A stretch of 64,000 nt of DNA, taken from the NCBI RefSeq assembly GCF_900105315.1, contig NZ_LT629766.1, positions 3,162,001-3,226,000 of the forward strand, given 5' to 3'. Under the pieces are notes generated by a model that saw only the letters and a list, made by a program, of their open reading frames with translations, made no database searches and had not been told where the DNA came from. The stretch is from Brevibacterium siliguriense. Its GTDB lineage: Bacteria; Actinomycetota; Actinomycetes; Actinomycetales; Brevibacteriaceae. The position numbers and the translations under genes are program-made. Positions within the stretch are counted from its first letter, which is position 1. Every line of letters starts with the position of its first letter. Shown piece after piece: positions 1 through 64,000 of this stretch.

Positions 1-69
1 CCGGAAGAAGCCGGAGCCGGAGTCGAAGACCTTGCCCGTCAGGCGCTCAACCTGCTGGAGAGATCATGA
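1..69 (+). CDS. C-terminal end of an upstream gene (partial)
   Basis: An open frame runs from the window edge to a TGA at 67-69 and encodes about 22 residues ending in LARQALNLLERS. Its stop overlaps the ATG of the SDR gene (ATGA at 66-69), so it is the preceding gene of the same operon with translational coupling. The fragment is too short to name. In related operons this place is often held by a phosphotransferase-like or acyl-CoA enzyme, but nothing here proves that. Confidence 0.6.
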   Translation, partial: PEEAGAGVEDLARQALNLLERS

Positions 70-857
70 CCTCGACCCTGACCGGCAGGCGCGTCGTAGT
101 CACCGGAGCGGCAGGAGGAATCGGTGCAGCATTGGCCGCTGCACTCATCGACCGCGGCGCCGAAGTCGTCCTCGCCGATCTCTCCCCTGAAGTCAGCGGC
201 ACCGCCGCCGGGCTCGGCCCATCGGCATTCGCATGGATCGGAGACGTGTCTTCGGTCGAGGGAATCTCTGCGCTCATCGAATTCGCCGACGACCGCCTCG
301 GCGGGATCGATCTGTACTTCGCCAATGCCGGGATCATCGGTCCGGCGATGCTCGGCGAGAACGATGCGGACTGGGATGCGATCATCGACGTCAATATGCG
401 CGCTCATATCCGGGCCGCCCAGGCGCTCGTCCCCCGTTGGCAAGAAGCCGGTTCCGGATATTTCGTCGCCACCGCCTCGGCGGCGGGGCTGCTCACACAG
501 ATCGGCTCGGCCGCATATTCGGTGACTAAGCACGCTTCGGTCGGTTTCGCAGAATGGTTGGCCATGACCTATCGCGAAGACGGTATCCGCGCCTCGGTGA
601 TCTGTCCGATGGGCGTGAACACGAATCTGCTCGACGCTGCCGGAGCCGGCGGCGCCGCCCAGAAGGCTGTGACCTCAGCCGGGACTGTCCTGGAACCCGC
701 CGAGGTGGCCGTCATCGTTCTCGACGCCGTCGAAGACGAGCAGTTCCTCATCCTGCCGCATCCCGAGGTCCTCGAGATGTACCGGATGAAAGGCAGCGAC
801 TACGACCGCTGGCTGCGCGGAATGTCCCGCTACCAGGCGCGGCTCGAGGAACGGTGA
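66..857 (+). CDS. Short-chain dehydrogenase/reductase (SDR)
   Basis: A 263-residue classical SDR, a cytosolic NAD(P)-dependent oxidoreductase acting on a hydroxyl or keto group. The N-terminal cofactor motif TGAAGGIG is at residues 13-20, the structural NAG motif is in FANAGI, and the catalytic set is Ser about 138, Tyr151 and Lys155 (YSVTK). The length is typical of the family. The start overlaps the upstream stop (ATGA), and the acyl-CoA dehydrogenase follows after about 85 nt. With the ligase further on, this suggests a beta-oxidation-like or branched/cyclic acid catabolic operon. The substrate cannot be read from the sequence. Confidence 0.9.
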   Translation: MTSTLTGRRVVVTGAAGGIGAALAAALIDRGAEVVLADLSPEVSGTAAGLGPSAFAWIGDVSSVEGISALIEFADDRLGGIDLYFANAGIIGPAMLGENDADWDAIIDVNMRAHIRAAQALVPRWQEAGSGYFVATASAAGLLTQIGSAAYSVTKHASVGFAEWLAMTYREDGIRASVICPMGVNTNLLDAAGAGGAAQKAVTSAGTVLEPAEVAVIVLDAVEDEQFLILPHPEVLEMYRMKGSDYDRWLRGMSRYQARLEER

Positions 858-941
858 CACCGAACCCGCCACCGAGTGAGACCCGCCTGTGACCCAGCCT
901 CACAACAGTCTGAGACACACCGAGAGAAGCAAGGAGCACAC

Positions 942-2147
942 GTGTTGGAAATCAGCGAACGCGGACGCGAATATCAGCAGCGCCTGAATGCGTTCATGGA
1001 CGAGTTCGTCTACCCGGCCGAGCCGGTCTACGCCGAGCAGATGGCCGCGGCGGCCAGCCCTCACACACAGCCGCAGATCCTCGAGGAGCTCAAGGCCGAA
1101 GCGAAGAAGCAGGGGCTGTGGAACCTCTTCCACCCGCACCCGGAATGGGGCCCCGGACTGACGAACCTCGAATATGCTCCGCTGGCCGAGATCACCGGTC
1201 GCAGCCTGGAGATCGCTCCCGAGGCGATCAACTGCAATGCCCCAGACACCGGCAATATGGAGGTCTTCACGGTCTTCGGCACCGATGAGCACAAGGAGAA
1301 GTACCTCAAACCTCTGCTCGCAGGTGAGATCGCTTCGGCGTTCGCGATGACCGAGCCGGCTGTGGCCAGCTCCGATGCAACGAACGTCGAGATGAGCATG
1401 GAGCGCACCGACGACGGTTTTGTACTCAACGGCCGCAAGTGGTTTGCGTCGAACGCGATGCACCCGAACTGCCGGGTGCTCATCGTCATGGGAAAGACCG
1501 ATCCCACCGCCGAGGTGCACCGCCAGCAGTCGATGCTCGTCGTGCCGATCGATGCTGCCGGCGTCACCGTTGTGCGCAATCTTCCTGTCTACGGCTACGC
1601 CGACCGGGAAGGCCACGCCGAGATCATCTTCGAGAACGTGCTCGTGCCGTTCAAGGACATCCTCAAGGGTGAGGGCGAAGGCTTCGCCATCAGCCAGGCA
1701 CGCCTGGGCCCGGGCCGCATCCACCACTGCATGCGTGCCATCGGTGCCGCCGAGCGGGCACTCGAGCTCATGGTCAAGCGCGCCGACTCTCGCGTGACTT
1801 TCGGTGAGAAGCTGTCGAACCGAGCGAACATCCAGGACTGGATCGCCGAATCCCGGATCGAAATCGATCAGGCCCGCCTGCTGACTCTGCACGCCGCGGA
1901 CATGATGGACAAGTACGGCAACAAGGTCGCGAAGAACGAGATCGCCGAGATCAAGGTCGTCGCACCGACGATGGCGTTGAAGGTCATCGATCGGGCGGTT
2001 CAGGTCCACGGCGGCGGAGGAGTCACCGAGGACTTCCCACTGGCCCGGATGTGGGCGCATATGCGCACCCTGCGTCTGGCAGATGGACCGGATGAAGTGC
2101 ACAAGCGCTCCATCGCCCGCAATGAGATCAGGAAATACCGCGGCTGA
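942..2147 (+). CDS. Acyl-CoA dehydrogenase, ACAD10/11-like
   Basis: A 401-residue FAD enzyme that would introduce an alpha-beta double bond into an acyl-CoA. An in-frame ATG exists at 876, but GTG at 942 is preferred: AAGGAG at 931-936 sits 5 nt upstream and the conserved helical N-terminus (ISERGREYQQRLNAFM) begins there. The middle domain has the family pattern FAMTEPAVASSDATN, and the stretch around NCRVLIVMGKTDP is typical of ACAD10/11-like members. The C-terminus ends ADGPDEVHKRSIARNEIRKY, as in this family. It lies between the SDR and the acyl-CoA ligase on the same strand. Confidence 0.92.
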   Translation: MLEISERGREYQQRLNAFMDEFVYPAEPVYAEQMAAAASPHTQPQILEELKAEAKKQGLWNLFHPHPEWGPGLTNLEYAPLAEITGRSLEIAPEAINCNAPDTGNMEVFTVFGTDEHKEKYLKPLLAGEIASAFAMTEPAVASSDATNVEMSMERTDDGFVLNGRKWFASNAMHPNCRVLIVMGKTDPTAEVHRQQSMLVVPIDAAGVTVVRNLPVYGYADREGHAEIIFENVLVPFKDILKGEGEGFAISQARLGPGRIHHCMRAIGAAERALELMVKRADSRVTFGEKLSNRANIQDWIAESRIEIDQARLLTLHAADMMDKYGNKVAKNEIAEIKVVAPTMALKVIDRAVQVHGGGGVTEDFPLARMWAHMRTLRLADGPDEVHKRSIARNEIRKYRG

Positions 2148-2232
2148 GGTCGGCTCTTCCGCGATACAGTGAGACCCCACTGGGCCCGCAGCAGTGTGCA
2201 CGGGCCCGGTACCGCCTGCGAAAGGATGTTCA

Positions 2233-3963
2233 ATGACGAACAATTGGTTTGAGGATCGCCCATGGATCACCACTTTGGGCGATCTCGCTCAGGAGCCCTA
2301 TGTGCTGCCGGATTCCACGCCCTTGGCCGACCTGGCTGACACAGTCGACGCCCGTGGCGACGAGGAGGGCATCAACTACTACGGATTCACCCTGACCTGG
2401 GCGGAGTTCGACCGGTGGTCTACAGCTTTCGCCGCGTTCCTCTCGGCCCACGGGATCAAGCCCGGCGACCGTGTCGGCATCTATGACCAGAACACCCCAG
2501 CGTTCGTCATCTCCGCCTACGGGATCTGGAAGGCCGGAGGCACCGTCGTCCCCCTCAACCCCATGTACCGCGGCGAGCTCGAGCACATCTTCTCCGATTC
2601 GGGGGTCAAGGGACTCGTCGTCTCTCAGGCCGCATATCTCGACCGGGTCAAGGACTATACAGCGGACGTGCCACTCGTCGTGCTCAGCGATGACCGCAGT
2701 TTCCAGACGGATGGCCCCGAACCGATCTTCGCAATGTTCGACAAGCTGCCGGGCTTCGAGGACCTGCCGCCGCTCGAAGGACGTTTTGCGTTCGCAGAGG
2801 CGGTGGAGGACAACCTCGATACCGATTTCACCCCATGCTCCCCCGCTCCGTCGGACCTCGGTCTCATCGCCTACACGTCCGGCACTTCGGGACGGTCGAA
2901 GGGAGCGGCTGCGACCCATGCGAATATCTCGAGCAACTCGCGCTATTGCCTGCGCAATCCGATCCTCGGCCCCGGTGACGGCTACGTCTCACTGGCTCCC
3001 CTGTTCCACATCACCGGATTCATCTGCCAGTTCCTGGCGGCCGTGGCCGGCGGTGCCCGGCTCATCCTCAACTATCGTTTCGAGCCCGGTTCGCTCATCT
3101 CCCTGTGTGATCGGGAGAAGCCTGCGTACATGGCCGGCCCGGCCACGATCTACACGGCGATGATGGCGCACCCCGACTTCAGCGCCGAGAAGTTCGCATC
3201 CTTCAAATCTCTCATGTCCGGCGGCGCACCTCTGCCCGAAGGATTGGTCAACAAGTTCGAAGAGCGAGCCGAGATCTATGTCGGTCAGGGGTACGGCCTG
3301 TCGGAGACCTGCGCTCAGGTCGCCACCGTGCCGCATGGATTCCAAGCCCCGGTCGACCCGGACAACGGGAACCTCGCCTGCGGTCTGCCGCAGCCGGACA
3401 CCATGATCCGCATCCTCGATGATGACGGTCAGCCCGTGGGCCCCGGGGAGGTCGGAGAGGTTGCGATCTCCGGACCGCAGGTGGTCTCCAGTTACCTCAA
3501 CAATCCGCAGGCCACCGCCGAGCAGATCCCCAACGGTGAGCTGCACACCGGCGATGTCGGGTTCATGAATGAAGACGGGTGGCTGTTCATCGTCGACCGG
3601 AAGAAGGACATGATCAATGCCTCCGGGTTCAAGGTCTGGCCCCGTGAAGTGGAGGATGTGCTCTACATGCACCCGGCCGTCCAGGAGGCAGCTGTCGTGG
3701 GCATCCCCGATGACTACCGTGGCGAGGATGTGTCGGCTTTCGTCACCCTGCAGCCCGGCGCCGAGGCGACCGCTGAGGACATCATGTCATTCTGCCGGCA
3801 GAAGCTCGCCTCCTATAAGGCTCCGCACCAGGTGACGTTCATCGATCAGCTGCCGAAGACGAGTTCCGGTAAGATCCTGCGACGGACCATCCGCGCCGAT
3901 GCCGTCGAAGCCGCCCGAGCAGCAAAAGAGGCCGCTGAGAAGTCAGCAGCTCCCGCCGACTGA
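2233..3963 (+). CDS. AMP-forming acyl-CoA synthetase / ligase
   Basis: A 576-residue ANL-superfamily enzyme that activates a carboxylic acid to its CoA thioester with ATP. Visible motifs are the phosphate-binding loop YTSGTSGRSKGA, GYGLSETCAQ, the adenylate-binding region HTGDVGFMNEDGW followed by VDRKKDMI, and the C-terminal KTSSGKILRR with the catalytic lysine. ATG at 2233 is chosen over the in-frame ATG at 2194 because AAAGGA (2221-2226) precedes it. It closes the SDR-ACAD-ligase operon and probably supplies the acyl-CoA substrate. The acid used is unknown. Confidence 0.93.
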   Translation: MTNNWFEDRPWITTLGDLAQEPYVLPDSTPLADLADTVDARGDEEGINYYGFTLTWAEFDRWSTAFAAFLSAHGIKPGDRVGIYDQNTPAFVISAYGIWKAGGTVVPLNPMYRGELEHIFSDSGVKGLVVSQAAYLDRVKDYTADVPLVVLSDDRSFQTDGPEPIFAMFDKLPGFEDLPPLEGRFAFAEAVEDNLDTDFTPCSPAPSDLGLIAYTSGTSGRSKGAAATHANISSNSRYCLRNPILGPGDGYVSLAPLFHITGFICQFLAAVAGGARLILNYRFEPGSLISLCDREKPAYMAGPATIYTAMMAHPDFSAEKFASFKSLMSGGAPLPEGLVNKFEERAEIYVGQGYGLSETCAQVATVPHGFQAPVDPDNGNLACGLPQPDTMIRILDDDGQPVGPGEVGEVAISGPQVVSSYLNNPQATAEQIPNGELHTGDVGFMNEDGWLFIVDRKKDMINASGFKVWPREVEDVLYMHPAVQEAAVVGIPDDYRGEDVSAFVTLQPGAEATAEDIMSFCRQKLASYKAPHQVTFIDQLPKTSSGKILRRTIRADAVEAARAAKEAAEKSAAPAD

Positions 3964-3976
3964 GGGCGGCTGCCTA

Positions 3977-4036
3977 GAGTTGCGGACGTTCCGTGCCGGA
4001 TTTTAAGCAGAATCCCGCACGGAACGTCCGCAACTC
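3977..4036. repeat. Long near-perfect inverted repeat between convergent genes
   Basis: Arms 3977-3996 and 4017-4036 are perfect 20-bp reverse complements. The stem continues inward with one mismatch to about 25 of 26 pairs, leaving an 8-nt loop at 4003-4010. It lies between the ligase stop (3963, plus strand) and the end of the small minus-strand gene (4063), so a bidirectional terminator is the simplest role. No strong T-run follows on either side, and the stem is much longer than a normal terminator. A REP-like or mobile palindrome is the alternative. Confidence 0.75.
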
Positions 4037-4062
4037 CTTCATTCGGGCAACGACCACGGTGT

Positions 4063-4314
4063 TCAGGGGACGCGTGATGCCGGGTGCTTGTCTGCTTCGC
4101 TGATGATCGCAGCAGTCTGGTCGGCTTCCTCGACGATTCCTGCCATCTCCCAGCGGCCATGGACCGGGCAACGCTGGAAGCGGTACGCACCGAAGCGGAT
4201 CGATTTGAAAGAGACCAGCGGAATCCAGCGAGTGCGATAGTATCCGCCGCCGGAGCAGCGGACGATGACTTCATCGGCATAGGTCTTCTCGCTCATGGCC
4301 TCAGGATAGCTCAT
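4063..4314 (-). CDS. Small conserved actinobacterial protein, zinc-ribbon-like
   Basis: An 83-residue protein with the pattern VRCSGGGYYRTRWIPLVSFKSIRFGAYRFQRCPVHGRW. It resembles small actinobacterial proteins with a C...CPVG.HW core that look like a half zinc ribbon; here one Cys lies near residue 20 and CPVH near residue 49. No function is known to me. ATG at 4314 has AAGGAGG only 1 nt upstream. The second ATG (4296) has a weak GAGG nearby, so the start is uncertain. Confidence 0.65.
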   Translation of the reverse strand: MSYPEAMSEKTYADEVIVRCSGGGYYRTRWIPLVSFKSIRFGAYRFQRCPVHGRWEMAGIVEEADQTAAIISEADKHPASRVP

Positions 4315-4420
4315 GCCTCCTTGCCAGATGCGAGGGAATCAAGCTGCGAGCAGTTCCAGTTTGCGGCTGTTTGCCGACGGAGCCTTCGAACCTCGGCGAC
4401 TCAGGTGAGATGGCTGCGGT

Positions 4421-7024
4421 TCAGCTCAAGCTGACGGTTTCGGCGCCGCCGATGGAGGCGAAGCGATTGGGCTGACAGGTGAGCAGAATGACCTGAGCGG
4501 TGCGCCCGACATTGCCGAGGATGACGTTGAGGGCGGCCAGGCGCTGCTCATCGGAGAATCCGAAGGCATCGTCGAGGATGACTGGCGCGCCGGCTTCCGC
4601 ATCGACGAGGGTGGCCACAGCGAGGCGGCCGATGAGCGCCAGCTGTTCCTTCGTCCCGCCGGAGAGCGCGTCGAAGGCGACGGTTCGTCCGTCGAGAGTG
4701 CGGGAGACGATTTCGAGATCCTCGGAGATCTCCACCGACAGCCCCTGGCCGAAGATCACTCGTCCCAGCTTCTCGATCGCTTCCTTGAATGGGGCCACGT
4801 ACCTCCGCTGAGCCTCTTCCTTGCGCGTGAGCACAGTGTCGCGCAGCAGCCGGATCGCATTCGCCTGACGTTGCACGCGAGTCAGCTTGGATCGGATGGA
4901 CTCGACGTTCTGCTCCGCGACCTTGAGCTTGTCGTAGATGCCTTCGGCCGCACGATCATCGATGAGAGCCGAGAGTTGGTCGACTTCCTGCCGGTCTTTC
5001 TCCTGCTGCTTCTGCTTGCTTTCGACAAGCTGACGAGCGTTCTGCAGTCGCATCTCCAGGGTGTCGGGGTCGGCGGCTTCGTAGTTGGACCGTGCGGCTT
5101 CGGCCTCGTCGTCCAACCCTGTGTGGGCCAACGCTGCGGCGCTCAGGGCTTCCTCAAGGAACTCATCGGAAATCGCTTCCCTGTCCGTGTTCAGGCGGGT
5201 GCTGAGGTTCTGCAGCGTCGTCGCCGCCTGCTCATGCGTCGACTGCGCGCGCACGGCCGCCATTCGCGCTTCGTCTCGGTCGGCACGGATACGTTCGAGC
5301 GCGGTTCTGGCCGTCTCAACGAGTGCAGTCGCGTCGTCGACGGCTGCCGTCGTCGATTCGACTCGTGCTTCGAGGTCATCGATCGACGCGGCAGCTTCGC
5401 TCGTATCGGCGGGGTCCCCCGCCACGTGTTCAGCTCGGGTGAGTGCGGCATCGAGTTCGTCGCGGTCATCGTCACCGATGAGTACCCGCAGAGTCGACGT
5501 AGCTTCTGCCAAAACGGCCTCGGCATCAGTGCGCACCTCGCTGCGTTCTCGTGCCTGTTCAAGCGTGGTCACGCTGAGCCGGTCGAGTTCGGTGTCGAGC
5601 AAGTTCTGCGCGGATTCGAGCTCCCGGTCGAGCTCGGCCGGTGACTGTCCCGGACGCACAGTGATGTCGACGACGGAGTCGACGAAGATCCGCAGGTCGG
5701 ATGTGACGGCGAATTCCTCAGCGGAATCCTTCGGCACGTCCACGCCGTCGATGCTCACGGAGGTGTGGCCTAGCCGGCGAGCCACGATCTGTGCGGCGGC
5801 CGCGGTCTTCGCGTTCTGCGCAATGCGCAGCTCGGTGAACAGTCCGCCGAGTTTCTCGACGTCTTTGGCGGTCACAGCGATCGACCCGATCGTCGCTTTC
5901 GCTTCGACGGCTCTGCGCTCCTGTTCGCGGATATCGGCAAGTCTCTTCCGCAGAGCCTCGACCTCTTTGCGTGCGCGGGCACGAGCGAGTTCAGCAGATG
6001 CGGTCTTCGCCTCTTCCTGGGCGCTCACGAGTTCGGTCTGTCGGTCCTCCAGGCTCTTCTGTGCTTCGGCGAGAGCCGAGTCCTTTTCCTGGTGAGTCGC
6101 GGTGTCCTTCTCGAGGGCATCGTCGGCAGCCTTGGCCGCCTTTTCGGCCGTGGCTGTCTCGGTGATGAGTGTCCGGCGGCGGTCGAGAGCTTCCTCGGCA
6201 CGCTGACGTTCTCTCTGTGCGGCACTCGCGCGTTCGAGAGCTCGATCGAGTTCGTTCTTGAGCCCGGACACGGCTTGCACGGCAGCTTCGGCGTCTTCTC
6301 GTTCGGTCACTGCCGATTCCAGCTGGGTGCGCACGCTCTTCAGCCTCTCAGCTGCTCGAGCATGCCGGTCGACGAGTCCGTCCATGTCGGCGCTGCGAGA
6401 CTCCAACTCACGATACAGCTCTTCCGCGCCGGGCAGTTCCTCCGTGAGCCTACGCAGCTCACCCGTCTCCTTGCCTTTGGCCGTGAAGAATCTCTGGTAT
6501 TCGGCGTTGACTCTGTCCAAGAAGGCGTCGTGGTCAGCCGGCTCTTCCCCTGCCTCACCCAGAGCACCGTGCAGAGCCTTGATCTCGGCTAAGGACGCCT
6601 GATCGAGGCTGCGGCCCTGCGCGACGTCGAGCGCGTCGAGTAGGTCGACGTCGACGGTGTCATCCAGAATCGCCAAGAAGCGCTCGTGTGCTTCGCTGCC
6701 GCTGAGCTGTTCAGGCACAGGCTTGAGGATGCTCAGTTCGGTGAAGGGCTGTTTGATCCAGCGTTTACCGTACCGGACCTCGTAGTCCCCGGTGCTCAGG
6801 TGCAGTTCGACCTGCGGACCGACGTCCGAGCCGACTGGCTGGGTGTCTTTGACACTGGCTTTGCGGGAGCTGTCCTTGTCTTCCCGCAGCTGTGTGATGG
6901 CCTGGTGGATCGAGGACTTCCCGACCTCGTTCGGTCCCTCGACGATCGTCACGCCGGAGCTGAAGTCGACGGTGGCGTCGCTGATGGCGCGATAGTTGAT
7001 GAGGCGAATGGAATGGAGTCTCAA
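4421..7024 (-). CDS. SMC-like AAA ATPase (SbcC/YhaN-like), partner of nuclease
   Basis: An 867-residue ATPase of the Rad50/SbcC/YhaN type, likely acting in DNA end processing. Walker A is GPNEVGKSS at residues 30-38 after the typical N-terminal RLINYRAI. The middle is long Glu/Arg/Ala-rich heptad sequence forming two coiled coils around a small central segment. The C-terminus carries the signature LSGGTKEQ and Walker B PVILDDAF. No CxxC zinc hook is visible; the only cysteine I see is in LLTCQPN near the end. This favours the hookless YhaN-like branch over true SbcC. The start is TTG at 7022-7024, overlapping the nuclease stop, so the two are co-translated. Confidence 0.88.
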   Translation of the reverse strand: MRLHSIRLINYRAISDATVDFSSGVTIVEGPNEVGKSSIHQAITQLREDKDSSRKASVKDTQPVGSDVGPQVELHLSTGDYEVRYGKRWIKQPFTELSILKPVPEQLSGSEAHERFLAILDDTVDVDLLDALDVAQGRSLDQASLAEIKALHGALGEAGEEPADHDAFLDRVNAEYQRFFTAKGKETGELRRLTEELPGAEELYRELESRSADMDGLVDRHARAAERLKSVRTQLESAVTEREDAEAAVQAVSGLKNELDRALERASAAQRERQRAEEALDRRRTLITETATAEKAAKAADDALEKDTATHQEKDSALAEAQKSLEDRQTELVSAQEEAKTASAELARARARKEVEALRKRLADIREQERRAVEAKATIGSIAVTAKDVEKLGGLFTELRIAQNAKTAAAAQIVARRLGHTSVSIDGVDVPKDSAEEFAVTSDLRIFVDSVVDITVRPGQSPAELDRELESAQNLLDTELDRLSVTTLEQARERSEVRTDAEAVLAEATSTLRVLIGDDDRDELDAALTRAEHVAGDPADTSEAAASIDDLEARVESTTAAVDDATALVETARTALERIRADRDEARMAAVRAQSTHEQAATTLQNLSTRLNTDREAISDEFLEEALSAAALAHTGLDDEAEAARSNYEAADPDTLEMRLQNARQLVESKQKQQEKDRQEVDQLSALIDDRAAEGIYDKLKVAEQNVESIRSKLTRVQRQANAIRLLRDTVLTRKEEAQRRYVAPFKEAIEKLGRVIFGQGLSVEISEDLEIVSRTLDGRTVAFDALSGGTKEQLALIGRLAVATLVDAEAGAPVILDDAFGFSDEQRLAALNVILGNVGRTAQVILLTCQPNRFASIGGAETVSLS

Positions 7025-8154
7025 GAACCGCTCCTTGCGAATCGGAAGAGCAGACCGAGTGCGTCTTGAGCCGTGACTGCTGACTCGTCGTCTGCAGCGG
7101 CTCGTGCGGAGAGTTCGTCGAGGGTCTCCTGCAGATATCCGCTCAGTCCGAGATCGGCGAAGTCTTCGTCTGCGGCGACGACGGCCAAGTCCATGTGCCG
7201 TTCCCAGAGCGAGACGAGGGCGAACAGGTCGGAGAAATGGTCGAGCTGTTCATCGAGGCGGGCCTTCGCTGCCGTCGGCAGAGTGCCGCGCAGGATCAGC
7301 CACACCGCTGTCCGGTCCTTATCAGGAATGGAGCTCATCCGCTCTTCGAACTCGGTGACATCCTCGGCAGAGTTGAGGTCGGTTTCGATGACGGTGAAGG
7401 CCCAGGTGCCGACGTGGATCTTCTCGACCTCGGCGTGGTGAGTGTCGGCGTCGATATCGACAAGGAGAACATTGCCCGGGTCTGTCTCACGCCGAGAAGT
7501 CACCTCCGGTGCTCCCGGGTACCAGATTCGGTCAGAGACGTCGAAGGTCGCATGCCGATCACCGAGAGCGACGAACTGGGCACGGTTCTCATCCAGAAGG
7601 GCCCGCAGATGATCGGTATCGATCGTCGCCAACGATTCTCTGTCCGGGTCGAGGGTGCTCACGGCCCCGTGGCCGGCAATGATGCGGATATCACCGGCGG
7701 CCACCTCTCCGAGATCGTTCGTCGCTGCGGCGACGAGATCACCTTGGGGATGTTTGGAGGACCAGGGGGCGCCGATGATCTCGACCCCGGGGACGACGGT
7801 GAAGGGGTCGCTGTTGCGCAGGACGTGCACGTGGGCGGGCACCCGTGAGGAGAAGGCCGGGGAGTCATAGATAGATGCGGCATCCAGAGGGTCGTGATTT
7901 CCGGGAAGCAACACGATTGGCACGGTGAACGCATTGAGGACTTCGAAGGTGCGGGCGATGATCGCTCGGTCAAGCTGGTTCGTTTCGAACACGTCTCCGC
8001 AGACGAGGACGAACTCCGCACCTTCCTCGACGGCGAGCGCACCGATGCGAGCGACTGCGTCGAGACGGGCGCGGTGGAACCTCGGTCGCGCTTCTTCGCT
8101 GAGGTAGTGCGCGGTCATACCCAGCTGCCAGTCGCCCGTGGCGATGAATCTCAT
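7021..8154 (-). CDS. Metallophosphoesterase, SbcD/Mre11/YhaO-like nuclease
   Basis: A 377-residue calcineurin-like phosphoesterase and the predicted nuclease subunit of the ATPase encoded downstream. Motif I is GDWQ (residues 7-10), motif II CGDVFE (D54), motif III GNHD (85-88), followed by AGHGAV and GDRHA. The canonical motif I is DxH; here Gln10 replaces the His, which I recall in other actinobacterial members of this subgroup. ATG at 8154 is chosen because GAGGAGG lies 5 nt upstream; the in-frame ATG at 8178 has no such site. It is first of a two-gene operon. Confidence 0.88.
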   Translation of the reverse strand: MRFIATGDWQLGMTAHYLSEEARPRFHRARLDAVARIGALAVEEGAEFVLVCGDVFETNQLDRAIIARTFEVLNAFTVPIVLLPGNHDPLDAASIYDSPAFSSRVPAHVHVLRNSDPFTVVPGVEIIGAPWSSKHPQGDLVAAATNDLGEVAAGDIRIIAGHGAVSTLDPDRESLATIDTDHLRALLDENRAQFVALGDRHATFDVSDRIWYPGAPEVTSRRETDPGNVLLVDIDADTHHAEVEKIHVGTWAFTVIETDLNSAEDVTEFEERMSSIPDKDRTAVWLILRGTLPTAAKARLDEQLDHFSDLFALVSLWERHMDLAVVAADEDFADLGLSGYLQETLDELSARAAADDESAVTAQDALGLLFRFARSGS

Positions 8155-8256
8155 CTGTCCCTCCTCGATCGCTCCCATCTTACGGTCGCAGATTCACCCT
8201 ATCGGCAGGCACTGACTCAAGTGATCTGCCCCACATACATACCCTCAAATCGAGAC

Positions 8257-8275
8257 TTAGGTTAGGCTAATCATT
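8257..8275 (+). promoter_or_regulatory. DtxR/IdeR-type iron box
   Basis: The 19 bases TTAGGTTAGGCTAATCATT match the DtxR/IdeR operator consensus TTAGGTTAGGCTAACCTAA at the first 14 positions. The site ends one base before the GTG of the siderophore ATPase. It probably also contains the -10 region, so an iron-loaded repressor would block transcription of the whole uptake operon. The mRNA may be leaderless, as no Shine-Dalgarno is visible. Confidence 0.8.
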
Positions 8276-8276
8276 T

Positions 8277-9101
8277 GTGAACGCGATTGCACTGACAGCC
8301 ACCGGCCTCAATCTGGGCTACGACCGTACCGAGGTCGTCCATGACGTGAGCCTGACGATCGTCCCCGGACGGGTCACCGCCCTGCTCGGACCCAACGGGT
8401 CGGGCAAGTCGACCGTCCTGCGCTCATTGGCCCGTCTGCACCCGATCACCTCGGGCGACGTCGTCATCACCGAGGCGGACGCAGATACTCCATCAAGCAA
8501 TCTGACGGCCAGAGAGTTCGCCCGGTTCGTCACCCTGCTGTCCCAGTCGCGCCCGCACCCGTCGGGCCTCAGCGTCCGTGAGATCGTCACTTTCGGCCGC
8601 CACCCGCACCGCAAGCGCTTCGCCGGACTCACCGAGGCCGATCACAGTGCGATCGATCGTGCGCTGACGCTGACCGGAACCACGGCGATGGCCGGTCGCC
8701 CGGTCGACCAGCTCTCCGGCGGAGAACTCCAACGCGTATGGCTGGCGACCTGCCTGGCGCAGGACACCGGCGTGCTGCTGCTCGACGAACCGACGAACCA
8801 TCTGGACCTGCGCTACCAGGTCGAGATCCTCGACCTCATGCGCGAACTCGCCGATGACCACGACATCGCCGTCGGTGTCGTCCTCCACGATCTCGAGCAC
8901 GCGGCCACCGTGGCAGACCACGTCGTCCTGCTCGAACAGGGCCGCATCCGCTCGGTCGGCACCTGCGAGGACGTGCTCACAACCGAGGTCCTCAGCGAGG
9001 TCTACGGGCTGCCCATCACGACTCGGATCGACGCGGACACGGGCCTGGTCCGGATCGAGGCCCTCCACCGACGGTCCCGCCGCCCGGCCGCCACCCTCTG
9101 A
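8277..9101 (+). CDS. Ferric siderophore ABC transporter, ATP-binding protein (FepC/FhuC-like)
   Basis: A 274-residue cytoplasmic ATPase of the iron-siderophore importer class. Walker A GPNGSGKST is at residues 38-46. The signature LSGGELQRV is followed by Walker B VLLLDEPTNHLD and the H-loop in VVLHDLEH. GTG at 8277 is the likely start, directly after the iron box. It is the first gene of the operon, followed by the binding protein and the permease. Substrate class is inferred from the FecCD-type permease and the iron box; the exact siderophore is unknown. Confidence 0.92.
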   Translation: MNAIALTATGLNLGYDRTEVVHDVSLTIVPGRVTALLGPNGSGKSTVLRSLARLHPITSGDVVITEADADTPSSNLTAREFARFVTLLSQSRPHPSGLSVREIVTFGRHPHRKRFAGLTEADHSAIDRALTLTGTTAMAGRPVDQLSGGELQRVWLATCLAQDTGVLLLDEPTNHLDLRYQVEILDLMRELADDHDIAVGVVLHDLEHAATVADHVVLLEQGRIRSVGTCEDVLTTEVLSEVYGLPITTRIDADTGLVRIEALHRRSRRPAATL

Positions 9102-9187
9102 GCGCCCGCCCTCAACCCCATGACGTTCACACCCTGATATCGCATCGCCTCAATCCCGATCACCGATCGGCCCACAGAAAGAAGACC

Positions 9188-10231
9188 ATGACCACACCAC
9201 CTCTGTCGCGCACCTCGTTCGCCGCTTTCGCTTCGGCAACGGCAATCTGCACACTGGCTCTCACCGGGTGCGGGACGACCGACACGGATGCTCCCGCTGA
9301 TACGAAGTCGCAGGCTTCCGCATCATGCGCGGACGACTCGAGCACCACCTCGGCGGATCCGGTATCGGTCACCGACGACACCGGTCACGAGATCAAGCTG
9401 GACAAGCCGGCAGCGAAGGTCGTGTCCCTCGAATGGCAGTACACCGAGGATCTGCTCTCCCTCTGCGTAGACCCCGCCGCAGTCGCCGATGCGAAGGGCT
9501 TCACCACCTGGGACACAGCGGAGAAGCTGCCCGAGTCGACCACCGACGTCGGCACACGCCAAGAGCCCAATGTCGAATCGATCCTGTCGGCCGACCCGGA
9601 TCTCGTCATCATCGAAACGACGAACCGCAAGGACAAGATCGTCGGTCAGCTCGAGGACCAGGGAATCCCCGTGATGGCGATGGCCGGCGCCGACGGAGAG
9701 GATCCCGTCAAGTACATGAAGGACACGTTCACCACTGTCGCCGAAGCCACCGGTCGCACCGAACGTGCCGAAACCGTCCTCGCCGACTTCGATGAGAAGC
9801 TCGAAGAATCGAAGAAGGCCATCGCCGAGGCGAACCCGGAGACCACCGAATTCGTCTACTTCGATGGCTGGGTCAACGGTTCGAATGTGGCGCTGCGTCC
9901 CTTCGGCCAGGGTTCGCTCATCGGCGAACTCGGTGAGGAGCTGGGGCTGAAGAACGCCTGGACCGGTGAGGTCGACCCCGCCTACGGACTCGGCCAGACC
10001 GATATCGAAGGCATCTCGAAGGTCGGCGACGCGAACTTCTTCTACACCGGAACCGACGACCCAGAGTCCGAGGACTATGTGGAGCTGCTGAAGAAGAACG
10101 ACATCTGGGCGAACATCCCCGCTGTGAAAGAGGACCGCACCACGGCATTCCCTTCGGGGATCTGGACCTTCGGCGGACCCAAGTCCTCCGAGCAGGCCCT
10201 TGACGCCTACGTCGACGCTCTGACGAAGTAA
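9188..10231 (+). CDS. Siderophore-binding lipoprotein (FepB/FecB-like)
   Basis: A 347-residue extracellular solute-binding protein. The signal peptide ends in the lipobox LTGC at about residues 25-28, so the mature protein is a lipoprotein on the outer face of the membrane. The periplasmic-binding-protein fold is shown by VVSLEWQYTEDLLSLC near the start, NVESILSADPDLVIIET and the C-terminal GGPKSSEQALDAYVDAL. A purine-rich AAAGAAGA precedes the ATG. It delivers the ferric siderophore to the permease encoded immediately downstream. Confidence 0.92.
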   Translation: MTTPPLSRTSFAAFASATAICTLALTGCGTTDTDAPADTKSQASASCADDSSTTSADPVSVTDDTGHEIKLDKPAAKVVSLEWQYTEDLLSLCVDPAAVADAKGFTTWDTAEKLPESTTDVGTRQEPNVESILSADPDLVIIETTNRKDKIVGQLEDQGIPVMAMAGADGEDPVKYMKDTFTTVAEATGRTERAETVLADFDEKLEESKKAIAEANPETTEFVYFDGWVNGSNVALRPFGQGSLIGELGEELGLKNAWTGEVDPAYGLGQTDIEGISKVGDANFFYTGTDDPESEDYVELLKKNDIWANIPAVKEDRTTAFPSGIWTFGGPKSSEQALDAYVDALTK

Positions 10232-10234
10232 TCC

Positions 10235-11452
10235 GTGACCACTCCCCTGACCCGCCGGATGACCTCCGAACAGACGACCGCGGCTCCGGAACCGGCCATG
10301 GTTCCGGTCCGCGGTCGCGGTGCCGTCGGTGCCCTCTCGACCACTGCCGCCCTGCTCGGACTCGTCGTCGTCCTCGTCATCGCGTCCGCTTGGCACATCA
10401 CGCAGGGAACCTCGGGCATCGGCATCAGGGAACTGTTCACGGCCGTGACCGGCACGCTCTCCCCCGCCGAGGATGGCCCAAGCGCCCGTGACATCCTGCT
10501 GGGATCCCGGCTGCCGCGCGTGGGTGCGGGCATCCTCGTCGGCCTCGCCTTGGGTGTGGCCGGCGCCCTGTTCCAATCGCTGGCGCGCAACCCCTTGGCA
10601 TCGCCGGACACTTTGGCGGTCACCGGTGGTGCGTACTTCGCCGTCACTGTGGTCACTGCCTTCGGCGTTGCGATTCCGATCTGGGCCTCGGGAGGGGTCG
10701 CCTTCTTCGGCGGCCTGCTTGCCGCAGCCCTGGTCCTCGGCCTGGCCGGAGGCGCAGGAGCCTCGACAACTCGGCTCGTGTTGGCGGGCACGGCCACGGC
10801 GATGGCGCTGCAGGCGGCGACGTCGACTCTGCTCATCCTCTTCGCCGAAGAGACGACGAGTCTCTTCTCCTGGGGTTCGGGCACTCTCAACCAGCTCGAC
10901 GGCACCGCAGCCCTGCGCAGCATTCCCGTCATCGCCGTCATCGCCGGCGGTGCGATCCTGCTGTCGAGGCGTCTGGACCTGCTCGGTCTCGGCGATGATG
11001 CCGCCTCGGTGCTCGGGGTTCCGGTCAGGTCGACGCGGGCCATCGGGATCCTCCTCGCTGTCATGCTCACCGCCACTGCGGTGACCCTGGCCGGCCCGAT
11101 CGGCTTCGTCGGCCTCTGTGCCCCGGTCATCGCCCGACTCCTTGCCCGCGTCGTACCGGGCTTCGGGCGTCATGCCGTGCTCTTTCCGTCCGCCGGGCTC
11201 ATCGGCGCGATCATCGTCATCGTCGCCGATGCCCTCCTGCGCGCGATCGTCGGTGCCAACGAGGCGATCACCCTGCCATCAGGTGTGACGACGACCGTGC
11301 TCGGGCGGTCGTCCTCGTTCTTCTGGCGCGATCAATGCGCACGGCATCACCGGCCGCGGCCACCTCGGCGGCGAACTCGACCGTGGTCGGTCCGCGACGG
11401 GCCGGCTTCGTCATCGGCGTCGGCGTCGTGGTCCTCATCCTCGTCGCCGTGA
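10235..11452 (+). pseudogene. FecCD-family siderophore permease, first half, frameshifted at its end
   Basis: The frame starts with GTG 3 nt after the binding-protein stop and encodes a complete FecCD permease domain (multiple membrane helices; SRLPRVGAGILVGLALGVAGALFQSLARNPLASPD) up to LPSGVTTTVLG at residue 357. It then leaves the family pattern and ends in a Ser/Arg/Pro-rich tail (residues 358-405). At 11303-11305 (GGG) a single added G restores LGAVVLVLLARS in the -1 frame. That frame runs with no stop straight into the second permease, so the unbroken product would be a FhuB-like double permease of about 710 residues. Confidence 0.8.
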
Positions 11453-12369
11453 CCGGTCTGCTCACCGGGGAACGGTTCTACCTCCTCGGCGATGTGCTGC
11501 TGTGGTTCCAGGACCGGGCGGCACCCGTCATCGATTTCGCCTTCGACTCACGAGCGCCGAGGGTCACCGCTGCCCTGGCCGCCGGTGCCGCGCTGGGACT
11601 CTCCGGCACCCTTGTCCAAGCCAGCGCGCGCAATCCCCTGGCCGAACCCGGCCTGCTCGGCATCACCGGTGGGGCCGGGTTGGGCGCCGTCATCGTCGTC
11701 ACCCTCATTCCCGGCGCCGGGGTCGGCCTCGTCTCTGCGGTCGGCATCGTCGGCGCCCTGGTCGCCTTCGCCATCGTCTACGGACTCTCGTGGCGGGGCG
11801 GGATGAACACGGACCGCCTCGTCCTCATCGGCATCGGGCTGTGGTTCGGCTTCACGGCCCTGACCACACTGTTCCTCGTCCGAGCGAACCCATGGGACAC
11901 TCCGGCCCTCTTCACCTGGCTCTCCGGGTCGACGTACGGAAGAACGTGGGCCGATATCGCTCCGGTTGCCCTCGCACTGCTCGTCGCCGTACCGGTGGCG
12001 TTCGTGTGGACGCGCGAGCTCGACCTGCTCGCGCTTGATGATGACACCCCACGGCTGGTCGGAGTTGCGCGTGAACCGGTACGTCTCGCGGTCCTCATCA
12101 CCGCTGCCGTGCTCGCGGCGGTGAGCGTATCGGCCGTCGGCGTCGTCGGGTTCATCGGCCTCGTCGCCCCGCACGCCGCACGTGCTCTGGTCGGAGCCCG
12201 CCATATCCGGGTGGTGCCCACGGCGATGCTCGTCGGGTCCATAGGCCTCGTCGCCGCCGATGCGCTGGGGCGCTCGGTCATCGCTCCAGCGCAGATTCCG
12301 GCCGGTCTCATCGTCGCCCTCATCGGCGCCCCGTACTTCGTCTACTTGCTGGCGCGGTCGCGGGCGTGA
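11335..12369 (+). CDS. FecCD-family siderophore permease, second half
   Basis: A 344-residue FecCD permease domain: SRAPRVTAALAAGAALGLSGTLVQASARNPLAEPGLLGITGGAG near the start, GFIGLVAPHAARALVGARH in the second half, and the family-typical C-terminus PAGLIVALIGAPYFVYLLARSRA. The first ATG in this frame is at 11335, but the frame is open upstream into the end of the first permease domain. The two are therefore probably one gene split by the frameshift near 11304. If the frameshift is real, this half could still be made separately; no good ribosome binding site is seen before 11335. Confidence 0.85.
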   Translation: MRTASPAAATSAANSTVVGPRRAGFVIGVGVVVLILVAVTGLLTGERFYLLGDVLLWFQDRAAPVIDFAFDSRAPRVTAALAAGAALGLSGTLVQASARNPLAEPGLLGITGGAGLGAVIVVTLIPGAGVGLVSAVGIVGALVAFAIVYGLSWRGGMNTDRLVLIGIGLWFGFTALTTLFLVRANPWDTPALFTWLSGSTYGRTWADIAPVALALLVAVPVAFVWTRELDLLALDDDTPRLVGVAREPVRLAVLITAAVLAAVSVSAVGVVGFIGLVAPHAARALVGARHIRVVPTAMLVGSIGLVAADALGRSVIAPAQIPAGLIVALIGAPYFVYLLARSRA

Positions 12370-12420
12370 ACGCGGTGTAGGATCTGTCTTATTCTCATCC
12401 ATCTCCGACAGGGGCGTCTG

Positions 12421-13992
12421 GTGGAGCTCGTCAAGTTCGACGGCATCGAGCTGGCCGTGGATCGATTCGGGGCGTGCCAGGATGAAGTGGTGCTGCTCAT
12501 CGCCGGTGGCGGACAGTCGATGGACTGGTGGACGCCCGATTTCTGCCGGACGCTCAGTGGGCACGGCTTTCAGGTCATCCGCTACGACCATCGCGACACC
12601 GGTCGGTCGACTGCGAGTTCGCCCGGTCACCCGAGGTACACAGGAGAGGATCTCGTCACCGATCCCCTTCGCATCCTCGACCAGCTAGGAATCGCGTGCG
12701 CTCATCTCATCGGACTGTCGATGGGAGGCGGCATAGCCCAGGTCATCGCTGTCAGATTCCCCGAGCGGGTGCGCACCCTGACGCTCATGGAGTCCTCGCC
12801 TGCTGGAGGAGACCCTGGACATCTGCCGCCGCCGACAGCCGAAGTCCAATCGACCTTCGCCGCAGATCCCCCGAACATCGACTGGTGCGACCGGGCCGCC
12901 GTCGTCGACCATCGAGTCAACGTCGAACGCTCGTATGCTGGGACGTCGGGATTCGACGTCCGCCGCACTCGGGAGATCGCCGCAACTGAGGTTGACCGGA
13001 CCACGGACATGGAATCGTCGATGACCAATCATTTCCTCGTCGCCTCGGGCCCCGATGTCGATCCCGCCGCTATCGCCGCCCCTACCCTTGTCATCCACAG
13101 CACCGCGGACCCGTTGTTTCCCGCAGCACATGGTCGGGCACTGGCCGAGATGATCCCCCACTGCGACATTCTCATGCTCGAGGGAACGGGCCACGAAGCT
13201 CCTCCTCCGAGCCAGTGGAGCACAGTGATTCCCCGACTGCTCACTCACCTGCGGCAACCGACCGGTCCGGTCGGAAGCGTCGGCGACGTCCCATCTTCCG
13301 ACTCCAGCTGGTTGGACGATATCCACAGGGGCTACGACATCGACGCCGAAAGCTACGCCCGCGAAGTGGAGGGGCTGCTCGAGGGCAGCCCCCACCTTCG
13401 GGCAAGTCTGCGCGTCTTCGCGGAGCTGATCGGCGAGGACACGGGAGAACGCGTGGCCGACGTCGGCTGCGGCACGGGCTACGTGACCGGCTATCTCAAT
13501 GATCTGGGAGTGAACGCCTTCGGCATCGACATCTCTCCTGAAATGTTGAAGATCGCTCGCCACGATCATCCCTCATGCCATTTCGAGATCGGCACGATGA
13601 CGCAGCTGAGCGCAGAGGATGCACAGCTGGCGGGAATCGTCGCCTTCTGGTCGATTGTGCACGTTCCCGACAGTGCCATGCCCGACGTCATGACCGAGTT
13701 CAGACGGGTTCTGCGTTCCGGAGGACTGCTGCTCGTGGGGTTCCACGTCGGCGACGGTGCGGAACACACGTCACGGGGATATTCCGGACGGGCCGTCAGC
13801 TTCGACAGCTTCCTGAGACATCCGAACACCGTCGGACAGTGGATGCGCGACGCCGGCTTCACGGTGATCTCTGAGTTGGCTCTTCGTCCCGCTGATCCTT
13901 CGCCGGGTGCCCTCCTGCTCGCCCGTGCAGATTCTCAGCCGTCGGCCGCCTGCGCTGGGCCTGCCTCCAGTCCCGAGAACGTTCACGAATGA
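12421..13992 (+). CDS. Fusion protein: alpha/beta hydrolase plus SAM methyltransferase
   Basis: A 523-residue two-domain protein. Residues 1 to about 280 are an alpha/beta hydrolase resembling RdmC-type esterases: HRDTGRST, the nucleophile elbow GLSMG with Ser100, an Asp near 230 (TADPLFP) and a His near 258 (GTGHEAP). A short linker leads to a class I SAM methyltransferase starting at WLDDIHRGYD, with the SAM loop VADVGCGTG near residues 344-352, GIDISPEM, and a C-terminal LLVGFHVGD. Homologues of both halves are usually separate proteins. GTG at 12421 has AGGGG 6 nt upstream. No pathway context is visible; the gene stands alone between convergent and divergent neighbours. Confidence 0.85.
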   Translation: MELVKFDGIELAVDRFGACQDEVVLLIAGGGQSMDWWTPDFCRTLSGHGFQVIRYDHRDTGRSTASSPGHPRYTGEDLVTDPLRILDQLGIACAHLIGLSMGGGIAQVIAVRFPERVRTLTLMESSPAGGDPGHLPPPTAEVQSTFAADPPNIDWCDRAAVVDHRVNVERSYAGTSGFDVRRTREIAATEVDRTTDMESSMTNHFLVASGPDVDPAAIAAPTLVIHSTADPLFPAAHGRALAEMIPHCDILMLEGTGHEAPPPSQWSTVIPRLLTHLRQPTGPVGSVGDVPSSDSSWLDDIHRGYDIDAESYAREVEGLLEGSPHLRASLRVFAELIGEDTGERVADVGCGTGYVTGYLNDLGVNAFGIDISPEMLKIARHDHPSCHFEIGTMTQLSAEDAQLAGIVAFWSIVHVPDSAMPDVMTEFRRVLRSGGLLLVGFHVGDGAEHTSRGYSGRAVSFDSFLRHPNTVGQWMRDAGFTVISELALRPADPSPGALLLARADSQPSAACAGPASSPENVHE

Positions 13993-14140
13993 GGTCGAAT
14001 CGTGACGGGATTCGGCGATGTGTGCCTGTGTGAGGTGGGATGCGGGAACGTTCCCAGCCGCCGCGTTGAGGCACCCGCCGTGATCGCTGAGAAGGAGGCC
14101 TGAGTACCGCTCTGCTTCTGCAGCGCACGTGCTGGCGACG

Positions 14141-14179
14141 AAAGGAAGCCACCGAATCGAGATGGATTCGGCGGCTCCT
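14141..14179 (-). terminator. Intrinsic terminator of the MatC-like operon
   Basis: Arms 14148-14158 and 14165-14175 pair with one mismatch. Read on the minus strand the hairpin is followed by CTTCCTTTCG. It lies just past the stop of the transporter at 14196 and faces the plus-strand hydrolase-methyltransferase gene, so it may also end that transcript. Confidence 0.6.
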
Positions 14180-14195
14180 CTCTACGGTTCGACCG

Positions 14196-15560
14196 TCAGA
14201 TGATGCCTGTAGGCACAAGCAGTGCCCATGCGAGAAGCGGGGCGATGAGGACGACGAACCCGGCGTAGATCATGAGGTCACGCCAGATCGTCTTCACCTC
14301 GCTGCCCTGTGTGTTAGCAATGATGAGAGCACCGTCCGTTGAGAAAGGCGAGACATCGACAATCGTCGCCGACACGGCGAGCGCCGACATGACTGCAGTC
14401 GCGCTGAGGGCACTCTGTTCCAATAGAGGTATGGACATCGGAATCAACGCGGTCAGCAGCGCAGTCGACGACGCGAAAGCTGAACTCACTCCTATGACAT
14501 AGCAGAGAACGATCGCAACGATGAGTGGCGCACCAATTGCCACTGCCATCTTGGATAGCGAATCAATGACTCCAGCGTGAGTGAGCAAGCTGACATAGAC
14601 GATCATGCCCGACACCAAGAGAACGGTCGACCACGAGATTCCGGATACGAGGTTCTCGGAGTTCTTCAATGACGTGAACGCCAGTACGAGCCCACACGCC
14701 AGCCCGAGGAAACCGATCGGCAACTCGAATCCGACTGCGCCGATGACCATAACGACGATGAGACTGATCGTCAGCCACACCTGCGGAGTTACCGCCGATG
14801 TCATCGTGGGCACCTCGGTTTCAACAGCCATTACCGTTCCGGAACCGCTGTTCGGCGCAGGCATCCCGCCTTCATAGTCAGGCTCCTTGCTTCCCGAACC
14901 GGCGTTTCGAGGGCCGCTCCAACTCTCTAGCGTGTCCGGATCGGGCACAGTGCGCAGTCGCCCGAGAGCTTTCATCACGACGACAGTCAGAATCGTGACC
15001 AGCAGATTGACAACGTAGGCAGCCAGGAAGAGAGCGCCGCCGTTGATCTCGAAGCCATTGGCCTCCGCAATGTCACGAACGATGTTTCCGGATACGGAGA
15101 TCGGAGAGAACCCGCCAGCGTGTGCGCCGTTGATGACCATGGCACCCATGACCACTCCGCTGTACCCGGTCGATGCACAGAACCCCATGGCTGCCGGCGC
15201 CAACAGGGCAACGGCGGCGGGAGAGAAGGTGCCCATGGCCGTCAACAGCGATGAGACGACGAAGAAGATCCACGGCACGATATTGATGCGACCCCGGACT
15301 GCTCTGATTGCCAGATCCACGAGGATCCTGATAGTCCCGTTCTTCTGGGCAATGCTGAAGAAGAAAGTAACGCCGACGATCGTCAGCACAATGCTCGCGG
15401 GAAACTCTTCGAGGATCTCTTTGTCATCCATGCCGAAGACGAAAGTGCCGAAGACGAACGCCCCGACGAGGCCCATGATCCCGATGTTGATGGGCCATTT
15501 CGTAGCGGCGATGAACATCACCACCAACACCACGAGCATGAGTATCTGAACTAGGGACAT
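14196..15560 (-). CDS. MatC-like dicarboxylate carrier
   Basis: A 454-residue polytopic membrane protein. Its N-terminal part (KWPINIGIMGLVGAFVFGTFVFGMDDKEILEEFP and GTFSPAAVALLAPAAMGF) matches the MatC N-terminal domain of malonate/dicarboxylate carriers. About 11-12 hydrophobic segments are seen, with a hydrophilic loop near residues 205-245. GGAGG lies 7 nt before the ATG. It follows the PrpF-like isomerase by 70 bp on the same strand, so it likely imports the acid that the isomerase acts on. The substrate (malonate-, aconitate- or oxalomesaconate-like) is not determined. Confidence 0.85.
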   Translation of the reverse strand: MSLVQILMLVVLVVMFIAATKWPINIGIMGLVGAFVFGTFVFGMDDKEILEEFPASIVLTIVGVTFFFSIAQKNGTIRILVDLAIRAVRGRINIVPWIFFVVSSLLTAMGTFSPAAVALLAPAAMGFCASTGYSGVVMGAMVINGAHAGGFSPISVSGNIVRDIAEANGFEINGGALFLAAYVVNLLVTILTVVVMKALGRLRTVPDPDTLESWSGPRNAGSGSKEPDYEGGMPAPNSGSGTVMAVETEVPTMTSAVTPQVWLTISLIVVMVIGAVGFELPIGFLGLACGLVLAFTSLKNSENLVSGISWSTVLLVSGMIVYVSLLTHAGVIDSLSKMAVAIGAPLIVAIVLCYVIGVSSAFASSTALLTALIPMSIPLLEQSALSATAVMSALAVSATIVDVSPFSTDGALIIANTQGSEVKTIWRDLMIYAGFVVLIAPLLAWALLVPTGII

Positions 15561-15630
15561 GGGTGTTCCTCCAACTTCATTGTCAGTTGATCTTCCTCGA
15601 AAGGATTCAGGTATACCTAGGGCCGGTCGT

Positions 15631-16764
15631 CTATGAGACCAGCGGCAGATCTATGTCTGCGTGCGCAATCCGTCGCGCCACTCGCCTGACTCCGAGACGA
15701 GCGACTTCCCCCGACTCGGTGAGCTGGACTCGGCAGACGATGATGCCGACTGGGGTGCCGATTCGGACAGACACTTCGTTGGCGGCATCGGTGTTCTGAA
15801 GAATCCGCTTGTCGATGGCATCATTGACAAGACTTCCTTCGACGAACGAAGCCCGAGCCAGGGCAATCGCCGAGGTGATCCCGATAGCAGGATGCAGATC
15901 GAACATCGACACCATCCACGCAGAGATGTCGTAGTCTCCGGCTGAGATCTTCTCCCCCGAGATGCTGGTGTAGTCGGACGGTGGTGCGATGAGTCCCACT
16001 TTGGGCACGGCAGGGCTCGGTTCCTCGCTCTCCGCACTCAGTCCCATCGATCTCGAAGCCGCTGTCCGGATCGCAATGAGCTCCTGGAGTCTCAGGCGAA
16101 CCTCCGCAGTCGGCTCTGACCCGGAGAGTCCGAGATCAGCAGAGTTGACGAAGCAGGCCGGAGCACCGGCATCGATGCAGGTGACCGCGATCGAGGAACC
16201 GTCGATGCTCACCTGCGTGACCGCTTCTCCGGTCGGCAGCAGTTCTCCGGTGGAAGCACCGTCAACATTCTCGAAGAAGACGTTGACTGAAATGCCCGGC
16301 ATGGAGCTCCCAGGAATCGTCTCTGAGCCGTGAGCCGGAATTCGCTTGCCCGGTGTGGCCACTTGAGCAACCACGACGGAGCGAGTGTTCTCGTTCAGCA
16401 TTCGCACTTCAGTGATTTCGCCGCAGGGCCGCACCAGACCGTTCTGGATGGCGTAGAGCGCAACAGCCGAAGCACAGTTGCCGCAGTTCGACGTGAACTC
16501 AACCGCCGACTGCCCGATACCGACCTGCGCAAAAAGGTAGCTGATGTCGATGCCGGGGATCGCCGAAGGCGAGATCACAGCGGCTTTGGAGGTCGTTGAG
16601 GAAGCCCCGCCGACTCCGTTGAGTTGACGGTCATCCCCCGACCCGAAAGCCGCAGACAAGGCTTGTGAGATCCCAGCTCTGTCCGCGGGCAACTCGTCAT
16701 TGGCAAACAACCAGCACTTGGACGTTCCGCCCCTGTACCACTGGCCGTGGAGTTGACTTTCCAC
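15631..16764 (-). CDS. PrpF-family isomerase/tautomerase
   Basis: A 377-residue protein of the PrpF family, which isomerises 2-methylaconitate, or in other members tautomerises 4-oxalomesaconate. Family hallmarks are RGGTSKCWLFANDELP at the start, the glycine-rich LNGVGGASSTTSKAAV, and SNCGNCASAV with the active-site-region cysteine. The C-terminus (residues about 300-350) has DLHPAIGITSAIALARASFVEGS, as in the family. GTG start with AAGGAG 6 nt upstream. It is the first gene of a two-gene operon with the MatC-like carrier, opposite a LysR gene. No other propionate or gallate pathway gene is nearby, so the substrate is open. Confidence 0.88.
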   Translation of the reverse strand: MESQLHGQWYRGGTSKCWLFANDELPADRAGISQALSAAFGSGDDRQLNGVGGASSTTSKAAVISPSAIPGIDISYLFAQVGIGQSAVEFTSNCGNCASAVALYAIQNGLVRPCGEITEVRMLNENTRSVVVAQVATPGKRIPAHGSETIPGSSMPGISVNVFFENVDGASTGELLPTGEAVTQVSIDGSSIAVTCIDAGAPACFVNSADLGLSGSEPTAEVRLRLQELIAIRTAASRSMGLSAESEEPSPAVPKVGLIAPPSDYTSISGEKISAGDYDISAWMVSMFDLHPAIGITSAIALARASFVEGSLVNDAIDKRILQNTDAANEVSVRIGTPVGIIVCRVQLTESGEVARLGVRRVARRIAHADIDLPLVS

Positions 16765-16877
16765 TCGCTTCTCCTTGGTTCGTCGCCGCTCTCTGCGACG
16801 ACGAACATCAAGTTTTCACATCCGCCATTTAAGTTCAATCAACACTTATTAACCTCTATATAAGCTACGCTTAAATC
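16765..16877. promoter_or_regulatory. Divergent promoter region between LysR and the PrpF-MatC operon
   Basis: This short AT-rich intergenic holds a LysR-type site candidate, AAGT-N9-ACTT (16831-16847), inside a larger ATTTAAG...CTTAAAT inverted pair (16827-16833 and 16870-16876). TATAAG at 16859-16864 could be the -10 of the LysR gene, placing its start codon at or just after the transcription start. This is the usual arrangement for a LysR activator of a divergent operon. Confidence 0.5.
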
Positions 16878-17798
16878 ATGAGTTCAGCGCCCTATAATGT
16901 CGATCGGCTTCTCCTCCTGCTTCTCGTCTTTCGGACGGGGAGTCTCTCTGCGGCCGCCGACGAACTCGCCTTATCGACCTCCGCAGTGTCACAGCAGATC
17001 AGCAAACTGGAACGTGAGGTCGGCCTTCCGCTGGTAGTGCGACATTCGAAGGGCATGCGGCTGACAGATGCCGGAGTCAGGCTCTCTGCTTATTCGGCGA
17101 CCATCGACAACGCGCTCACGGCCGCACGAAACGACATGTCCGCGTTTGCCCAATTGGACCGAGGCGAAGTGCGGATAGCCACATTCCCGACCTTCGCAGC
17201 GTCAGTGATGCCGAAGATCCTTCAGCATTTCCATGAATTGCACCCCGACCTCGATGTGACGGTCAAGAGCTACCGCCTCGACCGCATCCAAGAAGCACTC
17301 GAACGACGCGAAGTCGATCTCGCGACACTGTGGGACTACCCCTGGGCCCCGATCGATGACCAGATTCCGGTGACGACGACACTGCTCAAAGAGCCAACGA
17401 TGCTGCTTCTGCCGTCTACTCATGCCCTCGCAAGACGCAGGGTCGTGGAGCTTCAAGAAGTGGCAGACAATCCATGGATCACCCGCTCGTCACATCCAGT
17501 GGCATCGGTGCTCGGACGGATATGCGGTGATGCAGGATTCGCACCCCGCATCGTCTTTGAGGCCAACGACTACCAAGAGCTTCTGGGTATGGTGGCCGCT
17601 GGACTCGGCGTGGCAATCGCTCCTCGCCTTGCCGTCCAGTCCCATGGCCCCGATGTCAAGGTCGTCTCCATCAGAGGAAATCCTGCACCGAGACGCATCG
17701 TCCTTTCTCAACTGCCTGAGCGAGTGCCATCACCCGCCGTGTTGTCACTGGTACGCACCTTCCGCAAGATCGCCAGCGCCAGAGAATGGCGGATCTGA
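16878..17798 (+). CDS. LysR-family transcriptional regulator
   Basis: A 306-residue LTTR. The N-terminal winged helix-turn-helix is clear (SLSAAADELALSTSAVSQQISKLEREVG), followed by the effector domain with FPTFAASVMPKILQHFHELHPDLDV and a late GLGVAIAPRLAV. It is transcribed divergently from the PrpF-MatC operon and is its likely regulator, with an acid substrate as probable inducer. The ATG has no Shine-Dalgarno. A TTA codon sits at 16971, within the HTH region. Confidence 0.9.
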   Translation: MSSAPYNVDRLLLLLLVFRTGSLSAAADELALSTSAVSQQISKLEREVGLPLVVRHSKGMRLTDAGVRLSAYSATIDNALTAARNDMSAFAQLDRGEVRIATFPTFAASVMPKILQHFHELHPDLDVTVKSYRLDRIQEALERREVDLATLWDYPWAPIDDQIPVTTTLLKEPTMLLLPSTHALARRRVVELQEVADNPWITRSSHPVASVLGRICGDAGFAPRIVFEANDYQELLGMVAAGLGVAIAPRLAVQSHGPDVKVVSIRGNPAPRRIVLSQLPERVPSPAVLSLVRTFRKIASAREWRI

Positions 17799-17868
17799 CT
17801 GGCCCTACCGGCTTCAGAGGCAGGCGCTTTCGGTCCGCGACGTTTTCGGCAGCGTACGCGCATGAGGA

Positions 17869-18780
17869 TCAGTCCTCGTTCGACCAGTTCGCAGCGTGTT
17901 CGCGGATGAAGTCGCGCAGACGCTCGACCACACGGCCGGGCCTGCGGACGGCCGAGCACAGTGCGATCTCCCGGACGTGATCGGGCCCGTCCAGGGTCAC
18001 CTCGGTGATTCCCTCGACCCGGCGCACCGCGGGTGGGATCAGTGCCACTCCCATTCCGCGGCCGACGAATTCGCGGATCGTCGAGAATTCGGTGACTTCG
18101 ATCTTCACTTCCGGGTCGAATCCGCATTCCTGACACCACCGGTCGGTGAGCGCCCGCAGGTTGTAGGTCGCGGGGGTGGCAATGAATTCCTCGCCTGCCA
18201 GCTGATCAAGGGTGATGCTGCCTGCCCCCGCCAGCGGGTGTACGTCGGGCAGGGCCGCGAGGATCGTCTGCCGCGCAAACACCTCATGATTGACCTCGGG
18301 CGGCGGCGGAATGATGATCGCGAGGTCGAGGGTGCCCATCTGCAGGTCAGCGACGAGCTCGGCACCGTGAGCCTGTTTGAGATCGAGACGGATGCCCGGG
18401 TGAGCGCGATTGAAGGCCGCGAGCAGATCGGGCACCTCGCCAGCCCCCATCGTCAGCGGAAATCCGAATCGGATCGTGCCGTGCTCGGGGTCGGCCGCCT
18501 CGGCGAGATCGACCAGAGCCGCATCGATCTCGGCCAGCGGGGAGCGCACGACGGCCACAAGGTCCAGTGCCGCCCTCGTCAGTCCGATCGCGCGGCCGCG
18601 CGGGACGGTCAACGGCACGCCGAGGTGGCCCTCGAGTGCGCGGAGGCGCCGGCTCATCGTGGACTGGGGTATGCCGAGGGCAGCTGCGGCCTCGGTCAGG
18701 TGCCCGTCCTGATCGACCAGTTCGACGAGTTCCCGCAGCGCCGTCAGCGGCGCCGCGCGGGGGTCGGATGATTGTTCCAT
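17869..18780 (-). CDS. LysR-family transcriptional regulator beside mqo
   Basis: A 303-residue LTTR with the HTH in GHLTEAAAALGIPQSTMSRRLRALEGHLG and an effector domain containing FGFPLTMGAGEVPDLLAAFNRAHPGIRLDL. It is divergent from mqo with 64 bp between start codons, so regulation of mqo or autoregulation is likely. It ends convergently with the preceding LysR gene. The two regulators are only distantly alike and not a recent duplication. Confidence 0.9.
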   Translation of the reverse strand: MEQSSDPRAAPLTALRELVELVDQDGHLTEAAAALGIPQSTMSRRLRALEGHLGVPLTVPRGRAIGLTRAALDLVAVVRSPLAEIDAALVDLAEAADPEHGTIRFGFPLTMGAGEVPDLLAAFNRAHPGIRLDLKQAHGAELVADLQMGTLDLAIIIPPPPEVNHEVFARQTILAALPDVHPLAGAGSITLDQLAGEEFIATPATYNLRALTDRWCQECGFDPEVKIEVTEFSTIREFVGRGMGVALIPPAVRRVEGITEVTLDGPDHVREIALCSAVRRPGRVVERLRDFIREHAANWSNED

Positions 18781-18844
18781 ATCCGGATCATACAGTTCCG
18801 ATCACTCATTGGACGGATGATTGATGTGCGCGCATGGTGAGAAC
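18781..18844. promoter_or_regulatory. Divergent LysR/mqo promoter region
   Basis: This 64-bp spacer separates the two divergent start codons. It contains repeated GAT/ATC half-sites (GGATCAT, CGATCAC, GGATGATTGATG) suitable for LTTR binding, but no clear -35/-10 pair can be fixed by eye. Confidence 0.35.
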
Positions 18845-20325
18845 ATGACTGCGAACCCCAAGCACACCAATCAGCTCCCCGACGCCGATGTCGTCCTCAT
18901 CGGCGCGGGCATCATGTCAGCGACCCTGAGCTCGATGCTGACCATGCTCGACCCCGATCTGCGGATCCTCGTTCTGGAGAAGTCCGAAGACATTGCCGGA
19001 GAGAGCAGCGACCCTTGGAACAATGCCGGCACCGGGCATTCGGGTACTGCGAGCTCAACTACATGCCCGATCCGGCAAACGGAGCGAAACCGGCAGAGAT
19101 CGCCGGGCAGTTCCACCTCACCCGGCAGTGGTGGGCCCATCTCGTCCGGCTCGGGCGCCTCGACCCAGCGGGCTTCATCCACCCGAGCCCACACATGAAC
19201 CTCGTCTTCGGGGACACGGACGTCACCTACTTGCGGCGACGCGTCGATACCCTGAGCGCCGATCCGCTGTTTGCAGAGATGGAGTACTCGGAAGATCCGC
19301 ACACCATCGCACGCTGGGCGCCGCTGACGATGGAGGGACGAGACGATATGAACGAACCCATGGCGGCAGCCCGTCATCCTCGCGGCACCGATGTCGATTT
19401 CGGGGCACTGACCTCAGCACTACTCAGTATCGGCTCCACCGAAATGCGCACAGGTCACGCAGTGACCGGGCTCGAACCGCTCACATCGGGCTGGAGGGTC
19501 AGCGGATCGACGTCGGCGGGACCGTTCGCCGTGTACGCGAAGACCGTGTTCGTCGGCGCGGGCGGCTTCGCGCTGCGACTCCTGCAGAAGGCAAGGATCC
19601 CCGAAGTCCGCGGCTACGCGGTCCTGCCGGTCGGGGCTGCTTTCTACCGGTGCTCGACCCCGTCGGTCGTCGCCCGTCATGATGCAAAGGTCTATGGTCA
19701 AGCCGATGTGGGCGCCCCGCCGATGTCGGTGCCGCATCTGGACCGCAGAGTCGTCGACGGCAAGGAGCATCTGCTGTTCGGCCCGTATGCGACCTTCAGC
19801 ACGAAGCTGCTCAAGCACGGGCGACTCTCCGACTTCTTCACGACGGTGCGGCCCGACAACCTGCACGTTATCGCGGCCGCCGGTCTGCAGAACCTCAGCC
19901 TCGTGTCATTCCTCGTCAAAGAGCTCGCCGCCAGTCCGTCCCGGAAGTTCGCGCAGCTGCGACGCTATCTGCCGCAGGCGCGACGCAATGAGTGGACCCT
20001 GCTGCCGGCCGGGCAAAGGGCACAGCTGGTCAAACCGGATAGGAAGAAGATCGGCGTCCTGCAGCAGGGCACCGAACTCGTCGTCTCCGCTGACGGCTCG
20101 ATCGCGGGTCTGCTCGGGGCCTCCCCCGGAGCATCAACAGCGGTGCCGATCATGTTCGATCTGCTCAAACGAGCTTTCCCCGCCCAATGGCACGGCACCT
20201 GGAAGTCCCAAATCGCCGAGGCGGTCCCCGACCTCGATCGCACCGACTGGACCGCCGAGGCGGTCGCTCGTTCCCACGCCACAACCGATGAGGCGCTCGG
20301 CCTGTCCCCGGTCAGCCTCGCGTGA
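18845..20325 (+). pseudogene. mqo: Malate:quinone oxidoreductase, single-base frameshift
   Basis: Mqo is a membrane-associated FAD enzyme oxidising malate to oxaloacetate with quinone reduction. The N-terminal FAD motif is [17 protein letters not shown] and the family signature [10 protein letters not shown] follows. At 19042-19044 (GGG) the frame breaks: the sequence continues as [30 protein letters not shown] in the other frame and runs in full to the stop at 20325. Adding one G gives SGYCELN and a normal protein of about 494 residues. Everything outside that point is intact, so this is either a recent inactivation or a base-calling error. ATG at 18845 follows GGTGAG. Confidence 0.88.
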
Positions 20326-21211
20326 CCCGCGCAGACTTCCGCTGCGCGTACTCGGCAGGGCTGAATCCGGTGACGCGAACGAAGTCCGTGCTGAAATGCG
20401 ATTGGTCGAACCATCCGAAGTGCGCGCCGAGGTCGGCCAGAGTGCCGTCCCAGCCGCGATCGATCGCTGCGACCGCGTCGATGTCCCGTGCCCGGGCCAA
20501 GATCTTCTTCACCCCGACCCCGCAGAAGCGTGCGAACATCCGCTGCAGAGTGCGCTCACCGATATCGGTTCTCTCCGCAAGGATCTTCAGACTCACGACT
20601 TCAGGATCGGCAAGCACGTCGAGTACCCGCTTCAACCGTTCGAACGACGGCGTCATCTGTGGCCTCCATGCCAGCAGCCAGCTCTCCACAGACGCGGCCA
20701 ATTCGCCCAGCTCCGGCACCCGGGCACTCTGCGACTGCGAAAACCTCTCCGCCAGTCCGAGGTCGGCCTCCAAACGCGGAAACCACAGCTCGGCAAGGAC
20801 CGTCGAATCACGGATGCTCGCAGGCTTCTGGTCGGAGAAGGCCAGTGTCGCACCCGGCTGAAAGTTCACGCCGAAGACTCTGCCGCGACCGAAGATCCCC
20901 ACATCGAATCGCCGCTTGGTGACCGGACCGGTCACCCATGCTCCCGGCCCGTCGACGTGAGCCCTGTGGCTGTTGCCGAATTCGAAGGTCAGATGGATGG
21001 TCGGTTCGGACAAGGTCGCCGTCTGGTAGCTCTCGCCGTCCGCCAGGTCCCATTCGACGGCCCAATAGCGTTTGACGAAGGGACGCAGACGCTCGGCGAC
21101 GACACGAACGGACGAATAGCGCGCGTGCTCGAGCATCTCCTCCGGCTTGAGTACGCGCCCGAAGAAATGCTGCGGCAGTGACGCATTCTTCCTAGTGACG
21201 TCATCGTCCAT
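20312..21211 (-). CDS. AraC-family transcriptional regulator
   Basis: A 299-residue regulator with an N-terminal DUF6597-like sensing region (LRPFVKRYWAVEWDL; FGVNFQPGA) and a C-terminal AraC double HTH (SLKILAERTDIGERTLQRMFARFCGVGVKKILARARDIDAV, then LADLGAHFGWFDQSHFSTDFVRVTGFSPAEYAQ). Its stop overlaps the end of mqo by 14 bp, tail to tail. Its start lies 9 bp from the divergent VOC gene, so it may control that gene. A later ATG with GGAGGAG upstream (about 21136) is a possible alternative start. Confidence 0.88.
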   Translation of the reverse strand: MDDDVTRKNASLPQHFFGRVLKPEEMLEHARYSSVRVVAERLRPFVKRYWAVEWDLADGESYQTATLSEPTIHLTFEFGNSHRAHVDGPGAWVTGPVTKRRFDVGIFGRGRVFGVNFQPGATLAFSDQKPASIRDSTVLAELWFPRLEADLGLAERFSQSQSARVPELGELAASVESWLLAWRPQMTPSFERLKRVLDVLADPEVVSLKILAERTDIGERTLQRMFARFCGVGVKKILARARDIDAVAAIDRGWDGTLADLGAHFGWFDQSHFSTDFVRVTGFSPAEYAQRKSARVTRG

Positions 21212-21220
21212 GGCACAAGA

Positions 21221-21652
21221 ATGGCAGACATGACCGACACACAGAAGACCGACACCGCCTCGACCACTGCCGACACCACCATCGCAGCACCAGTCGCCAC
21301 TTTGGCGATGGTCACTCTCGACGCCCCGGACTCAACTGTTCTCGGAGAGTTCTACTCCGCCGTCCTCGGATGGCCCCTCGCCTACTCGGACGAGAACTAT
21401 GCAATGCTCACCGGTCCGAGCCATGCTCTGGGCATCGGCACAATCCCGGACTACCAGCGACCGAGCTGGCCCGACGGCGGACGCAAGCAGTTCCACCTCG
21501 ACCTCGCCGCCGACGACATCCACGCGGCGGCCGATCGCTGCGTCGAACTCGGCGCCACTCGAGCCGAGCCCCAGCCGGGCGAGACCTGGATCGTGCTCCT
21601 CGATCCGGCCGGTCACCCGTTCTGTATCTCGGACGCTAAGAACTGGGGCTGA
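21221..21652 (+). CDS. VOC-family (glyoxalase-like) protein
   Basis: A 143-residue vicinal oxygen chelate protein. Its core has two beta-alpha-beta-beta-beta units: LDAPDSTVLGEFYSAVLGWPLAY, then FHLDLAADDIHAAADRCVELGATRAE and WIVLLDPAGHPFCI. The metal-site His is in QFHLDL. The first 25 residues are Thr/Asp-rich and may not be translated if ATG at 21230 is used. The divergent AraC gene starts 9 bp away. Substrate unknown; resistance or dioxygenase roles are possible. Confidence 0.82.
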   Translation: MADMTDTQKTDTASTTADTTIAAPVATLAMVTLDAPDSTVLGEFYSAVLGWPLAYSDENYAMLTGPSHALGIGTIPDYQRPSWPDGGRKQFHLDLAADDIHAAADRCVELGATRAEPQPGETWIVLLDPAGHPFCISDAKNWG

Positions 21653-21680
21653 ACAGCCCAACAGTCATCTGAGCGGGTTC

Positions 21681-22265
21681 TCAGCTCCGTCCGGCTCTGT
21701 CCGCCCTAACGATGTAGTGCGACCCGTCGAGACCGTCGACGAGGATGGTCGCCGAATGCTTCTCGTTCCCTCCGGTGACGATCCAATTGGGTTTGAGCAC
21801 CCCGCGTAGATCGTCCACGGGAGTGATCTCGATGCCCATTCCGAGTTTCACCGTCTTGACGACCTTCGCACGCGCCAATGATCGCGCAGACCGCTCGGCC
21901 TCGCCCCGGCTCGGCAGCGGTCCCGACTGCTCGCCGATCAGACTCCACCACTCTTCCGCCACCACCGAGACACCGTGAGGGGTGAAGTCCGCAATCATGC
22001 CCCGCCCTGACACGGCATTGACGAGCACATCCAGACGCTGCCCCGACCCGGTCGGACTCCGACGGAAGAGCCCGCGAGTTCGCACCTCGAGGGCGGCCCA
22101 CCAGAACGGATGATGGACGACTCTCGCCTCGGCGACAGCGCCTGGAAGCTTTCGCTGGAAGACGGCGAGCGCCTCGGCGGCGGTGACAATTGGATCCATT
22201 CGCACCGGATCCTCGACTTGCAGATCCGGCCCAGCCGGGTGCCCGGTTCCGATCTCGGCACTCAT
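21681..22265 (-). CDS. Hypothetical protein in SSS symporter operon
   Basis: A 194-residue soluble protein I do not recognise. It has HPFWWAALEVRTRGLFRR near residue 52, ADFTPHGVSVVAEEWWSL in the middle and a C-terminal HYIVRADRAGRS. No signal peptide or membrane helix is seen. ATG at 22265 comes 1 nt after the symporter stop (TGAGATG), so it is co-translated with the transporter and is likely functionally tied to it. Confidence 0.7.
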   Translation of the reverse strand: MSAEIGTGHPAGPDLQVEDPVRMDPIVTAAEALAVFQRKLPGAVAEARVVHHPFWWAALEVRTRGLFRRSPTGSGQRLDVLVNAVSGRGMIADFTPHGVSVVAEEWWSLIGEQSGPLPSRGEAERSARSLARAKVVKTVKLGMGIEITPVDDLRGVLKPNWIVTGGNEKHSATILVDGLDGSHYIVRADRAGRS

Positions 22266-22266
22266 C

Positions 22267-23805
22267 TCAGACGTCCTTCGGAACCTGACCGGCCAGGGAA
22301 TCGTTCTGCCCGGTGAGCATGTGTGCTGGGATCGCCCCGATCTTGTCGGTCTCCTTCATGGCCTCGAGCACGTGGACGGGAACCGGATGCGAACGCTGGG
22401 TGGCCAGCGAGACGAGGATGAGGGCCAACGCCGAGCACACGATTCCGATTCCCATCGGGTCGACTCCAGTGACGTCGACGAGCCCGGTCAGCTGCCACAC
22501 GACGGAAGACACGGTGCCGGCGATCATCGAGGTGATCGCACCGGGCACGTTCGCCTTCTTCCACCACGCGGCGGCGATGTAGACGGGGACGAACGCTGCG
22601 CCGAGGACCGTTGTAGAGAAGATGACCACCTCGGCGACGGCCGGCGGATCGTTCACGGCGACGATGTAGCCGATGATAGCGAGGACGAGGACGGTGAACC
22701 GAGAGACCCAGACCGACTGCTGGTCGGACATGTCCTTCTTGAAGAAGCGCTGGAACAGGTCCTGGCTGGCGATGGTGCCCGACTGCAGCAGCAGAGCATC
22801 TGCGGTGGACATGATCGCGGCCATGATTCCGGCCATGACGATGCCCACGGCGAAGTCCGGCAGAACCGTGTCGGCGACTTCAAAGACTGCGAGTTCGGGG
22901 TTGTCCAGGGTCGGCAGCAGGACGAGCGCCATGATGCCGACGATGTAGGGAGCGGGGATGAACAGCAGGTTGAAGCCGGTGGCGTAGAGGCTGGCGCGCC
23001 TGGCCACCGAAGGACGCTTCATCGCCATATGGCTGACATTGACGTGCGGCCAACCCATATATCCGATGGAGAAGACGAGGACGGCACCGACGATGACTCC
23101 CCATTGGACGGATTCGATCCCGTCCGGCCCCCACATGGTCAGCAGGTTCGGATTGATCTGCCCGACAGCCTCGTTGCCGGCCGTCCATCCGCCCACAGCC
23201 TGCAGGCAGGCGATGAGGATCCACACCATGCCGATGAGCATGATGATCGCCTGCACGAAGTCCGTGTAGGCCACGGCCAGGTAGCCGCCGAGGAAGGTGT
23301 AGAAGACGATGACGCCGACGGCGATGAGCAGCGCCCATGCGTACGGGATGCCGGTGACCATCTCGAGACCGCGTCCACCGGCGATGAATTGACTCATCAC
23401 GTAGAAGAAGATGCAGAACACGGCGACCGGTGCGGCGATCGCGCGGATCCACTTCGACGGGTACCGATGTTCGAGATACTCGATCGAAGTCAGTGAGCCG
23501 AGGATCTGGGAGAGCTTGCGCATCCGCCGGCCCAGGATCGAGAGGTTGAGGACACCGCCGCCGATATCGCCCATCGCATACCAGAGCGAGAAGTAGCCCT
23601 TCGTATAGGCCAGCGATCCCGCACCGAGGAACATGTAGCCCGACATCGACGACGACTGCAGGCGCAGAGCAGTGACCGCTGCGCCCAGGCTGCGCCCGCC
23701 GAGCAGATACCCCTCGCTGCCTTTCGACCCGATCTTGAGCGTCCACACACCGATCCCGGCCATGGCGACGAAGTAGATGACGAGGAACCAGGTTTCGATG
23801 TTCAT
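22267..23805 (-). CDS. Sodium:solute symporter (SSS family)
   Basis: A 512-residue membrane carrier with about 13 helices, which couples sodium entry to solute uptake. Family features are the N-terminal YFVAMAGIGVWTLKIGSKGSEGYLLGGRSLG, the SSSMSGYMFLGAG segment and GGYLAVAYTDFVQAIIMLIGM. The long frame extends further upstream, but the ATG at 23805 overlaps the stop of the small preceding gene (ATGA) and begins the true N-terminus MNIETW. Middle gene of a three-gene operon. The substrate may be a monocarboxylate, proline or pantothenate and cannot be decided. Confidence 0.9.
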   Translation of the reverse strand: MNIETWFLVIYFVAMAGIGVWTLKIGSKGSEGYLLGGRSLGAAVTALRLQSSSMSGYMFLGAGSLAYTKGYFSLWYAMGDIGGGVLNLSILGRRMRKLSQILGSLTSIEYLEHRYPSKWIRAIAAPVAVFCIFFYVMSQFIAGGRGLEMVTGIPYAWALLIAVGVIVFYTFLGGYLAVAYTDFVQAIIMLIGMVWILIACLQAVGGWTAGNEAVGQINPNLLTMWGPDGIESVQWGVIVGAVLVFSIGYMGWPHVNVSHMAMKRPSVARRASLYATGFNLLFIPAPYIVGIMALVLLPTLDNPELAVFEVADTVLPDFAVGIVMAGIMAAIMSTADALLLQSGTIASQDLFQRFFKKDMSDQQSVWVSRFTVLVLAIIGYIVAVNDPPAVAEVVIFSTTVLGAAFVPVYIAAAWWKKANVPGAITSMIAGTVSSVVWQLTGLVDVTGVDPMGIGIVCSALALILVSLATQRSHPVPVHVLEAMKETDKIGAIPAHMLTGQNDSLAGQVPKDV

Positions 23806-24014
23806 GCCGCTCCCCCGTTTCCGTTCGCCGAGGCGGCCCCGCCGCTGGTCGGGAAACCGTCGACTCCGGTTCGGGAGTTCGCCAGGGCTTGATCCTCGGC
23901 GACGTCCTCGGCCTTCCATCCGCGGGAGAGGAAGACGAAGACGAGGGTGTAGATCACCCAGATCGCAGGGATGCCGACAATGATGACGACCGTCGCCGTC
24001 GGGAGACCGAACAC
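23802..24014 (-). CDS. Small membrane subunit of SSS symporter
   Basis: A 70-residue protein with one strong N-terminal helix (VVIIVGIPAIWVIYTLVFVFLSRGW) and a hydrophilic Gly/Ala/Asn tail. GTG at 24014 is preferred (GAGGTGG upstream) over the far ATG at 24134, because the added residues are polar and not family-like. Its stop overlaps the symporter start by 4 nt. Small one-helix proteins encoded just before SSS carriers are known as accessory subunits; that role is inferred here from position. Confidence 0.75.
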   Translation of the reverse strand: MFGLPTATVVIIVGIPAIWVIYTLVFVFLSRGWKAEDVAEDQALANSRTGVDGFPTSGGAASANGNGGAA

Positions 24015-24173
24015 GTTGACCACCTCGTTGTGACGTGAGAGAAACAGCTTCTGTAAGTGAGATGACAACTTATCGCGAGAAGCCTGAGACTGCCATTTCG
24101 GGTTCGCATGGTGGGAACGAGTAACGGACTGCATGACCGCACTTGAATGACCTGTCTGGCCCGCAGCGCGGCC

Positions 24174-25730
24174 TCACTCCACGGTGAACTGGCGTTCGTG
24201 GAGTCCAGTCGCGGCACCCGGGATGGCGGGTCGGCGTTCCGAGGTCTGCACGTTTCCCTCCTGGTCGATCGCGCGCACGCTGACCGTATGCGTGCCCGTG
24301 CTCAGCCCCGTGTGCTCGCATCGCCACTGGCGCCAGGTGTCTGCCGTGAGCTCCTCGCTCAGTTCGGCTTCTGCCCAGTCCCCGTTGTCGATGCGCACCT
24401 GCACCTTCTCGATGCCCGTGTGCTGCGCCCAGGCCATGCCTGCGGTCACGACCCGGTCGCCGCTCTTGGGCGAGACGGTCGCGCCGGGGCGGGGCACGTC
24501 GATACGTGAGGCCACCAGCACGGGACCGTGGGTCGACCAACCGCGGGTCGTCCAATACGCTTCCTTGTCCGCGAATTTCGTCACTTCGATGTCGGTCACC
24601 CATTTCGTGGCCGAGACGTATCCGTAGAGTCCGGGAACGACCAGCCGCGCCGGGTATCCGTGGTCGCGTGGCAGGGCGTGGCCGTTCATGGCCACGGCCA
24701 GCAGGGCCGCCCGGTCGTCGGTGAGCACTTCGAGCGGGGTGGAGGCGGTGAATCCGTCGTCGGAGCCCGAGAGCACCATGTCCGCGCCGGAGAGCGGTTT
24801 CGCCCGGGCGAGCAGGTCCCGGATCGGATAGCCCAACCACTTCGCGTTGCCGACGAGGTCGCCGCCGACCTCGTTCGAGACGCAGGCCAGGCTCACATAG
24901 TGCTCCTGAAGCGGGAGGTCGAGGAGTTCGGCCATCGTGATCGTAAATTCGTGCTCGACCATGCCGTGGACGCGCAGCATCCACGTTCCCGCGTCGATCG
25001 ACGGTGGGAAGAGCGCCGTGTCGATGCGGTAGAAGTCCGAGGTCTCCGTCACCAGCGGGGTCAGTCCGGGCACGTCGAGTTCGGCACCCGTCGGGATCTC
25101 CGGCGCCGAGGCGGCCGGCCGTGGCAGGACGAGCTTCGTCACCGTTCCTGCCGCGCTGCGCGCCAGTGTGGCCGCGGACTGTCCGGCCGCGACGGCGGCG
25201 ATGCCGACCACGCTCAGTCCCGCGGCCAGTCCGAAGAAGGCCCTCCGCCCGGGCTGGGCAGGCGATTGATCCTGCGTGTCGGTTCCTGGCCCCGGAGCAT
25301 CGGCGAGGTGGAGGAGGACGAGGAAGACTGCTGCTCCCACGGCGATTCCGCCGAGGCTCGGCAGAGTGGCCACCAGCCCGGCACCGGAGCTGAGGCCGAC
25401 GACGGCCGGCAGCAGTCCGAAGCCGATGAGCAGGACGAGGGCAAGGCCTCGGCGTTGGGCGCCGATCCACCCGATGATGGCTCCGAGTCCGGCACCGCCT
25501 GCGACGATGGTGATGACGAGGGCGAGTTTGTCGTGAGTGCCGAAGACAGCGATCGCGGATTTGATGAGCACGGTGGGCATCAGCGGGATGAGAGCCTGAC
25601 CGATGACCAGCGCCGGTGCTGAGGCCACATCCAGGCTGCGGGCGATGAGTTCGGCTGCGCCGAAGTAGATGAGGGTGGCGACGATGCCGGCGATCACGGA
25701 GAGCCGCGTGCGTCGAATGCTCTCCGTCAT
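24174..25730 (-). CDS. Membrane-anchored molybdopterin-dependent oxidoreductase
   Basis: A 518-residue protein with about five N-terminal membrane helices (residues 10-180), then a sulfite-oxidase-type catalytic domain on the outer side. The molybdenum ligand cysteine is in SLACVSNEVGGDLVGNAKWLGYP. A C-terminal dimerisation domain follows from about residue 400, with VRIDNGDWAEAEL and a WRQWRCEHTGLSTGTHTVSVRA stretch. ATG at 25730 is taken over the in-frame ATG at 25811 because the protein region starts at MTESIRR. Electron acceptor and substrate are not evident. The small gene just upstream is in the same operon. Confidence 0.88.
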   Translation of the reverse strand: MTESIRRTRLSVIAGIVATLIYFGAAELIARSLDVASAPALVIGQALIPLMPTVLIKSAIAVFGTHDKLALVITIVAGGAGLGAIIGWIGAQRRGLALVLLIGFGLLPAVVGLSSGAGLVATLPSLGGIAVGAAVFLVLLHLADAPGPGTDTQDQSPAQPGRRAFFGLAAGLSVVGIAAVAAGQSAATLARSAAGTVTKLVLPRPAASAPEIPTGAELDVPGLTPLVTETSDFYRIDTALFPPSIDAGTWMLRVHGMVEHEFTITMAELLDLPLQEHYVSLACVSNEVGGDLVGNAKWLGYPIRDLLARAKPLSGADMVLSGSDDGFTASTPLEVLTDDRAALLAVAMNGHALPRDHGYPARLVVPGLYGYVSATKWVTDIEVTKFADKEAYWTTRGWSTHGPVLVASRIDVPRPGATVSPKSGDRVVTAGMAWAQHTGIEKVQVRIDNGDWAEAELSEELTADTWRQWRCEHTGLSTGTHTVSVRAIDQEGNVQTSERRPAIPGAATGLHERQFTVE

Positions 25731-25749
25731 GCCGTCCCCGTCATCATTC

Positions 25750-26076
25750 TCAGGCCAGGGTGCGACGCAGACGCACGGCCGCCTCGGTGAGGGTGTCGAT
25801 GCGGTTCTCACGGTCGGGCTCGGGCAGGGTCTGAGCCGAACGCTGTCCGTGTTCGAGGAGCACGACGACCTGGTCGGCGAGGTTCTGATCGCCGAGCGCC
25901 GGGACCGGACGTGAGTCGGAGCCGATCTGCGAGAATTCGGTCAGGGCCTCACGGATGGCTGCGCGTCTACTGTGTGCCGGCGGGGCCGCCTCGTCGAGTT
26001 GGGCAGTGGTCAGGGAGATGATCCGGATGCGCAGACGGCGCACCTCGGTCTCGAGTTCCGCCGCTGCTGTGGTCAT
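25750..26076 (-). CDS. Small hypothetical protein upstream of molybdopterin oxidoreductase
   Basis: A 108-residue protein with charged helical sequence (ELETEVRRLRIRIISLTT; VVLLEHGQRSAQTLPE) and no membrane segment. ATG at 26076 is chosen because TATTAT, a -10 box, ends 6 nt before it, giving a leaderless mRNA; the ATG at 26100 has no signal. It ends 19 nt before the oxidoreductase and is likely first in that operon. Function unknown. Confidence 0.65.
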   Translation of the reverse strand: MTTAAAELETEVRRLRIRIISLTTAQLDEAAPPAHSRRAAIREALTEFSQIGSDSRPVPALGDQNLADQVVVLLEHGQRSAQTLPEPDRENRIDTLTEAAVRLRRTLA

Positions 26077-26128
26077 GGACCCATAATAGACCTCGGCCAT
26101 CGCAGCAGCGGCGGATCTCAGGCGATGC

Positions 26129-27642
26129 TCAGCTGTCGGCCACCCAGACGGTCATGGTCTCCTGATAGGTCTCCAGGGCTTCCGGACCGTTGTCGCGGCC
26201 CAGAATCCGGACTGTCGCATTCCGCCGAACGGCGTGGCTTCGGTGCCTTCGCTGTAGCCGTTGACGGCCAGCGTGCCCACGCGGATCCGGCTGGCCCACC
26301 ACCTCACTTGGGCGATGTCCTCGCACCACACGCTCGAGGCGAGCCCGTAGGGCTCGCCGTTGATGAGGTCGACGGCGTCGTCTCGGCTGGTGCGTCGCAG
26401 CAGCTGGGTGACGGGGCCGAAGATCTCTCCGCGGCCGAGTTCGCTGTCGTCGGGCACGTTCTCGATGACGGTCGGCGGGTACCAGCTTCCGGTGTCGGGG
26501 ACGTCGGCGCGGGTGTTGAGGATTCGTGCTCCCTTCTCCACTGCTTCGTCGATCCAGGAGGTAATGCGGTCGCGGGCGCGGGGGTTGATCACCGGTCCGA
26601 CGTCGGTTTCGGCCTCGAACGGATCTCCGACGGTCAGTGCCTCGGTCGCGTCGATGAGTGCGGTGCGGAATTCGGCGAATCTCTCGTCATCGTCGCCGAC
26701 GTAGATCACCCGAGATGCGGCGGTGCAGTTCTGGCCGCTGGTGCCGAAGGCGGCGCCGGCGATGTCGGCGGCGATGGCTGGGAAGTCCGTGGCGTGTGCG
26801 GAGTCGACAATGTAGCCGGCTCGTCCGCCGAGTTCGAGGGACACCTTCTTGAGGTTCGACCGCGCCGAGGATTCGAGAAAAGACCTGCCGACGGAGCCTG
26901 AACCTGTGAAGGTGAGCACGTCGATGCCGTTGTGCAGGCCCATGGCGGATCCGATTCCCGCTCCGGTGCCCGTGAGGACGTTGAGGATACCGTCGGGCGC
27001 CCCTGCCTCGGTGGCGAGCCTGGCGAGGTGGAGGGCGCTGAGCGTCGAGTCCTCGGAGGTCTTGACGACCATCGCATTGCCGGCGGCCAGAGCTGGGGCG
27101 ATCTTCCAGCCGAGCATGGCCACGGGATAGTTCCACGGCAGGATCGCTCCGACGACTCCGCTGGGCACCTTCGTCACCCAGCCCCAGCCATCGGGGTTCT
27201 GCAGATAGCGTCCGTCATTATGGGAGATGAGGTCCGCGCTCATTCTGAGGTTCGCGGCGACGTCGGGGACGTCTTCCTCGACGCTTCCGAGCGCGACCTT
27301 TCCGGCTTCGATGCCGTCGAGATAGGCGATCACTTCGGCGTCGCCTTCGACGAGGTCGGCGAGGCGGCGGAGCACGCGGGCCCGCAGCTTCGCGTCCTCG
27401 GCCCAGTCGGCTTCGTTGAAGGCGGTGCGTGCCGCAGCGACGGTTTCATCGAGCTGCTGCTCGCTCGCTGCGGAGAGGCTTCCGATGACCGTGCCGTCGC
27501 TCGGTGAGATGAGACCGATCTCCTCTCCGGTGCCGGTGACGCCCCGGCCGCCGATCCACTGTCCGAGGTTGCCGTCGACGATGGCCCGCAGAGCAGTTCG
27601 ACCGCGGCCGACGAGGGTGTTCTGTGCTGATGTCGTGGTCAT
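26129..27642 (-). pseudogene. NAD(P)-dependent aldehyde dehydrogenase, frameshift near C-terminus
   Basis: A full ALDH of about 504 residues: PWNYPVAMLGWKIAPALAAGNAMVVK (cofactor binding), VLTFTGSGSVGR, the glutamate in SLELGGRAG and the cysteine in GTSGQNCTAASR. Near the end the normal motif GGMRQSGF is reached, then the frame breaks at 26199-26201 (CCC on plus, GGG on coding strand). One added G restores WGRDNGPEALETYQETMTVWVADS ending at 26129; as read, a short wrong tail runs to 26152. It overlaps the DHDPS-family gene by 4 nt (ATGA), so the two enzymes probably act in one sugar-acid or hydroxyproline-like pathway. Confidence 0.87.
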
Positions 27643-28535
27643 GGCGTGTGTTTCCTCTCCAGTTCTGCGATCGCGTCGAGCAGCGTCGCCAGTGCCTCAG
27701 GGCCAGCGGTCGGCAGGGGTGGACGCACCGGTCCCTGTTCGCGGCCGGTTCGGCTGAGCGCCTGTTTGATGAGCGAGATGAAGGCGGAGTCGCCTTCGAT
27801 GAGTCCGAGCGCGTGCCCCAGGCTCTTCCACAGTTGGACAGCACCGGCCCAATCACCGCTGTCGGCCAGGACCCACAGCCTCCGGCAGTGCTCGGGCAGC
27901 AGCCAGGCCGAGGCTGCCACCCAGCCGCTGGCACCCTGGGCGAAGCCTTCGAGGGCGATTCCGTCGGCGCCGACGAAGATCTCGGTGTCCTCGCCGAGGC
28001 GGCTGCGCAGCTCTCGGAAGCGAGTGGCTGCGCCGGAGGTCTCTTTGACGCTCCAGAGTCGGCCGGTGTCCTGGAGCGAGGCGAGGTGGTCCGGGAGGAG
28101 GTCGGTGCCGGTGGAGCGGGGGTTGTTGTAGACCATGACCGGCAGTTCGGATGCGGTGAGGACCGGCCGCAGGGCCGCGATGACGGCGTCGGGTTCGAGT
28201 CCGCCGTAGAAGGGAGGTGTGACCATGACGGCGTCAGCGCCCCAGCTTGCGGCATTCGAGATCTGGGCCGACATCTCCGCTGGGGTGTAGGCCATGCATC
28301 CGATGACGACATGTGCTCGACCGTCGGCGGCAGAGACGATGGTCTTGATCTGCGCTTCCCGTTCCGCGGCGCGAAGCGCCAGCGCCTCCCCCGTGGCGCC
28401 GAGGCCGAGGATGCCGGTCACCCCTGCGGCGAGCACCTCCTCGATGCGACCGCTCAGGGCGTCGAGGTTCTGGTCTCCGTCCTCGGTATAGGGAGTCGTC
28501 GGAACGGCGAACACGCCGCGCATCGGATTCGTCAT
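27639..28535 (-). CDS. Dihydrodipicolinate synthase-family aldolase/dehydratase
   Basis: A 298-residue TIM-barrel Schiff-base enzyme. GLGATGEALAL corresponds to the family's GTTGE loop, VYNNP holds the tyrosine, and SVKETSG holds the lysine that forms the Schiff base. The pairing with an aldehyde dehydrogenase in the same operon argues against lysine synthesis and for a catabolic 2-keto-3-deoxy-acid or 4-hydroxy-2-oxo-acid lyase, but this is inference. GAGAGGA precedes the ATG. Confidence 0.88.
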   Translation of the reverse strand: MTNPMRGVFAVPTTPYTEDGDQNLDALSGRIEEVLAAGVTGILGLGATGEALALRAAEREAQIKTIVSAADGRAHVVIGCMAYTPAEMSAQISNAASWGADAVMVTPPFYGGLEPDAVIAALRPVLTASELPVMVYNNPRSTGTDLLPDHLASLQDTGRLWSVKETSGAATRFRELRSRLGEDTEIFVGADGIALEGFAQGASGWVAASAWLLPEHCRRLWVLADSGDWAGAVQLWKSLGHALGLIEGDSAFISLIKQALSRTGREQGPVRPPLPTAGPEALATLLDAIAELERKHTP

Positions 28536-28683
28536 TGAACCGTCCTCTCAAGCCGTGAGGTCTAGGTACCGCGCTTCACCGATGAAGGCGGTCCGCCGAC
28601 GCTTGTCATCGGCATTTCAGACGATAGGCAGAAAAGTGATCACAAGCAATGGGGAGGTCTGTGATCGACGCTGCGGGATACGA

Positions 28684-28720
28684 CGAAGGGCAGATCCCCG
28701 ATTCGGGGATCCGCCCTTCG
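28684..28720 (-). terminator. Hairpin terminator after the Bax-inhibitor-like gene
   Basis: Arms 28684-28700 and 28704-28720 form a 17-bp stem with one mismatch and a 3-nt loop. It lies 45 nt beyond the stop of the minus-strand gene ending at 28766. The following T-run is weak. Confidence 0.6.
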
Positions 28721-28765
28721 TTCAGCGCTCGGCCTCAGCCCACAGGCGTGGGGCGAGACCGTCAC

Positions 28766-29572
28766 TCAGTCTCTGAAGTAGGATATGAGGCGCAGGATCT
28801 CGATGTAGAGCCACACAAGGGTGACCATAAGCGAGAAGGCGCACATCCAGGAGTACTTCTCCGGAATCTTGTGCTTGACACCCTCTTCGATCATCTGGAA
28901 GTCCATGATCAGGGTCATCGCGGCGAGCACGGTGGCGACTATGCCGATGATGACTCCCAGAGGGAAGGTCATTCCGAACAGCGAGATTTCTACGCTGCGA
29001 GCACCGCCGGAGCCGGTGAACATGGCGAAGAAGAAATTGATGATCGAGAAGATCGCGTAACCGCCGACGGCGATCATCATGAACTTCATCATCTTCGAGC
29101 CGTAGCGCACGCCCTTGAACTTGAACAGCGCGAGCATGACGCCGAAGACGCTGAGCGTAGCGAGCACGGCCTGGACGACGATGCCCGGGAACGTCGCCTC
29201 GAACATTCCTGAGATGCCGCCGAGGAAGACACCTTCGAATGCGGCATAGCCGATGATGAGGGCCTTGCTCGGTTCCTTCTTGAAGGCATTGACAAGCCCG
29301 AGGACGAGGGCGATGAGTGCAGCCGGCAGCGCGAGCATCGGCACGAACCAGCCGACGACGGCACCGGCGAGGAGGATGGCGAAGAGCACACCGGTCTTCA
29401 TCATCACATCGTCATAGGTCATCGCACGGTCGGCGACCTGGGGCCCGGCGTTGCGGTTCTCTGCGGCCGGCTGATTGAACAGGTTGTTGAGTTCCTGATC
29501 GGACATCACCGGCTGGTTGCGTCCGGCCTGGGCTCCCTGGTTGATAGCCCGGTTCATCATGGGGTTACTCAC
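28766..29572 (-). CDS. Bax inhibitor-1/YccA-family membrane protein
   Basis: A 268-residue protein with a polar N-terminal 60 residues (MSNPMMNRAINQGAQAG) and seven hydrophobic helices. These match the Bax-inhibitor-like family as found in Actinobacteria, including ALIIGYAAFEGVFLGGISGMFEATFPGIVVQA and the C-terminal MIEEGVKHKIPEKYSW. GTG at 29572 has AAAGGA 8 nt upstream; the longer frame to 29854 is not protein-like. Role in bacteria is poorly known (membrane stress, possibly calcium leak). Confidence 0.88.
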   Translation of the reverse strand: MSNPMMNRAINQGAQAGRNQPVMSDQELNNLFNQPAAENRNAGPQVADRAMTYDDVMMKTGVLFAILLAGAVVGWFVPMLALPAALIALVLGLVNAFKKEPSKALIIGYAAFEGVFLGGISGMFEATFPGIVVQAVLATLSVFGVMLALFKFKGVRYGSKMMKFMMIAVGGYAIFSIINFFFAMFTGSGGARSVEISLFGMTFPLGVIIGIVATVLAAMTLIMDFQMIEEGVKHKIPEKYSWMCAFSLMVTLVWLYIEILRLISYFRD

Positions 29573-29756
29573 GGTCGAGATCCTTTCGATCTGAGCAGAA
29601 TATGCACAGCCGGGAGGCCGCGCAGATGATCGTTCACGTTCACAGTCTAACCGGACGGTCTGGACGGGAACTGAGGATTCCGGCCAGCAGAGTCCGACGT
29701 CGCACGATCGTGATGCTGTGGTGGACAACGCTCGCGTCGCGCTCAGAATTCCCGGC

Positions 29757-31340
29757 TCAGCCCATCTGGTAGTGAGTGGCCGCGCCCGGTCCCCACGGAA
29801 TGCCGGTGGCCCACCAGATGAAGAACAGGAGTCCCCAGAGGATGAACATGGCAAACGACAGCGGGATCGTGAACGAGAGCACCGTGCCGATGCCTGCGTC
29901 CTTCTTGTACCGCTGGATGAATCCGAGGACCACGACGAAGTACGGGCTCATCGGGGAGATGATGTTCGTCGTCGAGTCACCGATGCGGTAGAGGGCCTGA
30001 GTGGTCTCCGGGGCAATGGACAGCAGCATGAACATCGGCACGAGCACCGGTGCCATGAGCGTCCACAGACCCGAACCGGAGGTGAGGAACAGGGCACCCA
30101 GTGCTACGAGCAGCCATCCGCCGAGGAGGATGACGAAGGGACCGGTGTTGAGTGCCCCGAAGACTTCCGCGCCCTTGATCGCGAGGATCTCGCCGAGGTT
30201 GGACATCTTGAACAGCGCGAGGAACTGGCTGGCCGCGAAGAACAGGACGATGACCGGTACGAACGGCAGCAGTCCCTTGCCCATCATCTCCGGGATATCG
30301 GCGGTGTGCTTGATCGACCCTGTGGCGTATCCGTAGACGATGCCGACAATGAAGAAGCCGAAGCCGATGATCGCGGCGATTCCGGCCATCAGTCCCGATT
30401 CGGGACCGAATCCCCCGGCTTCATCGCGGAGGAATGATCCGGCGGGCCAGGCGAGGGCGAACAGCACGCCGGCGCAGACGATGATGGAGATGACAGCGAT
30501 GACGATTCCGCGCTTCTCATCGGCGTCGAGGGCCATCTTGACATCGAAGTTGTCCGGATCGTCGTCAGCCTCCTCGTCGAGTTCGATCTGGTCGGCTCGC
30601 TTGGACAGGACCAACTCGGTCACCAGCGTCACCGCGGCAGCGACGACGAACATGGAGACGAAGTTGAAGTAGAAGTTCGCGACCGGGCTGACAGAGTAGT
30701 CCGCGTCGATGATCTGTGCGGCCGAGGTCGAGAGACCGCCGAGGATCGTGTCGAGCGAATTGACCATGGGCGCCGCCGAATAGCCTCCCGAGGTCGCGGC
30801 GTACGCGACGAGGCAGCCGAGCAGCGGATTGCGGCCGACGGCTTTGAATGCGAGTCCGCCGAGGGGAATCATGATCATGTAGGAGGCGTCGGAGGCGATC
30901 GACGAGGCGGTTCCGGCCAGGGCGACGATGAACGTGATCCACTTCGGGGAGGCCCCGGCGATGGTTCCGCGCAGCATCGCCGGGATCAGCCCGGACTGCT
31001 CGGCCACGGCCACACCGATGAGCACGATGAGGACGAGTCCCAGCGGTGGGAAAGTGACGAAGTTGTTCGTGGCTCCTGCCACGATCTCACGCAGCGATTC
31101 GGTGGAGAAGAGGTTCGTCACCGTCACTTTCTCGTCCGTGGCCGGATTGACGGCGTTGAGGCCCGTGGATGCGAAGATCGCCGAGAGGAACATGACGATG
31201 ACGGCCAGCGACAGGAACAGCCAGAACGGGTGCGGCAGTTTGTTGCCGGCTTTTTCGATGATGACGAGCAGGCGCATCAGCCAGCTCAGTTCGGAACTGT
31301 CATTCCTCTTCTCTGCGGCCGCAGGTGTGGTGTTCGACAT
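29757..31340 (-). CDS. AbgT-family transporter
   Basis: A 527-residue carrier of the AbgT family, known for p-aminobenzoyl-glutamate uptake or sulfonamide efflux. Diagnostic stretches are KLPHPFWLFLSLAVIVMFLSAI, GLVLIVLIGVAVAEQSGLIPA, GTASSIASDASYMIMIPLGGLAF and GDSTTNIISPMSPYFVVVLGF. About 12 helices and hairpins are visible. ATG at 31340 follows GAGGAG by 5 nt; the in-frame ATG at 31373 is less likely. It stands alone. Confidence 0.92.
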   Translation of the reverse strand: MSNTTPAAAEKRNDSSELSWLMRLLVIIEKAGNKLPHPFWLFLSLAVIVMFLSAIFASTGLNAVNPATDEKVTVTNLFSTESLREIVAGATNNFVTFPPLGLVLIVLIGVAVAEQSGLIPAMLRGTIAGASPKWITFIVALAGTASSIASDASYMIMIPLGGLAFKAVGRNPLLGCLVAYAATSGGYSAAPMVNSLDTILGGLSTSAAQIIDADYSVSPVANFYFNFVSMFVVAAAVTLVTELVLSKRADQIELDEEADDDPDNFDVKMALDADEKRGIVIAVISIIVCAGVLFALAWPAGSFLRDEAGGFGPESGLMAGIAAIIGFGFFIVGIVYGYATGSIKHTADIPEMMGKGLLPFVPVIVLFFAASQFLALFKMSNLGEILAIKGAEVFGALNTGPFVILLGGWLLVALGALFLTSGSGLWTLMAPVLVPMFMLLSIAPETTQALYRIGDSTTNIISPMSPYFVVVLGFIQRYKKDAGIGTVLSFTIPLSFAMFILWGLLFFIWWATGIPWGPGAATHYQMG

Positions 31341-31500
31341 CAGGTCTCCTCGGTCGGGGTGGCACTGGCGCATGCGTTGAGCCGGGTGTCGCCCATGTGA
31401 GCGCGATCACCTCAAAGAGCAAGTGTCATGGACAATCAACGTTGTGTCACGGGAATCTCATATTCCGGATGCCCGGACACTGCCGGACGAACCGGTCCCC

Positions 31501-31511
31501 CGCCGAGGCGG
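31501..31511. repeat. Copy of recurrent 11-mer CGCCGAGGCGG
   Basis: One of 17 exact copies (either orientation) that I counted, starting at 472, 18495, 20214, 20253, 23826, 25104, 31501, 31629, 33823, 36305, 39235, 39342, 43269, 43751, 45167, 46748 and 46778. The core CGCC-GA-GGCG is palindromic apart from the central two bases. Several copies are intergenic (31501, 31629, 39342, 43751, 45167). None is seen after 46.8 kb. Confidence 0.7.
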
Positions 31512-31550
31512 CGGTGCGGTTCAATGCTCGCCGACGTCGGTGAATGAACA

Positions 31551-31586
31551 AGGGCGCCGACCGCAGGTAACTGCAATCGGCGCCCT
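31551..31586 (-). terminator. Terminator after inositol-1-phosphate synthase
   Basis: A perfect 10-bp stem (31551-31560 with 31577-31586) encloses a second small stem GCAG/CTGC with loop GTAA. On the minus strand it is followed by TGTTCATTC. It lies 57 nt past the stop of the synthase gene. The rest of the 302-bp spacer 31341-31642 holds two copies of the 11-mer and the promoter side of the AbgT gene; no gene is seen in it. Confidence 0.65.
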
Positions 31587-31642
31587 CTCAGCCGGCAGGC
31601 GACTCAGCACCCGGGCTGGGGGGGTGGGCCGCCTCGGCGATA

Positions 31643-32728
31643 TCAGCGTTCGATATCGCCGCGGATGAAGGCTTCGACGGCCTCGTGGGCAGCGTCGTCG
31701 TCCTTCTGCTCCGGGGGCGACTTCATGAAGTACGAGGAGGCGGAGATGAGGGCCCCGCCGATTCCGCGGTCGAGGCCGATCTTCGCCGCACGCACGGCGT
31801 CGATGATGACTCCGGCGGAGTTCGGCGAGTCCCACACCTCGAGCTTGTACTCCAGGGACACGGGGGCGTCGCCGAAGTTGCGGCCCTCGAGGCGGACGAA
31901 GGCCCACTTTCGGTCGTCTAGCCATTCGACGTAGTCGCTGGGTCCGATGTGGACGTCGCGGTCGGACAACTGGGCGGAGGTGTTCGACGTCACGGCCTGG
32001 GTCTTCGAGATCTTCTTCGACTCGAGGCGCTGACGCTCGAGCATGTTCTTGAAGTCCATGTTGCCGCCGACGTTGAGCTGGTAGGTCCGGTCGAGGACGA
32101 CGCCGCGGTCTTCGAACAGCTTCGCCATCACACGGTGGGTGATGGTCGCACCGATCTGGGACTTGATGTCGTCACCGACGATCGGGACGCCGGCAGCACG
32201 GAACTTCTCGTCCCATTCTTTGGTGCCGGCGATGAACACGGGCAGAGCGTTGACGAAGGCGACCTTCGCATCGATGGCGGCCTGAGCGTAGAACTCGACG
32301 GCCTTCTGCGAACCGACGGGCAGATAGCACACGAGAACATCCGCTTCGGCGTCTTTGAGAGCCTTGACCACGTCGACGGCGTCGCGGTCGGATTCGACGA
32401 TCGTGTCGCGGTAGTACTCGCCGAGTCCGTCGAGGGTGGGTCCGCGCAGGACCTCGATGCCTGTCGGCTCCACATCGGCGAGCTTGATGGTGTTGTTCTC
32501 GCTCGCGGTGATCGCTTCGGCGATGTCGACGCCGACCTTCTTGCCGTCGACGTCGAAGGCAGCGACGAAATCGATGTCACCGACGTGGTAGTCCCCGAAT
32601 TCCACGTGCATCAGGCCGGGAACCTTCGTCCCTGGCGACGCGTTCCGGTAGTACTCCACGCCTTGGATCAGTGACGAGGCGCAGTTGCCCAGTCCGGCAA
32701 TCGCGACTCGAATCGATTTCGTTCCCAC
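31643..32728 (-). CDS. ino1: Inositol-3-phosphate synthase
   Basis: A 361-residue enzyme converting glucose-6-phosphate to inositol-3-phosphate, the first step to phosphatidylinositol and mycothiol in Actinobacteria. The NAD-binding start is [20 protein letters not shown]; further family features are [58 protein letters not shown] and [12 protein letters not shown]. The length is that of the actinobacterial type. GTG start with AAAGGAG upstream. Monocistronic, with a terminator downstream. Confidence 0.95.
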
Positions 32729-32881
32729 AATTCTCCTTTGTCTGTTTGGGTTTCACCGAGCGGCGGGAGGAGTCCCACGCGGGCGGTTGGCCCTGCAGGG
32801 CTTCGCTTCGGCCCCAACTATCCATATTAATGTCCGCGTCAAAATGCCGGACACCGGCATCCGAACGCAGCAGCTGTTATC

Positions 32882-34474
32882 TCAGCTGACGACCAGAGGT
32901 TCGAGGACCAGGTCGGGGTGGTTCTTCTGCACGCCCTGCAGCCGCCACCGGTCGGAGAACAGAGCCAGCAGCTCTCCGTCGGAACGGTGGAGGACCTCGA
33001 CCGAGCGCTCCCGGGCCAGGGTCGGCACGCATTCGGGGGTGGTGCGTCGGGCGAGGGAGAAGTTCAGGCGCTCCAGGGTACAGGGAGCGTTGAATTCGTG
33101 GGTCATCCGGTCTTCGGCCACTTCGAACTGCATCGGTCCGACGGCACCGAGCACGGGTGCCTGATCGCCGCGCAGGTCGGAGCGCAGCACCTGGATGACG
33201 CCTTCGTGGTCGAGCTGTTCGATGCCGCGACGGAACTGCTTGTACTTCGAGGAGTCCTTGGCGCGGATGACCATGAAGTGTTCGGGCGAGAACGTCGGGA
33301 TGCCGGGGAACTCGACCTTCTTGTCGAGGTAGAGGGAGTCACCGACGCGCAGCGCGGAGGCGTTGACCAGTCCGACGACATCGCCGGGGAACGCTTCGTC
33401 GACGACGTCTCGGTCGCGACCGAAGACCTGCTGAGCGTACTTCGTGGCGAAGGGTTTGCCAGTGCTGGTATGAGTGAGCACGGTTCCGCGTTCGAAGACT
33501 CCCGAACAGACTCGGATATAGGCGAGACGGTCGCGGTGGTTGGAGTCCATTCCGGCCTGCACCTTGAACACGAATCCGGAGAAGGGATCATCGACGGGGC
33601 GGGGCTGATCGTCCTTGTCCAGGCGGGCTTCGGCCGGCGGTGCAAGGTCGACGAGGAGGTCGAGGAGTTTGTGGATGCCGAAGTTGAGCACGGCCGAGGC
33701 GAACATCACCGGGGTCGACTTCCCGGCGAGGAAGGTCTCCTGATCGTAGTTCTGGTCTTCCATCTCCAGCAGATCGGATTCATCGACAGCGGTCGTCCAT
33801 GCATCACCTTCGAGGTCGGCGGCCGCCTCGGCGGAATACGTGTCCTCACCGGCGATCGTGGCGCCGCCGTCGGTGCGCGTGTACTTCGTGTACTCGCCGC
33901 TGGTGCGGTCGAGGACTCCCCGGAAATCTCCTGACTGGCCGACGGGCCAGGTGATCGGTGTGGGCAGGAGACCGGTGCGCTGCTGGACCTCGTCCATGAG
34001 TTCGAGCGCGTCGAGGCCGGGACGGTCCCACTTGTTGACGACAGTGATGATCGGAATGTTGCGGTGGGCACAGACTTCGAAGAGCTTCATCGTCTGTGCT
34101 TCGAGGCCCTTGGCGGCGTCGATGAGCATGACGGCGCAGTCGACGGCGGAGAGCACTCGGTAGGTGTCTTCGGAGAAGTCGGCGTGGCCGGGAGTATCGA
34201 CGAGGTTGAACACGGCGTCGCGGTACTCGAACTGCAGCGCGGCCGAGGAGATCGAGATTCCGCGGTCCTGCTCCATCTGCATCCAGTCGGAGACTGTGGC
34301 GCGGCGACCGGCCTTGCCATGGGTGGCTCCTGCCTGGCCGATGGCGCGAGCGTGGAGGGCAAGCGCCTCGGTGGTCGTCGATTTTCCCGCGTCGGGGTGC
34401 GAGATGACAGCGAACGTGCGGCGGCGGGACGCCTCGTGTCGGATGTCCTTGTCGGAATACTGGCCAGAAGTCAC
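32882..34474 (-). CDS. prfC: Peptide chain release factor 3
   Basis: A 530-residue translational GTPase that recycles RF1/RF2 from the ribosome after peptide release. G1 is SHPDAGKSTT (residues 25-34), followed by the RF3-typical GKAGRRATVSDWMQMEQDRGISI, G3 DTPGHADFSEDTYR and G4 NKWDRPG. RF3-specific domains II and III follow, ending with a C-terminus typical of the family. The length is normal. No partner gene adjacent. Confidence 0.96.
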   Translation of the reverse strand: MTSGQYSDKDIRHEASRRRTFAVISHPDAGKSTTTEALALHARAIGQAGATHGKAGRRATVSDWMQMEQDRGISISSAALQFEYRDAVFNLVDTPGHADFSEDTYRVLSAVDCAVMLIDAAKGLEAQTMKLFEVCAHRNIPIITVVNKWDRPGLDALELMDEVQQRTGLLPTPITWPVGQSGDFRGVLDRTSGEYTKYTRTDGGATIAGEDTYSAEAAADLEGDAWTTAVDESDLLEMEDQNYDQETFLAGKSTPVMFASAVLNFGIHKLLDLLVDLAPPAEARLDKDDQPRPVDDPFSGFVFKVQAGMDSNHRDRLAYIRVCSGVFERGTVLTHTSTGKPFATKYAQQVFGRDRDVVDEAFPGDVVGLVNASALRVGDSLYLDKKVEFPGIPTFSPEHFMVIRAKDSSKYKQFRRGIEQLDHEGVIQVLRSDLRGDQAPVLGAVGPMQFEVAEDRMTHEFNAPCTLERLNFSLARRTTPECVPTLARERSVEVLHRSDGELLALFSDRWRLQGVQKNHPDLVLEPLVVS

Positions 34475-34599
34475 CGCAATATCCTATCGCTCTTCGCCCG
34501 TGTCCCGAATGTCCGTTCAGTCACAGTGGCTGGGGTCCGGCCTGCCGGTGAGCGTTGCGTCCAGCGTCTTAACGGATTCTGCCCATATGCTGGGGTGCG

Positions 34600-34968
34600 A
34601 TGTCTGAGGAATTCGTCGAATACGCCGGCCGCTCGGAGCCGAAGGAACGCTGGCTCAAGGCCCTGCCGCTCATCGTCGCGGGAGTCCTGGGCGTCCCCCT
34701 GCTCTGCGCGGCGATCTGGTTCTCCTGGCAGATTGCGCAGACGACGAAGTACCTCTTCGATCTCGGCACTTCTGGCGCAGAGGCGGCCGGGATGGTGCTG
34801 CTCAGTCTCTCCGGGGCCTTCTGCCTCATCTTCTATATTGCTTTCCTCTTCATCGGCACCCGCCGTCGCACGTGGAAGTGGCGCATCGCATGGGGTGCCG
34901 CGACTCTGCTTGCCGCCGGGGCTCTGCCGCTGTGGTGGCTCTTCAGCGGCTTCTTCGCCGACATCTAG
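34600..34968 (+). CDS. Small hypothetical membrane protein
   Basis: A 122-residue protein with three hydrophobic segments (LPLIVAGVLGVPLLCAAIWFSW, AGMVLLSLSGAFCLIFYIAFLFI and WGAATLLAAGALPLWWLFSGFF) and a basic RRRTWKWR loop. TATGCT lies 8 nt before the ATG, so the mRNA is probably leaderless. Not recognised. It sits between divergent prfC and convergent hrpA. Confidence 0.6.
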   Translation: MSEEFVEYAGRSEPKERWLKALPLIVAGVLGVPLLCAAIWFSWQIAQTTKYLFDLGTSGAEAAGMVLLSLSGAFCLIFYIAFLFIGTRRRTWKWRIAWGAATLLAAGALPLWWLFSGFFADI

Positions 34969-35006
34969 CCCTCCGCTCGCCGCGGCGGTTCCCAGCGATG
35001 CTGGGC

Positions 35007-38000
35007 TCAGAGCTGAGCGAGAGCCTTCGCGATGCGCTTCTCGGACACCGGATGCGCGGTGCCCAGCGAATTCGCGAACAGTGAGACTCGCAGCTCCTCG
35101 AGCATCACAACGACCTCTACCCATGCGGCTGGCAGCGACACGATGAGATGCGACCATTCGGCCTTCGCCAGTGGCGGGAAACGATTCCCGATCTTCTTCA
35201 GCACATCATTGCCGCAGCCGGTGACTCGGTCCATGAGCTGTTTGTCACGGATCGGTGAATCCTGCATCCCTCCGATGCGCACGACTTCGGCCCGCACCCA
35301 CCGGGGCAGCTCGCGCAGCATCTGCGGAGTCATCGCCGCAATGGCAGCGGTACTCGTCCGGGAGGCGCTCCATGCCTGCACATCGGCGAGGTTGGACAGG
35401 ACCGCCAACGAGGATGCCTTCGACACGAGTTTGTCGAGCTCGGTAGCCGCCGTCAGCGCCTTCATCAGGGACGGCAGCAGCGACGAACACGTCAGCGGCA
35501 GCTCGGCGTCGACGTGCTTACGCAGGCTGGCGAACTCATCGGCGGTGGCCACCCACGACGATTCGGCCGGCCCCAGCCGGTCGGTGACGAGTCCTCGGAT
35601 TCCGACCCGAATCAGCCCGACCAGCAGTTCGTCGGCGGTCTTCTGGTGACCGGCGAGGACGAGCTTCTCTTGGGTGGTCAGCCCGTCCTGCAGGTATTTC
35701 AGCGCCTCACTGGTGTGCTGTGCCAGCAGTGTGATGATCGCTTCTCGCGTGGCCAGTCGCGCTTGCGCTGCGGTATCGAAGGCGACGAGGTCGACCGACA
35801 TCGACCGGTCCGCAAGCCCCGGAACGACACCAGCCGGAGCCTGATCTGGGTCGCCCAGTTCACCGAACGACCAACTCGTCAGACCGGTCTGAGGGTTGAA
35901 TGCGCTCTGCTTCTGGCGGGCCTTGCGCACTTGCGGTTTGGCTTTCGTCGTCAGCGCGGTCAGGTCCTCGCCGAGGCCGACGGTCTTCTTCCCGTCGACG
36001 ACCCGGAAAGTCAGCCGCAGGTGGGCGGGAATCCGCGACCGTTCGAAGTCATCGGCGGTGACCGTGATCGGCACGAGGTCATTCAGCCCTCCCCCGCCGG
36101 CGCGTTCGCTCAGATACGCAGCGAGCACGTCCGGCAGGCTCCCCTGGTACGGGGTGAGCGCGGGCAGGATCTCACGGGCGACGTCGGGAGCGGGAACGAA
36201 GTAGCGGCGTTTGTTCTTCGGCAGTGAGCGGATATAGGCGGCCACGAGTTCTTCGCGCAGCCCGGGGACCTGCCAGCTGAACTCGTCCGCGTCGACCGCG
36301 GGCACCGCCTCGGCGGGGATCTCCACGGTCACCCCGTCCTCGGTGCTGCCGGGGTCGAAGGAGTAGCGCAGCTTCGCCCGCGTACCGTCGGTCAGTTCCC
36401 ATTCCATCGGGAAGTCCGAGGCCACCGAGGCGGTCAGCTCCTCACTGTCGTCGCTGAGCAGCACCGAGGTGGTGAGGTCGAGCAGGTGCGTGTCCCGTCG
36501 CTTCTGCTTCTTCCACCATCCCCGGAAATCCGCCGCCGAGGTGATCCCCTCCGGAATCCGTTCGTCGAAGAATTCGTAGAGGGCATCGTCTTGGTCGAGC
36601 ACGCGACGATTCCGTGTCCGCGAAGCCAGTTCCTCGGCCTCGTCGATGACGGCCGCGTTGTGTTCGAGGAAGCCGAAGCGTTCGTGCCAGTCGCCCTCGA
36701 TGAGCCCCTTGCGGATGAACGCATCACGGGCGGCCTCGGCGTCGATGGTGCCGTAGCCGACGCGGCGGTCGCTGACGAGTGTGACCCCGTAGAGGGAGAT
36801 CTTCTCGTACACCATCGAGGCGCCGGCCTTCGTCGACCAGTGCGGATCCGAATGTTGACGGGTGACTAGGTCACCAGCGGCTTCGACGACCCAGTCCGGA
36901 TCGATCGCGGCCACGGTGCGTGCCCATAAACGGGAGGTCTCGACGAGCTCGGCGGCCATCACGAAGTCCGGATTGACCTTGAAGAGTCCGGATCCGGGGA
37001 AGATCGCGAACCGGGTGCCGCGGGCCCCCTGATAGTCCTTGTGTCTCTCGGAACGTGAGCCGATCATCGTCAGCAGTCCGGTCAGCAGAGACCGATGGAT
37101 CGCGGCGGCGTGCGGATCGAGCTTGGCCGCGGCCACCTGCTTCCCGGTGTCCCCTGCGGGGCCGGCCGCCCCCTGCTTCTTCGCACTGCGTTTGGCGGCG
37201 CTGAGTTCGGCGAATCCGATCTTGCCGTTCGCGCCGTGTCCGCCCTGAGCGTTCCGACTGCCAGTATTCTGAGCGCCACGAGCATTCTGACCCTCACGGC
37301 CACGACCGCCACGACCGGCTTGACCACGCTCGGAAACATCGCCGGTTACGACCGTGTTCGCCTTCCCGGAGCCCGCTCCGTGGCAGGACTCGGCCGCGTC
37401 TCCGTCGTCGGTCGGCTGCCAGACGGACTTCTCGATCCGGATTCCGGCGGAGCCGAGCAGTGAGCGCAGCTGGCCGACGAGGTCCTGCCATTCGCGGATG
37501 CGCACGAAGTTGAGGAACTCCTCCTTGCAGCGGCGCCGGAATTTCGAGGATCCCATGTCCGCCTGCAGACTCTGCAGGTAGTTCCACAGGTTGAGGTAGG
37601 ACAGGAAGTCGCTGCCCTTATGGGTGAAACGGGCGTGCTTCTCATCGGCTGCGGCGCGGACCTCGGCTGGTCGTTCCCGGGGGTCCTGGATCGACAGGGC
37701 GGCGACGATGACGATGACCTCTCCCCCGCAGCCGGCCTCTGCACCGGCGATGACCATTCGGGCCAGGCGGGGGTCGATCGGCAGCACGGTGAGTTTCCGA
37801 CCGATCTCGGTGACGTGGATCCTGCCTGCAGAATCGCTGTTCAGCGCCCCAAGTTCGGTGAGCATCGTGCGTCCGTCACGGACGGCCCTGGCTTCAGGAG
37901 GGGTGAGGAACGGGAAGTCGAGGATCTCCTGATCGCTCGAGGCGAATCCCAGTGAGGCCATTTGGAGGATGACGCTGGCGAGGTTCGTTCGCAGAATCTC

Positions 38001-39302
38001 CGGATCGGTGAATTCGGGACGCGAGTCGAAGTCGTCTTCCGAGTACAGGCGGATGCAGATGCCGTCACTGGTGCGCCCGGAGCGGCCCTTGCGCTGGTTC
38101 GCACTGGCTTGGGAGATCCGCTCGATCGGCAGACGCTGCACCCGGGTGCGGTTGGAGTAGCGGGAGATGCGGGCAGTGCCGACGTCGATGACGTATTTGA
38201 TCCCGGGCACTGTCAGCGAGGTCTCGGCGACGTTCGTGGCCAGGACGATGCGGGGTCGTGAGTGAGCTTGGAAGACCTTCTGCTGCTCCCCCGCCGAGAG
38301 CCGGGCGAACAGCGGAACGACCTCCCAATTGCTCATCCGCGGACGTCTGCGCAGATGGTCGGTCAGGGCGTCGGCTGTGTCCCGGATCTCACGTTCGCCA
38401 GAGAGGAAGACGAGGATGTCACCGGGGTCTTCGGCGGCGAGTTCGTCGACTGCTGAGATGATTCCATCGGTCTGCTCCTCGACTCCGGTTTCGTAGTTCC
38501 CGGATTCGCCGGGCCCGTCGACATCGTCATCGGCCGGATCATCCCCGAGCGGCCGGTAACGGACCTCGACGGGAAAGGTGCGGCCTTCGACGGAGATGAT
38601 CGGAGCGTCATCGAAGTGAGCGGAGAACGATTCGGGGTCGATCGTCGCCGAGGTGATGATGACCTTGAGATCGGGACGTCGGTCGAGGACTTCCTTGAGA
38701 TAGCCGAGGAGGAAGTCGATGTTGAGGCTGCGTTCGTGCGCCTCGTCGATGATGATGACTTCGTAGTCTCGCAGCAGTTTGTCACGCGAGAGCTCGGACA
38801 GCAGGATGCCGTCGGTCATCACCTTCACCCGGGTGGAGTCGGCGACCTGCGCGGTGAACCGCACCTGGTAGCCGATGGTGCTGCCGAGTTCTTCATCGAG
38901 TTCGTCCGCGATGCGCTCGGCGACGGTCCGAGCGGCTATTCGCCGAGGCTGGGTGTGGCCGATGAGTCCGTCGACCCCGAGGCCGAGGTCGAGGCAGATC
39001 TTCGGCAGCTGGGTGGTCTTACCCGATCCCGTCTCTCCGGCGATGATGACGACCTGGTTGTCCCGGATCGCCTCGGTGATCTCGTCCTTCGCCCCTGTGA
39101 CCGGCAGATCTTCGGGGTAGGAGACGGTCACCGGATGGGCCGCGCGGGCCTCCTTGAGGCGGGCACTTCGCTGCTGATGCTGGGCGGCGGTGTTCGCACG
39201 CCGCTGCTGCGTGCGTCCGCGTCCGCTCTTCCGTCGCCGAGGCGGCCGCTGCGGATTCTGATCCGAGGGAGTGGTCGACGGGGTCGGGTTCTGATCTGAC
39301 AT
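35007..39302 (-). CDS. hrpA: ATP-dependent RNA helicase HrpA
   Basis: A 1431-residue DEAH-box helicase of the long HrpA type. The N-terminal 50 residues are Arg/Gln-rich. Walker A GETGSGKT is at residues 89-96, DEAH at 186-189, SAT in VIITSATID, and motif VI as QRKGRSGR. The helicase-associated and DUF3418 C-terminal regions fill the rest. A Gly/Arg/Gln-rich insert near residues 650-700 (GQAGRGGRGREGQ) interrupts the middle and is low-complexity. HrpA acts in RNA remodelling and release of stalled ribosomes. A small GC hairpin at 34991-35005 follows the stop. Confidence 0.94.
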   Translation of the reverse strand: MSDQNPTPSTTPSDQNPQRPPRRRKSGRGRTQQRRANTAAQHQQRSARLKEARAAHPVTVSYPEDLPVTGAKDEITEAIRDNQVVIIAGETGSGKTTQLPKICLDLGLGVDGLIGHTQPRRIAARTVAERIADELDEELGSTIGYQVRFTAQVADSTRVKVMTDGILLSELSRDKLLRDYEVIIIDEAHERSLNIDFLLGYLKEVLDRRPDLKVIITSATIDPESFSAHFDDAPIISVEGRTFPVEVRYRPLGDDPADDDVDGPGESGNYETGVEEQTDGIISAVDELAAEDPGDILVFLSGEREIRDTADALTDHLRRRPRMSNWEVVPLFARLSAGEQQKVFQAHSRPRIVLATNVAETSLTVPGIKYVIDVGTARISRYSNRTRVQRLPIERISQASANQRKGRSGRTSDGICIRLYSEDDFDSRPEFTDPEILRTNLASVILQMASLGFASSDQEILDFPFLTPPEARAVRDGRTMLTELGALNSDSAGRIHVTEIGRKLTVLPIDPRLARMVIAGAEAGCGGEVIVIVAALSIQDPRERPAEVRAAADEKHARFTHKGSDFLSYLNLWNYLQSLQADMGSSKFRRRCKEEFLNFVRIREWQDLVGQLRSLLGSAGIRIEKSVWQPTDDGDAAESCHGAGSGKANTVVTGDVSERGQAGRGGRGREGQNARGAQNTGSRNAQGGHGANGKIGFAELSAAKRSAKKQGAAGPAGDTGKQVAAAKLDPHAAAIHRSLLTGLLTMIGSRSERHKDYQGARGTRFAIFPGSGLFKVNPDFVMAAELVETSRLWARTVAAIDPDWVVEAAGDLVTRQHSDPHWSTKAGASMVYEKISLYGVTLVSDRRVGYGTIDAEAARDAFIRKGLIEGDWHERFGFLEHNAAVIDEAEELASRTRNRRVLDQDDALYEFFDERIPEGITSAADFRGWWKKQKRRDTHLLDLTTSVLLSDDSEELTASVASDFPMEWELTDGTRAKLRYSFDPGSTEDGVTVEIPAEAVPAVDADEFSWQVPGLREELVAAYIRSLPKNKRRYFVPAPDVAREILPALTPYQGSLPDVLAAYLSERAGGGGLNDLVPITVTADDFERSRIPAHLRLTFRVVDGKKTVGLGEDLTALTTKAKPQVRKARQKQSAFNPQTGLTSWSFGELGDPDQAPAGVVPGLADRSMSVDLVAFDTAAQARLATREAIITLLAQHTSEALKYLQDGLTTQEKLVLAGHQKTADELLVGLIRVGIRGLVTDRLGPAESSWVATADEFASLRKHVDAELPLTCSSLLPSLMKALTAATELDKLVSKASSLAVLSNLADVQAWSASRTSTAAIAAMTPQMLRELPRWVRAEVVRIGGMQDSPIRDKQLMDRVTGCGNDVLKKIGNRFPPLAKAEWSHLIVSLPAAWVEVVVMLEELRVSLFANSLGTAHPVSEKRIAKALAQL

Positions 39303-39353
39303 TGCGTGTCCCAGCTTAGCGGCAATGTCGGTGTCCGGCCCCGCCGAGGCGGT

Positions 39354-40694
39354 TCACTCCCCGCTGCCCCACAGCGGCGCGAGCGCCGAGTAGAGCTGCT
39401 GGAGACCGAGGATGATGAAGAGCAGCGCAGTGATCGCCAGGGCGATGTTCGTGTGCAGCTTGTTCGCCCATTCCTTCGGGATCTTCTTGCCGTTGAGGAG
39501 ACCGAGGAGGGTGATGGCGAGGAACGGCATGAACAGCGAACCGAGCACACCGTAGGCGAGGATGAGGCCGATCGGCTTGCCGAGGATGAACAGCAGCATC
39601 GGAGGGAACGTCAGCCACAGCACGTAGAACTTGAAGTACTTGCCGCCGGTCAGGGTGTCGGGGTGTCCGCCTGGCTTCTTGCGCATATGACCCCAGAAGT
39701 CGGCGAACATCAAGGACACTCCGTTCCAGACGCCGATGATCGAGGAGAACGAAGCCGCCCAGAATCCGACGAGGAATCCGATGCCCACGACCTCGCCGTA
39801 GCGGGCCTTGAGAACGTCGGCGAGGTCGAGCAGTCCCTTGTCTTCGGCGGAGATGGAGACTCCGGCGGCGCGAACGACCTCGGCGCCGACGATGAGCATA
39901 GCGATGACGAAAATGCCGGTCATGACGTAGGCCATCGAGTTGTCGATGCGCATCACCCGCATCCACTTCGGAGTGTGCCAGCCCTTCTCCCGCAGCCAGT
40001 AGCCGTATGCGGCCAAGGTGATCGTGCCGCCGACGCCGCCGGCGAGCGCAAGCGTGTAGATCACTCCGCCTTCGGGGATGATCGGGATCAGCCCGGTGAG
40101 CATGTCGGGGATGTTCGGGAGGGCGATGATCGCCAGACCCACGACGGTGATGAACATGATGCCGACGAGCGCGGCAGTGATCTTCTCGAAGATTCCGTAC
40201 TTGCCGAACCACACCATGACGAATCCGGCCAGTCCCATGAGCACCGACCACACGGTGAGGCTGACCCCGGGGAACAGCGCTGCCAGCGGCAGTGCCGCCG
40301 AGCTCATCGCCGTGGCTCCGTAGACGAAGCCCCAGATGATGATGTAGGGGCCGAAGTACCACGTGGTCCAGCGGCCGAGAGAACGCCAGCCTTCGAAGAT
40401 CGTCTTGCCCGTAGCGAGGCTGAACCTGCCGGCACCTTCGACGAGGACGATCTTGAGGATGACGCCGACGATCACCGCCCACAGCAGTCCATAGCCGAAC
40501 TGACTGCCGGCCACAAGGGTTGCCACCATATCGGCAGCACCGACACCGGTGGCCGCAACGACGAGACCGGGACCGATGACCTTCCATTTGGCGGGACCCG
40601 AAGCCTCTTCGACTCCGGATACGGCCTCGGGGTCGCTCGCGTTTCCGGAACTCGAACCGTTCGGCTGCTCACTCATGGTGTTCTTCGCTTTCAT
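39354..40694 (-). CDS. Nramp-related membrane transporter without the DPGN motif
   Basis: A 446-residue carrier with about 11 helices that resembles the Nramp family overall (GPGLVVAATGVGAADMVATLVAGSQFGYGLLWAVIVGVILK; GGVGGTITLAAYGYW). The metal-binding DPGN motif of helix 1 is replaced by TGVGAAD, so it may move something other than Mn/Fe, such as Mg, or work by another mechanism. The polar N-terminal 35 residues are Ser/Glu-rich. ATG at 40676 is an alternative start. It ends 51 bp before hrpA begins, with one copy of the 11-mer between them. Confidence 0.8.
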   Translation of the reverse strand: MKAKNTMSEQPNGSSSGNASDPEAVSGVEEASGPAKWKVIGPGLVVAATGVGAADMVATLVAGSQFGYGLLWAVIVGVILKIVLVEGAGRFSLATGKTIFEGWRSLGRWTTWYFGPYIIIWGFVYGATAMSSAALPLAALFPGVSLTVWSVLMGLAGFVMVWFGKYGIFEKITAALVGIMFITVVGLAIIALPNIPDMLTGLIPIIPEGGVIYTLALAGGVGGTITLAAYGYWLREKGWHTPKWMRVMRIDNSMAYVMTGIFVIAMLIVGAEVVRAAGVSISAEDKGLLDLADVLKARYGEVVGIGFLVGFWAASFSSIIGVWNGVSLMFADFWGHMRKKPGGHPDTLTGGKYFKFYVLWLTFPPMLLFILGKPIGLILAYGVLGSLFMPFLAITLLGLLNGKKIPKEWANKLHTNIALAITALLFIILGLQQLYSALAPLWGSGE

Positions 40695-40862
40695 CTTCGG
40701 CCGCGCACGGACTCACCATGTGGTCGGGGATCCTCCATCGGGTTCTCCCGCGCATCGGCGGCGCAGCGGTCACCGTATGTCCACAGTCATGATAGGTGAC
40801 AACGGCGTTGTCGCGTCATCGGTCACCACACTTCGCGACGGCCGGCCCCGGCCCGCCGCGCC

Positions 40863-41456
40863 TCAGAATCGGTCGGCGATGGTTCGCAGCCGTTCGAGAT
40901 ACGCGTCGTGGTCGAAGTCCTCCGGCAGGTTCGGAGCCGCCTCGGAGAGTCCGGCGGCGCCGTCGATGCCTTCTCGGACGATGTCGAACTGCCCCAGGTG
41001 CCTGGCGAGCTCGACGAGGACGTCGACCATGATGCCGCCCAGCGTGGTCTCGTCGCGCCCGTCGGGCCAGTGCGGCACGCGTCCCGGCGAATCGAGGCTG
41101 AGCGAATCGATGATCTCGTCGGCGAAGTCAGCGACGCGGGTGTAGAGGTCGAACAGATATTCGGTTGACTCGGACTCGGTCGCGCACCAGTCCGCCTGCG
41201 GGTCGAGGTCGATATCGGCGTTGGTGACAAGCTCCCCCGGATTCGGCCATTGTCGGCCGAAAGTATCGCCGAAGTAGACGATCTCGACCTGCGCCATATG
41301 TTTGAGTGCGCCGAGGAGGTTGAATCCGGTCGGGGTGCGCGGCCATCTCAGGGACCTCTCATCGAGTCCGGACAGCTTCCATCGCAGGTTCTTCCGCCCC
41401 CGGTGCAGGGACTGCCGCAGAACGGACTTCATCATCTCATCGTCGCTCATCAGCAT
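40863..41456 (-). CDS. DinB-family (DUF664) protein
   Basis: A 197-residue four-helix protein of the DinB/DUF664 superfamily. LDERSLRWPRTPTGFNLLGALKHMAQVEIVYFGDTFGR carries the first metal-ligand His (KHMAQVE), and GGIMVDVLVELARHLGQFDIVRE carries the second (ARHLGQ). Some relatives are mycothiol- or bacillithiol-dependent transferases; the activity here is unknown. ATG at 41456 with GGAA upstream is chosen. The longer frame to 41987 runs antisense through DUF202 genes and is not real. Confidence 0.85.
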   Translation of the reverse strand: MLMSDDEMMKSVLRQSLHRGRKNLRWKLSGLDERSLRWPRTPTGFNLLGALKHMAQVEIVYFGDTFGRQWPNPGELVTNADIDLDPQADWCATESESTEYLFDLYTRVADFADEIIDSLSLDSPGRVPHWPDGRDETTLGGIMVDVLVELARHLGQFDIVREGIDGAAGLSEAAPNLPEDFDHDAYLERLRTIADRF

Positions 41457-41501
41457 AGAGTTCCATACCTGCCCCGCTCCGTCTACGGTTATCCTCGAAG
41501 G

Positions 41502-41894
41502 GTGAGTGAGAACAATTCTTCGCAGGAATCCCGCAGCCGCATCGCCCGTCGGCTCTTTCCCGACGGCGTCGATCCCGATCCTCGCTTCACCTTGGCCAAC
41601 GAGCGGACGTTCCTGTCCTGGATCCGCACCGCTCTGGCGTTCATCGGCGGCGGAATCGCCGTCGAGGCCTTCACCTCGGAGATATTCACGCCCGGCCTGC
41701 GGGCGACCCTGTCGATCGTCCTCATGGTCATCGGCTTCATCCTCGCCGGCGGCGCCGCCGTCCGCTGGCATCGCATCGAATCGGCGATGCGACGCAAGAC
41801 CTCGCTGCCGCTGCCGCTCATCATTCCTATCGTCAGCCTCGCCTCGGCGCTGGGTGCAGGTCTGCTCGTCCTGGTGTTCGCCGGCCTGTTGTGA
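41502..41894 (+). CDS. DUF202 (YidH-family) membrane protein
   Basis: A 130-residue protein with the DUF202 signature ANERTFLSWIRTALAFIGGGIAVEAF followed by two more helices. GTG at 41502 is chosen: the -10 box TATCCT (41490-41495) ends exactly 6 nt upstream, so the mRNA is leaderless. The next gene encodes a second DUF202 protein and starts in the stop codon (TGATG). Confidence 0.85.
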   Translation: MSENNSSQESRSRIARRLFPDGVDPDPRFTLANERTFLSWIRTALAFIGGGIAVEAFTSEIFTPGLRATLSIVLMVIGFILAGGAAVRWHRIESAMRRKTSLPLPLIIPIVSLASALGAGLLVLVFAGLL

Positions 41895-42241
41895 TGCCGA
41901 CCCGCTCACCGCGACCGCAGCCGCATGACGATCCGGCTCTGCAGCCGGAACGCACGGTCCAATCATGGCTGCGCACGAGCCTGACACTGACGGTCGTCAG
42001 CCTCGTCTTCATGCGCTACATCAACGTCTTCCAAGGCTGGTCAGTGGCGATCTTCGTCGTCTGCCTGGGCATGGCCATCGTCGCCATCGCCATGCAGGTC
42101 AGACGCTACCGGCTCGGTTCGGCCTCGATCCGAATCGAACGCGGCCGCCCGACCCCGTGGGCCGTCATCTTCCTCACCACCTCAGTGTGTCTCATCGCGG
42201 TGCTGAGCATCGCCTCGGTCATCAAGATCAGCCTGCTCTGA
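41894..42241 (+). CDS. DUF202-like membrane protein, second copy
   Basis: A 115-residue protein with a shortened DUF202 pattern (QPERTVQSWLRTSLTLTVVSLVFMRYI) and two later helices. It overlaps the first DUF202 gene by one base of TGATG and is surely co-translated; GTG at 41891 is an alternative start. Two different DUF202 proteins side by side suggest a hetero-oligomer in the membrane. Function unknown. Confidence 0.82.
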   Translation: MPTRSPRPQPHDDPALQPERTVQSWLRTSLTLTVVSLVFMRYINVFQGWSVAIFVVCLGMAIVAIAMQVRRYRLGSASIRIERGRPTPWAVIFLTTSVCLIAVLSIASVIKISLL

Positions 42242-42361
42242 GCCTCTCCACCGCCGCGACCGCGCAGGCCCCCGCGGGTCGGAACCGCGCACGCCCGCCG
42301 CGCAAACCGCGTTATGAGACCGCCGTCCGGTCCGCTGACCTGCACGCCTAAACTGGTGCGT

Positions 42362-42679
42362 ATGAAGGATGCACGCGAAGTCTCCACCGCCCCACTCGTC
42401 GCCGTCGGCCTCATCGGCGGTTTCCTCACCGCCCGCGAAACCGGCATCCGCCCACTCGGCGGAGTCGTCCTCGCCGCAGCCGGTGCCTACGCTGCCCGCT
42501 CCTGGTATGTGAAGAAGGGCTGGCCGGCCGCCACCGGACTGAGCTTGGCCTACCTAGGCGGGTTCGGCGCCTCCCACCCACTGGCGAAGAAGATCGGTGC
42601 ATGGCCGGCTGTGTTCACCGTCAGTGCGATCAGCGCCGCGGCGTCCTATATCGTCTCCGATATCGCCGAGACGGACTGA
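42362..42679 (+). CDS. Small hypothetical membrane protein
   Basis: A 105-residue protein with Ala/Gly-rich hydrophobic segments (APLVAVGLIGGFLTA; GGVVLAAAGAYAARSWYV; AVFTVSAISAAASYIV). TAAACT at 42349-42354 is a good -10 box 7 nt before the ATG (leaderless). Similar small proteins are common in related actinobacteria but have no assigned role. Confidence 0.7.
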   Translation: MKDAREVSTAPLVAVGLIGGFLTARETGIRPLGGVVLAAAGAYAARSWYVKKGWPAATGLSLAYLGGFGASHPLAKKIGAWPAVFTVSAISAAASYIVSDIAETD

Positions 42680-42742
42680 CACCGTCCGCCTCACTCAGGC
42701 ACCGACCCTCCCAGCTGCAGGAAGCGAGGACCCGAGCAGCCC

Positions 42743-43669
42743 ATGCTGGCCGTATTCGAAGGTTTCGCCGTCATCGCCGGAGTCATTCTGGTCGGGTTCA
42801 TCCTCGGCCGCTCCGGCGTTCTCGGACCCCACGGCCAGCAGGTCATCGCGAAGCTCGTCTTCTACGCCGGCACCCCAACCCTGCTCTATGTCACGGTCGC
42901 CGAGACCGACCTCGGGCTGATCTTCAACACCGCTCTCTTCGCCACCGGCGGTTCGGCGCTCATCGTCGGTGCCGCTCTCTTCGTCCTCACCAAATGGATC
43001 AGGCGGCGCAGCACCGGTGAAGCGATGTTCTCCGCGTGGGCGACCAGCTACGTCAACATCGGCAATCTCGGCATCCCGATCGCCGCGTACGTCCTCCGCG
43101 ACATCGGCTACGTCGCCCCGGTCCTGCTCTTCCAACTCCTCGTCCTCGCTCCCATCGGCATGGCCGTGCTCGACGGCACCGGGAAGAAGCAGCATGATTC
43201 GCACTGGTATTCCGCGCCCCTCCAAGTGCTCAAGAACCCCATCGTCCTCGGTGCCGCAGCCGGAGTGGCCGCCTCGGCGACGGGCTTCGAACTGCCGCGG
43301 TTCGTCTTCGAACCTATCGACATGATCGGTGCGACCGCAGTCCCCGGTGCCCTGCTGGCCTTCGGCATCTCGCTCAAGGACGGGTGGGGAATCCCCGTCA
43401 AGGGCAGCCGCGCACAGCTGAGCTACATCTCCGGCGCCAAGCTCATCGCTCAACCGGTCATCGCCTGGGCGATCGGCGGTCCCCTGCTCGGCTATTCCGG
43501 AATCGACCTGTTCGCCATAGTCGTCACCTCCGCCCTGCCGACCGCGCAGAACGTCTACATCTATTCGATGCAGTATCGACAGTCGGAGGCGCTCATGCGC
43601 GATGCCGTCTTCATCACCACTGTGCTCTCCGTTCCGGCTCTCGTCATCATCGCCGCCCTGCTCGGCTGA
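42743..43669 (+). CDS. AEC-family transporter (auxin efflux carrier type)
   Basis: A 308-residue carrier with ten predicted helices. Typical stretches are ILVGFILGRSGVLGPHGQQVIAKLVFYAGTPTLLYVTVAETDL, SYVNIGNLGIPIAAYVL and ALPTAQNVYIYSMQYRQSEALMRDAVFITTVLSVPALVIIA. The family moves small organic acids such as malate, malonate or lactate, or related compounds. It stands alone. Confidence 0.9.
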   Translation: MLAVFEGFAVIAGVILVGFILGRSGVLGPHGQQVIAKLVFYAGTPTLLYVTVAETDLGLIFNTALFATGGSALIVGAALFVLTKWIRRRSTGEAMFSAWATSYVNIGNLGIPIAAYVLRDIGYVAPVLLFQLLVLAPIGMAVLDGTGKKQHDSHWYSAPLQVLKNPIVLGAAAGVAASATGFELPRFVFEPIDMIGATAVPGALLAFGISLKDGWGIPVKGSRAQLSYISGAKLIAQPVIAWAIGGPLLGYSGIDLFAIVVTSALPTAQNVYIYSMQYRQSEALMRDAVFITTVLSVPALVIIAALLG

Positions 43670-43834
43670 TTCCGAAACCTCCGACCGCTGCCTCCACGAC
43701 GGCCCGCACCTGACCCCGCACCCACCGTCATGGAAACGATGACGGCAGCGCCGCCTCGGCGAGGGGCCCGGTGAAATCGGCCGCTGTGGCGTGTCCTCCC
43801 CCGCTTGGACCCCGTGGTCACTGACAATGGGGAT

Positions 43835-45010
43835 GTGTCCAGAGACGAGAAGAACGAGACCGAAGACCTCCTGAGCAGGCGGATGAGTTCAGGGTCTGCC
43901 AGTGCTGCCGAAAAGCAGTCGCAGGCTCCTCTGGAGGCGGCCAATGATCCCTCGACCGACACCGAGGCATTCGATCCGATCACGGATCCCATCGCCGAGG
44001 ATGCCCCCAAGCATTCCGCGGATGCGAAGCCCTCGACCGGCCCGGTGAGGGTGACTCCCGCCCATTCGTCGAATCCGCATTCTCAGCCCGCGACGGCGAG
44101 CACGCGTGCCGCCGAACAGAACGCCGCGCAGAAGTCCGCCGGCACGGATTCGGCTGCCGCATCGTCGACCTCGACAGATACCGGAGCCACCCGTGAGGTG
44201 CCGCAGGATGCGCGCACCGCGGTGATGAGCGAAGCAGACTGGGCGGCGGTGTCGAAGGCAGCGACGTCGACCGATGTCCGTGATCCCGAGGTGCCCGAGC
44301 GGCGCCGGTCGGTCCTCGATGTCATCGGAACGATCTGGATCATGCTCGCTTCACCATTCGTTCTGTTGGCTCTGGCGGTGCGCTTCGTCGCCTCAGGGAT
44401 CTTCCTCAAATTCGAGTACTTCCGGCCCGGATTCCCGGCCGACCAGTTCGGTTTCAGTGCCGCCGACCGCGAGCACTACGGGACCTATGTCATCGACTAC
44501 CTGCACAATTTCGATTCCCGGCGCTACCTCGCCGACATCGTCATGCCCAATGGAGAGCCGATCTTCATCTCCGATGAGCTCAGCCATATGGCCGACGTCA
44601 AGGGTCTGATCTCGCTGCTCTACCTTGTGGCGCTGGTGGGCATCATCGGGTCCGTGCTCTTCGGGATCTACATGTGCCGCAAGGGCGGTTCGGGCATCCA
44701 CGCCGGCGTGCGCCTGGGCTCGATCTTCAGCATCGTCTTCATGGCCGCTGTCGCCGTTGTCGCCGTGCTCGGCTGGGACAGCTTCTTCCGCGGATTCCAC
44801 AAGGTGTTCTTCGCCGATGGGACCTGGGAGTTCTACGCCGATGATTCGCTCATCCGCCTCTTCCCGCCACAGTTCTGGGTCGATGCGGGCATCGCCGGCG
44901 GCGGACTGTTCGTACTCCTGGCAATCGTCCTCTTCTTCTGGAGCTTCGCCGGTCATAAGAAGCGCCGGGCGCTGCGCAAGGCGCGCAGGAACGCCGAAGA
45001 ACACTCCTGA
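43835..45010 (+). CDS. DUF1461 (TIGR01906-type) integral membrane protein
   Basis: A 391-residue protein. Residues 1 to about 155 are disordered, Ser/Ala/Thr/Glu-rich. The rest is the TIGR01906/DUF1461 membrane domain: LASPFVLLALAVRFVASGIFLKFEYFRPGFPADQFGFSAADR, then an outer loop with HNFDSRRYLADIVMPNGEPIFISDELSHMADVKGL, and three more helices. GTG at 43835 is chosen over ATG-frame extension to 43805 because GACAAT ends 6 nt before it. The length beyond the usual ~220 residues comes from the N-terminal tail. Confidence 0.83.
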   Translation: MSRDEKNETEDLLSRRMSSGSASAAEKQSQAPLEAANDPSTDTEAFDPITDPIAEDAPKHSADAKPSTGPVRVTPAHSSNPHSQPATASTRAAEQNAAQKSAGTDSAAASSTSTDTGATREVPQDARTAVMSEADWAAVSKAATSTDVRDPEVPERRRSVLDVIGTIWIMLASPFVLLALAVRFVASGIFLKFEYFRPGFPADQFGFSAADREHYGTYVIDYLHNFDSRRYLADIVMPNGEPIFISDELSHMADVKGLISLLYLVALVGIIGSVLFGIYMCRKGGSGIHAGVRLGSIFSIVFMAAVAVVAVLGWDSFFRGFHKVFFADGTWEFYADDSLIRLFPPQFWVDAGIAGGGLFVLLAIVLFFWSFAGHKKRRALRKARRNAEEHS

Positions 45011-45091
45011 TTCGCCGCTGCCCGGAGTCTGACACCAAGGCGCACAGCCGCGCAGCACTGCACAGCGGGTTGCGGTCCCGCTCCACGGTTC

Positions 45092-45130
45092 CGGCCGGGT
45101 GGTCTTTCCCCTTCCACCCGGCCGAATTTC
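45092..45130 (+). terminator. Intrinsic terminator after the DUF1461 gene
   Basis: A perfect 11-bp stem (45092-45102 with 45114-45124) is followed by AATTTCTT. It ends the plus-strand transcript facing the minus-strand ppk2 gene. Confidence 0.75.
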
Positions 45131-45195
45131 TTCCCGGAATCAGACACGGACCGGACTGTCGGTCCACCGCCTCGGCGACGGCGAACGAACGCTGA

Positions 45196-46098
45196 TCAGT
45201 CGTCGACGGCGTCGCGGCCGCGGCGGACGAGCAGCGGGTCGGCGTCATAGACGACGGAGGTGTCTTTGTCCTCGTAGTCGAACTGGTTGAGGAAGTAGCG
45301 CATCGCGTTGAGGCGGGCGCGCTTCTTGTCGTTGCTCTTGATCGTGATCCACGGAGCGTGGTCGGTGTCGGTGCGGCGGAATGTTTCTTCCTTCGCCTTC
45401 GTGTAGTCGTCCCATCGGTCGAGGGATTCGAGGTCCATCGGTGAGAGCTTCCACCGACGCACCGGGTCGATCTGCCGGATCGCGAATCGGGTGCGCTGCT
45501 CTCTCTGGGTCACAGAGAACCAGAACTTCGTGACGTGGACTCCGGAGTCGATGAGCATCTTCTCGAACACGGGAGCCTGCTCCATGAAAGTCTCGTATTC
45601 GTCGTCGGTGCAGAATCCCATGACTCTCTCGACGTTGCCCCGGTTGTACCAGGACCGGTCGAACATGACGATCTCTCCGCTCGTGGGCAGGTGGGAGATG
45701 TAGCGTTGGAAGTACCACTGTCCGGCCTCGCGGTCGGAGGGTTTGTTGAGGGCGACGACGCGGGCGGCTCGCGGGTTGAGGTGTTCGGTGAAGCGTTTGA
45801 TCGTTCCGCCCTTGCCGGCGGCATCACGGCCTTCGAAGACGATGACGTGTTTGGCGTCGGTGTCCTGACCCCAGTATTGGAACTTCAGCAGTTCGACCTG
45901 CAGCTTGTACTTCTCGAGTTCGTATTCTTCGCGGTCCATCTGTTCGTCATACGGGTACCCCTCCCGCCACGTTTCGACGGCTCGGCCCATGGGGTCGATA
46001 AGGTGCGGATCCGTGGTCTGGCTGTCCTCGACCGTGTACCCTTCGAGGCGGAGTTTGTCGATGTACTCCCGCAGATTCTCTTGGAACAGGTTGTTCAC
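45196..46098 (-). CDS. ppk2: Polyphosphate kinase 2
   Basis: A 300-residue PPK2 that uses polyphosphate to phosphorylate nucleoside diphosphates (class I by length and layout). Walker A is in FEGRDAAGKGGTIKRF (residues 89-103), the Walker B/lid region in MFDRSWYNRGNVERVMGFC, and the lid in SVTQREQRTRFAIRQIDPVRRWKLSPMDLES. GTG at 46098 is preferred because AAGGA sits 4 nt upstream; the GTG at 46125 would add nine residues with no such site. Confidence 0.93.
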   Translation of the reverse strand: MNNLFQENLREYIDKLRLEGYTVEDSQTTDPHLIDPMGRAVETWREGYPYDEQMDREEYELEKYKLQVELLKFQYWGQDTDAKHVIVFEGRDAAGKGGTIKRFTEHLNPRAARVVALNKPSDREAGQWYFQRYISHLPTSGEIVMFDRSWYNRGNVERVMGFCTDDEYETFMEQAPVFEKMLIDSGVHVTKFWFSVTQREQRTRFAIRQIDPVRRWKLSPMDLESLDRWDDYTKAKEETFRRTDTDHAPWITIKSNDKKRARLNAMRYFLNQFDYEDKDTSVVYDADPLLVRRGRDAVDD

Positions 46099-46121
46099 GA
46101 GATCCTTCCCTTTCGCTGTCG

Positions 46122-46142
46122 GCACGAGGTTGCGCCTCGTGC
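46122..46142. other. Hairpin between MFS gene end and ppk2 start
   Basis: A perfect 8-bp stem (46122-46129 with 46135-46142) with a 5-nt loop lies in the 67-bp spacer. It may end the MFS transcript or be part of the ppk2 5-prime leader. No T-run follows. Confidence 0.35.
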
Positions 46143-46165
46143 ACGATAATGTGCCGAGGTGAATA

Positions 46166-47452
46166 TCAGGTTATGCGATCGACGTCACGCCGCGGGATGA
46201 TTCCGAAGCTCAGCAATGGGGCAAGTGCGATGATTCCGAAGGAGATCGGATAGCCGAAGGCGGTCACCAGGGCACCGAATCCGGGGCCGAGCAGGGCCGA
46301 CATGACGAATTGTCCCGTGTTCTGGGCTCCCAGCGCTTTGCCCGACCACCGCGGGCCGGCGGCTTCTGCCACGGAGGCGAAGGCCAGTCCGTTGTCGGCC
46401 ACCGACACGGCTGAAGCGAGGATGAAGACGACAGCGGCGACGGCTGGCAGCTCCGTCAGCGACAGGATGGCGATGGCCACCACGACGATCACGGCAGCGA
46501 CGGCGACGATGCGCATGAGGCCGACGCGGGATCCGGTGCGGTCGGAGAGCGCGCCGATGACCATGCGGCCGACTGCGCCGACGATCTGCGCGATCGCGAC
46601 GATCGCTCCGGCGGCGCCCGCGCCGACCCCCTGGACGACGATGAGCCAGACGAGCCCGTAGGTGGAGAACGCGAACTGCGGGACGACGAGGAGCGCGGAG
46701 ACCGCATGGATGCGCCACAGGAAGGAATCGCTGCGGTAGGGATTGATCGCCGAGGCGGCGCTGGGCTTCCCCTCCCCCGCCGAGGCGGTGCCCGGTTCGT
46801 TCTGTCCGTGGCGTTCCGTCTCCGGTTCGGTGTCGCGGTCGGGGTCGGCCACCTCGGCGCGAGTGGGGGTCGGGTCCGGTGGGTTGCGGATGAGGGCGAA
46901 GCAGACGAGGGCGAGTACGCCGGTCACGGCGGCGACGAACCAGAGGTAGGCGGGGAATCCGCCGGCCGCGGCGATCGGTGGGATGGTCACGGCGGCCACG
47001 CTCGTGCCCAGTGGCTGGGACATCTGGCGGATGCCCATGGCCAGCCCGCGGCGGTGGCGGGGGAACCAGCCCATGACGACGCGGCCGGACGCCGAATTCA
47101 CGGAGGCGGCTGCGGCACCGGAGGCGGCGATGACGATGACCATCCAGATCGGCGAGTCGACGACGAGGACGGCGGCGGCCGAGAACACGGCGGTCAGCCC
47201 GATCCCCAAAGTCATGGCCAGGCGTTCGCCGAAACGGTCGGCGAATGCGCCCCAGGCGATGAGGGTGAGGATGAGTCCGAAGCTCGGTGCGGCAGCGACG
47301 GTGCCGGCCTGGGTGAGTGTGAACCCGAGGTCGGAGTGCATATAGGGGATGAGGAAGGCGGGTCCGGCGATCGCGATGGTCGCCGCCATCTGCGTGAGAA
47401 CGCCGACGACGAGGATCACCCAGGCCTGCCGGGTGGGTCCGTTCGTCGTCAT
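46166..47452 (-). CDS. MFS transporter
   Basis: A 428-residue major facilitator with 12 helices in two halves, joined by a hydrophilic loop rich in Asp/Glu/Thr at about residues 195-235. AFADRFGERLAMTLG is the loop 2-3 motif of MFS proteins; MGWFPRHRRGLAMGIRQMSQPLG resembles the oxalate/formate or NNP-like MFS branch. -10 box TAACCT lies 6 nt before the ATG, so the mRNA is leaderless. The substrate is unknown. Confidence 0.88.
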   Translation of the reverse strand: MTTNGPTRQAWVILVVGVLTQMAATIAIAGPAFLIPYMHSDLGFTLTQAGTVAAAPSFGLILTLIAWGAFADRFGERLAMTLGIGLTAVFSAAAVLVVDSPIWMVIVIAASGAAAASVNSASGRVVMGWFPRHRRGLAMGIRQMSQPLGTSVAAVTIPPIAAAGGFPAYLWFVAAVTGVLALVCFALIRNPPDPTPTRAEVADPDRDTEPETERHGQNEPGTASAGEGKPSAASAINPYRSDSFLWRIHAVSALLVVPQFAFSTYGLVWLIVVQGVGAGAAGAIVAIAQIVGAVGRMVIGALSDRTGSRVGLMRIVAVAAVIVVVAIAILSLTELPAVAAVVFILASAVSVADNGLAFASVAEAAGPRWSGKALGAQNTGQFVMSALLGPGFGALVTAFGYPISFGIIALAPLLSFGIIPRRDVDRIT

Positions 47453-47542
47453 CGTTCCAGGTTAGCCACGTGCCCGGATCGTCCGCGGAATGTCTCAGAT
47501 CGCGGTGGCCGGGCTTTGCCGATAAAGTGTGTTCTGAGCATT

Positions 47543-47619
47543 CCCCCTATAGCCCAATCGGCAGAGGCAGTCGACTTAAAATCGATTCAGTGTGGGTTCG
47601 AGTCCCACTGGGGGGACCA
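47543..47619 (+). tRNA. tRNA with anticodon UAA (Leu by codon), short variable loop
   Basis: A 77-nt cloverleaf including encoded CCA. The acceptor stem CCCCCTA pairs with TGGGGGG, the discriminator is A, the D-stem is GCC/GGC, and the anticodon stem GTCGA/TCGAT has loop CTTAAAA (anticodon TAA). The T-arm is GTGGG-TTCGAGT-CCCAC. By anticodon it reads UUA (leucine), yet normal tRNA-Leu has a long variable arm and here the variable loop is only about 5 nt. GATAAA about 18 nt upstream may be the -10 box. It marks the left edge of the accessory region. Confidence 0.85.
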
Positions 47620-47768
47620 TAGGAATCACCTCTGACCTGCAATTACACATTCTGCATCGTTTGGCCGATTCCGATGTGGAGTCGCGAACCCCACGGTTAC
47701 CCATCTTCTTCGTTTCGGTTCTTGCCGATTCGATGGCGAGCTTGCCGGGCTTTCGCGCGAGATTGGCG

Positions 47769-48110
47769 TTAATGAGCGTTGTCGTAGGCTTTGACAACAG
47801 CTGCTGGGATGCGGCCACGAGTGTAAATGTCATAGTCGTTTTCTCGCGCCCACTTCCGAATCTCTTCGAGGTCGCATTGTCCTCGCCGAGAGTCACGGGT
47901 ACGCCTCTTATACTGCGAACTCTTTACCGCTCTAGCCACTCTCGTGAACGGTCGAAGGCTCTCTTCCAACTCCTCAGCGTGAGCTGTAGTGAGGTCGATC
48001 GCATAGCTGGTTCCATTGATCGCGAAAGTGACGGTCCGGCCCTCACTGGGATCGGAGATGAGTGTGCCGTCGAGGTCGTCGTAGATGTGCTCAATGAGTC
48101 TTCTCGCCAT
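47769..48110 (-). CDS. lsr2: Lsr2-family nucleoid-associated silencer
   Basis: A 113-residue Lsr2 protein, an H-NS-like DNA-bridging factor that silences AT-rich foreign DNA. The N-terminal dimerisation part is IYDDLDGT...VTFAINGTSYAIDLTTAHAEELEESLRPF. The C-terminal DNA-binding part is IRKWARENDYDIYTRGRIPAAVVKAY, with the AT-hook-like RGR at 98-100. ATG at 48110 is chosen because TAGAAT ends 6 nt before it. The linker is basic (YKRRTRDSRRGQ). Its place between a tRNA and decayed DNA suggests a copy belonging to the island; whether the genome has another Lsr2 is not visible. Confidence 0.92.
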   Translation of the reverse strand: MARRLIEHIYDDLDGTLISDPSEGRTVTFAINGTSYAIDLTTAHAEELEESLRPFTRVARAVKSSQYKRRTRDSRRGQCDLEEIRKWARENDYDIYTRGRIPAAVVKAYDNAH

Positions 48111-48116
48111 CGACAT

Positions 48117-48122
48117 ATTCTA
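48117..48122 (-). promoter_or_regulatory. -10 box of leaderless lsr2
   Basis: TAGAAT on the minus strand ends 6 nt before the ATG at 48110. The same TAGAAT plus 6 nt occurs before the formylglycine-generating enzyme gene. No clear -35 is seen. Confidence 0.55.
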
Positions 48123-48341
48123 TCGAGTTCGCGGGCTGTGTGAGGTAGGACGTCACCGTTAGCTTGCGGTCCATAAGGACGAGCCCCCGATCCGACCAGA
48201 CGGCGGGCACTTCTCAACCAGCGCGTCAAGCTACTCGTGTGATGCGTCAGGGCTTGAGTGTCTGTTCTTTCGCACTAGCTGGCCCCTACTGATCGCCGGT
48301 TCGATTAAGATTCTGGTAACGGTGGACATGGAGGTCACCTC

Positions 48342-48944
48342 ATGTGGGTCGCAGTCGGCATCCTTTTGGCAATAGCACTTGGATGTTGGCTGGTTGCAAA
48401 GGTGGTGTCGTCGGTTGCCCATAAGCCGCAGACAGACGATGCGCTCTCCAACGTGCCCGGTCAGGCCCCGACAAACGATGTTGCGCCCACGAGCCAGACG
48501 TGGTTGTCGAAGGAAGAAGCCGATTCCGAGCTGGTTCGCGACGAGCGCGGCACCCTTGCCTTCCGCGTCGAGCGGCGCGAAGGCGAGTTCCGATTTGTCA
48601 GCCAAGAATCCGGAAAACAGCCCGCCCCTGGCAACCTGGCGCTGGCACGACTTGGGATCTTCTACTTGAACGTTCGAGGATGGAAGAACTACCCCGCTGC
48701 ACGACTGAAGGTCGGAGATCGCATTGATCTTCGCCGGGAACTTGAGAACAAGCACGACCCCCATGCGATAGCTGTCGCTCGTCCCGGCTCGAAACACATC
48801 TACGGATACGTCAACAAAGGATTCGCTCGTCGCCTCGCGAAACCCCTCGACTCCGGCAGAGAATTCGTCGGTGTGGTCATGGGTCGAGCTGGCGTAACGA
48901 TCGCGATCATGCCTGTTGCGGTCGCTGAGGAACTAGACCTGTAG
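48342..48944 (+). CDS. Membrane-anchored HIRAN-domain protein
   Basis: A 200-residue protein with one N-terminal helix (VAVGILLAIALGCWLVAKVV), a linker rich in Asp/Ala/Pro, and a HIRAN domain at about residues 105-170 (FYLNVRGWKNYP; LKVGDRIDLRRELENKHDPHAIAVA; IYGYVNKGFARRLAKPLD). HIRAN domains bind DNA ends or stalled forks in HLTF and Rad5, and are also found alone in bacteria. A membrane anchor is unusual for such a domain. GGAGGT lies 6 nt before the ATG. Confidence 0.83.
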   Translation: MWVAVGILLAIALGCWLVAKVVSSVAHKPQTDDALSNVPGQAPTNDVAPTSQTWLSKEEADSELVRDERGTLAFRVERREGEFRFVSQESGKQPAPGNLALARLGIFYLNVRGWKNYPAARLKVGDRIDLRRELENKHDPHAIAVARPGSKHIYGYVNKGFARRLAKPLDSGREFVGVVMGRAGVTIAIMPVAVAEELDL

Positions 48945-49320
48945 CAATCGTTGATGCTCTGTTAACGTACCTTTTCGAGGATGGTCATGTTACTGCTTGT
49001 CAACACCGGCGGCTTCAGTCGGCCACGCCCCGGATGACCTTACCCGCCCTGGACTGACGAGCGACGATTCACACAGATAGATTCGATTACACGGACGTCA
49101 GCGTTCGAGAAATCACTGACGAGCACGCCTCGAACTGAGTCGGAAGCCGAATGGAGCGCGTGCTAACTGTCTCGCCGTAGAGGGCGGGCGCACCCGCTCA
49201 ATCAGATGCCTGTGATTGCCATCAAGCAATGAACAGCATGGTTGGCGATGTTTCGCAACTTGCTACGAACCAACAACATTGCCTGCACGCACTTCGCACG
49301 AATGATATTGCAGTTGTTGA
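48945..49320. other. Intergenic stretch, no gene seen
   Basis: About 375 bp of lower-GC DNA with no open frame resembling a protein. It precedes the truncated thioesterase, and its in-frame TGA at 49318-49320 shows that any former 5-prime part of that gene is lost or changed. Confidence 0.5.
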
Positions 49321-49746
49321 AATCTCGTCATCGCGGAGGACAAGGTATTTGGGAGAACTACTCGCTTGTCAGACGAGATCGACATATACACGCACGTGAT
49401 CAACGGTATGTACTTCACGATGATGGACCTTAGTCGGCTCGACATGATGGTCCGAAGCGGAGTCTGGGACGCCCTCAGAGCCAGACGTCGGAGCGGAGTG
49501 GTCAGCGAGGAGAGCATCCGTTTTCGTAAGTCGCTCAAACTCGGGCAACGCTACTGCATCGGAGCCAAGATCTCCGGGGTTGATGAGCGTGCTGTGTGCT
49601 TCGAGCGCCGGATCGTCGTCGACGGAGAGATCTACGCTCGCGCCTCCGTCGCCACTAAAATCATCTCTGAGGCTGGAACGATCGCCAAAGACGAGATGAT
49701 TAAGGTGTTCGGCTCGCCGCCGTCTGGCCTCAAGTTGCCAACCTAG
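49321..49746 (+). pseudogene. Hotdog-fold acyl-CoA thioesterase, 5-prime truncated
   Basis: The frame encodes FGRTTRLSDEIDIYTHVINGMYF followed by TMMDLSRLDMMVRSGVWDALRAR, a thioesterase (4HBT-like) core where H-x-NG is the usual active-site loop. Homologous residues FGRTTRLSD precede the only possible start, a TTG at 49366, back to a TGA at 49318. There is no ATG or GTG in this part. The protein from TTG (126 residues) lacks the first strand of the family. It is probably a remnant, though a TTG-started short form cannot be excluded. Confidence 0.6.
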
Positions 49747-50439
49747 CTCGAGGAATGGCGTTTACATAATTCTCTGCCCAGCTCCAGACGGCCTGCACCT
49801 CACGGATGGCGATGGCACTACTCCGTCGCCAGACACGATCACCGCGGCCACAGCCCCGCAAAACGAAACTTAAAATCTGCTCCCAGACCTCCTTGCGCCG
49901 AATGAAGCCCCTCCGACGGTCCATGGTTCGAGCTGCCAAGATGACTGTGAGTAAACGGGACGGCGCGTTGATGCTTTCGCTTATGAGAAATGCACGACCA
50001 GAAGAAATCTTCAGTCGATGACGCCACGAAACCTGGAAGCTATCGAATAGGAACATCCTTGCGACTCAACCAAAAGCGCATTGCGAGAGTCGCAAGGCCG
50101 ACAGCATGGGTGCAGTAGATCGATGCTAGCAGAAGTCTTTGGAATCTACGCTGAAGAACGAGAATGTGCGGGAGGTCCTGGCCACCCGCCGCAACCGGGT
50201 CTGAGAGCCTACCCTCGGCTTCGAGGAACTCTCCCTCGACGTCGCGCCGCCCATCAACCTGTCGACATAGCCAAACCCAACTCCCTTGCCCTGGAATGGA
50301 TGCTGCTCTTCGCGACGTTGACTGCTACCTGCGCGACTGAACTCCGCAAGCACTGAAGCCGGAATCAGGCACCTGCTTCGCCAGTAGATGGAGTGAAAAG
50401 CTCCATTCCACCACCTGCTCATACGTAGGGCAGTCTTGC
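49747..50439. other. Decayed region without convincing genes
   Basis: Several open frames of 60-110 codons exist on both strands (for example 49730-50056 minus) but none resembles a known protein or has a good start signal. Frames break often. It looks like decaying mobile or accessory DNA. Confidence 0.5.
50057..50097. repeat. 11-bp inverted repeat in decayed region
   Basis: CCTTGCGACTC at 50057-50067 and its exact reverse complement at 50087-50097, with a 19-nt loop that itself contains TTGCGA. It could be a terminator stem or the residue of an insertion element end. No transposase is seen beside it. Confidence 0.5.
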
Positions 50440-50529
50440 TCAGTAGTGGTATTGGGCCCGCCGGATCACGTTGTCGTAGGCGTCCACGAGGTAGAAATGC
50501 CGGTGCTCCTCATTGATCCGCCGCGACCA
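50440..50529 (-). pseudogene. 3-prime remnant of a YoeB/Txe-type toxin gene
   Basis: Read on the minus strand the frame gives WSRRINEEHRHFYLVDAY followed by DNVIRRAQYHY and a stop. This is the C-terminal active-site end of YoeB-like mRNA interferases (family pattern WSRRI..EHRLVY and a final YHY). Upstream of the Trp the frame no longer resembles the family, and no YefM-like antitoxin is found. Only about 29 codons remain, so it is inactive. Confidence 0.65.
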
Positions 50530-50800
50530 CGGTCCCTGCGCCCCGCACTTCCCGTTGGTCGGGGTTAAGCTGTCTGGCATAGTGACCATTCATAGCCATT
50601 GCCCACCAGGAGGTAAGTCTCACCGGACACTTCCGACTTTTACGTGGACTAATGGCACTCCATTGCAGCATGCGCGGCGGAAAGTCCCACACTTGTGTAT
50701 AGTCGTCCTCGAACGTCAGGATCTCGGTCGTCCCACGCACCTCGCATCTGCGTTCGAAAGCCTCCGTGGGCTCAGCGCCATCCCGATCCCTTCCCTATAA

Positions 50801-51121
50801 TCAGGCATCGTTGTTGAGCGCCGTCAATCGCGTGACGAGCACGGACTCGAGATCACCGGTAGCTTTCCCGGCGTCGCCGTCCGGTAGGTCACCAACGCGT
50901 CGGTGGCAGTTCTCGACCAACGGGGACGACCCCCGGGCCATGAGCACCATCAAGTAGAGTCCACCGTCAAATGGGCTGGCGGCCTCCATGCTCGTCTTCC
51001 CATTCTTGTACGTCTCTGTCCGTTTGACGGTAGTCCTTGCCATGGGCGCTGGCAGGTAGTCGATGCTAGACATGAAATCAGTCATGTCGTTACCCAAACT
51101 GGTGGGTCCACCTTTGTTCAT
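50801..51121 (-). CDS. Possible small hypothetical protein
   Basis: A 106-codon frame starting MNKGGPTSLGNDMTDFMSSI. AGGAG lies 13 nt upstream of ATG 51121, too far for a strong signal. The sequence is not recognised and no domain is visible. It lies in the decayed region and may not be expressed. A longer frame to 51226 is also open. Confidence 0.3.
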   Translation of the reverse strand: MNKGGPTSLGNDMTDFMSSIDYLPAPMARTTVKRTETYKNGKTSMEAASPFDGGLYLMVLMARGSSPLVENCHRRVGDLPDGDAGKATGDLESVLVTRLTALNNDA

Positions 51122-51380
51122 GAGAAATCTTTCTCCTCGCAAGATGTCAGCAGTCCTGATACCTGCGAGCCACAGATTCGCTACTTCTCGCCCCCTCCCG
51201 AATCGGGCACGAGCACACAGACGCATTAATTATCACCTTTCGCGGGTGACCTTCACGATTTTCAGCACGACGATTGTGGAATTGTCGGTTTTACGGTTCT
51301 TACGGCATAACTGTTCGTCACACATTCTTTGAATATCGCCGTCAGGGCCAACCCAAAACGGTGCTTGAAGGGTGAATACG

Positions 51381-51800
51381 ATGTCAGAATACACTGAGTC
51401 CAGACGCAGCACGGTTGCCTCAGACTGGGTGACCGGAGGGATAGCACTTGCGGTAGTGTCACAAACTCTTGTTGGTGTACTTCAATTCGTTCAAGGGCTT
51501 GCTGCGCTCATCAACGACGAATTACTCGTCAGCCTCCCTAACTACCTGTTCGCCTTTGATTTCACCGTGTGGGGATGGATTCATCTGACACTCGGTGTTG
51601 TGCTCATAGCGACCGGCATCGCGTTGGCGGCCCGGAACCGAGTAGCCGCTTGGGCGTCAATCTTCTTCTTGTGTCTCGGAGCGAGCGCCAATTTCTTGTT
51701 TCTCCCTATCTATCCGTTGTGGTCCATAGTGCTTCTGGGGATTGATTTCTTCGCACTCTGGGCAGTGACCAAATCAGGTTTGCTGGGCGACTGGGTCTGA
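51381..51800 (+). CDS. DUF7144-like four-helix membrane protein
   Basis: A 139-residue protein with four helices. VGVLQFVQGLAALINDELLVSLPNYLFAFDFTVWGWIHLTLGVVLIATGIAL and FLPIYPLWSIVLLGIDFFALWAV match the actinobacterial DUF7144 family. ATG at 51381 follows GAAGGG by 8 nt. A TTA codon is at 51522. It is the first gene on the plus strand of the sulfatase module and ends 235 bp before the HAD gene. Role unknown. Confidence 0.8.
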   Translation: MSEYTESRRSTVASDWVTGGIALAVVSQTLVGVLQFVQGLAALINDELLVSLPNYLFAFDFTVWGWIHLTLGVVLIATGIALAARNRVAAWASIFFLCLGASANFLFLPIYPLWSIVLLGIDFFALWAVTKSGLLGDWV

Positions 51801-52035
51801 CTGCCGTCGGGCTGACCAAAGAGCAGAACGTACACGTTGTCCGCCGCAGACACTGACAAGAACTGTTGGCTGCGACAATCAGCCGAGTCCACAGGCAGTC
51901 ACGTCCATCCTCCGGTTGGCTCTGCCCCCGATTTCAAGAACCGCGGACCACGAGCGCCTTTACCTCAGCGTCGTCACCAGCCCCCGCGCTAACCAGCAGA
52001 CTGCCTGTCAACGAATACGAAGGATGGTAAAAGAG

Positions 52036-52992
52036 ATGTCACTCAATCTTCAGTTGGTTTCCTGGGAGGAGTCGGTTGCCAAGCACTCAATCGAGGAGTT
52101 CGTCGCTTCGGCCGTCGACGGGCCAGAAGCCGTCCCCCTGCCGGAGCGCATCGCCGTTTTCGACAACGACGGTACGCTTTGGTCGGAGAAGCCGATGCCG
52201 ACTCAGCTGCACTACGTGGTGCAACAGTGGCAGGATGCGATCAAAGCTGATCCGTCGCTGGCCAAGCGACAGCCATACCGCGCAGTGAAGGACGGTGATC
52301 TCGCCTGGCTGGGACGGGCGATTGACAAGCACTATGACGGCAACGATTCCGATCTAGAACTGCTGGTCAAAGCGATTGTGGGTCTTGTCGAACACAACTC
52401 GGTAGAAGACTATGCGCGATCGGTCGAGGAATTCTATCGAACAGCCCAGCATCCGAGCCTGAAAAGGCCGTACGCGGAGACCGTCTACCAGCCGATGGTC
52501 GAACTGCTTCGGTATCTCGAAGCACACGGTTTCACGTGCTATATAGTCTCCGGCGGAGAACGTGACTTCATGCGTTCAATAACCGAAGAGTATTACGGTA
52601 TTCCGCCGGAGCGAGTCATTGGTTCAGCGTACGGCCTGACTTACGATTGGGAGTCGTCCTCCCTGCGATATGCCGCTTCGTTGAGCTTCTTCGACGACGG
52701 AGAGGAAAAGCCCAAACGCATTTGGAGCCGAATAGGACGACGCCCCCTTCTCGCAGTGGGCAATTCCAACGGCGACGTCCCGATGCTCGATTTCACAAAG
52801 TTCGGCCCGCGGCGTGGGCTCTCGCTTTTAATTCATCACGACGACGACACGAACCGAGGAGACCCTCCCTACGACGCTGGGGCTCAAAGTGCTCTTGCGG
52901 CGGCAGCCGACCGTCCTTATATCCGGGTGAGCGTGAAGAATGATTGGACGACACTGTTCCCGTTTACCGTCCAACAGCGGCGAGACCAATGA
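52036..52992 (+). CDS. HAD-superfamily phosphatase
   Basis: A 318-residue HAD hydrolase. Motif I is VFDNDGTLW with the nucleophile Asp, motif II IVSGGERDF, and motif III/IV LLAVGNSNGDVPML; a helical cap lies between (residues 60-160). The family of nonspecific acid phosphatases and phosphoserine-phosphatase-like enzymes fits best. ATG at 52036 has AAGGATGG upstream; ATG at 52024 is an alternative. Its stop overlaps the SulP start (ATGA), so the pair is translationally coupled. A TTA codon is at 52828. Confidence 0.85.
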   Translation: MSLNLQLVSWEESVAKHSIEEFVASAVDGPEAVPLPERIAVFDNDGTLWSEKPMPTQLHYVVQQWQDAIKADPSLAKRQPYRAVKDGDLAWLGRAIDKHYDGNDSDLELLVKAIVGLVEHNSVEDYARSVEEFYRTAQHPSLKRPYAETVYQPMVELLRYLEAHGFTCYIVSGGERDFMRSITEEYYGIPPERVIGSAYGLTYDWESSSLRYAASLSFFDDGEEKPKRIWSRIGRRPLLAVGNSNGDVPMLDFTKFGPRRGLSLLIHHDDDTNRGDPPYDAGAQSALAAAADRPYIRVSVKNDWTTLFPFTVQQRRDQ

Positions 52993-54617
52993 CTGCGCTG
53001 AGAGCATCGGACGGATCCCGCTGGTTGTTGCCCACGCTCGCCGGCTATCGCCGAGAATGGCTGAGTCCCGACATCGTCGCCGGATTGACTGCAGGCGCTG
53101 TTGTCGTTCCTCAAGCGATGGCGTATGCAACGATCGCGAAGCTCCCCGTCCAAATCGGACTCTACACATGCATCGTTCCCATGTTGGCATACGCTCTCAT
53201 CGGTGGGTCTCGAGCAATGAGCGTTTCCACGACCTCTACAGTTGCCACTCTAACAGCAACAACGCTTGTTACAGCCGGCATTGCATCGGGAACTCAAGAT
53301 GCTACTGGGACACTCATGGCGCTCTCCTTGATGGTCGGTCTGATTCTGTTAGGCGCTTGGATTCTTCGCCTCGGCTCCCTCGTCGAGAACATCAGCGTTG
53401 CCACAGTCCTGGGTGTGAAGATCGGCGTAGGCGGCACAGTAGCAATTGGACAGCTTCCGAAATTGCTTGGCGAGGACACAGAGCCCTCAGGCGAAGGCTT
53501 CATTCGTGTTCTATCCGCCGCAGTGAAATCGTTCGAGAGTATTAGCCTTCCTACTGTAATGCTCTCGGTCGGATCGATCCTCGTTATGGTCCTGTTAGAC
53601 CGAATTGCGCCCAGGATCCCGGGCACCCTCGTCGTGGCTGTAGCAGGAATAGCACTGGTTGGATTCGTCAAAATTGACGAAGCCGGAGTCGCTCTCATTG
53701 ATCCAGTGCCTTCAGGTTTGCCGATTCCCGCGATTCCCGATCTTTCGCACTTGATAGCACTAGTACCTGGCGCATTGGCAATCGCAATGATGGTGTTCCT
53801 CGAGTCGGCAACTGTCGCGCGGGGTATTCGGAAGCCATCCGAACCACCGATAGAGGCAGATCGAGAGTTGCTAGCGGCCGGAGTAGCAAATATCGCTGGC
53901 GCATTCTTCTCCACACTGCCTGCCGCTGGCGGGCTATCGCAGAGCGCGGTCAATCGGGCTGCAGGTGCTCGAACGCAGCTTGCCGGACTAGTCACGGTAA
54001 CGCTTGCCGTTCTCATTGCCATACTTTTCGCACCCGTGATCTCGATGCTTCCGCAAGCGACACTTGCCGCTATGGTCGTGGTCGCTGTTTCGAGCCTGAT
54101 CGATGTACCCACATTAATCCGCTGGGCACACATTAGCCCCACCGATTTCTGGATCGCTCTCGTTGTGGCCGCGATTGGACTGACTGCAGGCCTGCTTCCA
54201 GCGGTGGGGGCCGGAGTGATCGTCACGCTCTTCCTCGTGCTACGAGAAATCAACACGCCTAGGATCGAAATCGTTGAACAAAGAGGTAACACGCTCGCCC
54301 TCCATCTCGGGCTGGGCCTTTACACTGCGAACGCACGGAGCAACGAACAGGCGATCATCGAACTGGCCACTGAAGAGGCCGACCCAGTCTCTCAGCTGAT
54401 TCTCGATGTCCGACGAATAAATGTCATGACCATCACCGTCCTTGACACACTCACCGATCTCGACCACGAGTTGGCCGACAAGGGAATTTGCCTGCACCTT
54501 GCCGGGCTACCCGTACGAGCGACCACGCTCGCAGCAAAGACTTCCTGGTTTCGGCAGTTGGTTGCTTCTGGTCGCATTCACACCGATGTCGATGAGGCAT
54601 TTGAAGCCAATCAGTAA
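52989..54617 (+). CDS. SulP-family anion transporter with STAS domain
   Basis: A 542-residue carrier. The N-terminal signature is SPDIVAGLTAGAVVVPQAMAYATIAKLPVQIGLYT; about 11-12 helices follow to residue 410, then a cytoplasmic STAS domain (ALHLGLGLYTANARSNEQAI; LILDVRRINVMTITVLDTLTDL). SulP proteins carry sulfate, bicarbonate or other anions; beside a sulfatase and its activator, sulfate is the natural guess. Overlaps the HAD gene by 4 nt. TTA codons are at 53349, 53595 and 54114, unusual for this GC-rich DNA. Confidence 0.92.
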   Translation: MTALRASDGSRWLLPTLAGYRREWLSPDIVAGLTAGAVVVPQAMAYATIAKLPVQIGLYTCIVPMLAYALIGGSRAMSVSTTSTVATLTATTLVTAGIASGTQDATGTLMALSLMVGLILLGAWILRLGSLVENISVATVLGVKIGVGGTVAIGQLPKLLGEDTEPSGEGFIRVLSAAVKSFESISLPTVMLSVGSILVMVLLDRIAPRIPGTLVVAVAGIALVGFVKIDEAGVALIDPVPSGLPIPAIPDLSHLIALVPGALAIAMMVFLESATVARGIRKPSEPPIEADRELLAAGVANIAGAFFSTLPAAGGLSQSAVNRAAGARTQLAGLVTVTLAVLIAILFAPVISMLPQATLAAMVVVAVSSLIDVPTLIRWAHISPTDFWIALVVAAIGLTAGLLPAVGAGVIVTLFLVLREINTPRIEIVEQRGNTLALHLGLGLYTANARSNEQAIIELATEEADPVSQLILDVRRINVMTITVLDTLTDLDHELADKGICLHLAGLPVRATTLAAKTSWFRQLVASGRIHTDVDEAFEANQ

Positions 54618-54932
54618 GCGTCGGACTAGCCTAGGTGAAGTCCAGCCAACGCTCATGAGGTGCTCGCCTGCCTTCGAAATCCTGCAAGCTTCGCAATTCG
54701 GTTGAAACGTCTCACACTTGTGCTCAGCAACATAGTGGCGTCTTTGTCTTTCAGAATCTACGGGAATCTGTCACCTTGGGAATTGCACTCCTGCGCTTGT
54801 CTCCGATTGAAACTGCGATACTCTGTCCGACAATTAGTGGTGCGCTGGATCCTGACAGCAGGTTCGCACTGACTCGTGGAGGCTTTCAACGGTACGGGAC
54901 TTCTGTGCTTTGACGCTCCTTGTGACAGACAC
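54618..54932. other. Spacer between convergent SulP and sulfatase genes
   Basis: About 315 bp of lower-GC DNA with no gene-like frame. Apart from the terminator at its right end I see nothing specific. Confidence 0.5.
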
Positions 54933-54964
54933 GAAAACGGGGCAGGATCGACGTGACCTGCCCC
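54933..54964 (-). terminator. Intrinsic terminator of the sulfatase gene
   Basis: An 8-bp GC stem (54939-54946 with 54957-54964) with a 10-nt loop is followed, on the minus strand, by GTTTTCG. It starts 20 nt past the sulfatase stop. Confidence 0.75.
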
Positions 54965-54983
54965 ATCTCGTACCTCGATGATT

Positions 54984-57308
54984 CTATTCGCGGGCGAACG
55001 CACCGAGTGCTTCAAGCTCGAAGTCCAAATACTGTTCGCTGCTGACGTCGATCCCGACCCCCTGAATCGTCCCGCCCGTGAATGGGAAAGGATTCGTGTA
55101 CTGGGTGCTGACTGTGTCGGCGCTGTCATATCCAACGCACAAACCGTCGCCGCAAAGCGTGAACTTGCCGACTTGCGCACGCATCGGCCCTTCTGCGACG
55201 GCGAGATCATCGATGAACAGTGTGCATTGACCGACGGACTCACCATGCTCGCCAGACTTCAGCCGGTTAAACTCCATGCCGAGCGAGTGCTTACCGGGCT
55301 CGAGCTTTCCCGATGTGTAGGTCTGCTCGGGCGGTATGCCGAGGAAGTTGTACACATAGTTGAGGCGATTGTCTTTTATGAATAGAGCATGCCCTCCGAA
55401 CCGTGAACCGTGAGCGAATATCACTCCTTGTGCATCAGCTTCTATTTCGACATTAGCAATGATCTTAAAGGACCTGCCCCGAACATTGACAGCAACGCTC
55501 TCAGGAACGGGAGTGGTACCTGGATAGTAGATGTATCGATTACGGGGCGGTTCGGACTGTGGTCGTTCGATCGTGAGCTGGTCACGAGCTGAACGATCGT
55601 CGAGCGGAAGAACATGGTTCTTTTCAGCTTGCTCGTTCCACGCGGTGACAAGTTCCCGTAGCTTCTCTGGGTAGTCTGCAGCCACATCCTTGGATTCCGA
55701 CCGGTCTTCGTCTGTGTGATACAACTCCCACCGGTCCTCGTCGAATCGACCGTGGCCGGTCAGAGGTGCGTGGATTGCGGCGGCTTTCCATCCGTCCTTC
55801 CAGATGCCACGGGTCCCGAGCATTGCGTAATATTGGACACTCTTCTGGGTCGGCCCATCAGGCTCAGCATCGAAAGAGTACTTCATCGAGACACCGTCAA
55901 GTGGACGCTGCTCAATGCCACGAAACTCTTCGGGCATCTCAATTCCGATGACGTCCAGCACAGTGGCCACGACATCCACCGAGTGATGGTATTGGTGCCG
56001 GATCTCACCTTTGGCTTTGATCCCCGCCGGCCAGTGGATGACCATCGGGTCGCATGTTCCACCGGAGAACTGCGAGTAGCGTTTAAACATCTGGAATGGT
56101 GAAGAGAATGCCGCTGCCCATCCTGTGGGGTAGTGATTGTACGTTTCCGGCCCACCAAGGACATCGATCTTTGATAGGTTCTCCGCCAAGTCATCCGGAA
56201 ACCCGTTGAAGAACTTGTTCTCGTTGACCGATCCGTCGGGAGACCCTTCACCTGAGGCACCGTTGTCCGCACAGTAGAAGATCAGGGTGTTGTCGAGCTG
56301 CCCCGTTTCTTCTAAGTAATCGATCAACCGACCGATCTGCGCATCAGTGTATTCGCTGAAGCCAGCAAAGACTTCAGCCATGCGGCTGAAAAGGCGTTTC
56401 TCCTCCTCTGACAGCTCATCCCAAGGCTTGACGAAGTCGGCGGCATTTGCCTGGTCCTCGGGCATCGGGTTGAGGGGCGTGAGCGCAGTGTCAGACGGAA
56501 GGATACCGCGTTCGATCATTCTCTCGAGCACCCACGATCGATACGCGTCATAACCATCGTCGAATGCACCCTTGTACTTATCGATGTATTCCTGTGGTGC
56601 ATGATGTGGCGCGTGATTGGCACCGGGGCAAAACCATGTGTACCAGGGTTTAGACGGATTCGAGGCGTTCTGATCGCGGAGTAGACGGATCGTCTGGTCG
56701 GCGAGGTCTCTTGACAGATGATATCCGTCTTCGGGCAGATAAGGCTGTTCGATGAAGTGGTTGTCTTCGACGAGGTCGGGGTACCAGTTGTTCGTCTCGC
56801 CGCCCAGGAACCCGTAGAAACGGTCGAACCCTTGCGATAGGGGCCATTGTTCTTTACTCCCGCCAGCCGAAATATCCTCTTCTGGGACATTGTGGTCTTT
56901 GCCGACCCAAAACGTTGAGTAGCCGTTTTGCTGGAGGACTTGACCGATTGTGGCGCATTCTGCGGGAATGTGTCCTGACAGGCCAGGAAAGCCGTTAGTA
57001 CCCTCCATGATGTTCCCCATACCGTTGAGGTGATGGTTACGTCCCGTGAGGAAGGTCGACCGTGTCGGCGAGCATAACGCGGTCGTGTGCCATTGGGTAT
57101 ATGTGAGGCCGTTCTCGGCAAGCCGATCCATCGTGGGCATGTTGATGCGGCCTCCGTATGGGGACCATGAAGCCATGCCAGTATCATCATAGAGAATGAC
57201 AAGCACGTTTGGCGCGTCGTCTGGCGCTTTAGTTGGCTCGTACGGTTTCCAGTCCGCAACGGAATCGCGAACGTCGAGCTCAATTCTGCCCTGGAATTCG
57301 TCGGACAT
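54984..57308 (-). CDS. Arylsulfatase (type I, formylglycine-dependent)
   Basis: A 774-residue sulfatase. Metal ligands Asp41-Asp42 are in ILYDDTG; the formylglycine motif C79-S-P-T-R83 lies in TALCSPTRSTFLTGRNHH, so Cys79 is the residue to be oxidised. A later metal-site segment is IFYCADNGASGEGSPDG. A C-terminal region of about 200 residues (KIIANVEIEADAQGVIFAHGSRFGG) is a beta-rich domain seen in large actinobacterial arylsulfatases. No signal peptide is present, so it is probably cytoplasmic. ATG at 57308 has AGGAG 7 nt upstream. A TTA codon is at 56313-56315. The activator gene lies immediately upstream. Confidence 0.94.
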   Translation of the reverse strand: MSDEFQGRIELDVRDSVADWKPYEPTKAPDDAPNVLVILYDDTGMASWSPYGGRINMPTMDRLAENGLTYTQWHTTALCSPTRSTFLTGRNHHLNGMGNIMEGTNGFPGLSGHIPAECATIGQVLQQNGYSTFWVGKDHNVPEEDISAGGSKEQWPLSQGFDRFYGFLGGETNNWYPDLVEDNHFIEQPYLPEDGYHLSRDLADQTIRLLRDQNASNPSKPWYTWFCPGANHAPHHAPQEYIDKYKGAFDDGYDAYRSWVLERMIERGILPSDTALTPLNPMPEDQANAADFVKPWDELSEEEKRLFSRMAEVFAGFSEYTDAQIGRLIDYLEETGQLDNTLIFYCADNGASGEGSPDGSVNENKFFNGFPDDLAENLSKIDVLGGPETYNHYPTGWAAAFSSPFQMFKRYSQFSGGTCDPMVIHWPAGIKAKGEIRHQYHHSVDVVATVLDVIGIEMPEEFRGIEQRPLDGVSMKYSFDAEPDGPTQKSVQYYAMLGTRGIWKDGWKAAAIHAPLTGHGRFDEDRWELYHTDEDRSESKDVAADYPEKLRELVTAWNEQAEKNHVLPLDDRSARDQLTIERPQSEPPRNRYIYYPGTTPVPESVAVNVRGRSFKIIANVEIEADAQGVIFAHGSRFGGHALFIKDNRLNYVYNFLGIPPEQTYTSGKLEPGKHSLGMEFNRLKSGEHGESVGQCTLFIDDLAVAEGPMRAQVGKFTLCGDGLCVGYDSADTVSTQYTNPFPFTGGTIQGVGIDVSSEQYLDFELEALGAFARE

Positions 57309-57415
57309 TGGTGCACTCCTAACCTGGCGCACGCACAACGTCGCGCATGCGTGGTTGCGACTCTATCGAGGTTGCATCGAACTCCGGCATCGGATCACCC
57401 GCCCTGGGTGATGCC

Positions 57416-58327
57416 TTAAGCGTCCTTCGCGCACCTGAAGCCCACGTGTGACATTCCCGTGTCTTCGGACTGTGGCGAGCGTGCTGCGGGTCGGAACCGC
57501 AGGCAGTAGTCGGGAGAGCACAGGAAAGAACCACCTTTGAGTACCCGGCGCGGGCCGACTTCCCCGCCGGTCGAGCTCGTAGCGGCCAGCAGGTTCAGCC
57601 GTTCTCCAGCGTTCACTGGCTTCGCCGACGGAGGAACATGACGCGGCGAGTAGTATTCAGACGTCCATTCCCATGTGTTGCCGATCATGTCGAAGAGCCC
57701 ATAGCCGTTGGCGGCATACGAACCGACAGGTGCCGTATCGCCGACCCCGCGGTTGTCATAGGGAAAGCGCCCGAGCCAGGAGTTCGCTTTGGCGACACCA
57801 CCGGGGTATGGCTCGTCACCCCAGGCAAAACGTGTCTCCGTCATGCCTCCACGAGCTGCGTATTCGTACTCGGCTTCGGACGGTAGGCGTTTCCCTGCCC
57901 ATATGGCGTAGGCCAGTGCATCTTCGTAAGCAATATGGACGACAGGATGATCTTCCCGATCGCGAGTCGTCGAACCGGGCCCAAACGGCTCGCGCCAGTA
58001 CGCTCCTGGTTGCCAACGCCACCACTGTCGCCAATCACGAAGATCCACCGGACCGAGAGTGGGAGTGAACACCAACGCTCCAGGCACGAGATCCTCACGC
58101 GCTGCACCAGGAAAGTCATCAGGGTCCAATGGCCGCTCGGCCACTGTGATGTAGCCGGTGGAGTCGACGAATTGAGCGTAAGCGGCATTCGTCACCGCAT
58201 ACTTGTCCAGGTGGAAAGGTCTGACTTCTCGTCGGTGCACGGGTTGTTCGTCCGGATAGAACTCATCGGAACCCATGAGGAAGGTGCCGCCTGGGATCAA
58301 GATCATCTCGCGTTCACCATCTGCCAT
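57416..58327 (-). CDS. Formylglycine-generating enzyme (sulfatase maturation)
   Basis: A 303-residue FGE/SUMF1 family protein that converts the sulfatase cysteine to formylglycine using oxygen. The family start MILIPGGTFLMGSDEFYPDEQPVHRREVRPF and EYEYAARGG...FAWGDE are clear. The catalytic cysteine pair is Cys270 and Cys275 in GGSFLCSPDYCLRF, five apart as in characterised FGEs. TAGAAT ends 6 nt before ATG 58327 (leaderless). It is 107 bp upstream of the sulfatase on the same strand, so it likely serves that enzyme. Confidence 0.94.
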   Translation of the reverse strand: MADGEREMILIPGGTFLMGSDEFYPDEQPVHRREVRPFHLDKYAVTNAAYAQFVDSTGYITVAERPLDPDDFPGAAREDLVPGALVFTPTLGPVDLRDWRQWWRWQPGAYWREPFGPGSTTRDREDHPVVHIAYEDALAYAIWAGKRLPSEAEYEYAARGGMTETRFAWGDEPYPGGVAKANSWLGRFPYDNRGVGDTAPVGSYAANGYGLFDMIGNTWEWTSEYYSPRHVPPSAKPVNAGERLNLLAATSSTGGEVGPRRVLKGGSFLCSPDYCLRFRPAARSPQSEDTGMSHVGFRCAKDA

Positions 58328-58333
58328 GGCATC

Positions 58334-58339
58334 ATTCTA
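58334..58339 (-). promoter_or_regulatory. -10 box of leaderless FGE gene
   Basis: TAGAAT on the minus strand, 6 nt before the ATG at 58327; identical in sequence and spacing to the box before lsr2. Confidence 0.55.
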
Positions 58340-58480
58340 GTTATGGCTTGGCTCATCACCAGCCTCTGAACTCAAGAATTCCAACACATCCTTGTCGATA
58401 CTTGACACAGTCGCTGGATACGGTGTTTGCGTATTTGTTGCTGTCTCAGATCTGGATACTGATAGTGCACAAAGCACCGA

Positions 58481-58516
58481 CTGGGTTGGACGAGCACAAG
58501 TATTCGTCCAACCCAG
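58481..58516 (-). terminator. Hairpin terminator after the LPXTG protein gene
   Basis: A perfect 13-bp stem (58481-58493 with 58504-58516) with a 10-nt loop sits just past the stop at 58525. The T-rich tail is weak (GCTTTG a few bases on). Confidence 0.65.
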
Positions 58517-58524
58517 CAAGTCAG

Positions 58525-61500
58525 TCACTCGCGTCGACGAACGGTCCTGATAATACTGGCACCGGCAGCGATCAGGAGCAGGCCGACGATGAGCCAGGTC
58601 ACGATCACTGCTCCAGTTCGGGGGAGGTCTCCGCTGCCACCATCAGCGTCGCCATCGGCCCCACCACCGTCAGCATTACTATCGTCTGAGCCTCCGCTGT
58701 CGGCACTGCCGTCGGTTCCACCACCGTCGGAACTGTCATCCGCTGTGTTGTCGTCATCTGCGAATGTGTTCGTCACAGTGATTGTCGCGGGATCTCCGCC
58801 AATTGTCACTTCACCTGGTTCACCTTCGCCGATCGTCGAGATCGTCTTGGACTCGGCACCGCCGTCGTCGGTCTCGGTTACAGTGCATTCAGCACCGATC
58901 GGCAATCCACTGTAGGTCACTGGGTCGTCTGGAGTGATCTTTCGATCGGCTCCGCCGGGGATCTTGACGGTCTGACCATCGAACGTGCAGTCCAAGCTCA
59001 CTTCGAAGGGGCCAACATCGTGCGCGTCGCCATTGACCACCTTGTCCACCTCGATCGAGCCGACGTCGAAGGTGTTCGTCACGGTCACAGTTGCCGAATC
59101 GTCGTCGGCCGGAGGGACTTTGACTTGGCCCGGATCTCCGCCGTCGACCGTGGTCGATACGCTCGCTGTGGTAGCGCCACCGGTGTCAGTTTCTGTGACG
59201 ATGCAGTCTGCACCAACAGGAAGTCCGGAGTAGACTGCCGGTTCACCCGGGCTCACCGTCCGGGTCGCCCCACCGATACCCTCGGCAGACATGTCAATGT
59301 CCCCACCTTCGAAGGTGCACTCGGCGGTGACTTCGAAGTCGGTGCCGGCGAACTCGGCACCGTCCCCCTCAACGAGTTTCTCAACGTCGAATTCGCCGAG
59401 ATCGTAGGTGTTGGTCACCTCGACTGCGATGGGTTCAGTGCCTTCGCTGATGGTGCCGGAGTCTGGTACGACCGTGGTCGTCGTCGCGCCGCCGTCGTCC
59501 GTCTCAGCGATGGTGCACTCAGCGCCGTCGGGCAGCCCGAGATACACTGCCGGGACGCCGGAGCCGAACCGGCGAGTCTCACCGCCGGGGATCGGCACGT
59601 CTTCGCCTTCGAATGTGCAGTTCAGAGTCGCTTCGTAGGGAAGATCAGCGAGCGAGTCGATGTCGTCAATCGAGTCCGGCATATCCGGTGCGAAGTCCGC
59701 GCCGTCACCGTCGACAGTCTTCTTCACGACCAGTGGACTGGTCTTGAAGGTGTTGGTCGCCAGGACTTCGACCGAAGTGGTGTCGCCGTCGTCGTTCGGT
59801 GGGACGACGACCTTGGCAGAGGTTCCATCAATCGGGTCGCCGTCATCGACGGTCATCGTGGTCTCTGTGGCTCCAGCGGTGTCCGTCTCGGTCACGGTGC
59901 ACTCCGCACCGACGGGCAATCCTTCGTAGACCGCTGGGTCTCCGGGCATGAACTCCTGCGTGGCTCCGCCAGGGATGTCGATTGCGGTTTCACTGTCGGG
60001 GAACGTGCAATCGACTGTGGCCTCGAACGGTCCTGCGTTATAGATGCCCGAACCGATTCCCGTTAGCTTCTTGTCGACCTCGATGGTGCCGACATCGTAG
60101 GAATTCGTCACCGTTACTTCGGCGGCCGCAACATCGTCTGCCGGAACGATGACCTCTCCGGGTTCGCCGCCGTCGACGCTCGAGGAGATTTCGACGTCGG
60201 TGGCTCCGAAGTCATCGGTCTCAGTGACAATACAGTCCGCCCCGACCGGAAGACCGTCATAGGTGACCGTGTCTCCCGGCTCGATCTCCCGTGTCGCCCC
60301 GCCAGGAACGTCGATCTCACTGCCTTCGAAACTGCATTGAGTGCTTACTTCAAACGGTCCGGCACCAAAATCGGCTCCGTCACCCTCGACTACCTTCTGT
60401 ACGGAGAACTTTCCGACCTCGTACGTGTTGGTGATGGAGACATTCACCTGCTGCTGCGAACCGTCGTCGCCACCGATGATCACAGTTTCGGGATCGACCG
60501 AGACGGAAGTCGCCTGTCCCTGTTCAGTTTCGGTCGTTGTGCATTCGGCCCCGATCGGCAGCTCCTCGTAGTTCACCGGCTCCCCCGGCGTGAGTTCACG
60601 ACTCGCTCCACCCGGTATGTCTACCTCGGTTCCGTTGAAGGTACATTCCAGAGTGACTTCATAGGGTCCTTCGGCGAAGTCGGCTCCCTCCCCGTCGATG
60701 ACCTTGTCGACCTTGACCGACCCGGGATCAAAGACGTTGGTCACTGTAATCTCGGCTGGGTCGGGTCCGACGGTCAACGTACCGGGATCGCCGTCCGTTG
60801 CTTGCGCGGAGATGGTCGTCGATGTCGCACCGCCGTCATCAGTTTCGGTTACGACGCAGTCGGAACCGATCGGCAGGCCCTCATAAGTGACAGGTTCCCC
60901 GGGAGTCAGTTCACGTTGGGCCCCGTCGGGAATCTCGACGTCTGCGCCCTGATACGTGCAGTCTGCGTTGACCTCGAACGGACCCAAGGCGTCGTCGGGT
61001 AGCCCGGTGTTGTTCTCGACGACCTTGTCGACAGAGAACGATCCCAGGTCGAACTCATTGGTCGCGGCGACTTCTGCAGTCTCGTCTGCCCCTACTGTCA
61101 CTGGGTTCGGGGTGATCTCAGAGCTGGTAGCACCCCCGTTGTCAGTCTCAGTGAAATCACATGACGCGCCGACGGGCAGATCGTCGATCGTGGCTTCAAG
61201 CGGATCATCACCGCCGAGGCTGACCGAGTCGTCATAGACGACCTTCGCGTCTGCGCCACCGCCTCCGTCAACATCAAAAGTGCACACGACGTCGAAGACA
61301 AACGGTCCGGTCCCGTAGTCGTCGGCACCATTGCCTGTGACTTCTTTGGTGAGGTGGATGGAACCCACGTCGAAGTGATTTTCCACGTTCAGCTGTGTTC
61401 CGGCGGTTCCTTCGTCGTTGGCAACGACCGTCATCTTGGCCGTGTCCCCGTCGGTCTCCACCGGCTCCTCGCCGGGTTGGCTAATCGTCATCGACGTCGA

Positions 61501-64000
61501 CGCGGCTCCCCCAGTGTTCGTCTCGGTCACCGTGCATTCGGCGTTGATCGGCAAACCAGCGAGCTCGGCTGGAGTACCGTCGGCCGGGAGGTCGACGACC
61601 ATTGGATCATTGGGGCCATAGCCCTCGGCATAGACGGGATCGCCGAGGAAGGAACAATCGACGCTCGCTTCGAACGGACCGTACTCAACCGGATCGCCGT
61701 CCTCATCGACTGCCTCGGAATCAACTGTCTTGGCCAACTCCAGATCACCGAGGTCGTAGTTGTTCACAGCATCAAGGGTGACCGCGTCCGGTGACTCCCC
61801 GATCGTCACGGAGCCGACGTCGAGCGAGGTCTGACCGTTCGAGTCGTCCTCAGTAATCGTGCACTCGGCACCGTAGGGAAGGTTCGGGACCTCGGTCTCT
61901 CCACCGTTGGGCACAGTGATGGTGATCGGGTCGAGATCTTTCTCCAACCACGAATCAGCTGCAGACGTGCACTGCACCTGCAGCGTGAATTCGTCCGGTG
62001 CGTAGTCAGCTCCCGCTCCTGCAGCCGTCTTGTGTACAGTCAGTGGTCCTGTCGCGGTCGCGACTCCGACCTTCGCCCCTTCCGTCGGCAGCATGTTGAC
62101 CTCTTTGCCGTCCGCGGTGACGGCCACTCCGCCGGCTGCCGCCGAGTTCCAGGCGATCGACCGGTCCCCTGCCTCCGGGGCCTCAGCGGGAGTTGTGGTG
62201 GTGCCTTCCACACTGACCGAATCGCCCGGATCGAGGAGGTTCTCCGGGTCCATGGTGATAACGACCTTGATTGCTGTGACGTCTTCATACACGTCCGGAG
62301 AAGTGTCTGGGGTCAATTCCACCCAGCCGCTGTCAGGGTCATCGGTCGGGCATGGATGATTGATGGGGTCCTCGATGTCGTCCATGCAGTAGTCCTGCGT
62401 GGTTGAGTAGTAGACCTTGGACGTCGCCCCCTCAGGTGCATCGGTGATCGCTGGGGGCGGATCCTTGGTCAGTGTGGGCGACCATTCTGAGCCCCGAGCA
62501 GAGGAAGTGGCGTAGGAACCCACATCTCCCGGGGTAGGAAGGCGGTCGTAGAGCACCGCCTGATCCATCGGCAAGTTGCCGACGTTTTCCATGTTGATTT
62601 GCCAGGTCTCGTTGTGCCCGGGAGCGATGACCGGGGTGCAGGGGTAGGCATAGAACCCATCGTCATTCGGAGTGCATTCGGCGGGTTGGTCGGGGTAGTC
62701 CGGATCGACCATGACAGCGAGTTCATCGTCGTCGGTGGCCTTGACCAATTTGTTCTGGCTGATGACGGCTGTTCCCGTTGGGTGGACATCGGCATCGGCC
62801 TGACATTGTCCGGTTTCGTCGTTCAATCGTGGTTCGCAGTTGTCCCATGGCCGGTCTCCTGTCACTCCGACGGTATTGTCCACCGGAGTCTGCGGGGGCA
62901 GGCCGAATCGGAAGTTGACCATCACGGTGACCTGGTAGCTCTGTCCAACTTCGAGCACTGATCCTTCGGGGAATGTGAACTCGAGGCTGTCGATGTCCCC
63001 GTCCTGGTCCACAGATACCTCGTCGGGGTTCTCCGGCAGATTGGGAGTGTCCGGGTCGGGGTCGGATCCCGATAGCGAGTACGAATAGGGAATGTCTGTA
63101 TCCGCGAGCTTCAGCTGCGCACCGTCGTCATCGGTGGGCATAGGATCAGTAATCACCGGGTCGGTAATCGGACGCTGCCCCGTGTTGGTGATTGTAATGT
63201 TCATCGGGAAGGTGGAGGTGGGACCTTGAGATCCGTCGGTGACTGTTCCGTCGAAGTCCTTCTTCACGCTCACACCATTGACGGCGTGCTTGTAGCGGAT
63301 CTGCGCGTCGGCGGAGTCTGAGGCAGAGACCGGGACTTGTTCACCGGTATCTGGATCAACGATGAGATCAGCGCCCGTCGTTGTTCCGTCCACCGAGTTG
63401 CTGGCCACGCCGGGTTCAGATTCGCCCGGAGCATTCGGGTTTGAGGCCAGGTCGTGTTGGACCGGGCCGCCGGAGCGCATGTCATCGCGCCGCAGCACGT
63501 CAAGAGGCACCGATTGCTTCGGTGTGGCCGGGTTCTCCCAGATCTGTCCGTCGGCCCGGGTGAAGGTGAACCTCAGCCCCTGGACGTCGTCGGGATCGAC
63601 TCCGTCCGGCAGCGTGAACGTGTCGCTTGGGGTGCCCTCGATCCAGTCGGCACCATCAACGGTGACTGGATCTGGGGAGTCTGGGTCGCCGGAGAAGGTC
63701 CCGCCGGTGAGAACATCAACCTGGACCTGGTCGATCGGCGCGGCCAATTGCGCGCTCGGGTCGAATCCGACGAAGTCGTATTGGTTCCAGAATTGAGGGT
63801 CGTCGTCGGTCAGGACCATTTCAACGCTGCGCGACGGGCCTTGGGGTTGGCCTGTGATCGTCATGGTCACCGGTGTGTCATCGGCATCAGCGCCGTGGTT
63901 CGGCTCGGTGATGGTGTCGGGATCGAAAGTCTTCGTCACATCTAAATCGATGTCGGCGTCTTGGAGGTCCATCGTGGCGTCGTCATAGGCCTGGCGTTTA
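58525..64000 (-). CDS. Giant LPXTG cell-wall protein with DUF5979-like repeats (N-terminus outside window)
   Basis: At least 1824 residues; the frame is still open at base 64000 and no signal peptide is seen, so the start lies outside. The first part (about 640 residues) has beta-sandwich isopeptide/DUF11-like stretches (QISYKVTVMVN-type strands such as QSYQVTVMVNFRFGLPP). Ten repeats of about 105 residues follow, then a Gly/Asp/Ser-rich spacer. The end is LPRTG (58612-58626), a hydrophobic helix and RRRE, the sortase signal. It is a covalently wall-anchored, highly acidic stalk or adhesin. No sortase gene is in the window. Confidence 0.92.
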   Translation of the reverse strand, partial: KRQAYDDATMDLQDADIDLDVTKTFDPDTITEPNHGADADDTPVTMTITGQPQGPSRSVEMVLTDDDPQFWNQYDFVGFDPSAQLAAPIDQVQVDVLTGGTFSGDPDSPDPVTVDGADWIEGTPSDTFTLPDGVDPDDVQGLRFTFTRADGQIWENPATPKQSVPLDVLRRDDMRSGGPVQHDLASNPNAPGESEPGVASNSVDGTTTGADLIVDPDTGEQVPVSASDSADAQIRYKHAVNGVSVKKDFDGTVTDGSQGPTSTFPMNITITNTGQRPITDPVITDPMPTDDDGAQLKLADTDIPYSYSLSGSDPDPDTPNLPENPDEVSVDQDGDIDSLEFTFPEGSVLEVGQSYQVTVMVNFRFGLPPQTPVDNTVGVTGDRPWDNCEPRLNDETGQCQADADVHPTGTAVISQNKLVKATDDDELAVMVDPDYPDQPAECTPNDDGFYAYPCTPVIAPGHNETWQINMENVGNLPMDQAVLYDRLPTPGDVGSYATSSARGSEWSPTLTKDPPPAITDAPEGATSKVYYSTTQDYCMDDIEDPINHPCPTDDPDSGWVELTPDTSPDVYEDVTAIKVVITMDPENLLDPGDSVSVEGTTTTPAEAPEAGDRSIAWNSAAAGGVAVTADGKEVNMLPTEGAKVGVATATGPLTVHKTAAGAGADYAPDEFTLQVQCTSAADSWLEKDLDPITITVPNGGETEVPNLPYGAECTITEDDSNGQTSLDVGSVTIGESPDAVTLDAVNNYDLGDLELAKTVDSEAVDEDGDPVEYGPFEASVDCSFLGDPVYAEGYGPNDPMVVDLPADGTPAELAGLPINAECTVTETNTGGAASTSMTISQPGEEPVETDGDTAKMTVVANDEGTAGTQLNVENHFDVGSIHLTKEVTGNGADDYGTGPFVFDVVCTFDVDGGGGADAKVVYDDSVSLGGDDPLEATIDDLPVGASCDFTETDNGGATSSEITPNPVTVGADETAEVAATNEFDLGSFSVDKVVENNTGLPDDALGPFEVNADCTYQGADVEIPDGAQRELTPGEPVTYEGLPIGSDCVVTETDDGGATSTTISAQATDGDPGTLTVGPDPAEITVTNVFDPGSVKVDKVIDGEGADFAEGPYEVTLECTFNGTEVDIPGGASRELTPGEPVNYEELPIGAECTTTETEQGQATSVSVDPETVIIGGDDGSQQQVNVSITNTYEVGKFSVQKVVEGDGADFGAGPFEVSTQCSFEGSEIDVPGGATREIEPGDTVTYDGLPVGADCIVTETDDFGATDVEISSSVDGGEPGEVIVPADDVAAAEVTVTNSYDVGTIEVDKKLTGIGSGIYNAGPFEATVDCTFPDSETAIDIPGGATQEFMPGDPAVYEGLPVGAECTVTETDTAGATETTMTVDDGDPIDGTSAKVVVPPNDDGDTTSVEVLATNTFKTSPLVVKKTVDGDGADFAPDMPDSIDDIDSLADLPYEATLNCTFEGEDVPIPGGETRRFGSGVPAVYLGLPDGAECTIAETDDGGATTTTVVPDSGTISEGTEPIAVEVTNTYDLGEFDVEKLVEGDGAEFAGTDFEVTAECTFEGGDIDMSAEGIGGATRTVSPGEPAVYSGLPVGADCIVTETDTGGATTASVSTTVDGGDPGQVKVPPADDDSATVTVTNTFDVGSIEVDKVVNGDAHDVGPFEVSLDCTFDGQTVKIPGGADRKITPDDPVTYSGLPIGAECTVTETDDGGAESKTISTIGEGEPGEVTIGGDPATITVTNTFADDDNTADDSSDGGGTDGSADSGGSDDSNADGGGADGDADGGSGDLPRTGAVIVTWLIVGLLLIAAGASIIRTVRRRE
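58760..62050 (-). repeat. Ten tandem DUF5979-like protein repeats
   Basis: Each unit starts near G.ftV.K.v.G.gad, has GPFEV..DCTF, a Thr-Pro-Gly-Glu-Pro turn, then GLPIGAECTVTETDDGGAT and ends in ITVTNTFD. The paired Cys in each unit (DCTF and GAEC) could form disulfides. Units differ by point changes and small insertions (unit 8 has about 15 extra residues), so the array is old rather than freshly expanded. Confidence 0.85.

Follow-up and report, generated by a model that had tools for sequence, protein, structure and literature searches.

The window (the whole 64-kb stretch of DNA analysed here) contains a single tRNA gene, called by ARAGORN on the forward strand with the anticodon taa and matched by Rfam RF00005 over positions 47543–47616 (58 bits, E 6e-12, gathering cut-off 29). 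Its stems comprise 7 bp (acceptor), 3 bp (D), 5 bp (anticodon), and 5 bp (T). The acceptor stem CCCCCTA/TGGGGGG is followed by T8 and A9, the D stem is GCC/GGC, and the anticodon and T arms read GTCGA-CTTAAAA-TCGAT and GTGGG-TTCGAGT-CCCAC, respectively. Because the variable loop has only 5 nt, the tRNA is of class I shape and lacks the long variable arm that characterizes a class II tRNA-Leu. A preliminary description, made from the sequence alone, had reported a good cloverleaf, a variable loop of about 5 nt, and an encoded CCA, all of which are confirmed by ARAGORN, RF00005, and the sequence. The tRNA lies between an MFS transporter gene and an Lsr2-like gene of the xenogeneic silencer type (Table 1). 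Beyond the latter are unknown ORFs, a HIRAN-domain gene, and HAD, sulfate permease, sulfatase, and sulfatase-modifying (FGE) genes.

Table 1. Positions in the window of the tRNA, its diagnostic nucleotides, and the genes discussed in the text
Feature	Position	Strand	Basis
UUA codon in DUF3418 helicase gene (35007–39302, −)	36927–36929	−	Aligned to Leu in 11/11 relatives; Pfam
MFS transporter, upstream neighbour in conserved genus flank	46166–47452	−	Pfam MFS_1, E 2e-50
Class I-shaped tRNA-Leu(UAA), CCA encoded	47543–47619	+	ARAGORN; RF00005, 58 bits; sequence
D-loop leucine identity nucleotides: A14 (47556), A15 (47557), G18G19 (47560–47561), A20a (47563)	47556–47563	+	Sequence; invariant in 30/30; identity set as given in the available text of PMC9976931
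Anticodon UAA	47577–47579	+	ARAGORN (anticodon at position 35)
Variable loop, 5 nt, TCAGT; last base U48 (47591) pairs with A15	47587–47591	+	Sequence; T invariant in 30/30
Discriminator A73 (47616) and CCA (47617–47619)	47616–47619	+	Sequence; A73 invariant in 30/30
Lsr2-like gene, start of variable downstream region	47769–48116	−	Pfam Lsr2, E 7.6e-18
1815-aa protein with many DUF5979 repeats (10 stretches), perhaps a surface protein; variable region	58525–63972	−	Pfam

The stems of the short-armed class are strongly maintained. Among 30 distinct members, standard pairs occupy 99.3% of 600 pair cells and 15 of the 20 stem pairs have changed on both sides, and none of 500 shuffles reaches either the pairing or the compensation value. 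The gene thus combines a score above the gathering cut-off with stems kept by compensatory change, as a functional elongator tRNA (RF00005) does. A BLAST DNA search returns matches (E ≤ 0.001) in 97 of the 99 genomes of the order, its own included; given this and the constraint on the stems, we rejected the possibility of a tRNA pseudogene. Class I shape, with a variable loop of 5 or 6 nt, was seen at every one of the 70 loci fetched, which come from 68 genomes of the order and carry the anticodon UAA (60 loci) or CAA (10 loci).

The genome that carries the window is a single contig of 4.02 Mb, 99.99% complete, with 46 tRNA matches to RF00005 and 45 distinct tRNAs called by ARAGORN. The leucine tRNAs with anticodons CAA, CAG, GAG, and UAG are class II, and UAA is found on the window tRNA alone. 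Two weaker RF00005 matches at E ≤ 10 correspond to a tRNA-Sec, called by ARAGORN, and to what reads in the sequence as a tmRNA 3′ end, a putative fragment on which ARAGORN calls nothing. A second, canonical tRNA-Leu(UAA) elsewhere in the genome, for which the preliminary description proposed a search, was not found by RF00005 to E ≤ 10, by ARAGORN, or by a class II leucine model (R2). Used as a proxy for an isotype model, R2 ranks the window tRNA (55.3 bits) directly after the four class II genes (88.9–101.3 bits) and ahead of a Trp tRNA (43.0 bits). A class II UAA gene might still have been missed, leaving the window gene redundant, since class II tRNAs score low with RF00005 (49.5–59.6 bits) and search filters can lose matches. 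We regard this as extremely improbable: neither the permissive RF00005 search nor R2, which recovered the other four, produced such a gene, R2 did find class II UAA tRNAs in four other genomes, and the assembly is unbroken and virtually complete. The tRNA-Sec (UCA) gene (L116, G000:C1:682700-683000, bases 89–183) is an observation in its own right; with it present, the genome probably uses selenocysteine.

A leucine anticodon alone does not prove a leucine tRNA, because a human tRNA with a Leu anticodon and no arm is, according to the available passages of PMC8450103, really Met-like. Leucylation in E. coli needs A73, A15-U48, G18G19, and A20a, and the long arm is dispensable (PMC9976931, available text), which gives no support to the premise of the preliminary description that a bacterial tRNA-Leu must have a long variable arm. 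The window tRNA carries all of these nucleotides, and A14, A15, G18, G19, A20a, U48, and A73 are invariant across the 30 class members. Within the genome, the full E. coli LeuRS set occurs in 5 of the 45 tRNAs, namely the four class II tRNA-Leu and the window tRNA. The tRNA-Lys(CUU) and tRNA-Ala(UGC) have A15, U48, and A73 and lack the extra D-loop nucleotide; tRNA-Arg(ACG) has the spacing and lacks the A at the place of A20a. A family search identifies one LeuRS, of 971 aa, with weaker LeuRS-family matches falling in three other frames (575, 924, and 1092 codons).

We also asked which residue UUA codons align with. UUA is rare: the codon set, drawn from 16 genomes of the genus and family (window positions 1–47540 and 29 fetched 20-kb stretches; 446 ORFs after filtering), contains 61 UUA among 174,587 codons. 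Relatives could be aligned at 39 UUA sites, of which 26 have Leu as the majority residue and 4 have Ile (probably all from one ORF family); Tyr leads at 2, and other residues, including Phe, at one site each. The resulting 67% Leu is below the 87% for UUG (609/697), in a test that is small because UUA is rare and whose sites are, in addition, not independent. The other controls gave 65/83 Leu for CUA and 70/104 Ile for AUA. The third-position and overlap filters dropped ORFs together with their UUA sites; looser tallies, which include spurious overlapping frames, gave Leu at 35/52 sites and at 38/61, the latter with Phe at 5/61. One of the UUA codons lies in the DUF3418 helicase gene, which we take to be HrpA-like (Table 1). 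UUA codons lying mainly at conserved Leu positions, in a genome where no other UAA anticodon was found, are what a sole UUA isoacceptor would leave.

Charging with another amino acid would make UUA a reassigned or ambiguous codon. Phe could be proposed, since A35A36 and A73 are held in common, or Lys, Asn, or Thr by likeness. The overall sequence is indeed nearest to class I tRNAs of this kind: without the variable region, the window tRNA scores highest against the genome's own Asn, Thr-cgt, Arg-tct, and Lys-ctt tRNAs, with Leu-CAA tying for fifth, in a comparison that used scores and not identities, which were implausibly low in some rows. Two models of the short-armed class (R1 and R3, below) also rank the genome's own Lys-CUU next, and the majority residue is not leucine at 13 of the 39 UUA sites. 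However, those 13 sites are scattered over several residues, and even in the looser tally Phe is far behind Leu. Moreover, every anticodon seen in the lineage (at the 70 order loci and 20 loci from across the phylum) is of the leucine type, and none of the genome's Lys, Asn, Thr, and Phe tRNAs has the complete leucine set. We therefore consider another amino acid very improbable. The preliminary description had envisaged a separate lineage for rare UUA codons, charged with leucine or another residue; a distinct short-armed UUA tRNA stands, and the other residue is opposed by the identity set and by the alignment of UUA with Leu.

The position of the gene adds a further consideration. The upstream flank is matched at 25 of the 29 other loci of the genus, with about 72–95% identity over up to 1.5 kb compared, and at 23 of those 25 the match stops within 21 bases of the tRNA 3′ end. 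G+C is 64.2% before the tRNA and 58.0% after it. The tRNA therefore sits at the edge of an accessory region, as had been proposed. In six relatives (G014, G029, G034, G035, G044, and G054), part of the tRNA (bases 31–72 or 31–77) is present a second time. In the two examined, a tyrosine integrase gene adjoins the tRNA: in G014 (L399, G014:C26:14000-24300) it is a phage integrase and the copies are 9.5 kb apart, and in G029 (L400, L401; G029:C11) they are about 21 kb apart. Judged from these sequences, the 3′ half of the tRNA is very likely an integration site, and an integrase with a second 3′-half copy would explain the accessory boundary at the tRNA. Within the window's own genome the tRNA has one match and no second copy, in the window or elsewhere; none of the 12 downstream window ORFs tested against Pfam is an integrase, 4 of them matching no family. 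A plasmid search with the region gave two weak, uninformative matches.

This boundary could be taken to favour a tRNA that acts outside translation, supplying aminoacyl groups to cell-wall or peptide chemistry, or that is an accessory relic of a mobile element, the more so as short-armed leucine tRNAs are also known from tRNA arrays (L165 in Cylindrospermum; PMC6582537 in its available text). The preliminary description had raised a non-translational tRNA as well. Against it, the window gene stands alone within a conserved flank and is kept across the order, and no other UAA tRNA was found in its genome, where UUA codons are used, mainly at Leu positions; the window tRNA carries the leucine identity set, and the integrase and partial copies of the two relatives would account for the boundary. 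The probability of such a role is, in our estimate, minimal. Array tRNAs resemble the window tRNA in having leucine anticodons and class I length, as in the Mycobacterium cluster, where the available text of PMC6582537 gives one short-looped tRNA-Leu(TAG), and in L165; they differ in being clustered. A mobile tRNA-array tRNA was rejected, since this is the only tRNA in 64 kb and its upstream flank is conserved; an allo-tRNA was likewise rejected for a lone gene with that flank and the only UAA anticodon found.

Taken together, the only UAA tRNA found, the leucine identity set, the one LeuRS, and the placement of UUA at conserved Leu positions make a UUA leucine tRNA the most likely reading. 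We are accordingly highly confident that UUA decoding in this genome is the task of the window tRNA alone, as a class I-shaped leucine tRNA charged by the ordinary LeuRS; its leucylation, expression, and decoding are predicted from the genomic data. The single LeuRS would recognize it via A73, A15-U48, G18G19, and the extended D-loop with A20a, features that would all be independent of a long variable arm, and the charged tRNA would read rare UUA codons in normal translation.

The preliminary description also suggested a search for orthologues in Actinobacteria, and short-armed tRNA-Leu proved widespread there, in the order loci, in the phylum, and in named genomes. A model of the class (R1) places it in at least 113 of 396 genomes across the phylum, a lower bound because at least two members were missed and 12 candidates were scored per genome. 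The structure line of R1 is shifted by one column over the D and anticodon stems, and the model separates the class largely by sequence; it gives at least 68.6 bits to checked members outside the Cylindrospermum array, versus 54.6 for the next of the genome's own tRNAs. Real members below its cut-off are the CAA tRNAs of G120 (62.0 bits) and G287 (54.6 bits). All 20 R1 phylum matches fetched, of 134 places listed, are class I leucine tRNAs (11 CAA, 6 UAA, and 3 UAG). A corrected model (R3) admits Lys tRNAs (67 bits), and its count of 346/396 at the same cut-off was set aside.

In a pattern scan of named genomes, ARAGORN calls a class I-length tRNA-Leu with UAA or CAA in 117 of the 119 stretches among the matches listed (80/80 and 37/39); the pattern required CTYAAA and is hence uninformative on anticodon choice. 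The two exceptions among the scan matches listed are L211, without a tRNA-Leu, and L229, with CAG only. Named actinobacteria account for 73 of the 80 titled stretches among the matches listed, including Mycobacterium, Nocardia, Gordonia, Rhodococcus, Corynebacterium, Amycolatopsis, Microbacterium, and Bifidobacteriaceae. The non-actinobacterial titles are MAGs of Planctomycetota, Rokubacteriota, Deltaproteobacteria, Chloroflexaceae, Acidobacteria, and an unassigned bacterium, whose labels may be wrong, together with the tRNA array of Cylindrospermum sp. NIES-4074 (L165), in which all five leucine tRNAs called by ARAGORN are short (74–78 nt). The class I-length leucine tRNAs (UAA, CAA, CAG, or UAG) of L153 (Chloroflexaceae MAG), L177 (Acidobacteria MAG), L229, and L235 are not lone genes, with 19 tRNAs in L229 and 21 in L235, each within at most 8 kb.

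Leucine tRNAs were inventoried in 16 actinobacterial genomes, from R2 matches of at least about 60 bits and class I loci, with lower matches, down to 38 bits, left out. In all 16, class I supplies the leucine isoacceptor missing from class II (UAA, CAA, or UAG by lineage), and the two shapes therefore complement each other to the full set of five. Ten genomes, including that of the window (G000, G013, G028, G057, G060, G061, G079, G088, G308, and G108), have class II CAA, CAG, GAG, and UAG and class I UAA. G170, which by inference is mycobacterial-looking, has class I CAA and UAA; G128 and G208 have class I CAA and UAG, with UAA on class II. In G255 and G120, which look Streptomyces-like and have a bldA-like class II UAA, CAA is class I, a result that for G120 came from a separate follow-up and not the main inventory search. 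G360 follows the ten genomes and adds a redundant class I CAA, a divergent gene beside its class II CAA that is possibly an accessory tRNA (L245, G360:C1:2228428-2228500). A class I CAA was also seen in G287, of the Streptomyces-like family. Among fetched loci, which cover 20 of 29 matches, no class I tRNA-Leu was found in G223, G265, G426, G444, or G298, the last from another family.

These observations depart from the available text of a 2023 review, in which tRNA-Leu is long-armed everywhere except in animal mitochondria (PMC9976931). Canonical class II tRNA-Leu, including the UAA-bearing bldA of Streptomyces, shares with the window tRNA the leucine anticodon, A73, A14-A15, A15-U48, G18G19, and the extra D-loop nucleotide with A20a. 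In contrast, the window tRNA has a 5-nt loop and the D stem GCC/GGC, where the four class II tRNAs of the same genome have 13–19 nt. Animal mitochondrial tRNA-Leu(UUR) is similarly leucylated without a long arm (PMC9976931, available text), although it is organellar, has another synthetase, and is likened here by shape only. A close precedent lies in M. tuberculosis, where Leu_TAA (leuX) and Leu_CAA (leuV) are listed as 74-bp genes and MiaA modifies the Leu_CAA transcript (PMC9336784). At that length both are of class I size, and they serve UUA and UUG, as would the class I UAA and CAA of G170. Their lengths already imply an exception to the long-arm rule, although the available passages of that paper treat both only as MiaA targets and leave the missing arm unremarked. 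In M. tuberculosis, tRNA-Leu-2, 3, and 5 are described as long-looped in the available text of PMC11541572, which implies, without stating it, that the others are short. In the open-licence literature we found no paper that identifies class I tRNA-Leu as a trait of bacterial chromosomes; class I leucine genes are already in databases, and it is the generalization that appears to be unremarked in that literature. The name "tRNA-ReL" was not found in that literature and is not applied here.

The long-arm rule of the review is contradicted across many actinobacterial genera and not in one strain. The interest lies in this breach of the class II rule and in the swapping of isoacceptors, exotic readings being unlikely. 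UUA would be decoded by differently shaped tRNAs, class II and bldA-like in the Streptomyces-like genomes and class I in genomes of the window's order. Class I tRNA-Leu offers a natural experiment on what LeuRS requires of its tRNA, and tools for annotation or tRNA-seq that expect every bacterial tRNA-Leu to be long-armed should be used with caution. A bolder proposal, which we advance as speculative and on balance doubtful, is that Actinobacteria keep two leucine tRNA shapes under one LeuRS and swap which serves rare UUA, UUG, and CUA, the short kind being a possible separate control handle. If true, charging rate, modification, or sensitivity to tRNA-attacking toxins could act on the translation of genes rich in rare leucine codons, with an effect comparable to bldA control in Streptomyces.

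Class I leucine tRNAs may have originated by loss of the arm from class II or by recruitment of a class I tRNA to leucine. In a tree with the arm and anticodon removed, the leucine tRNAs of both shapes (65 sequences, representing 13 of the 16 inventoried genomes) are separated as a single clade from 38 other tRNAs of the window's genome (support 69). In quick searches with 5000 replicates, too few according to the program, a grouping of class I Leu with Lys and Asn was not rejected (p-AU 0.065), whereas one extended to Lys, Asn, Thr, Arg, Phe, and Val was rejected (p-AU 3e-6, same small replicate number). Class I Leu is not one clade in the tree: 13 of 16 sequences group together (support 85), and two UAG sequences fall among class II.
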